The translations under genes and the position numbers were made by a program. Shown here in pieces: positions 1-64,000 of a DNA stretch of 64,000 nucleotides (position 1 is its first letter; every line of letters begins with the position of its first letter). Where the stretch lies: the NCBI GenBank assembly GCA_019914995.1, contig CM034130.1, positions 186,001 to 250,000 of the forward strand, given 5' to 3'. This stretch comes from Acanthochlamys bracteata (taxonomy: Eukaryota; Streptophyta; Magnoliopsida; Pandanales; Velloziaceae). Below the pieces are notes generated by a model. The model saw nothing but the letters and a program-made list of their open reading frames with translations. It was not told the origin of the DNA and did no database searches.

Positions 1-33
1 AAGGTAGGTCGAACTTCCATGTATATGACATAC

Positions 34-992
34 CTCCAAATATCATGTGCTCAGCAGAGAAATCACCTTGCAGTGGAACATCTCCCTGACAAATTACTGT
101 ATATCTCAGTAGTCAATTACTCCTAATAAGTTTGAACAGTCATAATGAGACGATCATAAATTCATTTCCCAAATTTCGAGTTTGTCAGTTACTAGTTCTT
201 GCATCTGATGTTATGTGCACGCTCTGCACAATGCTCTAGATGTAACTATATCTAGCTTTATCATTTGTTGATCTGGAATCAGAAGGTTTGATACTAATTA
301 TTGTAGAACCAGTACTCCAACTTTATGCAAACCGGTAAAACTGTATCACTTGAATGCCACGGCTCTTCATAGTTATTTGACTGTCTATTTGATTTCCCTA
401 CTATCTGCTTCATTCTGAACTACAGATTGTAAAAACAAACAAAAACAATAAGCTTTCAAATATTAAGTTAATTATAAATTTGAAAATTGGAAAATTAGAA
501 GAGTAGACTATGTAAACGGAAAAAATAGCTACGACAGAACTGAAATTAACTAGAAAAGAAATAGCGAGAGAATGAATTCAACAATAATGAAATAAAGAGA
601 GAATGAAAACTGACAGCAGATCCGATGGTTTTGCTCCAAGATCCACCAAGATAAGAGAGATCACCACTGCAGACGAGATGCGTATCATGAAAAGCCGAAG
701 AATTCAGCACACGGACAACATCCCTCCCACCAACCATGTGCTTCCCTGCTAATATCTTCAGCAACGTTGTCTTGCCTAAAGTAATCAGACAACCTAAACA
801 AATTAGGCCTGAAGAAAGAAAAACAGAGAAACAAACAAATTTCCAGAGAAATTGAACGAACGAACCTGATCCGTTGGCACCAATGAGAAGACAGCGAGAA
901 CCTGGAGAGATTTCGAGAGTGAAGTTTGCGAATAACGGTCGGTCGAACTCGTATGCGAAATTCATCAACGAAACTTTGATCCCTCCTTCCAT
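34..992 (-). CDS. Soluble ABC ATPase, ABCI19/20/21 type (5' part only)
   Basis: Three exons are readable: 866-992, 615-775 and 34-85; the rest lies beyond position 1. Exon 1 starts MEGGIKVSL and ends inside the Walker A motif. The G-phase splice to exon 2 rebuilds GANGSGKTTLL, a complete P-loop. Exon 2 gives LAGKHMVGG and the DLSYLGGSW block; exon 3 gives [17 protein letters not shown]. This order matches the plant ABCI19/20/21 group (GCN/NAP-type, one nucleotide-binding domain, no membrane domain), which I recall as soluble cytosolic proteins linked to cytokinin and seedling responses. An in-frame upstream ATG at 1097 would add 35 residues rich in Ser, Arg and Cys; I prefer the ATG at 992 because it starts where the family does. 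Signature and Walker B motifs are outside the window. Confidence 0.85.
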
Positions 993-1489
993 TCTCAGAT
1001 CTCTATCGCGCGCGCGCGTTCTAGAACAAGAAGAAGAAGCGAAGAAAAACAACAGGCCTCCCCGACCCCGTTTGCACTTTGCAGATTGAATTTGCAAATT
1101 ACAAATAAATTTGCATTATCAGGCCAAAGTTTAATTCTTTCACATAAAATGTTCTAACAAGTAATTAAGTAATAATGAATTCTGTTTATGCAGAAGAAGT
1201 TCTCAGAGACAGATCAGAAGAACAATATTTATGCAGCACGATTCACGAGTCCAAGTATTTTGTGCTTTTCCCTTAACTAACAAATTCTGGAGTATATAAA
1301 GGTAGACAACATTGTACAGATACCAGAAAACTGAACAAAAAGAGAGAACGCTTTATCAACCTTTAGGCCAAAGACAGGCCAGTTGAATCAATAGGTACAT
1401 GTCATCAAACTCGTAATCACCTACTCAGATTAGCTCTGTTAGATATTAGCAATACAGACACATGAAAAATTTACATGATAGGATGAAGT
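993..1489. other. Intergenic spacer, ABCI 5' end / KIN10A 3' end
   Basis: About 500 bases between two genes on the same strand. It should hold the 3' untranslated region of the kinesin and the promoter of the ABC gene. A CG-rich alternating run lies near 1009-1018 and an AAGAAGAAG run near 1027-1037, probably in the ABC gene's 5' leader. No other coding potential seen. Confidence 0.5.
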
Positions 1490-4400
1490 TCACACTCTAA
1501 GTCCAGCCAGAAAGCTCACTGTTGGTGATAAACTTTCAGGGAATTTTGAGGCACCAACGACAGGAAGCATGTTTTCTAATGAGCTGAATGGAATGTGTTC
1601 TGGCTTCGAAGCATTCTTTGCTGGGCGCAAGCAGGCAAGGCGACTATTCTGATGGCTGTTGCAGATTGGGAGTTTGCTAACTGGAACGATTGCCTCTTCT
1701 TCCTTTTTAACTGGAGCTCCTAGAGGATCCTGTCACAAAGAAAAGCTACATAAGATCTGCAGGCAATAGTCTAAATGCATGATCGTCTTAGTAAAGCAAA
1801 GGCACATCCGATAGTCATAACAAAATAAATTAAATATTCTCAAAAGTAAAGAAAACGTAGCTTATAAGACTCCAAGTTTAGCAAGATGTACGTTTCATGC
1901 CCCAAGATAGTAGAAAAAACTAGCTTAAACACTAGGGTACTTGAAGTTATATTGTTCTACTAAAAGTTAAATTTCATATTGACTAGAGAGCAAAAATAAT
2001 ATCAGAAGAATCTGACATATGATAGAACAGCTAGAAGAAAACTCACCCCAAGTAGGAGAAACGAAAACGGCCTTTTGTTGTTCTCTTCCTCCAAGTAGGT
2101 TTCAATCAGCTTCCTCAAATCTGCGAGCTTGGAATTCTTCATTACCTTCATTATCTTGATCAGATTTCCCATTGATTCTTTAGATGCTTCCCACTTTATG
2201 AAAACTTCCATCAAGCAGTCATCTTCTGCTCCTTCAGGTATGCAGTTCTCCTTTTCTTGTGCTTGTGCAGATTTCTGCTCATGTTTGAATGACAAAGATG
2301 CAAATGGCATGACTATTGCAGAGATTGGGCTCTCACTTGTCTTTATGTCACTGTATTTTGTTGCACCTGCTTCATTTACATTGAATTCCTTGACTAGTGG
2401 CAATGGCGAAGTATTATTGTTTCTGTCCTCAGAACGTTTCTTAAATGGTGATGTCCCTTTAACCTGCTGTGCTAACTCCCTGTAGTTTCCACAGAGCCTA
2501 AATATGTTTTGAATTCTCGTCCTCCTGTCAGATGGTACATCTTTTTCATTCTCCATGAAACTGCCAGCTCCTTCTTGCCTATCGAGGACATAGCTACCAG
2601 AGTCACCATCTACATCCTGATCAACATCATAAGCATGAGATCCCACAGAGTCTGAAAACATGTGAACACCTGATTCTTTGTTCTTGTGGCTGCCATATAG
2701 TGTGCTAACTTCCACCACTTCCTTTTCCACTTCATCATCTTGTGTGCTTTCTCCTTCTTCACCTTCAAAATCAGTTTCAAAAACTGTAGTCAAGCATGCT
2801 CTGCCAGGGAAAGTTGGGAGTTGATTGGTATCAATCTGGTCTTCAGTGCCCACTGATGAGTGAAGACTTGATGGGTCAACAGCATTATTACTATGTCTTT
2901 GATGACCCTCCTTGATTTCTCTTACGTCAAGTAAGCTTGGTTGGTCTCCCATATCCAACTCCATAGATTTCACCATTCCTTGATCCCCATCCGCATAAAG
3001 TTCAGTAAGCATTTTCACAAATCTTCCCACAGCTATAGGTTGCTTTGCACTTTCACCTGGTTTACTCTTCTCAAATTCCAGTTCTTCTGATCTTTGCCTC
3101 AACAAATCTAACTCCTCTTGCTGCTTTAAGACCTTCTCCTCCATCTTCAACAGCTCAATTTTCAATGACCGCGTTCTCTCATCCACCTTAGAGTTGATTT
3201 CCTTTCCATTTACTGATGAGGGCTTTCCTTCTAGCTGTTGTACTCTAGCACTTAATCGTGCTATTTCTTCCTCCTTCCTTGAAAGCTCCTTATTAGCTTG
3301 GTCAATCTCCTTTTTTTTAAGCTTATTTTCTGTCTGCAGCTTATAGATGAACTGGTTCATAGCTTCAATCCTTGATCTTAAGAATACAGATGACTCCTCC
3401 TCAGAATTCATTTTATCCTTAGGGGTTGACATATGAGCATTTCGGACAATGCATTTCGCTTTGGCACCATATTCAAGTGTTGCTATAGTCTTATGCAGCT
3501 CTTTAAAGTCAGGGCTCGCACAAAGAATCATCAGAATCTTGGACTTGTCATCCTGAAAGGAATCCTGTAACAATACGAAAGAACTTTCTTTATTCATTGT
3601 TTATATCTTTAGTTAAAATGCGCAAGGATATTATTTCTACCTGTAGGAGCATTGTGAGCTTGCTGTCTCTAAATGGGACATGAGAGTCACCATTTGCAAT
3701 GCACTCAACAACTCTTTTCAGCGCTATATTTCCTTGATTTATTTTAGCTGTCTGCAAAAAGTCATAGGGAATACAACTTCAGAAAAATCTCAAATTAGTT
3801 TAATGGCAAAAGAATTCCAAGGCAACATTTGTATTAACTTTGATCAAAACTACAGATACAAGAGGTAATGGATGCTGCGAAGTTGTACATATTACCTGCA
3901 TCTTCGCCTCCAATCCAATTTGTCCAGCTTGATCGATGTTTTCGGAACCAGCCATATCAACAAGCATTAACCTTCCTCCCACAGATGGAACATCGAGTAT
4001 TATCTAGCAATTTAGCAGTAACAAGTTTCAATACTAGATTCAAGGTTTAGGAAAAAATCAATGCAACTAATAATGACGAGCAAGCAACTGACCATGCAGT
4101 GACTTCGTGAACTTCTTTCATTGCAAAGAGTGCTTTTAACAATCCGACGCTTCTCAACTTTCATAAGCTCTCTCGACAACTTTGCGGCTTCATTACCACA
4201 GAGATGAGTGGCATTCTTCGCCTTCTTACCCATCACCTCTAGCTTCACCTGTTACCATAGATAAATTCTAATTCAGGAAACTAGACAGGCCTGGTTCTTA
4301 CTACTTTTCCTCACAAATGCAGCATGATATCAAACCAAACAAGAACTCTTCTGGCTATGCAAAAGATTCACAAAAGTTAAACCAAACCAAAACAAGAACT

Positions 4401-5232
4401 CTTCTACCATAAAAAAGACTCAGAAACATGTAAGATATCATCAAGAAATTCTCCCAATAAACCTTAAATTAGAACTTTTGTAGGCCGGAAGATCAAGATT
4501 CGATCTTTAGTTTCAAAACACACAAAATTGAAACCAAGAGCCGTAGAATACACTGACCTTGGGAGTGCTACCTTTGGGGATCTGCGATCCAGTAATCAAA
4601 CCACCTGCATTTCCATTCCCTGACAACAAATCATAGATCTCCTCGTTGTAAATCTCCACCACCGCCACCTGAACAAACATACCAAGCCTGAAACCCGCAT
4701 CATCGACACTATCACCACCACCACTACCGTCTCCTTCACCATTATCTCCAAGGATATTTTTCAAAGCTCTGTAGAGGATCCCCGGTTGGTTCGGGCACCC
4801 GAACATTGTATGGCTCTTGCCCGATCCCGTCGGCCCGTACATCATCACCGTACACTTCGCTCCTGCCTTCACTCCTTCCACTCTCGATTCAATGAATTTC
4901 TTGTAGAAAATCTCCAGATCTTCATTATCCGCAACTGAAACCCCATCGAGCATGAAATCCCTGTACCCGATCTCAGTCCTAACCCTAATCGACTGGCCAT
5001 CAGGCCCCAAATCGAGCGCCGGCGGGTGGGGACCACCGCAGCTGTCTCTGATTCTTCCTATAACTTCTACAGGGTGCTCGGTGGGGACTGTTGGGGCGGT
5101 GGCGGAGGAGGTGGTGGTCGGACGGGGAGTGTTGAAGTGGAGACGGTGTTTGATACTGGTGGGAGTTTTGGAAGGTGTACCAACGATCGCCGCCGGCGGC
5201 GGAGCCGGCCGGGGAGACGGAGTTGGTGCCAT
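1490..5232 (-). CDS. KIN10A: Kinesin-10 family motor, PAKRP2/KIN10A
   Basis: Six exons (4558-5232, 4093-4248, 3896-4003, 3641-3751, 2047-3564, 1490-1729), all phase 0, join into 935 residues. The motor has the P-loop GPTGSGKS at 133-140, switch I NERSSRSH at 268-275 and switch II LVDMAGSE at 291-298, and ends near LEYGAKAKCI (about 389). A charged coiled coil follows (roughly 410-545), then an acidic low-complexity tail and a conserved C-terminal block with ADLRKLIETYLE. The whole resembles Arabidopsis PAKRP2 (AT4G14330), a plus-end motor on phragmoplast microtubules thought to carry Golgi-derived vesicles to the cell plate. The N-terminal 50 residues are Pro/Thr/Ser rich, as in that family. 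The start is the first ATG of the frame. It is slightly longer than I recall for the Arabidopsis protein (about 870), mostly in the tail. Confidence 0.95.
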
Positions 5233-5486
5233 TGACTGATTGATCGATTGATTTGTTCCTCCTTACGTAAGTTTTGAACGGAGAATGAATGAAGAGTAAT
5301 GAAAAGAGATTCGAATTTAAAACCCAAGTAGCCGTTGGGGGTTAACGTCTCTCTATTTCTTTATTGTTCTTCTTCTTCGGTTCAGGGTTATGTATAGAAG
5401 GGTACACTGAAATTACAATGAGTTTGCATTTGAGTTACATCTGAAGAACATACAAATGTTTTCACAGTACCAGATGAACAATATGG

Positions 5487-5721
5487 GGCGTGTTTATTTA
5501 GACTTAACTTAAAATTTTTTTATCAAAAATTTTATTTTTAACTTATTTAATAAAAAATAAAATTTAAAACTAGATTCAATTTTTCCAATAAAAATTTTAT
5601 TTTTAAACTATATTTTAAAATAAAAAACTTCACACTCATTTTTTAAACTCTATTTCTAAAACATTCATCTTTCATAACTCACTTTTTCATATAACTCTAT
5701 TTAAAATAAAATAAACACGCC
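5487..5721. mobile_element. MITE-like element with GGCGTGTTTAT termini
   Basis: A 235-bp AT-rich block bounded by GGCGTGTTTATTT at the left and its inverted complement AAATAAACACGCC at the right. The inner sequence is poly-A/T with no frame. No clear target duplication flanks it, so the superfamily is open, although the termini resemble those of the Harbinger element at 55639-63420. Confidence 0.6.
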
Positions 5722-5739
5722 TGATAGTTTATGAGGATA

Positions 5740-5955
5740 TCTGAAAACACTTTTAAAATAAAATTTTTTTATAACGAATATATTTTTATTTTTTATAAAA
5801 ACAAACTTTTTTTAATTAAAAAATAATTAAAAATTTTCGCGTTACATAAAATATTTTATATTTTTAAAATTTTAAACAAATTCTCTAAATATTTATAAAA
5901 AAATATATTAAAAAATTAAAAAACTGTTTTTGGAGTAAACAATACCAAATGACTC
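5740..5955. repeat. Degenerate AT-rich MITE family copy
   Basis: Shares the internal pattern of the better copy at 6001-6250: an A/T-rich left arm, a short TTCGCGTTA centre, then TTTATATTTTTAAAATTTT and ATATTTATAAAAAAATATATT. The ends are eroded, so its boundaries are approximate. Confidence 0.4.
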
Positions 5956-6000
5956 CTATATAAGGTATAGAAAGTACACCCAGGCGGCAAGCACCGGCTA

Positions 6001-6250
6001 GGGGGGTATTTGGTAGTGCTTATGAAATGAAATTTTTTTAAAATAAAAGATATTTTTATTTTTTTAAAAAAACGAACTATATTTTTTTACTTTTAAAAAA
6101 ATAATAAAAATATATAATAAAAAATCTCACTTCGTAAAATTTTTTTATATTTTTAAATTTTTAAATAAATTTTTTATATATTTATAAAATATGTATTGAA
6201 AAATAGAAAATTGAAAAAGAGTGTTGGGAAAAAGCAATCCAAACACCCCC
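6001..6250. mobile_element. AT-rich MITE with GGGGGTRTTTGG termini
   Basis: A 250-bp element that begins GGGGGTATTTGG (from 6002) and ends with CCAAACACCCCC, the inverted complement with one mismatch in 12. The core contains CTTCGTAAAATTTTTTTATA and AAATAAATTTTTTATATA, which recur at 19223-19458. A flanking TA on both sides could be a short target duplication. Confidence 0.6.
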
Positions 6251-6415
6251 TATATTGGAATCCAATATGTGTGCAGGCAAAGGTTGGAATTATATGGTAA
6301 ATTACAGCCTTTTCACGTAGCAAGTACTAATCCTACCTCATTTTTGACATAGATACAGAAAAGTTGCAGTTGTATATGCGATCTTAAGGTGGAAGAAATG
6401 CAAATAGATAGTACG

Positions 6416-8258
6416 TTAGGCTTTTACAAAAACCCTGAGTTCCCCTCTATCACCACGTGTGATGCGCACATCTTCATCGAGGTATGTAACTTCGAATTCA
6501 CCACTCCCAGTGTTTGATGGAGGTCTCAGTTGGTCGGGGATCCGAGGAAGATCGAGTGGAGGAAGCTGTGAATAGTCTCCTCTTGGCTTGACAGTAGTTT
6601 TCTGGAATACTATCTTTATATTTGTAGTTCCTGCAGAATGTCCCAGATCAAACCAATTTGAATTGTAATAAATTGGAAAGAACCTCTAAGAACACAAACA
6701 AACAAACAAAGGATTTCAAAACTAAATTACAACCCACTTAGAATAAATACTGAAACAAAATACTAAAAAGTCGAAAATGCAAAAGGAGATCCACCTATAA
6801 GCTCAAATTTGTGAGCTAGTGTTGCTGTAACTTCAAAAGGAGGAAGCGGCCAGGGAGTGCCCAACTGGAGCTCCACAATGTTGTCAAAATCTTTGTTGAG
6901 GATGTCAATCCGCTGAAAAACCTGATTTGTTTGGAAGATATTAGCTATCTAACTGTCAGCGCAAATCTCTAATGAACATATTCCCCTCCCATAAGAAATC
7001 ATTAAAGAGAGTCTTCTAGTGATAAATGCAATAGCATCTGTACCTGTCCTAGAGTAATGGGCAATAGCCTCCCTATGGGAGGTCCAGGGCGGCTTCCGCC
7101 AATTGTGCGAGAGGAGAAAGCGCTACTATAGATTAATTTCCATCTTCCCTGAAGTTTGTCCAAGTCAGTGGTTAGATCAACAATACCCCCAACAGCTTCA
7201 AGTTCCTTCGCTGCCGATTCTGCACTTCTTAAGTCTTCTTCATTAGCTGCTAGACCTCTATTCAACCCAGAAGCACTACTCTGCATCCAATCACCACACG
7301 TTAGTTAAGAACCAAACTTAAACTCATGTCAGCGCAAAACATGAGCTACTGGAACTCAAATTCAATGGTGAGCTAAACCATGAAACTGAAGGATGTGTTC
7401 ATAACCTAATGACATAATGCGTGACTGCAGTTTTTGGCTCCTGAATCTAGCAATCAATTCGAAGAACACAGTACTAATGCTGTCTTCTTTCTTTCAGATA
7501 ATTTCATAAACAACAACAGACAAAGTAGCAGCTTAACAAACATGCACAACACAATGAGCAGCATATATGATTGGTGATGGAGCCCCTATTTGTCCCTAGT
7601 TACCACCTAGCTACAATTCTACAGATAAGTTAGTTAGTTAGGTTAATGATCATAGTTGTTACACCTTAATTATTACATGTAGCAGCAATTGAAGGAAGAG
7701 ATTTTTTATTTTTTTTAATGATCTTTGATATTGAAATGGTAAGTGCAACTAATTTGACCAAATTGACATAAACATACATTTTTTTAATCCTAAAATTTTC
7801 TGAACAAAGCTAAACCAAATCACCCATATTTGCTAATTGCTAGTAATATCATCTTTATAACGTAATCTTTTTCCAACTTGAAATAAAAAATTTGCTGATT
7901 AAAGAGAAATCGAATCATACGCATTAGCTAATAGATACAAATCTCATCTCTATATTCTCACACCACACTAATTCAACGCAAACAAACAATCACAAACACC
8001 AAAAGCAAGAGAACTTGAAGTCACCAGAAGCTTGAATTTGAGACCATCGATCCGGTCAGCCTGTGACTCGCTGTAATTAGAAGGAGACCCGAGAACCGGC
8101 GACTCGTCCAACGCTGCCGATGGAGTAGTAAAACCGAACTGAGTTAACTTTCGTTTCAATCTTCTGTGAACCGGAAGTCCCGTGACCTCTGGTTGCGTGC
8201 GGCGTAGTGGCGAAGAACAAGGACAAGAAGAAGGTGCTAGAAGGGAAGCCGTAGCCAT
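6416..8258 (-). CDS. FBN4: Plastid-lipid-associated protein, fibrillin 4 (PAP6)
   Basis: Four exons (8025-8258, 7044-7280, 6795-6921, 6416-6630) join into 270 residues. The first 70 or so residues are Ser/Pro/Arg rich with few acidic residues, as expected of a chloroplast transit peptide. The fibrillin/PAP domain follows: SGLNRGLAANEED, DKLQGRWKLIYSSAFSSRT, GGSRPGPPIGRLLPITLGQ, then IVELQLGTPWPLPPFE, and the C-terminal FEVTYLDEDVRITRGDRGELRVF. This order matches fibrillin 4, a plastoglobule and thylakoid protein linked to plastoquinone content of plastoglobules and to stress tolerance. Exon phases are consistent throughout and the stop TAA is at 6416-6418. Other fibrillins are less likely because of the ITRGDRGELRVF ending. 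Confidence 0.93.
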
Positions 8259-9713
8259 TGAAACGGAGAACGCTTAACTACACAAGAGTTCTCATTTGTT
8301 ATACTCCACCACTGATGAAAGAGAATGTCAAAGATACGGAACTGGTGGAGCAAAGGCATTTCAACTTCTAGACCTATTATAGTATTATATTCTAAATTAG
8401 ATATTAATTAATTAATTAATTACTCTGTTGATTGTATAATTTTAGGTTTAAGTTCAAAAACTGATTTGAAATGGGAGGAGAAATTCACTCTTAGCTCATT
8501 AGTAAGACCCCTATACTTTAATGTTAAAATCTATAAATATAATTATTTATTTAGTTTAAAACATCTTGATCAGGAATTACACACGTCTACAGTTGATTTC
8601 AACTGTGGAGAATTCAAAAAAATCTACCACCGCTTTCTTATTTTTCTAAATATTAAATTTGAATTATTTTATATATTTGAATTATTTATTCTGAATTTTA
8701 TTTTTATTTTTATACTAAATTATATATTTATTAAAGTTTAATACATATTATACTTTATATTTTTTAGTTACTATTTTAAATTATATTTTTATCGAACTTA
8801 TTTTTTATTAAATTAATTTTATTATACTTATTATTTTAAAGTTCAACTTTTATAAATTGGCAAGTTAATTGGAATTAATTGACAATCAGACGATTTTGGT
8901 TAAGTTTTTAAAAATTTATAATTTTTTACTTTATAATTTTTAATATTTTTATAAATATTTAATGAATTTATTTTAAAATTTCAAATTATAAAAAAATTTA
9001 AATTAATAACATCTTTTTATACTTATATTATTATTATTTTTGATAAAAAATATTAAAAAATTTTTTTTTTAAAATTATTATTTTAAAATCAATTTTTTGA
9101 CTTCTTGTTAGTTTGATGAATTTCAAACTTTGTCTATTTCTTAATTTTAACAAGTTATCATGAAGTAACTTGCGCATATAATAAATATACTTCAGACGCA
9201 GTTCTTCTAGTGGTCACAAGTTTGGACTCCTTTTATTTTATTTTTTTCCATTCAACGAACGCCTACCGTCACCGATGACGATATAAGTGGTTTGCCCACT
9301 GATCAACTTGCCAATCCAATTTTCTTCCGAAGGAGTAAATTATAATATTGGTGAATTATAACGTGTTTTTTTTTCCTAAAACAAATTTACAACATTTATT
9401 ATAGTTCGACAACGTTATAATTAAGTAATTAAAAAATCTAATACAAAAATATCGATTGGACAATCTGAAACATACACTTACAAGTTTGGACTTTGGACTC
9501 GGTCCAAATTTTCATCTGGTCTTTTGACCAAAACCAGGTTTTGTTAGCCCAATACCAACAACCCCCACGCACAGCTCACCGAGTAGCCATATGGGAGAAG
9601 ACCGTCCACAAGAGTGGGGCCCACACATACGCTGGCAAAAAGCTCAGGAAGAGTGGCAGTTTAAGTAGTATTTTCTAAATCGTGGCCCTTTTTAATTTTC
9701 TTCTGCTGTTTTG

Positions 9714-9733
9714 CTCTCTCTCTCTCTCTCTCT
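9714..9733. repeat. (CT)n microsatellite in the ankyrin gene leader
   Basis: Ten CT units followed by GCAGC, about 430 bases before the ATG of the ankyrin gene. CT runs are frequent just downstream of plant transcription starts. Confidence 0.8.
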
Positions 9734-10116
9734 GCAGCAAGACAACCACCTTCTCTGCTAACAACGGCTCTACACAGCAGTTGCAGGACTTCTAGAGACA
9801 AAAATAAGCAAGGACCAGTATCTCCACCGCACAAGGTGGTGTTCCGCCTGAGAGCTCTGGCGTTTTTTCGTTTTTGATTCTTTTTTTTTTAAATTTTGAT
9901 CCTGTGTGTAATGCTAAATTATTGAAAGAAATCATAGAGGTGGGAGATTTCTCCATTCGTTCTTCGGTCCTTCTTTCTCAGAATGGAAAATTCTAAGTAA
10001 GAAGAAGAAAACATTAGTTGTTTGTTCGCCGGCATTAGCTTCGGTGACTCCTCTCTGGATTTTCTATAGAGAAAGGATAAAACAGCAAGGCAGAGAGAGA
10101 CTCACTCACATACTGA

Positions 10117-10117
<1 letters not shown>

Positions 10118-10147
<30 letters not shown>
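10118..10147. repeat. (GAA)n microsatellite just before the ankyrin gene ATG
   Basis: About nine GAA units ending some 18 bases upstream of the ATG at 10165, inside the presumed 5' untranslated leader. Confidence 0.8.
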
Positions 10148-10164
10148 TGAAGGAACTCTAAGCC

Positions 10165-13100
10165 ATGGATGACTTGTCCAAGTATTCTCACAGCCCAGCA
10201 CACCTCGCGGTGCTCCGGCGAGACCACACAGCCTTGCGTCGCATCGTAGCAGCTCTCCCTAGTCTACCGAAAGCTGGCGAAGTCAACACCGAGGAAGAAT
10301 CACTAGCAGCTGAGCTTGTAGCCGATGAAGTCTCCGCAGCGATCGACCGCCGAGATGTTCCTGGCCGGGAAACACCTCTCCATATAGCCGTCCGTTTACG
10401 AGATTCGATCGCCGCCGACATTCTTATGTCTGCTGGCGCTGACTGGTCTCTTCAGAACGCCAACGGTTGGTCTGCGTTGCAGGAATCTGTGTGCGCTCGT
10501 GAGGATTCCATCTCTATGACCATCGCTCGCCATTACCAGCCGCTCGCTTGGGCCAAATGGTGCCGCCGGCTTCCACGAATCCTCGCTTCGATTTCTCGAA
10601 TCCGCGATTTCTACATGGAGATTTCGTTCCATTTTGAGAGCTCCGTGATCCCTTTCATTTCAAGGATCGCGCCTTCGGATACCTACCGGATCTGGAAGAG
10701 AGGGAGCAATCTCCGCGCCGACATGACTCTCGCTGGATTTGATGGTTTCCGAATCCAACGTTCGGATCAAACGTTTCTCTTTCTCGGCGATGGCGCTGAT
10801 GCCGGGCAACAGCATCCGTCGTTGCCACCAGGATCGTTAGTAGTGTTAGCTCATAAGGAGAAAGAGATCACCAATGCGTTGGAGGGTGCTGGTGCAAGGC
10901 CAACGGATGCCGAGGTAGCGCATGAGGTCACGTTAATGTCTCAGACGAATATGTACCGACCTGGGATCGATGTAACACAGGCCGAGCTTGTGCCTCACTT
11001 GAATTGGCGACGGCAGGAGCGGACTGAGATGGTAGGGAATTGGAAGGCCAGAGTATGCGACATGCTCCATGTATCTGTCAGTGTGAAGTCACGGCGAGTT
11101 CCAGGGGCATCCAATGACGAACTGTTTGCGGGTGATCGCAGTGAGGCTTCTGCCAACGGTCATGATGAGCTTGATGATGTTTTGACGGCAGAGGAGAAGT
11201 TGCAGCTTGATAATGCACTCAAGATGAGCAATTCGGAAGAAGGGCTTGAGGATGCTGATTATGCTGTTGCTGATAATGTAGAGCCAAACAGTGCTGGTAA
11301 GGAGAAGAAAAGCTGGTTTGGATGGAGCAATAAGAAGGCTTCATCAAAGAATGAGGAGGTGGAGGACCAGAAACTATTGAAGAGGTTCTCAAAAATGGGG
11401 ATGGCTGAGAATGGGAAAATGGGGACAGCTGAGAATGGGGACCACAAATCAGAAGTAGAGAGTAACAAGAAAGGGAAAGAGAAGAGCAATGGGAAGAGTA
11501 AAAATAAAAAGAATGGACTCACTGGTGATTGTAATAGCAAGCATCAGAGTGAGTACAAGAGGGCATTGCAGCCAGTTTTGTGGTTGACACCTGACTTCCC
11601 TTTGAATACTGACGAAATGCTTCCGTTGCTTGATGTCCTAGCAAACAAGGTCAAGGCTGTCAGGAGGCTCAGGGAGCTTCTCACTACTAAACTTCCTCAA
11701 GGCACATTTCCAGTAAAGGTTATTTTTCTATGACTCCCTATGCTTTGACAATGTTATATGTCTTCCTCTAGATTCTATTTTGTATTTTTGGTAATTGCTT
11801 CTTCAAAAGTGATCAATAGATGCTTTTAGGCTATTTTCTTTGACCGAGAATGAGCTAGGCATGATCTAAGAAGAATGCATCATCGGCTGAAATTTTAAAT
11901 GCTTTCAGGAGTCACCACCTTCAAATGTATCGCAGTCTAATTAGTATAGGTATAAGGCCCCTTAATTGGAACATACGCATACATCATCTTTAGTTGTAGT
12001 GCTTAGACAGGGCACTGTCAAGAGGTTTATTGGTAACGGCATAGCTGATGCGCTTCGCTATGCTGCATGTCACCTGAATCTGCTTCGTTGGGTTTTATGC
12101 ATTTATAAATGCTGCTTGTTTTTCATTTCATAACTGAGAGCTAAACTGCGTCGATATAGCTCTTAAGGATGTAATATTCACGGTAGGCATGAGCTATCTT
12201 TCAGTGCAAGCTCATTTTATCATTCTTGATTAATATCTAACAAATTAGGGGGCAGTGCTGGGGGTTTATTTGCAGTGGAGCTTTTTTCAGTTTGTGTTCA
12301 TTTCTGTTGCTCTTTCTGCGATTTAGGTACATAAGCTGCTCTATTAGCACCACTGGAAAATATGGTAATTATAATTTTTCCAGATTGGGATCTTAATTGC
12401 AAATTGAATATTTATGCCTGCACATATTTGTTTTTTGTGTGTAGATATAAAACAGATTGGATCTGTTGTTGGCTTGTGGTGTATTATTTATCTTTGCAGT
12501 TTCTGATAACCATTCTCAGAGGTAGTACAACACTAAGTTAATATGTTTGAGGTTATTTGATATGACACTAACTCAAGGTCATATTTGGAGTTTAGTCCAA
12601 GATTCCATGTTATATCATTGTGTTTACTGAAGCTATAGTAAGACTTTGTTAAACATTGCGAATTGGAATAACAACAAACCAAGAGGTTTAATTTTCTATT
12701 GCAAGTAAGGGGGCTTTTTTTCCTTATTTATTGCATATAACGTCGTGTTAGACAGATGCTGCAATAGGCTCTTGTTCAATTTTGCAGTATGCCACTCCTA
12801 TTTTCATGCTTTGAGAATATACTTTAAGTTTGACGCAGCCCAAGACATCAGTCTTGCCATCACTCTTGCAACATTTAAGCTATAAACTATTCTTATTGTG
12901 CCAGAATCTCTTTTGATTTCTAGACTATTCTGGCCTTTGATGACGATTTGTGTTAGTTCACTTACTGCACGTTGCAATTTTCTATATACTTACATATGTC
13001 TTAGAGATTGTGGTTATTATAAGGATACGTTTCGTTTTTGTTGCACAGTGTTTTCAATTGGACTTGCTTGATATGTTCATGCTGTTTTGCTCCATGCTCT

Positions 13101-13625
13101 TATGGTAATGTATGTCTAAGTCAGTTATCCAAAATTTGAACACTATTAGAAATCTCTTTTAGTGTTGGTGTTTCAAACTATACTGTCATTCGATGTGCTA
13201 ATATTTTACTTCCATGCTACTAATTTCAGGTAGGTATTCCTATTGTTCCAACAATCAGAGTTCTTGTGACCTTCTCAAAGTTTGAAGAGCTACAACCACA
13301 GGATGAATTTGCAACACCTCCTTCCAGTCCAACACATTTCCAGGATAGTAAATCCAAGGAGTCAGAAAGTTTGAGTTCATGGTATTCATGGATGCGGGGA
13401 AGCCGTGGTGGGCTATCTAGTGATAGTAGTGAAACGCGGAGCTTTAAGAATGAAATTGACCCTTTTCATATTCCTTTGGACTATACTTGGGTTGATGCGG
13501 AGGAAAAGAAGCGCAGGATGAAAAGCAAGAAGGTCAAGAGCAAGAGAAACATGAACAAAAAGCATACGTCCAAAAGCTCAGAAGGTCCTCAACTTGTTGA
13601 CGGATTTGAGAAGACGATCATCTAA
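10165..13625 (+). CDS. Ankyrin repeat protein with GPCR-chaperone-like domain (ANKRD13-type)
   Basis: Two exons, 10165-11718 and 13230-13625, separated by a 1.5-kb intron, give 649 residues. Ankyrin repeats occupy about residues 10-115 (HSPAHLAVLRRDH, RETPLHIAVRLRDS, GADWSLQNANGWSALQ). The long middle part (WAKWCRRLPRILAS, RIAPSDTYRIWKRGSNLRADMTLAGFDG, RSDQTFLFLGDG) matches the plant branch of ANKRD13-like proteins with a GPCR-chaperone domain (PF11904). A Lys/Ser/Gly-rich linker at about 390-460 is low complexity. The domain resumes with VLWLTPDFPLNTDEMLP and VPTIRVLVTFSKFEELQ, then DPFHIPLDYTWVDAEEKKRRMK and a basic tail. In animals ANKRD13 binds ubiquitin on endocytic cargo; the plant role is not settled. 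The ATG sits in the good context GCCATGG. Confidence 0.9.
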
Positions 13626-14533
13626 TTGGTATGTAGCTTTGTTCCTCTTCTAGGGCTCTCTATGAGAATTATCAGTGTGAGCTTCAGTTTGTTATGAAGT
13701 TTCATTAAAAGGTGCTTCGTATATTCTGATCCTTACAGTTTTTAAATTAATTTATTGTGCTTGAGGACTTTTATCTGGTCACTTGCTTGCCTGCTCTTGA
13801 GCAAGCTGTTTCTGCTGTTAATACTCTGATTCCAAGGAAAGGGAGGAGCACGTAGTGATGCCTGGTTGCATATGTGCTCCGCCATCTAATGATACTAATA
13901 GTTGTTTTGATCATTTCTATGCTGGCCTGTAGCTAATGTAATTGGTCGGAGCATACAGGTCTGTAGCTAACTTTTTTTTTCCTTTTATGAGAAGCACCGT
14001 ATTAGTATGCACAAGTATTTTAGAATTTGCTTTGTGCTGAACTTGGTCGAACAAATTTTCCTGCTTGATCTTTTTACCAGAGTTTTGAGTCCAGCACAGG
14101 CTTCCTCTTCTCCCCTTTGTTGACAAAAAAAAAAAATAATAACTGAATTCTCTTAATCAGGGAAGCTATGAAATTGACTTGACATCTTGTGTGCATGAAG
14201 CATTACCTCATATCTTTCTTATACAAAGTTCCCATTTGCAGCAGCCAGAGGATTGACTTAAATAACAGGTTATGGATTAGATTTGTGATGATGCTGATAT
14301 GTATGATCTTTGTTATGTGTGTGAATAATACTAGATAGTAAAATTGGATTCTGTAATAAGATCTTTAGCAGCATGAAGCTTCTTACATGTTCTTCTTGTT
14401 TTTTTCTTTTTATTATTATTATTATTTTGTGGAGAGTTTACCACATCTTACCACATCCCATATTGTGAAAATAACTGTTTACACCATTGTCAGTATATTG
14501 GGATACAGAGCAGAATGTTCCGATGGGATGCGT

Positions 14534-14777
14534 GTGCGTTTGGAATTATTTATGAAATAAAAATAGAGTGTTTTTGAAATGAATAAAATTTTTTTTGAAA
14601 AATTAAGCTCTATTTTTTTTAATTTTTAAAAAATAATAACATATGTAATAAAAAAATTTTATTATGTAAAATTTTTTTATACTATTTAAATTTTTAAATA
14701 AAATTTTTAAATATTTATAAATATATATTAAAAAATATAAAATAAAGAAAAGTTAAAAAGTTGCACTGCCAAATGCA
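14534..14777. mobile_element. AT-rich MITE with TGCRTTTGG termini
   Basis: Starts TGCGTTTGGAATTATTTATG and ends with CCAAATGCA, the inverted complement of TGCATTTGG. The core has the same A/T block order as the copy at 6001-6250, including TTATGTAAAATTTTTTTATA. Confidence 0.55.
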
Positions 14778-14859
14778 GCTGCGGTAGTTTATATCGGCTT
14801 CTGTTATTACTTAAGTAAAACGGGCATTGCTAGTAAAGTTAGATAAATATTTAGCTTTA

Positions 14860-15082
14860 GGAGCGGTTTGGCATTTCATTTTAAAAAAAATTTATCTAAT
14901 TTTCAATAAATTTTTTATAATAATTTATAAAATTTATTTAAAAATATAAAAAAATTAATATAATAAAATTTTTTTATTATTTTTTAAATTAAAATAATAA
15001 AATTTATTTATTAAAATAAAATAAAATAAAAAATATTTTTTATTTTAAAAAATTTATTTCATAAATATTTTCAAACGGTCCG
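14860..15082. mobile_element. AT-rich MITE, inverted orientation
   Basis: Left end GGAGCGGTTTG, right end CAAACGGTCC (inverted complement GGACCGTTTG). The internal A/T blocks run in the opposite order to the 6001-6250 copy, so it lies in reverse. Confidence 0.5.
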
Positions 15083-15549
15083 TTAGTTTGTCACAGCCGT
15101 AAGCTTTAAAAGATAAACAAATAAAACTTGAAGATTCACAGCAGACGAATGTGATAAACTTCAGAATCATAAACATTTCTTATTAATGAAAGAAAGGAAG
15201 CAAACTAAAGTGCCAAAACTGTTTCCATATTTTGCAACATTGAGCTTCAGAATGAGTATTAGCTATATTACGTCCTTATTATTATGGCTTTCTTAACCAA
15301 TATCCTAGTTTTGATAAGCTTTAAATAGAGGGCCAACATTGCAAAATGTATGTTCTTAAAATTGAGAAATTCTATGTCTCCTATTTGATCGACTTCTTAA
15401 GAGAGAGTGATTATTAACGCAAAACTTCTGAAGAGTACTTCGAAGAAAGCTGTCATATTTGGATCTTTCAAGGATTAACGCAAAACTTTCTTCCGAATTC
15501 TCGTCTCCATATCTTCAGTTGATTTTCAAGAACTTTCAGCAGAAAGAAA

Positions 15550-15753
15550 ATGGAAGATGGAAAGATGAAGATGAAGATGAAGAACAAGAGAAGGCAAGGG
15601 CACCCTTTATTGAATGGGAAGAAGGAGAAGAATAGCTACAACCATGTCTTCTCTTCTTCACAGCTACAAGCTTTAGCTGCCATCTGTGGGACGCTTATAT
15701 ATTCAGTGCCAATAGAATCGCTCCGGACGGATTTTATTGAAAACATATTTTAA
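15550..15753 (+). pseudogene. Probable truncated first exon of a long-chain alcohol oxidase (FAO)
   Basis: A 67-codon frame begins MEDGKMKMKMKNKRRQGHP and continues with LLNGKKE, NSYNHVFSSSQLQALAAICG and TLIYSVPIESL. The pattern GHPLL, then Y-H-FSSSQLQ-LAAIC and TLI-SVP, resembles the N terminus of plant FAD-dependent long-chain fatty alcohol oxidases (GMC oxidoreductase family). That is a family recollection, not an alignment. A full protein is over 700 residues; here the frame runs into A/T-rich sequence with a stop at 15751-15753, and I find no downstream FAD-binding or C-terminal exon before the RIC gene. It is best read as a broken gene. Confidence 0.45.
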
Positions 15754-17705
15754 AAAAGAATTTATTTTGAAAAAATATTTTTAAAAGAAAAACTTTTATA
15801 GGAGATTTTCATCTCCAAACTGCTTACGATTCAAAACCTGCAGGCATCAACTATATACTTGAAATTAGTTTCTGTTATATCATATTATTGTACCCTTACA
15901 AGAAGTTACCGGGAAAAATTTTGTACTAAAGCTGACAATTTACTGCTGTACCAATTTTCAGAATAGAAAATGTTTCCCAAAACATTGCTCAAACAGAACG
16001 ATGAACATCAAAAAACTGCTCGAGGTGAATGTGTTGGAATATTTCAGAAACTATCACATCCTCGAGCAGCAGTCTCCTTCTTAAGCTTGGCCAGTTCTTG
16101 CCTGGCGGCACCACCCCTCTGGTTAAAAGCAGTAAAATCACGTATTTCAGAAAGAGCTTGAAAAACAAGTTACAAAAAATGAAAATGTAAAAATCTGAAT
16201 TCCGGAAGTCTACCTTGATTTTGCGACCAGGATTTCAGAACATGTCAAAGTCGTTCAAAGCACCTGTTGTTTTGGCATTTCTTCTTGACATCTGCAGTAC
16301 AGGAAATGCCTCTAGTTAGCAACCACAGATTTAAAGTAAACCTGAAAAACTTGAGGTTGCTAGGCAATCTGGCAACACCATTGTACCTGCATCTTCCATC
16401 AGCGATCAAGGATTTCTTTCCAGGAATCCTAGGGATTTCCATCTTAGCTTCTTCAAATTCATTTGGCTGCATACCATGTTGGAGCATCGACCAAGGCCTG
16501 GACATTTTACAAACTATGTCTTAAAAGAAAGCCAACAGAAACCATATACCTTTAGTCTACTACATCCACAGAAATGAGATAACAGCCAGAAATAACATTA
16601 CCGAAATGGTCGACAGACTGATAGCAGATTCGTGACTTCTATGAGCATAACTAGAGGTCTATATGGCTTTAGGGATCTCAGCATACTTGCATAAGCAAAT
16701 CTTCAGACAAAACAATCAAAAGAGTACAACAATCCATTCCACTAAGTTCATAAGTGTGTTACTGAATGTTAACTAAGATAAGTTACCGATCAAAATCATC
16801 AGTCTAGAGAAAAGCTAGTTGCAAGGAAATCATCAGTATAACAATACATGCTCAGTTTTATCATATTATAAAGTATCTCGTGATAGTGTTTAGTCAATCA
16901 ATATGCAAATCAAAATACAAAGAAAATTTCACAAAACAGAAGAGAATGGAAGCAAAATCCATGTAGCAAATTAAACCAACTAACGAAAACGAATCATTTT
17001 TATTGTTACTGAAACAGAAAAGAAGGAACAAATCTTACTTCGAGTAGACCCCCTCATATATACAAGGGACCAAATCATATTTTAATCCAGAGGATCAGGC
17101 GTTGATTTGCATTCCCTCCAAAACATTCCTGACCGCCAAGACTCGTTAAAACTTTGTTTTGCTTTATTTCTCCCTCAATTCAGCTCAATGCCATCCCTGA
17201 GATTAGAAACCAAATTCCTAAAATTAGATTAGAAACAACTCTGACCAGCTAATGCTTTCTTTCACCAACCTTTCTCTCCTTCTGTTCCTTGTTCTTCTTC
17301 AGAGTTAAACGAACATTTCCGAAGTTCCAGTCAAATTATTTTTCCCCATTCCACTTGAAATTAATTGTTCTTATCAAATCTATTTGATTCATGAGACGAA
17401 GATAATCATCGTCGAGATGATGTGATGCTCTTTGAAGACGTTGGTCTTTCTGGAATAATCAGGAGCTCAGGTGAGTGCTTGGCCTCACAGAGTTCCTCCT
17501 CCTATCCCACGCTGCCGGTCGATTCCTTCTATTTCAGGTAGTTAAATCGATTTATCTGCGATAAGAGATTGCACATATTATTCTAAAATTTTTATAAAAA
17601 AAAATTCTATTCTTTTGTTTTAAAGTTCAAGGGAGCTGCAGGTTGGGGAAAAGCGTCGGTGGATCAGAAGGAGCACGTTGGAATCCACCGTTGTTCGGCT
17701 CCGAC
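15754..17705. other. Spacer with an unassigned minus-strand coding remnant
   Basis: Apart from the remnant at 16044-16505, this stretch shows no convincing frame. 17000-17705 probably contains the RIC promoter and a leader with small introns. Confidence 0.4.
16044..16505 (-). pseudogene. Unassigned coding-like blocks, probably a gene remnant
   Basis: Three blocks with splice-like borders lie on the minus strand: 16387-16505 (starts MSRPWSMLQHGMQ, ends PGKKSLIADGRCR before a gtacaa donor), 16214-16291 (after a tgcag acceptor) and 16044-16156 (EIRDFTAFNQRGGAARQEL, then KKETAARGCDSF and a stop). The phases do not agree: the middle block meets a stop in the frame set by the first, and the third needs a different entry phase. 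The composition looks coding but I recognise no family. It may be a decayed gene or a misjudged set of exons. Confidence 0.3.
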
Positions 17706-18739
17706 ATGACTACCAAAATGAAGGGTCTCCTCAAAGGGCTCCGCTACATCTCCCAAATCTTTGGTAAAAATACGTAAAACCACGTTACTGCAAGATGTTT
17801 TTTTTTCCTCCATCGACAAAAGAACCAAATTTGATTCGATCTTGTTGCCATTATTTCAGAAGATGGTGAGGAAGAGCAGGAGATGCAGATCGGGTACCCG
17901 ACAGACGTCAAGCACGTCGCTCACATTGGCTGGGATGGTCCCTCTACCAACTCCCCCAGCTGGGTACATTTCTATATTATATGCTTCCTTATAACTAAAT
18001 CAGTGACATTTTGGCATGACTCTTTTTTCTAACATGGACAGATGAACGAATTCCGGTCACCGGTACCTGTTAGTGCGACAGCTGGTGGGGAAGGCGCTGA
18101 TGCTGCCCCCTCAAAGTGGTCTCCTCCAGGTTAATTTTGTCATCCGCGTTAGTACGCTTGATTCCAGTATTCTAATACTATAACAAACTGTGCAGACGAG
18201 CTAAATGCACGTTTTGATTGAACTGTGCAGAGATGAATGCTTCCAATGGCATTGCAATTGCGGAATCACCAACGCGAGACACGAGCCAAGCGGAAGATGT
18301 TCCTTCTAGGCGTGCCTCGCGGCATCAGATATCGACAAATGGGTGTGCCTCTGGCTCTCCAGGGTGCGAATCTTCCACAAGGGAGCGGAGACAGTCCCGA
18401 AGACACCAATCTACAAGCAATGTCTCAATGGGCTCCCCGACCAACGACACCGAAGGGTCCACGAGGCACGGCCGTAGACTGAAGTCATCAGCAACTACGA
18501 CTGCAGCGCAAGGAACCGGGTGTGAATCACCAGGGGAAGCTCCGGTGATCCCCAAGCAGCGACGCAAGAAGACCAACAAATCGTCAGCGGCTACTGGCAG
18601 TTCAACCAGGTCAAGATCAAAGACCACCGCAGCACAAACCTCCTTTCCGGATCCCGGCGCAGATGATCTTTCTGCAGGACGGATCCCTTTGGCATTGCCG
18701 GCGATGAAGCCGGTGATCAGGGAGGAAGAGGTTTTCTGA
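17706..18739 (+). CDS. ROP-interactive CRIB motif-containing protein (RIC)
   Basis: Four exons (17706-17763, 17860-17963, 18042-18129, 18231-18739) give 252 residues. It opens [19 protein letters not shown]. The CRIB motif spans about residues 28-45: [17 protein letters not shown], with the canonical I-x-x-P, H-x-x-H and G-W-x-G spacing. CRIB motifs bind active, GTP-loaded ROP GTPases, and plant RICs are small effectors that steer actin, microtubules and exocytosis. Downstream of WDGPS-SPSWM the protein is Ser/Thr/Arg rich and probably disordered. The start and motif arrangement are closest to the RIC10/RIC11 group as I recall it. An alternative acceptor-like TGCAG lies 35 bases before the one used for exon 4, but it would lead quickly to a stop. 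Confidence 0.88.
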
Positions 18740-19222
18740 TAATCACCAGGTTTGCTATATAGCACCAGTCTCAAAAACAGAACTCAAAAGAATTTTACTC
18801 TGTAGAGTGATCAGTGATTTGTTGTACCTCATCACATTACCAGAATCAACTTCTTCTCCAAAAACTCAAACTTTGTAATTGCAACTCAGATGGTCAGTAT
18901 CAACAATTTCAAACATTTCCAAAATTAATTTCTCGCTTTACGTATAGCTCTCTCACTATACATAATATATAGAGAAACAAAACATATTAAACGTTACAAT
19001 AAAGAAAAACTACCAGAAAACAAAGAAGTAGCACTAGAAAAATTCAAACTAGAGATAAAATTTCTGATGAGAGGAGTTTGAAGTTGAATAAGGGAAGGCC
19101 TGAGTTGACGTCTATCTCTATCCAGAATTTATGTTTTATTTTTTCTCTTCACCTTTTAGCTGACGACGAAGTGCTTTGTTTACAAAGGTGCTCTTTGCTT
19201 AGCTTTACGGTAGTTTACTAAT

Positions 19223-19458
19223 GCGCGTTTGGAATTGATTATAAAATAAAAAGTATTTTTATTTTTTTTAGAAAATAAGTTATATTTTTTTACTTTAAAA
19301 AAAATAATAATAATATATAATAAAAAAATTTTACTTCGTAAAATTTTTTTATAATTTTTAAATTTCTAAATAAATTTTTTATATATTTATAAAATATGTA
19401 TTAAAAAACGTAAAATGAAGAAAAATAAAAAAAAATTAATAAATAGTTTTTGAAACGG
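19223..19458. mobile_element. AT-rich MITE copy (GCGCGTTTGG end)
   Basis: Closest relative of the 6001-6250 element. It shares ACTTCGTAAAATTTTTTTAT and TTTTTTATATATTTATAAAA with it at the same relative positions. Left end GCGCGTTTGGAATTGATTAT; right end near GTTTTTGAAACGG is eroded. Confidence 0.55.
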
Positions 19459-19802
19459 AGAACCACACAGCAACGAAGAGTGTTTGTGAACTAAAATTAA
19501 AATAAAAAATATTTTTTATATTTTATATAAAAATTATAAATAATACAATATTTTATAATATAATTTTGTATATTTTTAAATTTTTAAATAAAATAATATT
19601 ATACAAAATATATTAAAAATATAAATAAAATAAAGTGTTGCAAAGACAATGTCAAATCGTAGTCTTCAAATTTCTTTCGATTCCAATTTTAGTAAACAGG
19701 CACCGTGAAAATTAAATATTTCTTCAAGAAATTAACATCAACGAAAATCTATTTACCTTACAACAAAGAAATGAAAGCACCAAAAAATTCACACCAATAA
19801 AG

Positions 19803-20015
19803 GAATGTTTGGCTTGAAACGCTGCTTATCGATATTTTTTCATTTTATATTTTTTAATATATATTTTATAAATATATAAAAAATTTATTTAAAAATTTAG
19901 AAAGTATAAAAAAATTTTATGAGATCTTTTTATTGTACATATTTATTATTTTTTTAAAAATAAAAAAAATAAAATTCATTTTAAAAAAATAAAAATACTT
20001 TCTATTAGAAAACTG
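19803..20015. mobile_element. AT-rich MITE copy, inverted
   Basis: Begins near GGAATGTTTGGCTTG, and the A/T blocks (TTTTTTAATATATATTTTAT, AAATTTATTTAAAAATTTAG) are the reverse of those in the 6001-6250 copy. The right end near 20015 is uncertain. Confidence 0.45.
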
Positions 20016-20272
20016 TAGACTTACCGGTAGTAGACCCAAAAAGTACAAAACCTTGTTTAGCAGACCATTACTGCAAAACGTAATAATTAGAGGCTTATTA
20101 TTATTATAAGCTTGCCCTCGTGCTCGTAACACAAACGAACCTTCTCCGGCTCTTTTCTCTTTCGTTCTCGCTCGGCATCGCCGTCGCCGGTTATCGCAAT
20201 CCGATCAAATCGATAGCTTCTAAATAGATATACCTCAATTGAATTCGTTTATTTCAATCGATCGAAGGAAAT

Positions 20273-22180
20273 ATGACGGAATCGTTGGTTCGGAAGAAGC
20301 CGGGAATGGTGAGCGTAAAGGACATGCCGCTGCTGCAGGACGGCCCTCCACCTGGTGGATTTCGAGATACGCTCGCCGGATCCCTAACAATGGCCCCAGC
20401 GCTGCCGCTATCTTCCTCACGGCTCTTGGTGCTTTCTCTTGGGGTATGTACCAAGTCGGACAGGGTAACAAGATCCGAAGGTTAGACTGGTTCCTAATTC
20501 TTGTTCTTCCCCTGGTGATTGATTTCGATTTGGATTACCTTTTTTTATGTCCTGAATATTGCAAGTACCGCTGGGGTTTGATTTCCGCCAAATAGCTTGG
20601 ATTTAGTAGAGAGAATACATTAATTTCACCGCTAAAATTTTGTCTTTATTTAAAATAATATACTGTTGATTCTATTTCAAGCATTTTTCAGGGTGTAATT
20701 GGTAGAATAGTCATTCGTTATCTTTTTCGCTGTAATATTTTGATTTGTTCTGTTGGCTGCACCCAAGTTGTTGAAGATGGTCTGGACTCCAATTTGCTGA
20801 AGATGTTAAGTTGCCTTTAAACTTTCAAAGACAAGGAATAATGACCTAGCAAATGTGGATTTGCAATTTTATAGAATATATGCATAGCACCAAGCAACAC
20901 TCTTTTGGTCTATACTTTTACATGTTTCATTGTGGATTACCCTGGACTCTGTTTCATACCTCAACAAAGCAAGAATAACTCCGAAACTATTTAGCTTTAG
21001 TTTATATGGTTGGTATCAGTTTCTTGATGAAGCTAACTGCAAAGATGTTGATGATTTTTGAGTGTGTTAGAATTGCTAAGACTCTTCGCCTGTCATCACC
21101 CACTTCTTCCACTTGTCATCTGTAGTTAGTCCCTTAAGAGAGCCATTTGGTGGCTTCCTCCTAAACGTTGTTTTTCTACGACAAGTGTATCATCCCTACA
21201 CAAAGATGTTTCTCTCAGACCTTTAAAATCCTTCCATTCATGTTTGCAGAAACCTTATCTTCCACATGTTGGAAGATTATTATATGATCAATGAATTCTT
21301 GATAGGTTAAACCATTTTCTTCTTGGCAATTCAGCCTTTGGTGGCCTAGTAGTTGTTAACTCTAATTGCTGAAGTTGAATCATTGTACAGAAGTAATTAG
21401 TTTGTTAGCTGACCTGTGAAAACACTTGTAGTGCCCTTGTAAAAGTAAGCAAACACGAAACAGGTTTCACATTTTCAAATTAATTAGTCCTGCGTTTCTG
21501 CAAGATTTCAATGCAGTTGAGAAATAAGGCCCAAGAAGCTATGCGGACAAGAGCATAGTAAATAGAAATAAGAAATAAGAGAAGTTCCCTTAACTACTCA
21601 TATTCTCTAGGATGGGATCAACCTATTAACTTATTTGAAAGATCAGCTCTTATGGATGAAGTTAGCACCACTGCCACGTTGCATGGGAGGAGCACTTCTG
21701 AAAACGGCATAGTACTGATATTTAAGCTGATGGCTTCTTCTCTTGTATTTATCCTTATGCCTAAAGCAGAATTGTCTGCTAAAGTTGTCCATTCTTGTTA
21801 ATTGCTTAACCTTTTGACTTCTATAATGTTTATATATGAAAACCATTTTCTTTTGTACATTATATGTTTAGGGCTCTGAAGGAAGAGAAATATGATGCAC
21901 GACGAGCAATACTGCCCATGTTACAAGCTGAAGAAGACGAGAGGCAAGATCTTTGTGCTGTTTGTATGTAACTGATACAACTACCTATGTCTTGCTAGCA
22001 TTTCTAACCTGCTACCGTTTCATACTATTTTATAGGTTTGTGAAAGAATATCGTAAAGCTTTGGAAGAGGAAGCTAGGATCATGAAGAATGTGCCAGGAT
22101 GGAAGGTTGGTGAAAGTGTTTACCACTCAGGCAGATGGATGCCCCCTGCAACGGGTGAGCTTCGACCCGATGTCTGGTGA
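20273..22180 (+). pseudogene. NDUFA13: Complex I subunit NDUFA13/GRIM-19 (B16.6) gene with frame break in exon 1
   Basis: Exons 20273-20480, 21872-21943 and 22036-22180. The start gives [20 protein letters not shown] then [10 protein letters not shown], the plant GRIM-19 N terminus. The expected [18 protein letters not shown] and [14 protein letters not shown] are present but in another frame beginning at about 20365. Later exons give [23 protein letters not shown] and the C terminus [14 protein letters not shown] ending ELRPDVW. Exon phases and the 143-residue family length fit if seven bases are missing near 20363. The product is an accessory subunit of mitochondrial NADH dehydrogenase with one membrane segment ([13 protein letters not shown]). 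The second intron has a GC donor (21944-21945). As read, translation leaves the true frame after 30 residues. This may be a recent null allele or pseudogene, or an assembly error. Confidence 0.8.
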
Positions 22181-22862
22181 GCTGAGCTGAAAGATTACCA
22201 GCCATCACATCATGGTATTCATCTACCTGTGCTTGAAAGGGCTTCTAACTTGTACTTAGTTTCTGAAGTCCTTGCATCTTGAAAGCTGAATGCCTTCAGA
22301 CAGACCTAAGAGTGCTGCCTCGTGCAGTGATGTTGTACCTTTTCAGCCTAATAATTCCATGCTGAACTTTTTCATCCCTTCTATTCGGATATGGTTACCA
22401 ATATTGGGGTTGTTGCTAACTCTGATGGACTTTCCATCTCTGAACTCCTATAAAAGCAAATATTCTCCGTTTACGAATGTTTGATTTGAACAAGAACATG
22501 AATGTTCATGCTGACCTTAATATGCCACCCCTTCCCAGCTTGGTCTGGTGAGGCTCATAACTTTAGCCCTTCCAATCTATGCTGGCCCTAATTGCATCAC
22601 AGCTGGTTGATGTATTCTTGTTCTTTGATTCTTTTTATGTTTTATAAATGGTGATATTATGTGGCAATATGGTTTTGCAAACTTATACCACTTCCAGCAC
22701 AAAAAGGCCTAATATAATTACTTGATCTTTGATTATTTATTATTACCATTCGGTACTTAAAATTTGAGTACAATTTCTTGATTGCTTACTTGATCTCTGA
22801 TTATTTATTATTATCATCATTGGAGACTTAACTTTGAGTACAATTTCTTGATTGCTATATAA
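22181..22862. other. Spacer between two convergent genes
   Basis: Should hold the 3' sequences of NDUFA13 and of the plantacyanin gene. An imperfect tandem duplication of about 75 bases (ATTACTTGATCTTTGATTAT and ACTTGATCTCTGATTATTTA, each followed by TTGAGTACAATTTCTTGATT) covers roughly 22715-22860. No coding sequence recognised. Confidence 0.5.
22715..22860. repeat. Imperfect tandem duplication (two units)
   Basis: Two adjacent units each contain CTTGATCT-TGATTATTTATT and, about 35 bases later, TTGAGTACAATTTCTTGATT. They lie directly before the plantacyanin stop codon, probably in or near its 3' untranslated region. Confidence 0.65.
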
Positions 22863-23376
22863 TTAGCTAGCATTAGCTTGGATCTTCATGCCCGCAGGGC
22901 AATGACCAGGTGTGCCACAAATGAAGTAATTTGGCCCCTTCTTCAAAATGAACTTGTCAGTCCCAGTGGATGCTATCTTTGCTGAGTCAGTGGGAACCCT
23001 ACAGCTCTTGTACCCCGCTGCATTCACCCTCGCCACGCTATGGAAACCAATCTGGTAATTGAACACTAGATACAACAAGAATATATATCTCTACAGCTTT
23101 TAGTACTCGGTCTTAATTTCAAAAAATATATATATCTTAGTTATATGTATATTATTACGAAATGCATGTTTATATAAATATACCTATTGTGTCTCCAGTA
23201 GAAAAGTTTCTTCCGCTTGCCCAATCTCGGTAGCTTGTTCCGAGACCCCAGCCCTGAGAATCTCCGACGATGTGAGTGGCAGCAAAAGATTTTTCAGGCG
23301 AAAACGATATCATTAGAACAAGAAGCACGGCCATGGAGACCTTGATGCAACTGCTTCTTCCCTGCATCGACTCCAT
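22863..23376 (-). CDS. Plantacyanin (basic blue copper protein)
   Basis: Two exons, 23184-23376 and 22863-23065, give 131 residues. Residues about 1-32 form a secretion signal (SMAVLLVLMISFSPEKSFA), and the mature protein begins near THIVGDSQGW. The phytocyanin domain shows the copper ligands His73 (GFHSV), Cys114 (FICG), His119 and the axial Met124 (GHCPAGMKI). Cys86 and Cys120 are placed for the usual disulphide. A Met axial ligand and a short C terminus with no Ser/Pro-rich or GPI tail fit plantacyanin rather than uclacyanin, stellacyanin or the copper-free early nodulin-like proteins. Family members are small apoplastic redox proteins associated with pollen-tube guidance, cell walls and stress. 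The intron interrupts codon 65, a common position in phytocyanins. Confidence 0.93.
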
Positions 23377-23890
23377 TATCTAGAGATTCAGAAGATATCT
23401 GTTCATGTGTATATGTAATGCACTACTACTTATAAGAAGAGATTAAAGATATATGCATAGGTGGGTGTTGTTGGCATTCATATGTGGAGGAGTTGGTTAC
23501 TTGTTCCCTTTGCATGCATGTGAAGGCACTATGGGAAAAGGTAATAACTTTTGTTATATATTTTTGCACGATCTAATAATATATGAAGATTACAACTTTA
23601 TTCATTAACAAAATTTAAGATAAACTCTATCTAGATTGCGAAATGAGTTAGATTCATTATAGTTTCCACAATAGCTAACATTATGAAATGAAATCTTTTC
23701 AACTTTCAAGCCCCTATTGGTTTACAGGATTAGGACAAGGCAAAGTTGTTGCAATAACTTTAAAGGCGAGCTTTATAAGCATGTACAACTTTAATAAAGC
23801 ACTGCACCGCTACTCCAATAACACAAAGAATTAAAGCATTGATCAATTAAGTTATATATATACACACGACGTGATTGAACAATATATTTA

Positions 23891-24043
23891 GGGTGTGTTT
23901 TATTAAAATGAGTTAGGTGGAACTGGAATTGAGTTCGGTATAAAGTGATTAAAGATGAGTTCTTGAGACCGTGTTAAACCGAAATGCAAATTTCAAAATT
24001 AAATATAAGGAGAAAGCGAATTTTAGGTAATTGAAACACACCC
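23891..24043. mobile_element. Tourist/Harbinger-like MITE with TTA duplication
   Basis: A 153-bp element with perfect 10-bp inverted ends GGGTGTGTTT and AAACACACCC. TTA precedes the left end (23888-23890) and follows the right end (24044-24046), which is the target duplication typical of PIF/Harbinger. It has no frame of its own. Confidence 0.75.
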
Positions 24044-24195
24044 TTATATAGATAGCTAGTTAATACCTATAGGTCAATGTGGAATCAACCATAAACCCAA
24101 TTTGTATAAGATTCTCATCCATGCATCCCTGGTAGAGTGGTCATGGCCTTCAGCTGCGGCACCTATAGCAGAAATATTGAGATCACTGCAAATAT

Positions 24196-24489
24196 GGGCG
24201 TGTTTCGAACGCCAATAATTACACTTTCTCCAGTTAAATTTTGAATTCCGAATAATTCATATGTTTTAATTACACAAAAAATTCAAAATTTTATTTTCAT
24301 ATACAAAAATTTAATTTCAACTTTTTTATTTGCACACTTTTTAATACAATTATATTTTTCGATTTTTAATACATTTTTAGAAACTATTTAAATATAAATA
24401 TTAAATTCCACTTTCACTTTATTTTTAAAAAATTTTATTTTATATTTTTCACTTTACGAAACTCAGTTATATATATTTGAAACAAACCC
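24196..24489. mobile_element. MITE-like element with GGGCGTGTTTC terminus
   Basis: Left end GGGCGTGTTTCGAA; right end TTTGAAACAAACCC (inverted complement GGGTTTGTTTCAAA). TAT flanks both sides. The interior is AT-rich and non-coding. The left end equals the first ten bases of the Harbinger element at 55639. Confidence 0.6.
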
Positions 24490-24707
24490 TATATATATAT
24501 AAATATGTCCCGGCCCAAAAACATTGATCGTAATGGGGTTGTCGATTTCAAGCACGCACGCACGCATGCGTGCCACAACCTAGCTCGGTTCCCTTCTTCT
24601 TCTTCTTTACAAAATTAAAGAGACATATATAAAATTTAATTATGTACAGTTATTTTAAATGGAGAGACACATATCAAATTCATTAATTTTATTAGTCTGA
24701 ACAGTAA

Positions 24708-27700
24708 CTACATCTCGCGGAACGGCAAAGGCACAGCCTTTACTGCACGGAATTTGCCGACATTGTTCAAGTGCTCATTCTCTAACCTGCATGCACGCAC
24801 GCATTAATTCGGAAACAAATTAGCAACATGGTTTCGTTGTTAACAGGATAATAAGATTTTAATTAGTTCATCGATCTCGAAAAATGATAATTAATCAGAA
24901 TCTAATTACCTGTAGAAGTTCCAGTGTCCGCGACGGATAATCTCCAGTGAAGCCAGAAGGAAATCGATTGAGCGGTGCTGCGGCTGATGTAAATTTAGCT
25001 GCAGCACCGTTTCAATCCATGCTAATCTAAGCACAAAATTCAAACACTGACAACAAAGAATTTAAAAAATAAAAAAAAAATCAGCTCATGCATGTTTAGT
25101 TAATTAAGGAATAAAATAGGTAATTAATTAATGTAGTAGTAATTAACGTGATCGATGATTAGATTAGCTTACAATGGAAAGATAGTAAATGTTTTTGTTC
25201 TTTAAGACGAGTTCGTCTCTGAGCCATCTGTTTTTACTGCTGCAGTTGAACAAGCCCCAATCCTTAACGAAATCCCAATACAGTTGATAAACGGTGGCAG
25301 CTAATGAAGTGATCAACACAACTACAAGCCAGAACATGCTCTCATCATCTACTGCGTACTTGAATCTGGCAGCTGCTGCTACCATGGCAGATATGTATTT
25401 GCCGGCATTGACGAGGTGGTTTTGTTCGTAGCCCTCCTCCACGTATCTCCTAATACACTTTGGATTATATATATTTTCACGCAAGCAAATTAAATTATAA
25501 GATCAGTCAATTAATATAGTAGACGTAAATGTTAAAAATAAATTAAATTAATTGATGATATATACCTGCATAGCACGCCAATAGTAGGGAAGAAAGGAGA
25601 TAATGTAAGCCAACTGCTTGTAGCTATGACTTCTGCTGCAAGTTTCATATGGATGCGCTTGAAAACCTCCGACCATGAAATAGCACGCAGTTGTTTCCAT
25701 GTGTCTCAACAGAGGTATCTGCAATTATGTTTTACAAAAGTTTTTCTTTTTCAATGTGAATTTTAATAAGCTAGTAGTTCTAATAACGAATGAATTACCT
25801 GGCTTGTTAGTTGGTCTGCCATGAAGAAGTCTACAAGTGATACTTTGTAGAAGGGGGAGAAAACAACGCTGCGTATAATTCGTAGGAAGCAGTAGCGAGT
25901 GGATCTATACAACACGTTGAAAGGGCAAATGAGTACTCCGATGAAGAACTGCAAGAAAAAATTAATGTAAGTACATGATCAATTATTTAATCTCATCTAG
26001 ATCAATTAATGTTTTTAATTGCTTAATTAAAAATAGTTACCAGTAGAAGAAGGCCGGGAGTGGCTTCAACATGGTGGAGAGAAAAACCGGTGGACTGAAG
26101 TATAACGTGGGCAACCATTGCAGTGACTACAAAGGTCATGATGGCAGTGCATAGGAGAAAGGCGTCTCTGTTCTTCATGGCCGTGTTCGGAGAGAACTCA
26201 AATATGAAGTTGTGGTTTATTCTGGTTTTGCTCCACGCCGACAGATTGCATCCGTACAAAAATATATGCAGGCTGAGCAGTGCAAACATGCTGCATGCGC
26301 GCATGCAACATATATATATTTTAAGAATTGATCGATGATCAAGGACTGCGTTATATATAAATATAGCATGGTTGATCGAGGAGTGCGTACCTGAAAACAG
26401 GATAAACTGTTTCGACATAACTAAACGCCGAGGAGGAAGAGGAGAAGAAGATGCCATTGATGTGACCTAAGATTGCGTATACCATGAACAGAGTCACAGA
26501 GGTACCCGTGCATAACCCTGCATGCATTCAAATAAGGTCTTCACTGACTGATAGAACCAACTGAACTGGTGCTAGTCAATAAACAGCCGGCAAAAGCTGG
26601 TCGGTAATCAAATTGCCGGCCAACAAAAGCAAGTAATCGGTAATATACCGACTGAGATATACGGTACCTAGGAAGAAAGTTATGATGTGGGAGTCATTGG
26701 GTTGATGAAGCTTGAGGAACTTCATTGCCTTCTTCCTGTCGTTGCTGGCGAAGTGCTTTGTGAATAATGCCTCCACCTCATCTTGCAACTTAATCACCTG
26801 TTCAGGTTACCCACCAATTAAAGAAATATCTTCTCATTAATTTGAGGAAATGTCTGATCAAGCAATTTTAAAATTTAAAACTATAGAGGCCTTGAATATA
26901 TATGACCTTGTCAGAGCTCATGAAATGCGTTCTCTTCATTTTCATCAGGTACTTGTCTGATGCTTGCTGGTTTGTCACCTTTATAATTTCCAACGACCCC
27001 AAAAAATATTATTAAAAACAACCATCATCACCAATCAATCAACATAATAAAATATATATGCATAAATCAATCCGCAAAAGCAAGATATAAATTTACTAAC
27101 GTGCGAAACATGTTATTGAGTAAAGATCATGAATAACTAATTTAACAACCTACGTAGGTACAGATATGCAAACGCTTTCTCTTCACAACTGTAGTGCTAC
27201 CAGACATGGTTACTGATAACGTCGCTACAGTGATTGCTGTTTGGTTTGAAAGACTGTTTAATGGTTTAAGTAGTAGAAAATGAGTTTAACGTATTTCTTT
27301 AAGGAAAGTTAACCGGTTCACTAATTGTTTTTTTTTTTTTTTTTGAATTTTAACAGATGAAGAAAAGCGAAAGGAAAAATAATGAAGTAATTAGTGAATT
27401 TACCTTGTCGAACTTCTTGAGAATCTTTCCGAACGCAACCATGTTCAACGAGCTTCAATTCAAAGAAAAAAAGAAAAACGAAACAAGTCAAACTAACTCG
27501 TAGTAAAAACATACATTATTCACTCTGCATGCAAAATCAACACATTGACGCTATTACCCTACGTACACTTCTTAAATATTCAATAAGAAAAGGGTATTAC
27601 CGTCATTCGAATAACTCACCTGTAAGTTTTGAGTAGTCCGAGTCCCTTGTAGAGCTCAACGAAAGCAGAGCGGATAATTTTCTCAGCACTCTGAATCCTC

Positions 27701-29175
27701 TTTCGAGTGACGTAATCACCGCCGGATCCGTCCTTGCTCCGACCGTTTATGATATCTTCGCATATCGACGCGATGCTCGCGATCGTTCGTGTCGGTGTGT
27801 TCGCCGGAATATTGATCCTCACCGATGTCGTCCTCAGTTTTCCCGCCTTCTTTGCTTTCGATTTCGGTAACCCGATGACTTCGACACCTTTCCTTTCCAA
27901 CACTGCGAGCACTTCGTCTGCTACTGCCGGCGATGAGTTATCTGATTGCGGTGTTGTTTCTGTGCTCTCCGGTATACTTTCTGCATGCATATGAAAAACA
28001 AATAATTATTTAGTAATTAATCAGGCTAGCTAGCTAGCTAGCAGATCGATGTTTCACGTATATATGTTTTTGTAATACCTGGGAAGGAAGTGTTGGAATC
28101 GGTACGAGAGAAGAGAGCTGCGGTGCTGATAATCGAATCGTTGGATTTGGGAGATAAAGAAGAGGGAGGAGGAGGAGGGTGACGGTGGCGGCGGCGGTGA
28201 TCGTGAAGGATTTGTTTGAGATCAGTAAGGATCTGGAGCTGATTGTTCAGCTGATCTGCTCGCTCGCCGAACTCGATTTCTTTCGTCTTGTAGAAACTGT
28301 CCACCTTCTCTATCTCCTCTTCCAACTTGTCGTAAAATTCCTTCATCTGCGTGTACGTATTCATCATTCATGCAAATTTTTTGATTTTTCTGTTTTTTGG
28401 AGTATTGATTAATTTTCTTCACGATCCAAGTAAATAATTTATGAGAATTTATAAAAAATTGTTAATTTTTTACCTCTGCTTCTAGGGATCGAGCAAGGTC
28501 CATGTCATATAAAGCCTCTTCATCGCTCTATATATACAAAATTTAAAAGAACAAGATTAAATCAAACGAATTAAGCCTTCTTAATTATATATCATTCAAG
28601 GGAAAAGAATATAGATATTGCTAAATAGAACGAAGAAAAAAGTGATTGCACTTTAGATATATACGATCATCATCACGATGGTTTCGTGAAATGAACGGAA
28701 AACCGAAAAACGAAAAACTAACTAAAACATATGTATGCCCATATATATCCAGCTGTACTTTAATTTGTCGTCTTTTCAATTTTAGTTAGTTTTCTTCTAA
28801 AGAAGCCAAGAACAAAACAAATTAATTAAAGCACTCAACAGTTATATCGATCATGTCGACCGTTCTCATCGGCAATATGTAGTCTTTCTAATAGTTATGT
28901 TGTTTTTAAAGCTTATCGATCACCTGATCAGGAGGTTTGTTGGAGCCACTGAAGAGATTCACTGTGAGATCTCTGAACGGGTCGAGAACGGAAAACCCGA
29001 ACTTAGAGTTGCAGTGATTGCCGGAGCCGTTAGAAGACATCGTCGAAGAACATGAGTGGAGTTGTTTTGAAAGCTTGATTTTCTTGATATGTTTCTTCAG
29101 CTGTCGGTAGTTCACGAAAGCTTCTTTCCACTCTGGTATCAGTTGTGCCTCCAACTCTCTCGAAAACTTCACCAT
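24708..29175 (-). CDS. PHO1: PHO1-family phosphate exporter (SPX-EXS protein)
   Basis: Fourteen exons (28924-29175, 28474-28527, 28079-28346, 27620-27980, 27404-27452, 26907-26978, 26668-26797, 26391-26517, 26041-26290, 25799-25948, 25566-25718, 25173-25457, 24910-25046, 24708-24786) keep one frame for 788 residues. PHO1 of Arabidopsis is about 780. The SPX domain starts [20 protein letters not shown], has the [11 protein letters not shown] basic helix and resumes at [20 protein letters not shown] with [17 protein letters not shown]; it senses inositol pyrophosphates. Transmembrane helices follow, then the EXS domain: [50 protein letters not shown], ending [22 protein letters not shown]1 loads phosphate into the root xylem and acts at Golgi/trans-Golgi and plasma membrane. 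An Arg/His-rich and Pro5 insert interrupts the SPX region near residue 140. Which PHO1;H paralogue this is cannot be told by eye. Confidence 0.93.
26518..26667. repeat. PHO1 intron carrying CACTA-like palindromic motif
   Basis: This 150-base intron contains CTGACTGAT, GGTCGGTAATC and TAATCGGTAATATACCGAC (26634-26652). The last 19 bases are identical to 54753-54771 inside the CACTA-like element at 54586-54904, and the centre GGTAATATACC is an inverted repeat. It may be a remnant of a related element next to the splice donor. Confidence 0.45.
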
Positions 29176-32100
29176 CGATCTTTCGATCGGTCTCTTCTTT
29201 GTCTCTGTAATTCTTCTTAAAATTTTGTTTTGCAGATGAGAGAAGAGAGAGAGAGAGAGCGTTAAGGAGGAATGGAGAAAGAACTGTTATATAGAGAGAA
29301 AGAAACTTAAATTAATAAGCTATATAGAAGATGACATCATATTAGTCATTGAAGTGAAGATATATTACAGAAGCGAGAAGAAACTTTTTCAATTTTTTTT
29401 TTCCTTCCAAATGGAAGGACTAGATAATTAAATTTATTAAAAGTTTAGTGTTTATATAGCTAGCAATTAAAAAATAAGTAAACTTCGAATTAATGTTTTC
29501 AGTAAAATGCCCTCAACACCAGCCTTTAAAATCTAACGTTTAACGATCGCATAGACACCCGAGGGAACACATAATTACATTTTTATTGGGTAATTATTAA
29601 TAAATTATTTAAAATTTTTTACAATTAATTTTTTTATAAAATACTTTTAAATTTATTTTTATATAACAATATATAATAATTTAGAGTATACCCTCATTGA
29701 AAAATGTCCATATTTGATACATTTTGTCTTTTTTTTTCCTATTCTAACTTTGCTTTCCATTTTTTATGTATATTTTTTTTCTTTTCTCTTTTTGTTTGTG
29801 GGTTTATTAGTGGATGTGTTGTTGTCGATGACTGTGCTAACTGACTACTTTGACCTTTACAGTTACAAATAACAAAACAGATACTTCTACTAACTGAAAA
29901 GAAGAAAAAAATTATCAACAAAGGTGTAATTTTGGATTGATTAAAATAAAATATTTTGATTTTTTTTTTAAAAGAATAAAATTTTAATTTGTATTTTTAA
30001 AAATAGTAATTTGTGCATATAGACGTACAATTTATTTATTTATTTATTTTTGAAATTTTTAAATTTTTTTAAAATACCGTATAAAATTTTTTTTGAAAAC
30101 AAAATTGCAAACGAACAGAACAACAAATTGCAACTTTTACGTAGTAAACACATCCAACTCCCAATTATATAATCTGATCAAAAACATCATATACAAGATT
30201 ACAGATTTCACTATTTCTGTAAAAATTTCTTCATCTTAATTGACAGTAAAGTTGAATGCCTGCCCCATTGAAGTGTTGCAATTCCCTGTATCAAGCAGCC
30301 AACGAACGTTAGAATATAATTACTTCTGAACTTGCTTGTTTCTTGATTAATTGTGCTGCAGGAATTTTTTCTCTATCGATCCCTGCAAGATGCCAGAAAG
30401 CGGAGTTCAGTTGCCTATAGACATGAAGCGCTCGATTATATATATTCAGGAACCAGAAATGCAACATGTCGTTCTTGAATCAAACACGCATATGAAAAAT
30501 AGACAAATTTCTTTCAAATATAGCACAAGATGCGATCAACTGTTAAAAGCAGTGCTGTTCATAATGTTTTATAATAGCAAAAGAAAGAAGATCTATACAC
30601 TGTTGGAATATCAGCTTATACACTGTTGGAATCGAGGGATCATACTTCTCTTCTGTCAGAATATTCCTGCAGGTCAGCTCTATCTGCAATCATCACATCA
30701 TTACCGACGATAACAAAGCTGTGTCTTTTTCATCTTTGATTGATTTATTCCCAAAAAAAGAAGGATGATCAGTTTAAATTATTTTGATTTCTAAATGCAG
30801 CATTATCAACATTTTAGGTTATGATCAGATACATCAACAGCATTTTAAAATATTTTTAGAAAGCAAATTTTAGCCACTATCCATATATAATAATGTTGGT
30901 AAAAGTTGTTCCTAGGATTAGTGTGCTACTTTTTTTTGCAACTCAATGAATTATTACAAGTTTCCATAATCAATCAACACTTTGCAGATGATCTTTTTGA
31001 TTCAGGAGAAAGAAGTATATAGCTCTGGTTTTCTTATTACAGCATACGTGTTCTTAAATATCGTAACTGTAGAAAGTTCTTTGAGGTTGAAGTTAGATGA
31101 ACATTCAGGATTCTAACAAAGCAGAAACTTTCTTCCTACAAAGTTCTAGGAAAGGATTTAAAAGTATGGAACCTCCTCAACATTGGAATAGACAAATAAT
31201 TTGGGAAACTATCCAACGTATGAAAGATTCAATATCAATGTTCTTTTTTTCTACAAATCCAAGCATGTTCTAACCGCTACCATTGCATAATTAATTCTAA
31301 TCATGGTACTGTAATATGTAATGTTTTATATAGGATATGCTTTATCAAAGCTTGTTCAAACCATGTACAGCTGATAACTTACGTCCTTGATTAACACCTT
31401 TCCTTCCACACATGAACCTCTGGTTGCTTTACATGATGCTAAAAAGGACTACATGACTGCAGACCACGCCTCATCTTGGGTCTCAAACATTGTACAAATC
31501 AGCTGACACTTCAATATGACACCTTAAACACAATTTCATCCGGGAAGGTTTTGGTGATAAAGGGTATTACGGGACTGTTCAGTAGTTGTCTAGTACAGTG
31601 TATACACCTAAACTAGCAAAGTAAATCGGTCAGTGGGATTTTTATGATGCTGGATAACAAGTTTGCAGCAGCCCCCTTATTGTGCTCCCTCCACTAAGTA
31701 ATCAATAATCCGCTAGAAGCTATCTTTTTAGGAGACCATTGTAAACTTCTGAGAATGTTAGTGTTGGTACTGCCCTTAAAAGTTTAGAAAGAAAAATTTT
31801 CACATTGTACTAATTTGTTCCTGCCTGACAGTCTTCATATTCTCTTTTGAGCTGAATTCATGGAGAAGAATTGCTTGTTGTATTCTTGCAACTTTCTGAA
31901 TGTCCACTTTCCTTTTAAGAGGTGAAATCCTCTATTTGCTTTTGCCAAAAAATAAGCATACCTTTCTTAAGACATCTCCGCATTGGGTACTGCTTTGAAG
32001 AAAGGCTCAAATCATGCTCCACTACAGACTTTGCATTTGAACTTTCATCTACAAAGCGCTACTCATGCTAATTACTTGCATTCTTCTTTTTCAAGTTTTA

Positions 32101-35100
32101 AAGAAGGATTTGCATGAAGAAAATGTTGAGTAATCTATTGTTTAAATATGTTCTTTGGTAAGCTTGTTTATTAATGAAACCAATTGCTTGCTTGGTTTGT
32201 GTTTACTTGTTTGATTCATACAAGCTTTGTATTGGAAGACAGGTGTACCTGGGGCCTCACATAAAATGTGTGAGTGGGTTGGTTGATTTTGCATAATGAT
32301 AGTTGAGAGTTCCACTCTAATCTTAACAGCACTTCATAACCAAATGCAAACGCAATGTTCTAACTAAATAGAATAATAACTGATTTTGCTTCAGACGGAA
32401 CGTTTAACTTCTAATCTGTACACTTTTACTTAAATAAGTCACATGAACCTATGTCATCATCAATGTCTATCTTGACAATCCTTCAGCCATTCCTAACAGT
32501 GTTTAGACTAATCAGGTATTTAAGCATGAAATGACACCATTAACAATTTTCTTTCTTTCTCCCTTTTTCTGTTTGTTCATTTGTTGTGAAAAAGGAACTT
32601 CATTAAAATTTGCTTAGGGAAATTTCAAAACTGGTTGTTGTACTCCAACCATGAATTATGTGTCGTAAAGATATTAGGTTGCAACTTACTATGCTAAAAA
32701 CTTGTTAAAATCAACTAATGTTGCCTTTAGTAGATTCTTGGACCCTACCTCTTTGCATGAAAAATTAAGTTGTCTTATTTCATGACGTAATCCCAGTTAT
32801 ACATCATTAGTGAATAAAGCTGAAGCTTATCTGATACATTTCTCCAACATGTAACTCATGATGCACTAAAATGCCTTGGTGATTTGAAAGTAGAAAAAGG
32901 GAAAAAAGAAACTACAGTGTAGAGATTGTACCTCCTGTTGAATTGGGAAATATTGCCTTTTGAGTTTGCATTGCAGAAAACATTATTCTGTTGTGCCACA
33001 CCGAAGCCATGTTCACACATTCCACGGAGGTCTTTAGTGCAGCGTTGCTCTGTTTGTGCTGGAAGGTTCATTCAGGTGAAAGCCCAGATTGTCCTTTGCA
33101 ATCAGGCAGGGGCATGACTAGACCTGCAAGCCATTCATTTAGCTTCAGTCACAAACTGCTAAGAGCAGGGAGCATAAATTATTTGCAAAGATCTTAAGAG
33201 CCAAATTGGTCACGTTCGTTAGAGTCGTACAGCTACTTCCAAGTACATCATTTCCAGATTAAAAGCATATCTTAAACAGAAAGTTACAGAACATCCAGAA
33301 ATAGGATTACTAAACAAAATCATGACGTGGGAAGGCAAAAGAACTTCAGAATCAGAATAAACGATCGTATGATAATATAGGGCCATTACTTGCCATTGAC
33401 TAGAACAAAAAGAAGCGAATACCTTATTAGTTTGCCATCTGAAAATAGTGAATCCTGTTGAGAACCACTCCTTCGATGAACAGTATGGAAAGTTCACCAT
33501 TTCATAGTAGATGGGACTTTTTTACAACTATAGGCGATCTTGCTTCCAAGGGGACTTCCAACATTCCATCATGCTTGGTAGTGAATTTGACAAGAGATGT
33601 GTGCCCATGGCTTGGATGTTGGACCTCTTCAACCTCCTGTCAAATCATTCGTAAGCAAATTCAATGTTTGGATGAGGCGATTGCAATAGAAAGTCGTTGC
33701 TTGCATAGAACGATACCAAAGGTTATGTTCCATAATCATGATAATGACTCTATTTATTCATCAAAATTCAAAAAGTATATTGACCATGTTCAAGAGTGGT
33801 CCAATCTAGGCACATTATGCACATTCACATTTTGAGACAATTCATAAGCAGGGAGTAAAGTTGCATAAGGGTTGCAATTAGATCTTAAATAGACATTCCC
33901 TCAAATACTAAGAAAAGTTCTGAAAACAGACATCCTTGGGAATGACATAGAAGGAGCGACAATCTTAGATAACAGCATAAAAAATTTACCAACTAGAACA
34001 CTTTTGGCAGTCACTTAAAACGTTTTACCAACTCAGAATCAGCTGATAAAGGTTAGATAGAGATTTATAGTGGATTGAAAGAAATGGTTAGAATTGGAAG
34101 ATTTGTCATCAACATAGTAACAGACAGATCGCATCACATAAGTGAAGTGCTAAGACACAAAAGAGATCCAGTTCTGATATTACACTGATGAAGGTACAGA
34201 TGGCAAAACAATATCAAAAGAACAACATTGTCTGAAGAAAGTTGGAGGCCTACTACAGATAAAAGAAGATCTATGTTCTGTTTATCATACAATAAATTAA
34301 ATATTAGCAAGAATACAGGAAACTTCACAATACGTAGCAAATTATTGATGTCAAGGAGAACAATATATTAGTACGTATATGTGCACGCAACATAATTTAA
34401 CAGAACGGCCAGATCATCAGTGTCAACAAACAAAGGTAATCATTTGATGCATAATGGGGTCCATACCTTTGTTAGAGTATTCGACAAACTGTCAGATTTT
34501 CTCAGATGCCAAACTACGCATTCAGGTAAATTAAGCACACTAAGCCTTCTATCTGGGGACTCCTGAGTGTGAAGCAGCATATGATATCATAATAGTAGAT
34601 AGGGTCATGTGCATGGATGAATGCTGCCAAAATGGCAACATTCTACGTCATAGAGTTGTCCACGGCAGACATTTTGATCACAAATAGCCTATCATTAACC
34701 TTATCAGACAGGTTTTGGAGAGGCATTGCTAGGGTCAGTGCATTACCAGAATCTCCAAATTCATATACAGTAGCTTCATCCATTATGAAGATAACAAATG
34801 TGTCGTACTTATGTGATTAACCTTAATAGTTTCTCTTCTTCATAGGTCGTTTCTCTTACTTGTCAATAGAAAGAGCATCCACCATGGAAGGACAACATTG
34901 CTAGAACCCACTCCTGAGAGTGGGAAGCATGCCAAAATGCAGCGGTTTATGGCCACTAGCACTACCAAGTGGAAGCATACTATACTACAGAAAGAGACCC
35001 AGCACTCACACAACTGCTTCAGTGATGTCATCATCTACCCACCACTGTCCGTGAAACACGACCGGAGAAGGTGGTGGCCCTTCAACCGATAGACAGACGA

Positions 35101-35602
35101 TAGACAGACATCGACAATGGGCCAGCTGTCAACCACACTGTTCAGTCCTTTTCAATTAGAAACCCACAGTCTCTGTCAGGCATTTGATCAAACACCTTTC
35201 GCGCGAATGGTAGAGAAGTAAGATGCTTTGATTACAATTTCCAAACTATGACGATTCGATTCACCAAGAACATTGAAGGGAACACTAGATATATCTTGTT
35301 TGCTTTAGTAACAGATCGATTGATTACCTAAAATGGAACAGATTTGCACTCCACTTCATCACTCCGCAACATTTTTACGAAATCCCAAAAACTGCTGACA
35401 AATCTATACCAAGTACGATTGAGGAGTTCTCTAGTTCTAGATGATCCGTATCGAACATAGAACACTACTACATGATCCATTTGAGAATCCAACTGTTGGC
35501 ATCTGGCTGGCAGGATGACTACGTTGATTTATGTACAGTATAAAAAAATTGTTATGCACAAATTTTTTTTAAAAGAAACAATAAAATTTACAATTTGCCT
35601 GA
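29176..35602. other. Long gene-poor stretch upstream of PHO1
   Basis: 29176-29900 should be the PHO1 promoter and leader, including a GA run near 29238-29259. An AT-rich repeat lies at about 29920-30115. From 30130 to 35600 I find no spliced gene. Frames of 60-125 codons on both strands show no family pattern, except a broken 70-codon stretch at 33427-33636. The base composition of 31000-35500 is balanced, not AT-extreme, so a non-coding transcript or an old decayed element is possible but not shown. Confidence 0.4.
33427..33636 (-). pseudogene. Coding-like fragment with one internal stop
   Basis: A 70-codon stretch begins after a gacag acceptor-like sequence with EVEEVQHPSHGHTSLVKFTT and continues with HDGMLEVPLEARSPIVVKK. 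It is interrupted by one TGA (33502-33504) and goes on with GELSILFIEGVVLNRIHYFQ to a TAA. The residue mix looks protein-like on both sides of the stop. I do not recognise the family and find no partner exons. Confidence 0.25.
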
Positions 35603-38600
35603 CTACCAAAATCGATCCTTATTAACACTCAAGTATCCGGCCATTACTTTCCCTCCGGTGTTCCTCATACCATCAATAAGAAAACACCATGTTGAACCTA
35701 GTGCTCCGATAAAGAAATCGGCTTCTGTTGCCATAATTAAATTAACAAGAGGGTAATTGGTGCTGGTTTCTCTGCCGAGGCTTGGCTCATAGGTCGCCAT
35801 TGTAATGTTTCCAACTTGGCGTGGGACTTTTGTGTAGTAGAAGTTCCACAAAGGATATAACTTTGCTTGATCGATAACATCCTGCGCCAAGAAGTGTAGT
35901 TTAACTTTTTCATTCACCGTAAGTTTTGAGAATAGGTAATAAAATTAGTCTAGTAAACTACCTGCATCTCCGTGGATAACCAGATGCTGTGAAGATCTGG
36001 AAAGTGGCCACGAACACGTTCTGCCAGTCCCATATAGTTATTGAATTTGACTACCTTCATTTCGCAAGCTTTGTCTCCCATCCTAGCGTGAATGCTAAGA
36101 AGTGGTCTAGGTATCCATGGCTTATGGTTGGACCATACATACTGCTCCATATCAGCTTGAGATCTCTCTACAAGCACCTGGAAAATCGAACAGCATAAGA
36201 ATTTTAAACACTTGAAGATAACACTTAAGAAAATGGAACGCATGTTTTCCAAATAACAGTTGAAGAAAATGAACAAAAGGAAGATAGAGGGAGTCCTACC
36301 TCCGGCCAAGTTTCTGAAAGGCGGCCTACAACCATCTTTGCTGCTTGCAGTCCAAATGCTTCATGCCGTGCCAGATTCATCAGAACGCATGTATACTCAC
36401 TCTGGAATCTCATAAGGTACCGTATAGCCTTAAGACAATTACACAAATTGTATAAATGCTCAGTTGAAAAATATCGCTGTATAGATTCTGACCGATAAAC
36501 TGAGACTCTACCATAAACTAAGTAAAGAAAAAGTGAATCCTTTTTAAGAGGAACTTCTTTCTTCTGTAGAATCTCTCTTAATTTTACTTAGACTATGCTA
36601 AACTGCATCACAGATTGCAGCCTATACCTACATGCAAGACAAATGAGAGGGAGACAAAGATCGCATAGCTGAAACTCATTCATCTTATGTAATAGCATAA
36701 TCAAGTAACATATAGAGTTGGAGAGACGACGCTATCAAAAGAAGAACATTTACAATCAGAACAAGGATAGCTCAACAATCATTATAATGTTTAAAAAGAA
36801 AACATTGATTTTAAGCAACATATGGCAGAAAAAATGAGTAAATGTACCTGTGCTCGCCACCACCTCCTGTCCATCTTACGATGATGAGTAAGCAAATTTC
36901 CATCGACATCAGTTGTGGGTTGCAAATAGCTCCACGGTTCACCCCAGGCTCTATAAATATATAACTCTTATATCATCCAATATATCATACCTTACATAAG
37001 TAGAGGATATATACAGGAAAAAACGTACCTAGGTGTTCGTCCAGACCATATTTGCTTGGAGCTATAGTTGCTCTTCAATGTCACAATCCCATTGATCAAA
37101 GCATCTCGATTATTCATGAGGTCAAGCGCCCGATCCCGACATTCATGAGATGTCTCCGGAAAGAAATAGCAAGACCAATGAGAACGTGATGAACCTATAG
37201 ACAACATTCTTCAGTTAACGGATATAGAGCAAGTATTTTGAGAGAGAATCTATCATTTTCGTTACATTGTCTCAGATGCAAATACAGGTTTGAGTGAGAG
37301 ATAACGATGTCTACGTGGCAAGTAAAAGTGTCACCTTGGCAGCCATCATGATCTGCTCTGTTGTAGTAGTCTGTGACAAGAATCCGTTTCTCATTAATTG
37401 CTATGGCAAGCAACCCCGCAATTCCAGCCAGCTGTGCGCCGATTCCAAATCCAGGAAGTTTCTCCCATTCAGCAACAAGGAATCGTAGGTTGGGATCCCT
37501 ACAGTCAGGTGGGTGTTGATGAAACCATATATCCTTCTGCACTTTCCTTGTAAATAGATAGTTGTCTTCATGTGATCCTACAACCTGAAAAGTAAGCAAG
37601 GCGAAAGTCATCATCGTAAGTTGAAATGATAATGCATGTTAAAATACACGAGTTATTAATCTACATGAATTATTAATTACGGAGTATAGTTATAAGAAAT
37701 TTTCTCAAAACCTTCAGTAGTGCGAGTCAATAAAACATACCCAAGGGGAGTTTCCCCCAAACTTCAGCTTCTTACTAGAGCTCTCCTCCTCAGAACCCAA
37801 CATGGGCAATGTTGGCTGAAGAAACTTAAGTAGCAGGGATCCTCTCCACAATGTCCAAGGGGGTAGACTTCCATTGACGCCACAGCCATCAAGCTGCTTG
37901 TTCACTTCCACTATTGCTTTGCAGTTCTCCAGATGCGGAGCTTGTGGGATACATGACCTTTGGATTCCTCCATGGGAATCTCGTTCTTTACCATCTGTAT
38001 CTTTAAGCATTGCACTCCATGCAGAGTACAGCAGATGGGCTTTTTTATCATCATTCGGTAGAGTATTGTTTTCAAGGCTCCCTATGTTAATAGTTTCCGA
38101 AGGTCTAAAGTTTAGGTTCCAAGTCCTATTGATAGCTGCAGCAACATGATAGAATGATCAACACATAAAAAGAGTGCCTATCATACCAGATGTGAATATA
38201 AATATTTTCTTATGCCCAAACATAAACAGAAATATCATTAAGCACGCAAATGCATCATGAAAATCTATCAACTTATCCATATAGCAAACTTTACCATCAA
38301 AAAACTCAAGATTGCAGACAACTATGAAATCCAAATTAGATGTTTTTATTTTTAACGAATGATCAGAAAAGGTTCTGTTATTTTCCTAATTTTTCTGAAG
38401 TATCAGGTCGCACATGAAAGAGACCTACATATGTCTTATGAGTGCCCTCCTATAGCAAGCAATACATGGTTGAGCAGCATGAAAACATACCAAGTACCCT
38501 TGAAGATTTTAATGTAGGATCAATAGTGAGAAAAAGCAACACAACCAACTAGAATGCAGATGACAAACTGTACATAAAAAAATGGCTTACTGTCGTTCAT

Positions 38601-38834
38601 CAAGCTAAAACGTTCATTATCTGCTGCAGAAGGGCTTCGGAAAATAAACCCAACATCGACAGTTCTTGAAGGGGCAAGGGCAACCAAAAGCAAGTAGGTA
38701 ATGCAGACTCCGGAGATGAAACCCAGAGCACACATCTTGCAAGGGAAGGAACTGCTCATTTGCAAGGCTTTCTGAGAAATAAGTCTTTCAAGGCTCTTCT
38801 GAGCAGTTGCCTCCATATCTAAACCTCTACTCAT
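35603..38834 (-). CDS. Putative Golgi fucosyltransferase-like protein (FUT8/NodZ-like fold)
   Basis: Eight exons (38591-38834, 37741-38135, 37335-37584, 37029-37194, 36848-36950, 36300-36428, 35962-36177, 35603-35881) join in frame to 593 residues. One signal anchor (about 33-53, MCALGFISGVCITYLLLVA) after a short N-terminal tail indicates a type II Golgi protein. The stem contains NRTW and NGS sequons. The catalytic half has EWEKLPGFGIGAQLAGIAGLL, then SIHARMGDKACEM, which resembles the H-x-R-x-GDK signature of alpha-1,6-fucosyltransferases, and ends GALGSTWCFLIDGMRNTGGK, MAGYLSVNKDRFW. It is not the GT37 xyloglucan fucosyltransferase family. The acceptor sugar is unknown. The start could instead be the in-frame Met at 38816. 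Confidence 0.75.
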
Positions 38835-41489
38835 CCCACAAAAATCTTCACTCGAAATTCATTTTTTTTCAATATTTTCTTGATGATGATAATGTATATA
38901 TCCGATGATTCACAAACCAGTAATATGCAAAACTAAGAAATTCAGCTCCGATATTTCCGGGTCTCCTCTGTCACATTAATGGACTTCACCGCCTTCCTTC
39001 TACCCGATAATCACATGATACGTGCTTAAATTCAATAAATTTTACAAAAGCGGATTACAAAATGACACAGAAAAACAAGAGAGGTATGAGCTTTGAACTT
39101 CATGACCAATAAATATATCACCACCTTAATTATGTTACAAAAATTTTGATAGAAAGATGGAAATAGAAATCAAAAGCAGAGAATGGTACAGGTCGAATCC
39201 AAGAAACCTAAGAAACAGTCACAATTCACGATTTCAGAAAAGAATACAACTTTCCCCTCGCAGAAAACTTCCCGACAAAATTGAAGTAAAGAATTCAACG
39301 TTCCAACCGAAATTGTGGATTAAATAACCAAATTTGTGAAGAATTACCCATGAAACTTCACTGAATTATGTATGAAATCATTAACTTGATTTCTGGGCAT
39401 AGCTCTTCTACAAACAGAAAAAGAAAGGGAGAAAAAGCTTACAAGGTTCAGAAAGAAAGATCAGAGAATTTCCAGAGCAGCCATGCAAAGCACCAACTGG
39501 AATTATTATATTGCATAGTTATGATGAATGAAGCAACCATTAATCATTTCATTACACTGAAAAACAAAGATAACAACAAATGAAAGAAAATCATAGATTT
39601 CAAAGGTAAAGTAGAATCAATCGAGAAAGAAGCTTTTTTGAGATAATTGCTTCATGGCTGTTGGTGGAACTTGGCTCTGTAACAATTTCGCTTCGTCCAT
39701 GAAAGAAAGGCAGCAACCAAAATAGAATTCATCAATTAAGAAAAGCTGAAAACCTGCGGAAAGATTCCTCTTTTCTTTCAGAAACCGAAACAATGGAACA
39801 GGCCAGCAACAGCAGCAGTACTGATAATTTGATCAGAGACGGAAAAGCAGCACAGCCGCAAAGATATTCTCTTCTACTTTTCGTTTCCAGTTCCAGGAAA
39901 ACCAAGAGTCATCCACCCATGTGGGTCTCACAGAGAGCAAGCAAGCAAGCAGAAAAATACTTCTTTATTTTGTGGACCAAGAAAATAATTTTTGATAAAA
40001 AAAGATTGAAGCAGAGGAGGTTTGTACTAGGGGTGCGTTCTGTAGTTTAATTAACAAAAAGAAGAAGATCGAAGTGAGATGGAAGCAAAGTAAGGTATTA
40101 TCATGGGAAGGAAACACAGCAAACCCAATGAAGAACTTCAAAACCTTCATTTTGACTTGCATGGAAAAAGAAAAATCCTTATAACTAACTCCTACTTACT
40201 TGCTGAAGACTGTTTCTACTTGCTTGCAGATTCAAAATCTTAAAATTCAATTTTTCTAATTTGCCAACTCAAGAGAAAACAGTATTTGGTATTCACATAG
40301 TCGTATATGTGATTTCAGTACAGCTTTGTCTTTGAAGTGTTTCGTGTTGTCACCACTGTGCAACGAACTGCTCTGCTTTTGTCATCTGGTAGGAGGAAGA
40401 AGACACAATTGCATAGCTGTCTGATAACAACTGCTCACAGCATAAAACTCTAAAGTGATATATTGCAAAACATAAAAAAATGTTTTTAGTTAATTATTTA
40501 TGTTACTTATAAACTTCATTTTTAATTTTGAATTACAATCAATACATGCATCTAACTTTACTATGTGCTTTTTACTTTTTATTCAATATCTAACAGCAAT
40601 ATTTGTTAGATTCTTTTGGGAAATGTGTGCACATCTCAACAAAACCCAATAACATCTGAAAGACATACTAACCTAAACAAGTTTACAACATGCATTTTAC
40701 ATTAACATGAACACGATTAACCAATAATAAATTATCATTTACAAACTTAACACATGGAACACAATATCTTTCTGCAAATCCAAGGTCCACTCTTGACTTG
40801 TTGCAAGCACTCTGTTTTCACCAGCTTGGCGTTACCTTTCCTTTCTTTCACTTTTATGAATAAATTAACAAAATAAAAGTTGTCACTTTTGTGTTCTGGT
40901 AAAATGATTAACATGTGATTGATCGCTCATTTGTTTACTTATCTCTAGAAGTTTAAAATTATTTGCAATGAGCTCAGAATATGAAATAGAAGCCCTTGAT
41001 ATATCTTTTAGTATGAAACCAAATTGATTTTCAGCTTCATCAACTTGAAATAGTTATGATAGATAGAAACATTTATTATGGGCCTAACTGGAGGCCCATA
41101 TCACAGGATGGGCTAGAAGTACTGGCCCCTATTGTGGGCTTATACATGGGTTTCAACAATGAATCGACAAATAAAAAATACACGCTTTGCCTTTTTAGTC
41201 CAGGAAGATCTGTTTTGGCAATTTAATGATCACGTGAACTTCTTATAAAGAAATAGGGGTAACATTGGAGTTTAACAAGTGACCGTTAGTACCGTTATAT
41301 TGGTTGGAGGCTTGGAGCTGGCGCGCTAATTCTTCTGGTCTGGAACAACAGCAGGCACCGGAAACCCAGTTTCGTTTTTCTTTCCATCTAATCTTTTCTC
41401 CTCCTGAAAGAAAAGAAAAGAGAGAGAGAGTTCGTGACAAAAAAAAAAACTGAATCATTTTGCAGAATTTGGTGCAAATTTCAATCAAA
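38835..41489. promoter_or_regulatory. Divergent spacer, fucosyltransferase-like gene / syntaxin gene
   Basis: About 2.65 kb between two divergent starts. It should contain both promoters and leaders. A 5' leader intron for the fucosyltransferase-like gene is possible between 38850 and 39800. 41385-41430 is rich in GAAAAGA and GAGAGAGA runs just before the syntaxin ATG. Small frames (for example 39793-40050) look like chance. Confidence 0.4.
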
Positions 41490-43660
41490 ATGAACAATCT
41501 AATGACGGTAATACGATTCTTGAAGCTGTCTTCTCTCTCTTTTTTTTTTAAAAAAAAAATTCTTTTATAATGTTGGTATCAGATTAAAAGTTTGCGCAGG
41601 GAATTGATGCAGTGTTTGCGTTTCTGTAATTCTTTTTTGAAGGATCACATTTTTGTTTTTCCTAATTTATTTTCCGATTTGGATGTTTTGGTCTTTGCTG
41701 CAGGAATCATTTGAAAGGGTGATGGGTCGTTACCCGGGAGAAGGAGGAGATAATGATCCAGGCAACGGGTTTTCGCCGGATACCAGAGACATGGGCATGA
41801 AAGGTTTCCAGCAACAGGTCATCATTCATTACAATTAATCTTCAGACTTCCACAAAAAAAAAAACAAGAAAAACTGAGAATTTCTTTCATTAGCTGTTTT
41901 TCAACATCACTACTGTTTGATTTCAGGTTGATAAAATAGAGAAGCAAATCGACGTAATAGAATCGTTTTTTCAGAAACTTCAGGTAATAATTTTTTTATC
42001 CGTAGCAGGCATTGATGTTATTGTTTGCTTCTAATCTGATAACTGACATGAAACTCCTGTTTTTTTGTAGGCTTCGAACGAAGAATCGAAACATTTGACA
42101 AAAGCTTCAGCTATGAAAGGTTCATCGTAACAAACTCAAAAAAAATTCATGTATCATCACGCGTGACTACTCAAACGATCAGTTTTTTCGTTTTCTTTTT
42201 TTCTCTCAGAAATTAAAGAGGAAATGGAAAAAAATGTAGACAAAGTTCGACAAACTGCTATGAGAATTAAGACAATGCTCGAAGATCTTGATAGAGAAGT
42301 ATGTCCCGTTGTAGTTCATGCAGAAAAAGAAAAATACACTAGTCTATAACTTCAATTTGCTTCCAGAATTTGGCAAATAGACGAAAACCAGGATGCGAGA
42401 AAGGAACCGCCGTTGATCGATCTAGAACTGCTATGACGGTGTAAGACAGTCACAGAATTGAACTAGTCCTGTGTTTCTGCCAGTGTTTTTACTGATAAAC
42501 GTGTTAACGCCTTATGCTCTCGTGTAATGTACTCTTGTTTAGTTTGCTGAAGAAGAAGTTGAAAGAAAAGATGTCGCAGTTTCAGGTATGCACTACTCAG
42601 AATTTTTTACAATAGATTTACGTAAAATTTTAAGAACTTTTTTTGTTTTTTCTGTTCTACGCATATATAGACTTTGAGGCAGAACATACAAGAGGACTAC
42701 CGGGAGGTTGTGGAGAGGAGAGTCTTCACAGGTTTTCTTTTCTCTCGAAAAGAAGCACCACATTTTATTTTCACTTCAAATAATAAGTTCGCATACTGAT
42801 ATCTCAATGCATTTTGAATTTCCTTGGTGCAGTCACAGGCGCCAGACCTGATGAAGAAGTAAGAAAAAAAAAAGTTTCTAAAACCAAGATTAATGATTGC
42901 TGCCAGGTTTATTTTAAGGCTTCGTTTTTATTCTGTATGTATGTGTATCTGCTGCTGTTCATTAGATGATAGAACATTTGATAGAAACTGGGAACAGCGA
43001 AGAGATATTTACTCAGGCAATTCAGGGACATGGTCGAGGAGAGGTAGTTTCATCATGCATTGCAGTATATTCGTACTCGTAAGCTATAACCAGCAAGCTA
43101 CTCTTTCTGAAAGGCTACCCTATGCAGATTATGGATACACTGGCAGAAATCCAAGAGCGTCGTGATACAGTACTCGAGATAGAACGAAAACTAGTTGATC
43201 TTCAGCAGGTTTAGTTTTGGGGTATTCAGAGATTGTTCTAATCTTTCGAAACTTTCAGAATTTGGTTTCCTGATGTTGTTCTTTTACATCTATAGACATT
43301 CATGGATATGGCTGTTCTAGTTGATGCTCAAGGGGAAATGCTTGACGACATTGAAGCACAGGTAGAACATTCTTCCATATAGAAAGTACTGATGAAAAAA
43401 TGTTCGTTTCATGGAATCAAAATCTAGACCAGAAAGTCCTGAACTGCTTTTGTAGGTTTGAATTCTGATGAGCAGTGATTTATGTCTTCTTGCAGGTTGC
43501 AACAGCAGTTGATCATGTCCAGAAGGCAACAGTGTCCCTGAAGAAAGCAAAGGAGATACAGAAGAACTCTAGGAAATGGACTTGCCTGGCCATCATCATC
43601 CTGTTGATTGTGATAATCGCTGCAGTGATCCCAATTCTGAAGGATATGAAACAAAGTTAG
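41490..43660 (+). CDS. Qa-SNARE syntaxin of the SYP13 (SYP131/SYP132) group
   Basis: Thirteen exons (41490-41507, 41704-41817, 41927-41983, 42071-42119, 42210-42298, 42367-42440, 42543-42585, 42671-42731, 42833-42858, 42966-43043, 43128-43208, 43296-43361, 43496-43660) give 306 residues. The first exon has six codons, MNNLMT. The Habc bundle follows (KIEKQIDVIESFFQKLQ, LEDLDRENLANRRKPGCEKG, VDRSRTAMTV). Then comes ENIQ-type helix RQNIQEDYREVVERRVFTVTG, the SNARE helix IMDTLAEIQERRDTVLEIER with zero-layer Gln242 (VLVDAQGEMLDDIEAQ), and a tail anchor at about 281-300 (CLAIIILLIVIIAAVIPIL). Sequence and many-intron layout match SYP13 rather than the SYP11/SYP12 groups. SYP132 is the constitutive plasma-membrane syntaxin of secretion and cytokinesis; SYP131 is pollen-biased. 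Residues such as GRYPGEGGDNDPGN diverge from SYP132, so it could be the pollen type. Confidence 0.92.
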
Positions 43661-44325
43661 AAAAGCATCCAATAAGATATACCTAAGAACTATGGAACCA
43701 ATATCATGCCAGGACTATGTCTCATATACACGATGCATGATGTAAAACCATGTACTTAGCGAGAAAATTCTACAGATTTATAATTTTGTAAGTACAAAAA
43801 GGGGATACAAGATTGTTAAATCAGACATTGTCCATATATTTATGCATCAGTGAATTAATTCAAGTAACTTTAACAAAACCAAAGTTCACAAACATCACAA
43901 AAGCTCAGGCAAGAATACCTTAATAATCAGTTGATCGGTAGATTTATTGTACATGTACTTACAATAACTGAAGATATAAGAGGTTCCGCTCCCCACGAGT
44001 GTAGTACAAGTAAATTGCAATATCACAAGAGCTACAAAAGCACTGAGTGGCTCAAGCACAATCTGCATCTCTTCAATGTCTGAACCAAATTTTGTGACCG
44101 TTTATTTATGATCTAGAGAAATTTACAGGCAAATGCTTACAACAATCATTATGAGAATAATTAAGCTGGTGATACATTTCTATCACCTAGATAGTATAGC
44201 ATGTTGGATTCAAAATACTGATCCAAAATCATAACAGCCCCAGCACTGGGGAAAGGCGAGAGTTGTCTCAATAAAGTCCAAAATCTGCAGAAAGTTGCTT
44301 TCAGAGGGCTCAGTCACATTTGCAA
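43661..44325. other. Spacer between convergent genes
   Basis: Holds the 3' ends of the syntaxin gene and of the type I membrane protein gene. No repeats or frames of note. Confidence 0.5.
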
Positions 44326-47300
44326 TCAGTCCAGCTTGACATTCGAGTACAGAAGCGTATCTCTTGTAAGAGGCATCTTAAATAGAAAGCAGATCTGTAA
44401 AGGCAAAGTAATAGCCATCATCAAATGTTGTGGTACCTCCAACATAAAACAAGGAAAATATAATCATCACAAGCGACATTCTTTTGCTAGCTCATTGCCA
44501 AATCACCAAACCTCAGATCTGCAATATTACCACAATGACAGAATGAGAAGTAGTGAAGAGGAAAAGGTTGTTATTCCTTACCCCAATGAGAGTTGAAGCA
44601 ACTAGAATAATTCCAGTTATCCAAGCTAAAATTCTCCTAACCAAAATAGCCTCAGCAATGGCAGTTGCATTAGGAGGGAAAACTTCCTCCATCAGCCTCG
44701 AAGAAAGAGATGACAATTTCACTTCAACCAACGGTTTTGAACCAAGTTCTGTCTCCATTCTAGACAGGATAACACTGACAATTTCACCTGCCAGAGTCAG
44801 CAGAAATTACTAAAAGTTGACTTTGCTATATGTATAACAATGGGCATTTTAATATTAACACAGCCAAAAAACCTGACAGACAGAGGAAAATTCCCACTCA
44901 TGCTGCAACCCAGGAGAATTAAGACAACAAACATCTGATAGACGCATACTAGAGACAATGCAAGAGCATCAGCAAGGAAAGAGCACATATAAAGCTTTCC
45001 TTACTCACACGACAGATTATCGATGAACTCACAATTTGCTAAAAGCTCAGGCTTCATTGTCACGGAACATTTTCAAATAATAGAGTGGGACCTAAACCGA
45101 AACGTTATATTCTACAGGAATAAAACAGGATCTATGGTCTCAGATGGTTTCTATACCACGCGGCTATAGATAAACTGCATGAATAGGAAATTTGCAAAAG
45201 ATAAGAACAATCAAGACTTCAGGTCTGCCGCACCTCCATAAGATATTTGCAATGAGTCTAACAACTTGCTGAGTGTTTCCTGGAACAACTTAATCCTCTT
45301 TTCAACAATTTCTCCTGAACCATATTCCTCTTTCAGAAGCTGCAAACGAATACAGTCAGATTAAAACGTGCACATACAAGATAACATGCAACAAATATAG
45401 CTCAGACTCAAGCTGTTATGTTCAAATCCACAAACCCATCTAGTCAAGAAACATAAAGTCTAAAAACATAATTAAAGTCCATAGAAGTGCTAATAACTAA
45501 AAGGCAAAAGTATGAAACAAAGATGGAACCAAAGCAGAACAAAAACACGAAATAAAATATTAGCAGTAACCAACTAGGATTAGGGTCACAGCTTTTGAGA
45601 TGCACAAGAGGTACATTCACTGTAGGATACAAGATAGTGTCAGGTAGTCAAGTAAAGTAGACGCTTCAAAATTTTAAGTTTTGAATGAATTATGTGTGGA
45701 AGTAAGTCTAATAAGAAACCAATTATGAAACAATGAATAACCATGCTGGCTAACCTGCAACTTACAGTTAAGTTAAAAACACCATAAGAATCACCTGAAT
45801 ACCCCTGAAACGTCCAATAATAAGTACAGCAGGATTATCATTATTCTTAGCCAGATCATCATGCATCACTATTGCTTTCTTTGTCTTTCTGATTAAGGCA
45901 AGCAGAGCTAAAACGAATTCACGATCTGCTTCCTGCATATAGACATGTACCTTCTTAGAGAGAGAGAGGGAGAGGGAGAGAGAGAGAGAGAGCGAGAGAG
46001 AGAGAGAGACCTTGGCAAGATGCAGGTCTAATGAAGTTCCATCTGACAAGGAGACCATGAGTTTGCCATCAGGTGACTGTAGACTGCCAACATGTGCCCC
46101 TCCAAACAACTGTGCCTGATTAAAGATATACAAAATATTAGGGAATACATATAACCCATCTCTCATTATAAACAAGGAAACTCCACATCGTAGAAGCCAT
46201 AAGCAATTTGACCTACAAGATTGGCCAGTTCATCGTCCAAACAAGCGGCATCACAATCCACACTCAAAGGTTCATCAATGTCGACTACAAAAGCATTATT
46301 GTCACCTGGTACAACCATAGCCTGTCCTTAGCAACAGCTGATGACAAGTCTATTTAAACGTCTACTAGCAAGTTCATGTACCTGGAAGGTTTATCTGAGT
46401 TGAAGCAGAACCAGTAAGCATGCAGGCATAAGCATCATGTGTACAAGAGTTTGAGCTGCTGATAGCAAGACCTGATAATTTTACTAGAAAACTATAAAAT
46501 CAAACCATGTAAGAGGAAATACTAATATTTTTCAACAACAATCAAACAATGAGAAGAGGAAAGATAAAGATTAGTCTTCAATAATGAAACTAGTTGAGTA
46601 CCAACCCTTGATTCCCTGAACTTCCAGCACAAAGACAGCACGTGGCCGGTTAAATAGTCTAGGAAGTAGAAGTTCATTCAACTGTACATTCAACAATCTT
46701 TAATGTTAATGCTCTAGGTGTATTTATATAACAAAAGTGGGTATAGAGATAATAGCGCTAACCTTAGATGAAGAATCTGCGGAAAGGGAGGAAGTTGGAG
46801 GGAAGCCAAGTAGGACCGACACAGCAGCCCCAACTTCATCTACCGACAAAGATTTACTCTGGGGAAAAGGAAAAATATCTTATAAGCACTAGAACCAACT
46901 TAAAGATCCACCTCTGCTTAGAATCCAAAATTTGGAATTTATACAGTACTAAGAAAAGGAGGAGAAGGTCTACGCCCTTGAGTCTGACTCTCATTGCCTA
47001 ATCTATACTTCTCTCACACTCACTTCCTCTAAAGTGAATGTTATGCTAGGAACAAAGTATAACCATTCAAAGTACTGAAGTACAGTATAGCATGAATAAT
47101 AAACATAGCTTATCTCAACATACACATAGGTACGGATCATAACAAGCTCTACAACTACTTCAGAAAAGATGGACAGAATCTAGGTCAACCGATAGCTAAG
47201 AGTAATGAATACATTTATCTACTCTAGCATAGTAAGAGCAAATGAACTCAACATTGTTAAGACTTGTCCAAAATTAACACATCCAACTAATACATTTCCA

Positions 47301-47741
47301 AACTATCTCCATTAGACTAAAGAGGGTTCATCATCAATCAAATACCAAAATGGATTAAATAACATCAAATTACCATACAAAAATCTATTTTCAAGAACAA
47401 GCACAAATTACCATAAGAAACGAGAAACGAATATGATGTGAATAACTTGAGAAAACTACCTCGCTGCTTGAATCACGCTTGTAACTTCTGACATATTTAT
47501 GCGACGGGCACTCAAGGAACACAACAGAGCGATCGATCGCCGCCTGAAAATGGAAAACAGAAACAAAGAAAATTAAATTGAAAAAACAACAAACTCGACC
47601 AATCTAAGAGAAATTCAACCAACCGGTAACAGAATTAATCAAAAGAAAGAAATGCTAACTCTAATTCACCTGACATCGAAGGGAGAGCCATGAATTCGAC
47701 ATCAGAAACAAGCAAGTGTAGATCAACGCGCGGGAATCCAT
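44326..47741 (-). CDS. Plant type I membrane protein (AT3G13410-like, DUF7794 type)
   Basis: Eleven exons (47670-47741, 47460-47543, 46763-46858, 46606-46681, 46382-46471, 46217-46305, 46011-46115, 45795-45932, 45234-45339, 44582-44787, 44326-44394) give 376 residues. A signal peptide (MDSRALIYTCLFLMSNSWLS) precedes a lumenal part with DEVGAAVSVLLGFPPTSSLS, FNRPRAVFVLEVQG and SPDGKLMVSLSDGTSLDLHL. Near the C terminus RRILAWITGIILVASTLIGI is one membrane span, followed by a short cytosolic tail KMPLTRDTLLYSNVKLD. The RPRAVFVLEV and C-terminal span fit a plant ER/secretory protein family that I recall as DUF7794. Its function is unknown to me; the layout recalls V-ATPase accessory Ac45-like proteins, which is only a structural analogy. 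The seventh intron is 78 bases, mostly a CT microsatellite. Confidence 0.7.
45957..46009. repeat. (GA)n microsatellite inside a 78-base intron
   Basis: On the minus strand the intron starts GTCTCTCTCTCT directly after the exon ending LHLAK, so the repeat forms the splice donor. Interruptions (GGG, AGCG) divide it into three tracts. It occupies about two thirds of the intron. Confidence 0.85.
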
Positions 47742-49576
47742 CGCAGCAGATGAATGAAGAACGAGAAAGAACGAGAAGAAGAAGATCGTAAAAATACAAT
47801 CACGACTTTGGGCAGCACGGTCTCGTGTTCTGCAGGAATACTTGTATATAAATCCTAATCCACAGACGGGCGTGGTCTCAACCGTTATTTTACTAAGTGC
47901 AATATTTACCAACACCTCAAATTTATTTTTTTTAAACTCATTTTTAATAAAAAAATATATAAAAATTAAAATAAAAATTTTTATTAATAATTTTTTAAAA
48001 AATTTATTTTTAAAACTTACTATAAATATTACATTAATATATAATTTTATTTTTTATTAAATATTTTTAATTTTCAATTTAATTTTTTTAATTGATTTTC
48101 AAAAAACTAACTTCGTCATTTTTTTATCAAGATAAACACGCTTAAATAATTAAAGCCCACAGCCCCCTACTTGGTCTCTCGTCAGCTTAGTTCTTACGTA
48201 ACGAAACAAGAGAGGCCATTTAAATTTTAAAACAAGAAACATTAATGGCGTGTTTATTATTACCTCAAAAGTTTATTTTTTATAAAAATAAATAAAATAT
48301 TTAAAATAATCAAATTTTTTAAAATTTACTATACAATTAATATAAAAGTTTATGTTTTATTAAATATTTTTAATTTTTAATTTATTTTTTGAAATTGACT
48401 TTCAAAATATTCAAATTTACTGAATTTAAAACACCCTAATTGTAAAACTTAAGTCTGCAATATTGCATTGGTCGATCCTGACTGGATGAATTTAGGGCCT
48501 GACAGAATGAACAAACAACAATTCCACGAATCCTCAACTAATTCATATAGGTGTTCTTTGGAAACTTATCGAATACCTTTTATATTAAACTTATATTTTA
48601 AAAAAATTACAATATTTATATTAAATTTATTTTTGAAAAATTTAAATAAAAATTTTATTATCAAAAAAAATATTTTATAAATAATTCCGTCCGTAGCAGT
48701 TCTCTACACCCAAGTGTCAGAGAGCCACAATATTTTTGTTTTGGTGGATAACGTTCGGTTGTCCGGCCCGTTAAAATCAACGGCCCAAATCACTCCGGCG
48801 TGTTTGGGATAATAACTGCGAACTCAACAACAACAAACCCCTCTCTCTCTCTCGCTCGATCGATTTTCTTCAACAGTTTCACGTGGAAGAAGAACAAGTA
48901 CTAGTCGAAGAAGGAAGTATGCTCCTTCGCTTGAATTTTGGATTAGCTTCAGAAATTTTAATACATGTTGTGTTCTTTTTTTTCCTCAGATTACTCGAAT
49001 CAATTGATGCTTGTATTGATGTACATCAGTACTAATTTGTTCTTGATATACCCGAGACTAATCAAGCTTCTCAATCTTGTTGGTGTTAAGTGGATCCTTC
49101 AGTTAGTGATTTTGGTTTCCTTCAGAAACGAACTCTAGATAGTTGATTCTTGTATTGAATTGTTCTTATCATCAATCTCATTTGGAATTCGTATAGATGA
49201 AAATTGGGGATAGTATTTTTCACTAGAGTTGATGATTTGTTGTTTCAAAAAAAGCGCAATGCCGTCGGTTCAGTTACATAACTTAATTCATTTAAGACCT
49301 TAAATTGGTGTTACTCATGTTTGCACAGCTTTAGTTAAGCACTTTGCAAAATCTCTTAAACTCTAAGTTTTCTTTTGTTCATGAAATGCTTGCTATAGTT
49401 GCTAACTCTGTTGATGTAATTTGATTTTTCTCTACTAGTGATGTCTCCTTACCGTCATTACTATGCTGCAGGTTATAGAAGATGGTTATGGTGTCACTGA
49501 CTTGGTCTGGATTTGTTCTCTTGTGATAGGACCGTATAAAAGAAATGCACCACTTGATGTGCGAGTAGTTTCCTAA
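47742..49576. promoter_or_regulatory. Divergent spacer with AT-rich repeats and a 5' leader
   Basis: AT-rich repeat copies lie at about 47890-48135, 48247-48435 and 48545-48690. A CT run at 48841-48853 and GA-rich sequence up to 48918 look like the transcribed leader of the gene at 49577. A leader intron could run from about 48918 to 49471 (ctgcag). No other gene seen. Confidence 0.45.
48247..48435. mobile_element. Small AT-rich element with GGCGTGTTTAT end
   Basis: Left end GGCGTGTTTATTATTACC follows TTAAT; right end TTTAAAACACCC precedes TAATTG. The ends are imperfect inverted repeats and the TAA on both sides suits a Harbinger-type duplication. The interior has no frame. Confidence 0.5.
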
Positions 49577-52500
49577 ATGGCAGATTGTGCTTCATCACCA
49601 TCATGCATCCTGTCGCGGCTTCACAGAACTACGAAACCAAGTGCTGTCTGTGTAACTACAAATGCATCGATCACGATACTGAAAAGGTGATTCAGCTGAT
49701 GCTTAGTATAAATTTATTTTAAGGAAATGTGTTATGTTTTACTTATGGTTCTGTTTGATGGAAAGCATAATATGATATTGTTGTTTTTCAGTATCATGAT
49801 ATAAGTTATGTACTAATATGACTGAGAAGATGAGCTGACCTATGAGCTCGATAGTTGGGGTTTTTGGTTGATGGTAGACATTTGTTACTGTGTCCAAAGT
49901 TTTCTTGTGCTCTCATATGTTTTCTTTCTCTATTGCTGAAGGGATCATTTGTATTCTCAGAGGAAGCATCTTTTCCTGAACCCATCAAACGATTCCAGCT
50001 TGGTTCATGGACCTGTTTCTAAATCTGTTCACGTGAGACACCCATTCTTGAAGAAGACTTCTCTTAGGCATTGCTGCTTTCCAGAACTGGCAGCATCGGA
50101 GAGTCTAGCACCATTTTCTTGGGTTCCTGTGGCTGATCAAGTGCTTCTAATGGCCAGTATGGTATGTGCATATATGGCTGGTGCTTTACCAAATCAGAGG
50201 ATCTTTCCTCCTTTAAGAAATAAGACAGCTGACCCGGAGGCAATCGATGCAGGATCTACTTCTTATGGTAGGTAAGAGTCTTAAAGCATTATGCATAGAG
50301 AATATCCTATTTGTCGGTAGAAGAATTGTGTATACTCCTGGAGCATGATTTTATTTTTACCTTTCATTTAACAAACTAGATCAAATGAGGGGTGCACACA
50401 CTCAAAGGACCTTTGGGATCAAGTAGAAGCAAAACTCACTGATGCATTTGCTGCAGTGCAGACAAACAAAGCTCTTGATAGCAGAACACCTGCTTGTGAA
50501 TACAAATCAAGTCCTCTTTGTCTGTTTGCAATTGATGAAGATCCCAGATTGCGACTAATTTGGGCTTGTTTACGGCACCTTAAGAAAGAGGCAAGCATTG
50601 TCTCCGACTCTCTAGTACCATTATGGCTCATTTATTTTAAAAAAATGGGTATTTCTAATTTCCTTGCATGAGCTTAACTTGCTATCTGAAAGTTCTCAAG
50701 GAATAGATTTTGACAATGTTCAACTGTTTTTCTTTAGTTTTGTGATTATTGTGTTTGCTGTTAACTTGCTTGAATTGTAGGCTTAATTTTACTTTTCGAG
50801 AGAGACAACAAACTTCTGTGATAATCTGGAGATGGCTTTGTTATTTCTCGAAAGCCTTATTGCATATCAAGACTAAATTTTCAACAGCTTTGGACATATT
50901 TGAGTGTGCTTAACAGACGGAGAGAGACACTACTTGCTATGTCATATTCACAGACTTTTTCGTGATGTTTCATAACCAGCACCGTTGGTTTATGAGTCTT
51001 GTTTTGCATCAAGGATATTTACCAAAAATCATATGCTTATATTTTGTGAAGTTGTTAGAATTGAAGATGTTGTCTTGTGTAACATCTAATCAATGCTGCT
51101 GACAGGTCAATACTATTCTGTCAAGTTATGAAATCGTTGACAGGGATATCTGGCTAGCCACTGCCTTGGATGTTATGAAAAGATCCACTGAACCAGTCTG
51201 CGTAAAGTGGCTAAATGATGAACTTAAGATGTCATTGGAAGAAGTAGATCAGGTAGAAAATAGTAAACAAGGTTTCTAAATTTTCTAGTTTTTTCAAATT
51301 CTTATTGGTCTTGAAGTATAATTTGTTCTGCAGAAGCTTATGTCAAAAGTATCTGGTAGACTGAAAGGTGATGACACTATTGTAAGGGTTATAAGCAGAT
51401 TGGGAAAAGCTGAACTATATGCTGATCTATTATTCTTCCTTAGATTTGGTTCTCTTAGGTACATACTCCTGGCATGTGCAGATTTTTATTTTCTGCCCTT
51501 CATCCATTCATTGGTTTTTACCTGTTCAACATTTGTCTATGACTTATTCCAGGTCAGATTGTTGTTATACTAGCAAAATCTTCACAGAGCATGCAGTCAA
51601 CATGTTGGAAGATATGATTATCATGTTTGCTGATGGAATAGCAAACTTATACCTGGAGCTGATCTCTGTGGACAGTAGCTTGTCGAGTGAAATGAATGGA
51701 ATGGCTACAATGTTTTGCTCATTTTCTACAAGGGCTCTCCAGAAATTACGTAATGAGGTAATCGTTATATTTTCTGCCAAGTTAAGATTGGCAATTGTTT
51801 TCTTTATATGTGACTATTTTTCTTATTGATATAGTCCCAATGCATTGGGAATTGCCAGTTATAGGAACCAAGAGGCGAATGTGAGGCATTACAAATTCTA
51901 AGTAGAGCCTACGTGCATAACCAAAAGCATTTGAACTTATAATTTCCAGCTTCGCCCATTAAATTGTAATCGAAGTGTATTCATTCACCACATACTTCAG
52001 CCATTTTTGCTTTCATTTATGTTTTTGGAATATGTTTTGCAAGATTATAGAGAAATCAATTAAATGATGCTGGAGAAGAGGTGTTTCAGACATGGAGAGT
52101 TAACTGGACCTCTGATTAAGATATAACTTTACTGAAACTACTTCCAGTTCCAGTTTTATGAACAAAAATCTAATTTTTAATTAATGCCATAGTTGTTTTT
52201 TCTAGAAAATGTTCTGCGTCCTGGTTAGACTTTGGTCTGTTGGTGGTTGTGCCCGTATTAGGTTCTTTGTCATATAGAGTTGGTAGCTTCTCCTGAATTG
52301 ATTATTGAATGCATTCTCAAAATACTTAAGCTTCTTATATTTTATTCCATATATCAGGTAGCATTGAATCAGTGGGTAAAGCAGAACTTTGAGTCTGTAG
52401 TCTCCATGTATGAAGATAGGTTTGAGTTAAATGTCATCACCAGACAACTTGTAGATCCAATCAAAAGACAAAACAGCGGTGGGACCTGGTGGGAGAAACT

Positions 52501-53243
52501 TACTTCAAGTTCTACAAAACAGGATCAATCCGTCTACATTCAGATTCACAGATTTTCAATGCCAGTGAAGCGAACAAAGGAGTTGAGATCTTTGGCTGGC
52601 TGGTATTCTTTTAGACATTGATAATTCATCACTATTTTAAAGGAAGCTCTTGTTTGATGTAAAACATATTCAGTACTATTGCTATTCTATGCTTTCCCTC
52701 AATTGGAGGATTTCTTCCATGGGCCAGTGCATTGAGATAAGTACACTAATTAGACCACACTGAAGCTTAGAGCGTATGAAATTTTATGCGAGAAAATTTG
52801 ACATTTTTAAAGCACAATGATTCCAGTATTTAAGCTTTTATCTGTAAAAATGGTGCCAAAAGTTTTCTTGTGTTGTAAATTTTGAGTAGAGATGTTTTCT
52901 AAGTTAATGCTAACCGATACCTTATGATAATTGTGTCGATCTCGAACTCATGCATTAATTTCTTGTAGGTTTTTGGCAACCAGGAAACAGTATTCAAAAT
53001 TTCTGATCTCATATTGTACTTGGGATAGGTCTGGATGGATGTGTCCTTATTAAAATTTCTTGTTGTGGTTGCAGGAGGTACTACTACAGCTTGGTTTTGG
53101 AGTTTTCAGATATTATGATGCCTTTGCTTAGAGCTGTCACTGGCAAAGTCAGGGATGCTGTGTCTTTCTTCCTTGTTTGTTTGATTGGGAGGTCCTTAGG
53201 ACTAATATATACTGGTATACGGCAATCCTTTGGATGGAGGTAG
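49577..53243 (+). CDS. Uncharacterised plant protein, 506 residues
   Basis: Eight exons (49577-49686, 49963-50271, 50380-50590, 51106-51252, 51334-51458, 51553-51757, 52358-52602, 53075-53243) keep one frame to the TAG at 53241. I do not recognise the family. The N terminus (MADCASSPSCILSRLHRTTK) is Ser/Arg/Thr rich with no acidic residue after Asp3, so plastid or mitochondrial import is possible. Hydrophobic stretches occur at about 89-105 (ADQVLLMASMVCAYMAG) and at the C terminus (AVSFFLVCLIGRSLGLIYTG). Between them is an alpha-helical, charged region with ALNQWVKQNFESVVSMYEDR and TRQLVDPIKRQNSGGTWWEK. The end GIRQSFGWR is polar. Exon 3 ends at a GC donor. Continuous frame over eight exons makes this a real gene. 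Confidence 0.8.
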
Positions 53244-54585
53244 AACCCTTCTCTTTCATTGCCTTTATTATTTTTCATCATTTTTTTGCCATTTGGCAAG
53301 GGTTCAGTGGAAGTGTCATCTGGCACTGGATTTTTGTTTGACCACCGTTTTTCTATCAAACAAGTATCAAGAAGTAAGAAATTCTGAAATTTCGTCCTTT
53401 CTCTTTTTAGCTGAAGCGTATCAATTTTGGATGCCGACATTGATAGTGTATACTTTTTCAATATAGGCATGCTTAAACAGTATGAAATTGAAGCTGATGA
53501 TGCAATGTACTAATCCTGTGCTATCTGTGAATCCTAGTAGCAGTCCTGACTGCTTATCTTTTGTAGACCCCATCTGCATTATCATCTTTGTTTATAGTTA
53601 TTTATGCATCCTTGCGGGAGCCATCCTGGAGGTTTCTTGAACTTTGATGTACATGGAGACTGAACAACATCAATAATGTTCTTTTCACTCCCACCTGATA
53701 TTTTTGCTTTTGAAGCTTGTTTACTATAATCCTTTACAAAAATTTCCTCCGTGGCCACACTGACCATAGTAGCAGCATGCAGCTAACGAGGGACTTTCTT
53801 TTCTTTGTAGATACCCATAATACTCAGACCACTCTTTTTATCATCAGTGAAGGAGGATTTAGCAGCGAGATTATACAAAAGGAAAAATCTAATCTGTTAC
53901 TTCTCTAGTTATGACTAAATCTACAGTTAATGGCTTGGTTCCAAACTAAGAATGAAGGTTGTAATAGACTTAGGACTTTCTTTTTCCGCCTTTTTTGGAG
54001 AAGTAGCTGACAAAGTTTTTAAGCTTTTTCATCTCATACTGTTAGCAGTTTCACATCTCTAGGGAATGAAGGCATTGTTTGCTCAGCAGGATTGAATTTT
54101 AGTAATCCTCGTGATAGTGTAGTCCAAAAGTTATGCTCAATACGTTCATCTTGTGCATGAGCTGATATTAGTATTTTTCATCAGAAGCCTTAAAGGTGTC
54201 ATGTACATTTGTTGCATAATTTCATAACCTCGTCGAAGAACTCTGCATGAGTACTGATAGATATAAAGCTGGAAGTTATTTTGACTGCACTCTGCGTTTA
54301 GAGCTACAGTGTTACAATGCTAACTAAGCTGCAGGAAAAGACACAATCATCATACTGCCTTAGCTCAATGTGAACTTTCATGTGTAGGCTGTGCACTTCG
54401 ACAAGAATCGATTTGCATTTCAATACTTGGTTCTTCTGCTGTTTCTGCATATATCCATTTCCCCAATTCATTTAGACAGATGATTAGTGTTATGAGCATA
54501 TTTTGTTATGCATATTTGCATTTCTTCAGACGATGTTTCTGTGTTGTACGTAAGACCAAGAAGTAAACCTTTGTGATAATCTTAT

Positions 54586-54904
54586 CGCTACTACAAAAAA
54601 GACCATCACTGACTGACGAAAGCAGTCGGTATGCGGAACAAAACAATCGCTAAAGACAACTAAATACTTCACCGATTAACAAAATGAATCAGTCGGCATG
54701 TAAAGAACTTTACCGACTGAGACAATAGTCGGTAAATCACGGACTGCTTAACTAATCGGTAATATACCGACAATCAATATAGTCTCTGTGTTAGTCGGCA
54801 TCTTTCAGAAAATTAGCGACTAGTTTAACTTTTGTGGGTAATAGCAACATCTACTGACTTATTTACGTTGGTCAGTAAAATTCGTAGTCTTATTTGTGGT
54901 AGTA
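54586..54904. mobile_element. CACTA-like non-autonomous element
   Basis: A 319-bp element with left end CGCTACTACAAAAAAGAC and right end GTCTTATTTGTGGTAGTA. The ends match as inverted repeats at 14 of 18 positions and resemble CACTAC-ACAAA termini. TAT flanks both sides (54583-54585 and 54905-54907), fitting the 3-bp duplication of CACTA elements. The inside holds at least seven copies of a CAGTCGGTA-type motif in both orientations, like the subterminal transposase-binding repeats of that superfamily. No coding capacity. Confidence 0.7.
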
Positions 54905-54989
54905 TATACTGGCCGCGAGCAATTTCAGTTATTACTTTCATTTAAGAATCCTATCATGTACCACTTTTCCATGTGAACCACAAGAGTAA

Positions 54990-55145
54990 GAGCCCGTTTG
55001 AGATTTTATTTTTTTAACGGTGATTTTTAATTATATATTTTTTAATATATATTTTATAAATATTTAAAATTTTATTTAAAAATTTAAAAAATATAAAAAA
55101 AATTAACCTAATAAAATTTTTTTATTATATAATAACAATTCTAAG
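54990..55145. repeat. AT-rich MITE family copy, inverted
   Basis: Begins GCCCGTTTGAGATTTTATTT and continues with the A/T blocks of the family in reverse order (TTTTTAATATATATTTTATA, then ATAAAATTTTTTTATTATAT). The right end is not clear. Confidence 0.45.
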
Positions 55146-55638
55146 AGAGTTTGAAATAGCAGAGACTGCAGAAACTTGGAACATGATGCTTGGCCTTAAG
55201 TGCTTCTCTAGAAAACCTTCAGCGTCAAATGTCATCTGGAAGCTTGTGGCTTGTTGGTTTTGATGTACTATTTTTTTTTTTTGAAAGATTAACTACTTCT
55301 TTTAATCCTTGTGCTAAATCTCTTGAGGAGGTCAGTTGTCTGATCCTCTAGTTTGTTGATTCCCTCTTGAAGTAATTTAGCGAAGCTGATAATTTGATTA
55401 TCTATGCACTGTAATAAAGCATGAAAGAGAGAATTAGTTATGTCAGTTACTCTATTACTCCTAGAGCTTTCAAAGAATGATATCTATTTCTTGATGATAC
55501 ATGGAAGTTTTAGCTTTCAGTTCATTCCCAATAGGTACTCTTAGCTTTGTTTTTAATGAACTAACATTTCTCATCAATCAGTGTTCCATGGCCGAAGGAT
55601 CTCAGATAATAATACTGCAATTATCAGATGCCTATTTA

Positions 55639-55671
55639 GGGCGTGTTTACCAACGTGATAAACTCGAGTTT
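55639..55671. repeat. Left terminal inverted repeat of the Harbinger element
   Basis: 33 bases starting GGGCGTGTTTACCAACG and ending TAAACTCGAGTTT, preceded by TTA. Four mismatches to the right repeat, at repeat positions 13 and 18-20. Confidence 0.9.
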
Positions 55672-57138
55672 TTTTCAAAAACATCTTCACTTTTAATATA
55701 TTTTCAGAACAGAGTAAACATAAAACTTACACTTCCACGCAACTCAACTTTTCACCAAAAAGTAAAGTTCACTGAAACTGTTCCTGTGAACTTCCCAAAA
55801 CATTTTCTTCGGCCGATCTTCAATGCAGATCTAGAACTTTTTTTTCTCACCATCGTCTTCTAAATTTGAGATCAGATCTGACTGGATCTCTCCCTCTTTC
55901 GGTCGATCTACTTCCGATCAGATCAAATTCCTCGCAGATCGATCACAAGCTTGCATTTTGAGGTTTGTACATCAAGTTCTACTTTTAAGGAATTAGCTAA
56001 TTAATCTTCAAAGAAAAATTATCCTAACTCTGTTGTTTGCCTAACTTTATAAAATATTATTGATTTTCGTGGTTGGAGTTAAAAGATCTCTAAATCATAA
56101 CAGTTTTCCAAGTAATTTTTCAACTTTCTGACGAGATTGTTTGAAACAGAATGGTTAATAAGTGATGTTCCTTGAATCTGATTTTTTTTGTTTTTTGTAA
56201 AGATCGAATCTGATTGCTGTATTTCCCCTTTCTTGTCGCTATTTATTGACAAAAAATGTTTGGAGTGGATTCAGATGTAGCGATTTACTTTTTAAAGACC
56301 TTTATCACTTAATATGATAATTGATCATATGAAAGTTTAGAAATTCTATTAGTAATTTGGTTTCCCTAAAGCTAATTTATTTATGTTTTCATGGCTGGAT
56401 GATTTTACTTGATTTCATGTTTTATTGTATTTAGTTTATCAAAGTGCTTACTTGTAATATTTTGGGTTCAGTTTCTTGTAAAAGCTTGATTTTGAAAAAT
56501 TGGGTAAAAATTATTAGCAAAACAGTTGATTTATAACTATAAATAGAGCTAGAAGTTAGATTTAGGAATAAAAGATGGACCGAAAGGTACCAAAACTACC
56601 AAGCATGACACATCTTTGACTGATTGAGATCATGGATGATGCAGTGCTCATAAATATCTTGTTGTTAAGTTAGTAAGCTTTTTCTAAATTCAATATTTGA
56701 TGGGTGCCTTCACTTTCTGTTTGAGCTTATATGCAAGATTAGTTCATGTGGACACAGTATGTTGTATTGTTGTTTGCTTGTTCTCTCTTGAGTTGTATAA
56801 TTAATTTTTTTGTTGATTATACTATGTTTTCCGAAAACTCCTGATATGGTGCTCTTGTTCCGGATGGTTCATTGTGCTTATGGCTAGTAAATATTTGTAA
56901 TGTTTAATGACTTTATTTTTTTGGATATGCTAAATACTCATCTCTTCTTTCTCTGTGTCTAGGGTTTAAGCTTTGATTACATCTCTCATATAAGCTTGTT
57001 TTGCAAGAAGCAACCTTTTAACGTCCAACCTATACCACTACCAGGTACGACCCTAAAGCTAATTCAAAACTATCAAATTAAGAGTTTGGGTGCTTTACCG
57101 TGTTTATTTATCAATCAGTTTGCTTGTTTTGGAAATAG
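55672..57138. other. Harbinger 5' non-coding region
   Basis: About 1.5 kb between the left repeat and the transposase ATG. It probably contains promoter, leader exons and a leader intron. CACTTCCACGCAACTC and GATCGATC-rich segments lie at 55730-55945. No protein frame recognised. Confidence 0.5.
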
Positions 57139-58494
57139 ATGGATCAGCGTAGGAAGTTCATTGCTTGTTTTGCTGCACATGCAGTGATGCTTGTTTTAAT
57201 CACAGTCATTAACAAATTTTCTTCAAGACATGCCACTGTTCCTCGTGAACCATCCGTACTTAGGCGTTTGAGTAGGGCTTCACATTTATGTCGAATACTC
57301 AGAGGAGAAACAGATAATTGTGTTTCCTATCTTAGAATGAATGCAGATGCTTTCATCAACCTTGCCCAAATACTGCGTAATAATCATTTACTAAAAGACA
57401 CGAAATATGTCCTAGTAGAAGAGCAGCTTGCATGCTTTTTGCATATTGTTGGACATAGCAGAACTAATAGGGCGATGAGGATCGACTTTATACGGTCAGG
57501 TCGGACAGTTCATCGCTGCTTTCGACGAGTGCTAACCGCCATATGTAAGCTTAAGAATGGGTATATAATCCAGGCGACATCAAATGAACATCCACGTATA
57601 CAGGCAAATCCTAATTGGTATCCGTACTTTAAGGTATAATATATATAATGTATGTTCTTATAAGTTGTGAAAAAATTAGTTATGATAAGTTAGGTCAATT
57701 AATGTTTATCAAATCATCTTGTAGGATTGTATAGGTCTAATGGATGGTACACATATACTTGCAAGAGTTCCTGCTGATTTGACAGCACGCTTTCGAGGTC
57801 GAAAGGGTGTTACTCAAAATGTTTTAGGATGTTGCGACCCAGATATGAGGTTCACATATATTTTGGCCGGTTGGGAAGGATCGGCTAATGACTTCACTGT
57901 ACTAAAAGATGCATTGAGTCGACCTTCAGCGAGTCGTCTGAATGTCCCACAAGGTAATAACTATATACCATTCACCTTGTAAGTGACATGTATATACGCG
58001 GGACATTACAAAAGTTTTGTTATTTTTTGAGTGTAGGAAAATATTACCTTGTTGATGCGGGATACACAACTATGTCGGGCTTTCTTGCTCCATATCGGGG
58101 AGTGCGTTACCATCTGAAAGAAATTATTGGACGTAAACCAGAGAATTCACAAGAACTGTTCAATTTTCGACATTCTTCGTTACGAAGCACGATAGAGAGA
58201 GCTTTTGCCTTATTGAAGGGGCGATTTAGGATGATTCATCAATATCCTTATTATCCTTTTCCAGTTCAAGTCAATGTTGTGTTGGCATGTTGTGTATTAC
58301 ATAATTATATATTGAGTATGGATCGTAACGACATGATTTTGAATGATTCTAGAATATATGAGGAATATGAATATGATCTGCAGAATTTCAGCACTAAAAG
58401 TCAACATGAGCAGCGTTTGGAGAATACAAAATGGCAAGAATTAAGAGACAAGATTGCAAAGGATATGTGGCATGATTATAGTAAGGATCTGTAG
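57139..58494 (+). CDS. PIF/Harbinger transposase (DDE_Tnp_4, HARBI1/ALP1-like)
   Basis: Three exons (57139-57633, 57725-57953, 58037-58494) give 393 residues, the usual length. The N-terminal part (SVLRRLSRASHLCRILRGET, LAQILRNNHLL, LACFLHIVGHSRTNRAM, GRTVHRCFRRVL) is the helical DUF8040-like region typical of plant members. The nuclease part holds DCIGLMDGTHI (Asp172), GWEGSANDFTVL (Asp221), KYYLVDAGY (Asp248) and LRSTIERAFALLKGRFRM (Glu295). These are the conserved acidic positions of the family; which Asp is the second catalytic one I cannot settle by eye. PYYPFPVQVNVVLACCVLHN closes the domain. No stop or frameshift. It would cut and insert the element at TTA together with the Myb-like protein encoded next to it. 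Confidence 0.94.
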
Positions 58495-58784
58495 TATTGC
58501 TTCAGTTACTTAGCTTGTTTTGTAGTAGACAATGTATATAGTAAATATGTCAGTCTGTGTTTGACATAACTTATAACATGAATGACAGTCAGTTGTATGA
58601 ATTTTAATATTCTATTTTTCTTAAGTTATTGAATTATTTACAATAAATGTTGGTATATACGTTGTATTTTTTTGTGTGAGATGGCTTTTTATTTGCTCTA
58701 ATGTGTTTATTGTTAGCTTATGTTTTATCTTTATTGTTTATTGTATAACTAGTATGATGAGCTTCGTACTTGTCAAGGTTACAG

Positions 58785-59857
58785 ATGTCGGGGAACTCTG
58801 ATTCAGGTCAAGCTTCACATTTGTCCCTTCCTATGCGAAAGGGAATGTCTAACAAAAGGTGGACATATTTTCAGGATGAGAAGCTTATCGAATTTCTTGC
58901 CGAGCAATGTAGACAAGGTAAGAAAGTGGACAAGGGTTTTAGAAATCCTACCTTCGTTGCTGCTGCCAACTATATCAATAGCATGTGTCACACGGATTTC
59001 ACATCTAAACATGTTGACCACCATTATCGTACTTTACGTCGGAGGTGGCTTCTCATTAAATTTGTGCTTAGTATTAGTGGGGCTGGTTGGAACGACGAGC
59101 TTAAGATGATCGTATTGGATAAGGAGACTGAGAGGGAGCTTGTGCAGGTATATTAGTTGATTAAGCGAGTTTTGTTTTTAATGAACGTTAGTTGCGCATT
59201 AGTTTACATATAATATGCATTCTTTTGGTAACATTTTTCAATACTTTATTTATCCGTAATCAAGTGTTTTGTGTCGATGGATTGCAGAGTAATCCGAAAC
59301 TCAAACCATTCATTAATACACCAATTCGTTTGCTGGATGAGCTACGAATGATTTGTGGAGACGATGAAGCCACTGGACAATTTTCTAAAATTGCTCCTGA
59401 TAATTTTGGAGAGTCAACACCAGAAAGTGGCCAAAATACTAGGTCAACGGATGAAACTAAAGATGATACAGACTTTCCGCCAATCATGGAGGAGTTACGA
59501 GATCCTACATCTTGTCCTTCACAGAGTAGGCAACCTTCTGTTCCACTGTTTTACTTTTCTTCACCTGCACGAAAAAGGACCAAGCATAGACATGGCAATG
59601 ATGACAACAAATTTCAGGAGGAACTAGTCGCCTCTGTGCGAGAGATTGCTTCGGCAATAAGAGAATTGAAAGAAGATTATGGTAAAGATGTATTAGCTGC
59701 TCTCAGAGCAGTGTCTAATGATTTTTCGGAGGAACTAATTGGGTTAGCATATGATGAGCTAATGATGGATGAGAAGAAGGCGCGTGCATTCCTTGGAAAA
59801 GATGATGCATTGCGAAGGCAATGGATGTGTTGTTTTATCGCTACGCATGGTTACTAA
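58785..59857 (+). CDS. Harbinger Myb/SANT-like DNA-binding protein
   Basis: Two exons, 58785-59147 and 59288-59857, give 310 residues. The first exon carries a trihelix/Myb-like domain of the Myb_DNA-bind_3 type: KRWTYFQDEKLIEFLAEQCR, GFRNPTFVAAANYIN, SKHVDHHYRTLRRRW, SGAGWNDELKMIVLD. The second exon has an acidic linker, a basic cluster PARKRTKHRHG that may be a nuclear signal, and a C-terminal helix EELVASVREIASAIRELKED, then a conserved-looking ELMMDEKKARAFLGKDDALR. In rice Ping/mPing and zebrafish Harbinger the equivalent protein brings the transposase into the nucleus and binds the termini. It starts 290 bases after the transposase stop on the same strand. The ATG at 58785 is preferred; sequence upstream in the frame has no ATG. 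Confidence 0.9.
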
Positions 59858-60255
59858 GTTGTTGTGTACGACTTTTTGGATTGCATATATAATGTTAAAG
59901 TGGCACTATCTTATTTTGTAACAAATATTAGTTATGCCAATCTAATTGTTCTGTGTTTTGTAGAATGTAGATTGTAACTTATTGTAGCAGTAATGTCACT
60001 TGAATGTAGAATATATGTTACTGGTTAAGTTGATAAGTTTAATGTATAATATATGTTGGTTGCTGCATTGAAGTAGCAGTTGTAGCTCTACTGATGACTG
60101 TGTAAGTTCATATTTTTTCTTTTTCTTTTGCTGCTTATAACAACTAGCTGATGGTCAATTTTGTGCAGTTGTGAGAGAATATTTTTTGATGAAACAGTTG
60201 CAAGTCCTTTACTTCTTGCTTGTAATACTTACAGGAACTTGTGTTTAATGTACAG

Positions 60256-61081
60256 GCAATGGCGTCTCTTGCTTCATCTGCAGAAGCCGATCTAAATGCA
60301 AAGAAACTGAGGTGAGTTGTATTGCTTATTACGATCCTTTAAAGGCTTAATATAGTCAATTAGCTAGGCCTTGCTATTCTTATCTTGCTTGAGCAGAGAA
60401 CTTTGCAAGGGTATTGACAAGTTGGTGCTTTGTTTCAAGAATCAAGCCCCTGCAAGAGCTACTCTGATGGCAAATATAACATTAATAAAAACCATTTTAT
60501 CTTGTGGCAAACAGAAAAAACTTGTCGGACTGACTTTTGCCCTCTTAGAATGATACGAAACTTCCAAATCATTAGATTTAAGTAGCTGCTGTGACAAATG
60601 ATAGTGCTAGTTACTTTGCAGTTATGCTTGTATTACCATAATGTAGCATTGACGCACTTCACCTATTAAAAGCATTACAACTGGCAATATTGTTGGCTGA
60701 CTTTGATGTGAAATTGACATGTTTCTTTTAATCCAACGAAGTTGATAGTGAAGACTGTTTTGGTTGGTTAACAGAGATGGAGCAGTTACAATTCTGATAT
60801 TATCCATATGAAGAAATTATGTTTATGGGTGGTCGATATTATGAGCTATTAGGGAGAAGGAATTGGCTGCTGTCAAGATCAATGCTGCTGATGTTGAGAT
60901 TATTGCTAATGAGCTTGAGGTAAACTTATATTCTCTATATTTAAAACAAGTTAGCTTAATACTTGGTGACGTTTTGGGTTTACTGTTATATGTATAGTTG
61001 GACAGGAAGATTGCCGAGAGAACGCTACGTGAGCACAAAGGTGATGCACGATTCTTTGCCATCCGCTTTTTGCTTCACTAG
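60256..61081 (+). pseudogene. Captured HYPK-like gene fragment inside the transposon
   Basis: Three exon-like blocks with intact splice sites: 60256-60311 (AMASLASSAEADLNAKKLR), 60853-60919 (EKELAAVKINAADVEIIANE) and 60998-61081 (LDRKIAERTLREHKGDA, then AIRFLLH and a stop). Together they give the C-terminal two thirds of plant HYPK, a UBA-like chaperone bound to the NatA N-terminal acetyltransferase, but the N-terminal exon is absent. The block GDARFFAIRF differs from the GDAVAAIR I recall for the family, so one extra residue and two replaced ones lie in the UBA helix. Introns are kept, so capture was at DNA level and not through a cDNA. A fusion transcript from the transposon promoters is possible. 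Confidence 0.78.
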
Positions 61082-62279
61082 ATAACCGAGATGCCTCTCG
61101 CTTTTCTTAAAATGGCGTGTTTTTTGGTTTTTTTAACCGTGGATGTTTATTCAAACTCTAGTGCTCAGTATTTAAAAAAAAAAACACGTCCTTTGGGATC
61201 AATGGTAGTGATTTTGCTACCGATTTTGGCCGTCCTTGTAGAATATGGTAAAACATTATGCTTGTTGAATCATCATGTATGCAAAAAGAAAACTAGAAAT
61301 GATCAACCCGATATTCGTATGTAGAATAACATAAGACATTTAATATAATGAATACGTGAGATAATCGGAAAGTTTCCATTCATTTATGTACATAAATTTC
61401 TGCATCAACGATGATCGGGCGACTTCGCTCGTGCAGTATAGCGTGTTCTTGTTCTATATACCTCTCTCATACTTCGTCGATTCTCTTATGCAATTACCAT
61501 TTATACAAGTAACGTGACTCTGCTGGCAACCTCAAACAAAATAAACAAGCCTCTTTGACCCTCCACAAACACCGACAAATTTTTATCCTCATAGACAATA
61601 TACTACATCCGTTGTAGCCGGTGCTTTTTTTCTCTCTCAACAAGTTCATGACATGGTCCAATTAGTGGCACAAAACATGAAGAAGCATGTCCTTAGTGAT
61701 TGAATTGATACAAAAGGTCAAGTGCCAACACACCATACCTGAATATATTTTCTCACTTTTGATGTGATTATCGCAGAACTGGAGAGATGCAAGGTGATCG
61801 GGTCGATCCGATGATGCATATGATCGGCACCTCTGAAAGGTCGATGACTTCAATCCATAATAGTTTACGTCGTCATCTTGATGATTTAACTGTCATCTTG
61901 ATCATTTAACTGTGGAGCTTCTAGCATGCTCTCCTTTGCATTGAGCGTTAAGAACCGATTTTGCAGCATAATCGCCTCGATATCTTTTTAACTTTTCCAA
62001 TATCTACTGGAAACTTGGGCGACAACTTGGCTCACTGCACATGTACATTCAGAGAAACAATAAAGATTGCAATATGAAACATGAAACTAAACGCTGAATA
62101 TGTGATGAAAAATTGAAACCTGTGCCAACAACTCTCGATTATTGCCCCCATCATGGGTCCAAGTCCTCTGGGAGATCCAGTCTCTGGTTCATAAACCCGA
62201 TGGCTCCAATAATCTGGATAAAACTTTCTAAATTACAGAACCTTCAAAAAAAATCATTGACCATGAATTCAAACTGAGA
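61082..62279. other. Harbinger 3' cargo, HYPK 3' flank and unassigned sequence
   Basis: The first 200 bases or so probably continue the captured HYPK 3' region. The remainder has balanced composition and short frames on both strands, none recognised. Confidence 0.4.
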
Positions 62280-62690
62280 TCAATTAAATTGTAATTGTCT
62301 GTTTGTTGAACTTTGCAAATGAATCATTAGACTTACTAATGGAAGAAGTAAGAGAGCACGTGCTGGTAGAGGAGAAATGTTTGCTGGAAGAGTAATGGTG
62401 TTTTTCTTTCCTATGGGAAGAAGTCGTCGATGGTGAAGGCATCAAGTAGTACCCAAGTTTCTCCTTCAAGCTTTCGACTTCAGTTTCTTTACCTTGAGCT
62501 CCTTCTTCACATCTTCTAGTGTAGCTTCATACGGTGCCACCACCTCCTTCAACGGCAACGTTTAAGGCTTCACTGTAGCATTAACTACGCCGTTGCACCG
62601 GAATCTGTCACAGAGGCGGGCGACTGTAGCATTAACGAGCAGCATCACTGCTCGAACTAGCCCCATCAATAAAAGCCTTAGTTGCCATCC
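62280..62690 (-). pseudogene. Decayed coding stretch in the Harbinger 3' part
   Basis: On the minus strand an ATG at 62690 gives MATKAFIDGASSSSDAAR and a stop. Shifted frames then read VNATVARLCDRFRCNGVV, LPLKEVVAPYEATLEDVKKE and, after another shift, ETEVESLKEKLGYYLMPSPS with a Ser-rich end near a possible donor at 62335. The pieces look like one broken coiled-coil protein. I do not recognise its family with any confidence. It may be a second captured host fragment. Confidence 0.4.
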
Positions 62691-63387
62691 TATAAAATTC
62701 TTCAAAAAAAACAAACACAAAAATTCAAAATTGAGCTCGTCGATATCTAATTGGGTAAAGTAGCTGCAGAGATCGATTAAATCTGAATTGAAATAACTGA
62801 ATAAACAAATTCAAAGTTCAGGTAAATATAAAACGCTTCGAAATTGAATGAAAGGTTACCTGTTCTGGTTGTCAACTATCTGAATTATCAAGGAGCGAGT
62901 GTTGCGAAAGGCGAGTGCTTGCGTTTGGAAACTGTTTTTGAGTAATAGGGGTGACATCAATATATGTTGTCTTAGCAATAAAAGATCTATCAGAATTCAA
63001 ACAGAATTGCAAGAAATTGGTAGCAAATTTGAGAGAAATGAGAACGAAACTAAGATTTAGGAAAAAATAGAAATAATTTCACACCTGTAATCGAGATTAA
63101 GTTGAATTCATTTGCGACTGTGGTCGAAGTCAAGTCATGACGGGATCACCTTTGAACTTCAACGAAAACGCGGCACAGAGAAGCTGGTGTGGGAGGAAGA
63201 CGAACGAAAGAGATGGAGACAGTAGAGAGGTAGAGCGCTGCCATCACTTCGGCGACTGACACGATCTTCACTTCCGCACCAAAGTAAACACAAAAACTAA
63301 ATTTCAATGTTCACTTGCATAGCAAGGTAAACATAAAAACTAAACTCATTTTCACCAAATAACTCATATTACAAATTCACTGTTTCT

Positions 63388-63420
63388 AAACTCGAGTTTA
63401 CAGCGTTAGTAAACACGCCC
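63388..63420. repeat. Right terminal inverted repeat of the Harbinger element
   Basis: Inverted complement of the left repeat at 29 of 33 positions, ending AAACACGCCC directly before TTA at 63421-63423. Confidence 0.9.
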
Positions 63421-63423
63421 TTA

Positions 63424-64000
63424 ATATAAATGCAAGTTGCTTAATTGTGAAAGATCCAGTTGTTTGTTAGTCAGAAGAAAGGTGTGAAGAATTTCATAAA
63501 TTCCTCTACGCATAAGAGCTCCCCAAAATGCTCTCTCTCCTAACACTAGAACTTCGAAAGATTTCTTCGTTGCTGTATTGGTTGGCCCAATCTGAGCCAG
63601 TTGGATGGAATTGTTCTTTGTCACTGGTCAAACCTTTAATATGTGCTTGCCGACATGGTTGGATGGACTATGGAGGGAGGCCTGATTGATAAATCATCCA
63701 AATATAAAAAATATTTAAAAGTTTTTATAAAATATTTTATAAGAAATTTTTTTAAATAAATAATATTTTTATTTTTTTGAAAAATAAATTTTAATTTTTT
63801 TCTTTTTAAAAAAGTAATAAATTATGCAATAAATAAATTTTATTATATAAATTTTTTTTTATATTTTTTAAATTTTTAAAAAAATTTTAAATATTTATAA
63901 TATATATATTAAAAATATAAAATAAAAAATTAAAATAGAAGATTTAAAAAACGCAATCCCAGCGCCTTGCAGCGTATCTAACGTATACGAGAAGGTAGAC
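63424..64000. other. Right flank of the Harbinger element
   Basis: 63424-63680 has balanced composition with no recognised frame. An AT-rich MITE family copy fills about 63690-63965. The window ends without another gene. Confidence 0.4.
63690..63965. mobile_element. AT-rich MITE family copy
   Basis: Shows the family order of blocks: TTTTTATTTTTTTGAAAAAT, TATGCAATAAATAAATTTTA, TTTTATATTTTTTAAATTTT, AAATATTTATAATATATATA. It ends near AAAAAACGCAATCCCAGCGCC, close to the AAAAAGCAATCC end of the 6001-6250 copy. Confidence 0.5.

Follow-up and report, generated by a model that had tools for sequence, protein, structure and literature searches.

Three exons of a HYPK gene, together with their introns, lie inside a DNA transposon in a 64,000-nucleotide stretch of the Acanthochlamys bracteata genome (contig CM034130.1, positions 186,001 to 250,000; hereafter the window). 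Their position raises the question of where they came from, how they entered the element, and whether they can serve any purpose there. An earlier sequence-only reading had proposed gene capture by a Harbinger transposon. Our analysis, which covered 557 contigs (195.5 Mb) of the genome, leads to the following answer, which we hold to be very probable: a transposase-bearing PIF/Harbinger element copied 2.07 kb of DNA from contig C15, by what we infer to be repair, and carries it as a young, probably non-functional passenger.

The element occupies 55639–63420 on the forward strand (7782 bp) and is putatively autonomous. Its terminal inverted repeats (TIRs) lie at 55639–55671 on the forward and 63388–63420 on the reverse strand; the inverted repeat (I5) measures 39 nt at 87%, a count that takes in the target-site duplication and a few flanking bases. 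The two copies of this duplication, TTA, stand at 55636–55638 and 63421–63423. When the flanks were joined and searched against the genome, the one match besides the flanks themselves was a 141-bp stretch on C3 (73%) that crosses the joint, and at this locus both flanks adjoin without the element (99 alignment columns at 71%; 41 bp at 83%). The ends of the element are therefore fixed, since C3 provides an empty paralogous site. Two hand-spliced genes within the element are open from start to stop, both on the forward strand. The transposase gene (57139–58494; exons 57139–57633, 57725–57953 and 58037–58494) encodes 393 aa without an internal stop and matches DDE_Tnp_4 in Pfam (E=1.2e-22), and the second, Myb/SANT-like gene (58785–59857; exons 58785–59147 and 59288–59857) encodes 310 aa and matches Myb_DNA-bind_3 (E=1.7e-10). 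A DDE_Tnp_4 transposase, a Myb/SANT-like partner, and TIRs with a 3-bp TTA duplication place the element in PIF/Harbinger. MULEs are recognized by a duplication of 9–11 bp and Helitrons by having neither TIRs nor a target-site duplication; with the 3-bp duplication and the TIRs present, a Pack-MULE or Helitron identity is out. Pack-MULEs differ by their transposase superfamily as well as by their longer duplication.

Relatives of the element, whole or in part, were found on C8 (two copies, C8a and C8b), C20, C11, C6, C12 and C14. A short derivative on C14 has a TAA duplication; of the older relatives examined in this respect, C8b fits TAA, and a clean TTA/TAA duplication was not seen at C8a and C2. 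On C17, part of the Myb-like gene is matched nine times at even spacing within positions 2802977–2816304, and the left end of the element five times, which looks like a tandemly amplified derivative. As for the surroundings of the insertion, a stretch at 54590–54905, bounded by CTACTACAAAAAA and its near inverse, resembles by eye a CACTA-type miniature element. An AT-rich repeat family similar to L007 4001–4233 recurs in the window at 6020–6209, 14590–14763, 19239–19442, 19835–20006, 55035–55131 and 63743–63929, and the transposon is flanked, by chance, by two oppositely oriented copies of it.

As the sequence-only reading had described, the HYPK exons with their introns lie downstream of the two transposon genes and on the same strand. 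Exon 2 (60256–60311, +) and exon 3 (60853–60919, +) are identical to those of the C15 parent discussed below, and exon 4 with its stop (60998–61081, +) differs from it at three point sites and by a block that turns VAA into RFFA (GDA-RFFA-IRFLLH in the window, GDA-VAA-IRFLLH in the parent). Together the three exons amount to 207 nt including the stop. The splice sites are intact for introns 2 and 3, both GT...AG, and at the acceptor of intron 1 (TACAG); the donor of intron 1 is absent along with exon 1, which comprises the first 49 codons of the parent. The N-terminal exon is thus missing, as had been stated, and the window copy falls short of a complete four-exon HYPK. The UBA-like part was indeed kept: the spliced 68-aa reading matches the Pfam family UBA_HYPK (E=6.9e-15) and three distinct HYPK sequences in the PDB (best E=3.3e-8). 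This retention is qualified by the exon 4 replacement, as the match covers profile positions 1–34 of 41 in the fragment and 1–41 in the parent, with the final UBA helix changed in the sequence as it stands. A 67-aa frame begins at an in-frame ATG (60259), and intron 2 has lost 134 bp relative to the parent, shortly before its acceptor.

Full-length HYPK genes, each with four exons and 116 codons, exist on C15 and on C10. A protein search of the genome with the HYPK peptide gave six exon matches at three loci, namely the window, C15 and C10, and a DNA search returned the same three. The C15 and C10 loci have collinear surroundings and are therefore ordinary duplicate genes. C15 is the native locus of the sequence found in the window, because its four HYPK exons and neighboring kinase gene are arranged as they are at the C10 paralogue. 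A genome search with the UBA_HYPK family (PF19026) yielded 12 matches at nine loci, six of the rows lying above the cut-off; besides the window, C15 and C10, it reached loci on C1, C8, C2, C11, C6 and C4. The C1 locus was rejected as HYPK as it reads as NAC-alpha (Pfam NAC, E=4.3e-10; TIGR00264, E=2e-13, below its cut-off), and those on C8 and C2 look NAC-alpha-like by eye. The C11 locus has the appearance of a degraded NAC-alpha gene (TIGR00264 at E=4e-6, again below cut-off), and the matches on C6 and C4 scored under the cut-off.

The captured host segment spans 60156–62223 (+) and comprises the 3' part of HYPK intron 1, exons 2–4, the 3' flank and then a reversed kinase gene tail. In blastn, window positions 60152–60847, 60841–61364 and 61369–62223 match locus L008 on C15 at 4195–4897, 5025–5548 and 5639–6507 with 96, 92 and 90% identity, respectively. 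Across the whole alignment, 1910 of the 2054 positions without gaps are identical, and 31 gaps account for 269 columns. Agreement is high in intron 2 (525/541) and intron 3 (75/77) and complete in exons 2 (56/56) and 3 (66/66), the bounds of exons 3 and 4 in these per-part counts being one base off the final exon coordinates. Finding full HYPK loci in the same genome, with the C15 introns aligning to the window, supports capture by the Harbinger element, and an intron-containing copy between TIRs with an intact parent elsewhere is what is called a transduplication. The piece is about 2.5 times longer than the sequence-only reading had supposed, which had recognized the HYPK exons and overlooked the tail of a second gene. 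This tail, from a Tyr/Ser-Thr kinase gene, lies on the reverse strand at 61886–62214, with the last exon at about 61886–62034 and the previous one at about 62120–62214 (boundaries by eye). The joined exons of the parent kinase tail match PK_Tyr_Ser-Thr (E=2.7e-6, Pfam), and alignment to the parent shows the kinase frame to be shifted in the window copy. The segment ends about 9 bp inside the intron that precedes the second-last exon of the kinase gene (by eye). Since two tail-to-tail genes were taken in one block with their introns, the capture occurred at the level of DNA, not mRNA, and a processed retrocopy is ruled out by the presence of introns 2 and 3.

Both joints of this segment can be located. 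Two relatives on C8 match the element up to 60155 and resume at 62236–62237. At the left joint, GTTCA is common to element and donor, and the product is one T short of a perfect join. The right joint holds a 13-bp filler (62224–62236) without clear match to the parent or the relatives, although it may weakly resemble the next bases of the parent. A DNA search of the genome found one copy of the element that bears HYPK.

Two further host-gene fragments, which had gone unnoticed, lie beside the captured piece and derive from older captures. The first (62237–62623, −) is GIL1-like (DUF641) and has a likely donor on C13 (89% over 395 bp); a C14 paralogue of this gene matches DUF641 (E=2.5e-35, Pfam), and the two GIL1-like peptides of the window gave no DUF641 match in Pfam. 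The second (62638–62937, −) comes from a gene with a ubiquitin-like domain and includes its start-codon region; it has a relative on C6 (87% over 302 bp), and the two joined exons of a C4 paralogue match the ubiquitin family (E=8.3e-20, Pfam). C8a contains both the GIL1-like and the ubiquitin-like pieces, and C8b has the GIL1-like piece and other sequence instead of the second. This other sequence in C8b, about 400 bp at L029 1106–1500, is possibly another capture.

These relatives also reveal what formerly stood in the place of the HYPK segment. Between the equivalents of 60155 and 62236–62237, C8a and C8b have other sequence of about 1150 and 1225 bp, respectively, 91% alike. About 250 bp of it resembles a gene on C4 (72–77%), which we take to be of the exostosin/GT47 type, the C8 piece being labeled by its similarity to that locus; the C8 GT47-like peptide had no match in Pfam. 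Parts of this intervening sequence recur in C20, and most of it (about 1–475 and 700–1110 of the slot) may be an old part of the transposon and not cargo at all. In C8a, C8b and C2, the GIL1-like sequence extends about 40 bp to the left of 62237, as in the C13 gene; at this position the window switches from GIL1-like sequence to the filler and then to kinase sequence. Because the GIL1-like piece is about 40 bp longer in these three relatives, the HYPK segment came later and cut into older cargo. The comparison demonstrates that the HYPK segment replaced older DNA, still present in the two C8 relatives and in part itself the product of an earlier capture.

Other members of the family carry yet other DNA in the region that separates the Myb-like gene from the right end. 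In C20, 1.9 kb with a lipoyl-domain frame resemble a locus on C12 (87%); the C20 peptide matches Biotin_lipoyl just under the Pfam cut-off (E=1.9e-4), and we presume from this match that the gene is of the pyruvate-dehydrogenase-E2 type. Two pieces in the same region of C20 are 90–92% identical to C13, and the segment is interrupted by a repeat, about 1.64 kb long, with matches at dozens of further sites (40 of 1104 candidates scored), which looks like a solo LTR. The relatives on C6 and C11 have yet another common sequence there (79% over 1112 bp). On C2, positions 1611523–1612491 (L028, L059) hold an element of about 1 kb in which a GIL1-like fragment is all that lies between the two ends, and which is a candidate for a Pack-PIF in the strict sense. 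The cargo thus reads GT47-like and GIL1-like in the C8 type, with ubiquitin-like in C8a, lipoyl in C20, and HYPK and kinase tails in the window. This suggests, tentatively and with somewhat less than an even chance in our estimate, that in this PIF/Harbinger lineage the DNA to the right of the Myb-like gene, as far as the right end, serves as a cargo bay and has been overwritten repeatedly. The breakpoints of C20 differ from those of the window element; with breakpoints differing between elements, such a bay would correspond to a region and not to one fixed site.

Repair of a break could account for the capture. A break would have occurred inside the element, and a 3' end would have annealed at the short match GTTCA in intron 1 of the C15 HYPK gene. 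DNA would then have been copied from C15 through both gene tails, the 3' half of HYPK and the reversed kinase tail, before the end was joined back to the element through roughly 13 bp of filler. The segment took the place of older sequence, part of it captured earlier, in the interval from the Myb-like gene to the right end. Break repair fits because GTTCA stands at the left joint and filler at the right. A competing model, which we consider unlikely yet the most serious of the alternatives, is that two neighboring insertions flanking the donor fused, as proposed for Pack-PIF and Pack-CACTA elements (PMC8903248, PMC13317346). Such fusion has been published, with the suggestion that it applies to Pack-TYPE elements in every DNA superfamily (PMC8903248), and it would give the same order of transposon, host and transposon sequence. 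However, a filler at one joint and a short match at the other look like repair, and no exact 11-base TIR ends occur in the 9-kb C15 or C10 loci. The lack of an exact TIR end in the donor locus weakens the fusion model without disposing of it, as old footprints would escape such a search and the argument is a weak one.

The copy derived from C15 is most likely young. Divergence from the C15 parent is about 3% in intron 2 and about 2% at 61990–62223. The short C14 derivative, which is without the HYPK segment, matches the ends of the window element at 98.3% over 362 bp and 98.6% over 850 bp; being about 98% identical, it indicates that the family was active recently. When the first 54 codons of the fragment were polarized with C10, the window branch showed two synonymous and no non-synonymous changes, and the parent branch one non-synonymous change. 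So small a number of changes, with the one further difference falling inside a suspect stretch, gives no basis for a dN/dS value.

That stretch, 61041–61990, shows an anomaly at parental CAG/CTG sites, of which 35/41 are changed (34/40 when a site inside a long gap is skipped), compared with 2/45 CAT/ATG sites. Circular shifts of the change mask reached 35 CAG/CTG sites in none of 960 cases. The excess is regional, with 4/26 sites changed in 60156–61040 and none of nine in 61991–62223. The differences in the stretch form clusters on CAG/CTG, many of them multi-base and some single C-to-T, and the CG count rises from 24 in the parent to 37 in the window. Simple deamination of methylated CHG would yield single C-to-T changes. 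In control pairs, counted as reference CAG/CTG sites changed with the rate of other triplets in brackets, the window against C14 gave 0/11 (0.05) and 1/24 (0.03), C8a against the C8b slot 9/36 (0.17), the window transposase region against C8a 14/39 (0.25), and C10 against C15 9/29 (0.55); the right part of the window against C8a gave 7/21 counted on C8a and 17/31 counted on the window (0.24). Some older transposon pairs thus display a milder excess in the form of isolated base changes, which deamination could explain. Modification-linked nanopore errors at GCAGC and GCTGG motifs have been described in Listeria (PMC10687267), and among the papers listed for nanopore errors and plant methylation, no title or opening of an abstract reports such a CAG/CTG pattern. 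We suspect that the likelier cause would be a consensus error on methylated DNA, a biological cause being possible. As the change of VAA to RFFA in exon 4 falls on such CAG/CTG sites, neither dN/dS nor arguments about function should rely on it.

Most probably, the copy of HYPK is a young passenger fragment without function, its lack of function being the part we infer. Alternatively, the captured tails might yield small RNAs, or antisense RNA, directed at the parental HYPK and kinase genes; relative to the genes of the element itself, HYPK lies in sense and the kinase in antisense. The length and near identity of the matches to the parent would favor this, as would the description, in a review, of captured sequences in maize Helitrons, Pack-MULEs and Sireviruses as siRNA reservoirs (PMC13317346); we nevertheless regard it as improbable.

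More improbable still, in our judgment, is a functional new gene, in which transcripts that run in from the element and splice into the HYPK fragment, or that begin inside this fragment, would encode a 67-aa HYPK that lacks the regulatory N-terminal part and binds NatA through its UBA-like bundle. The in-frame ATG at 60259, the GT-AG introns, the identity of exons 2 and 3 to the parent and the UBA_HYPK match all accord with it. Yet the lack of changes at 122 exon 2–3 sites, against about 3% in introns, is weak evidence; intron 2 lost its 134 bp close to the acceptor, the last UBA helix is altered as read, and neither the promoter nor exon 1 was captured. In the crystal study of fungal HypK, a variant without the first 50 residues bound NatA tightly without inhibiting it (PMC5467210), a result that would suit the functional reading. 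According to a review, the loss of HYPK in Arabidopsis has effects like those of depleting NatA, and NatA activity in vivo is facilitated by HYPK (PMC9692967). Given that the first 49 residues are absent, this literature implies that a truncated product could matter if made. It is conceivable that such a protein would be translated from the ATG at 60259, or that an exon further upstream would be spliced to the fragment to produce it, and its competition with the true HYPK, raised by the sequence-only reading, would be a possibility. Finally, the idea that 60256–61081 is the genome's HYPK itself, with a hidden first exon and a transposon inserted into it, draws on the gene-like look of exons and splice sites and retains next to no probability, as it is already refuted by the two intact four-exon genes on C15 and C10 and by the C3 paralogous site, which is without the whole element, HYPK included, and as the fragment lies between sequences that other DNA connects in the two C8 relatives.

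The sequence-only reading had considered gene capture much rarer in Harbingers than in Pack-MULEs and Helitrons. Capture is not exceptional in this superfamily: it has been published for PIF elements in grapevine (PMC2528002) and in maize and rice (PMC8903248). Grapevine PIF transduplications contain exons and introns (PMC2528002), and Pack-PIFs are known from maize and rice (PMC8903248). A close likeness is to grapevine Pifvine-3, a PIF family with a transposase, a second ORF and mostly TAA/TTA duplications, whose extra DNA matches host exons and introns as in the window element; in Pifvine-3 this DNA forms a long 5' region (PMC2528002). In the window element the extra DNA follows the Myb-like gene on the side of the right end, and the overwritten older sequence is visible. 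The Pack-PIFs of maize and rice likewise have PIF TIRs and a target-site duplication around captured coding DNA, and Pack-TYPE elements sometimes combine DNA from several loci (PMC8903248). Pack-TYPE elements are defined as non-autonomous (PMC8903248), whereas the window element, which does hold host coding fragments between its TIRs, keeps open transposase and partner frames. Because of the open transposase frame, it is better named a transposase-bearing PIF element with transduplicated cargo. Rice Pack-MULEs are similar in that host gene fragments are captured at the DNA level (PMC8903248, PMC13317346). Among the papers listed in our literature searches, none of which paired HYPK with transposons, we found no report of this HYPK capture. 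Capture in PIF/Harbinger is already known; what is visible here is the donor, the joints and the overwritten older sequence.

Captures that are young and have an identifiable donor, pre-capture relatives, both joints and an empty site are cases in which the mechanism of capture can be read. The present one suggests that, in a PIF element with its own transposase, internal sequence was replaced through repair copying, and it offers a clear way of finding out whether truncated HYPK is produced. Should the CAG/CTG pattern prove to be a sequencing artefact, it would also caution against computing dN/dS for captured genes on methylated transposons. If the cargo-bay reading is true, the window element, with its own transposase, could move host gene parts without a helper.
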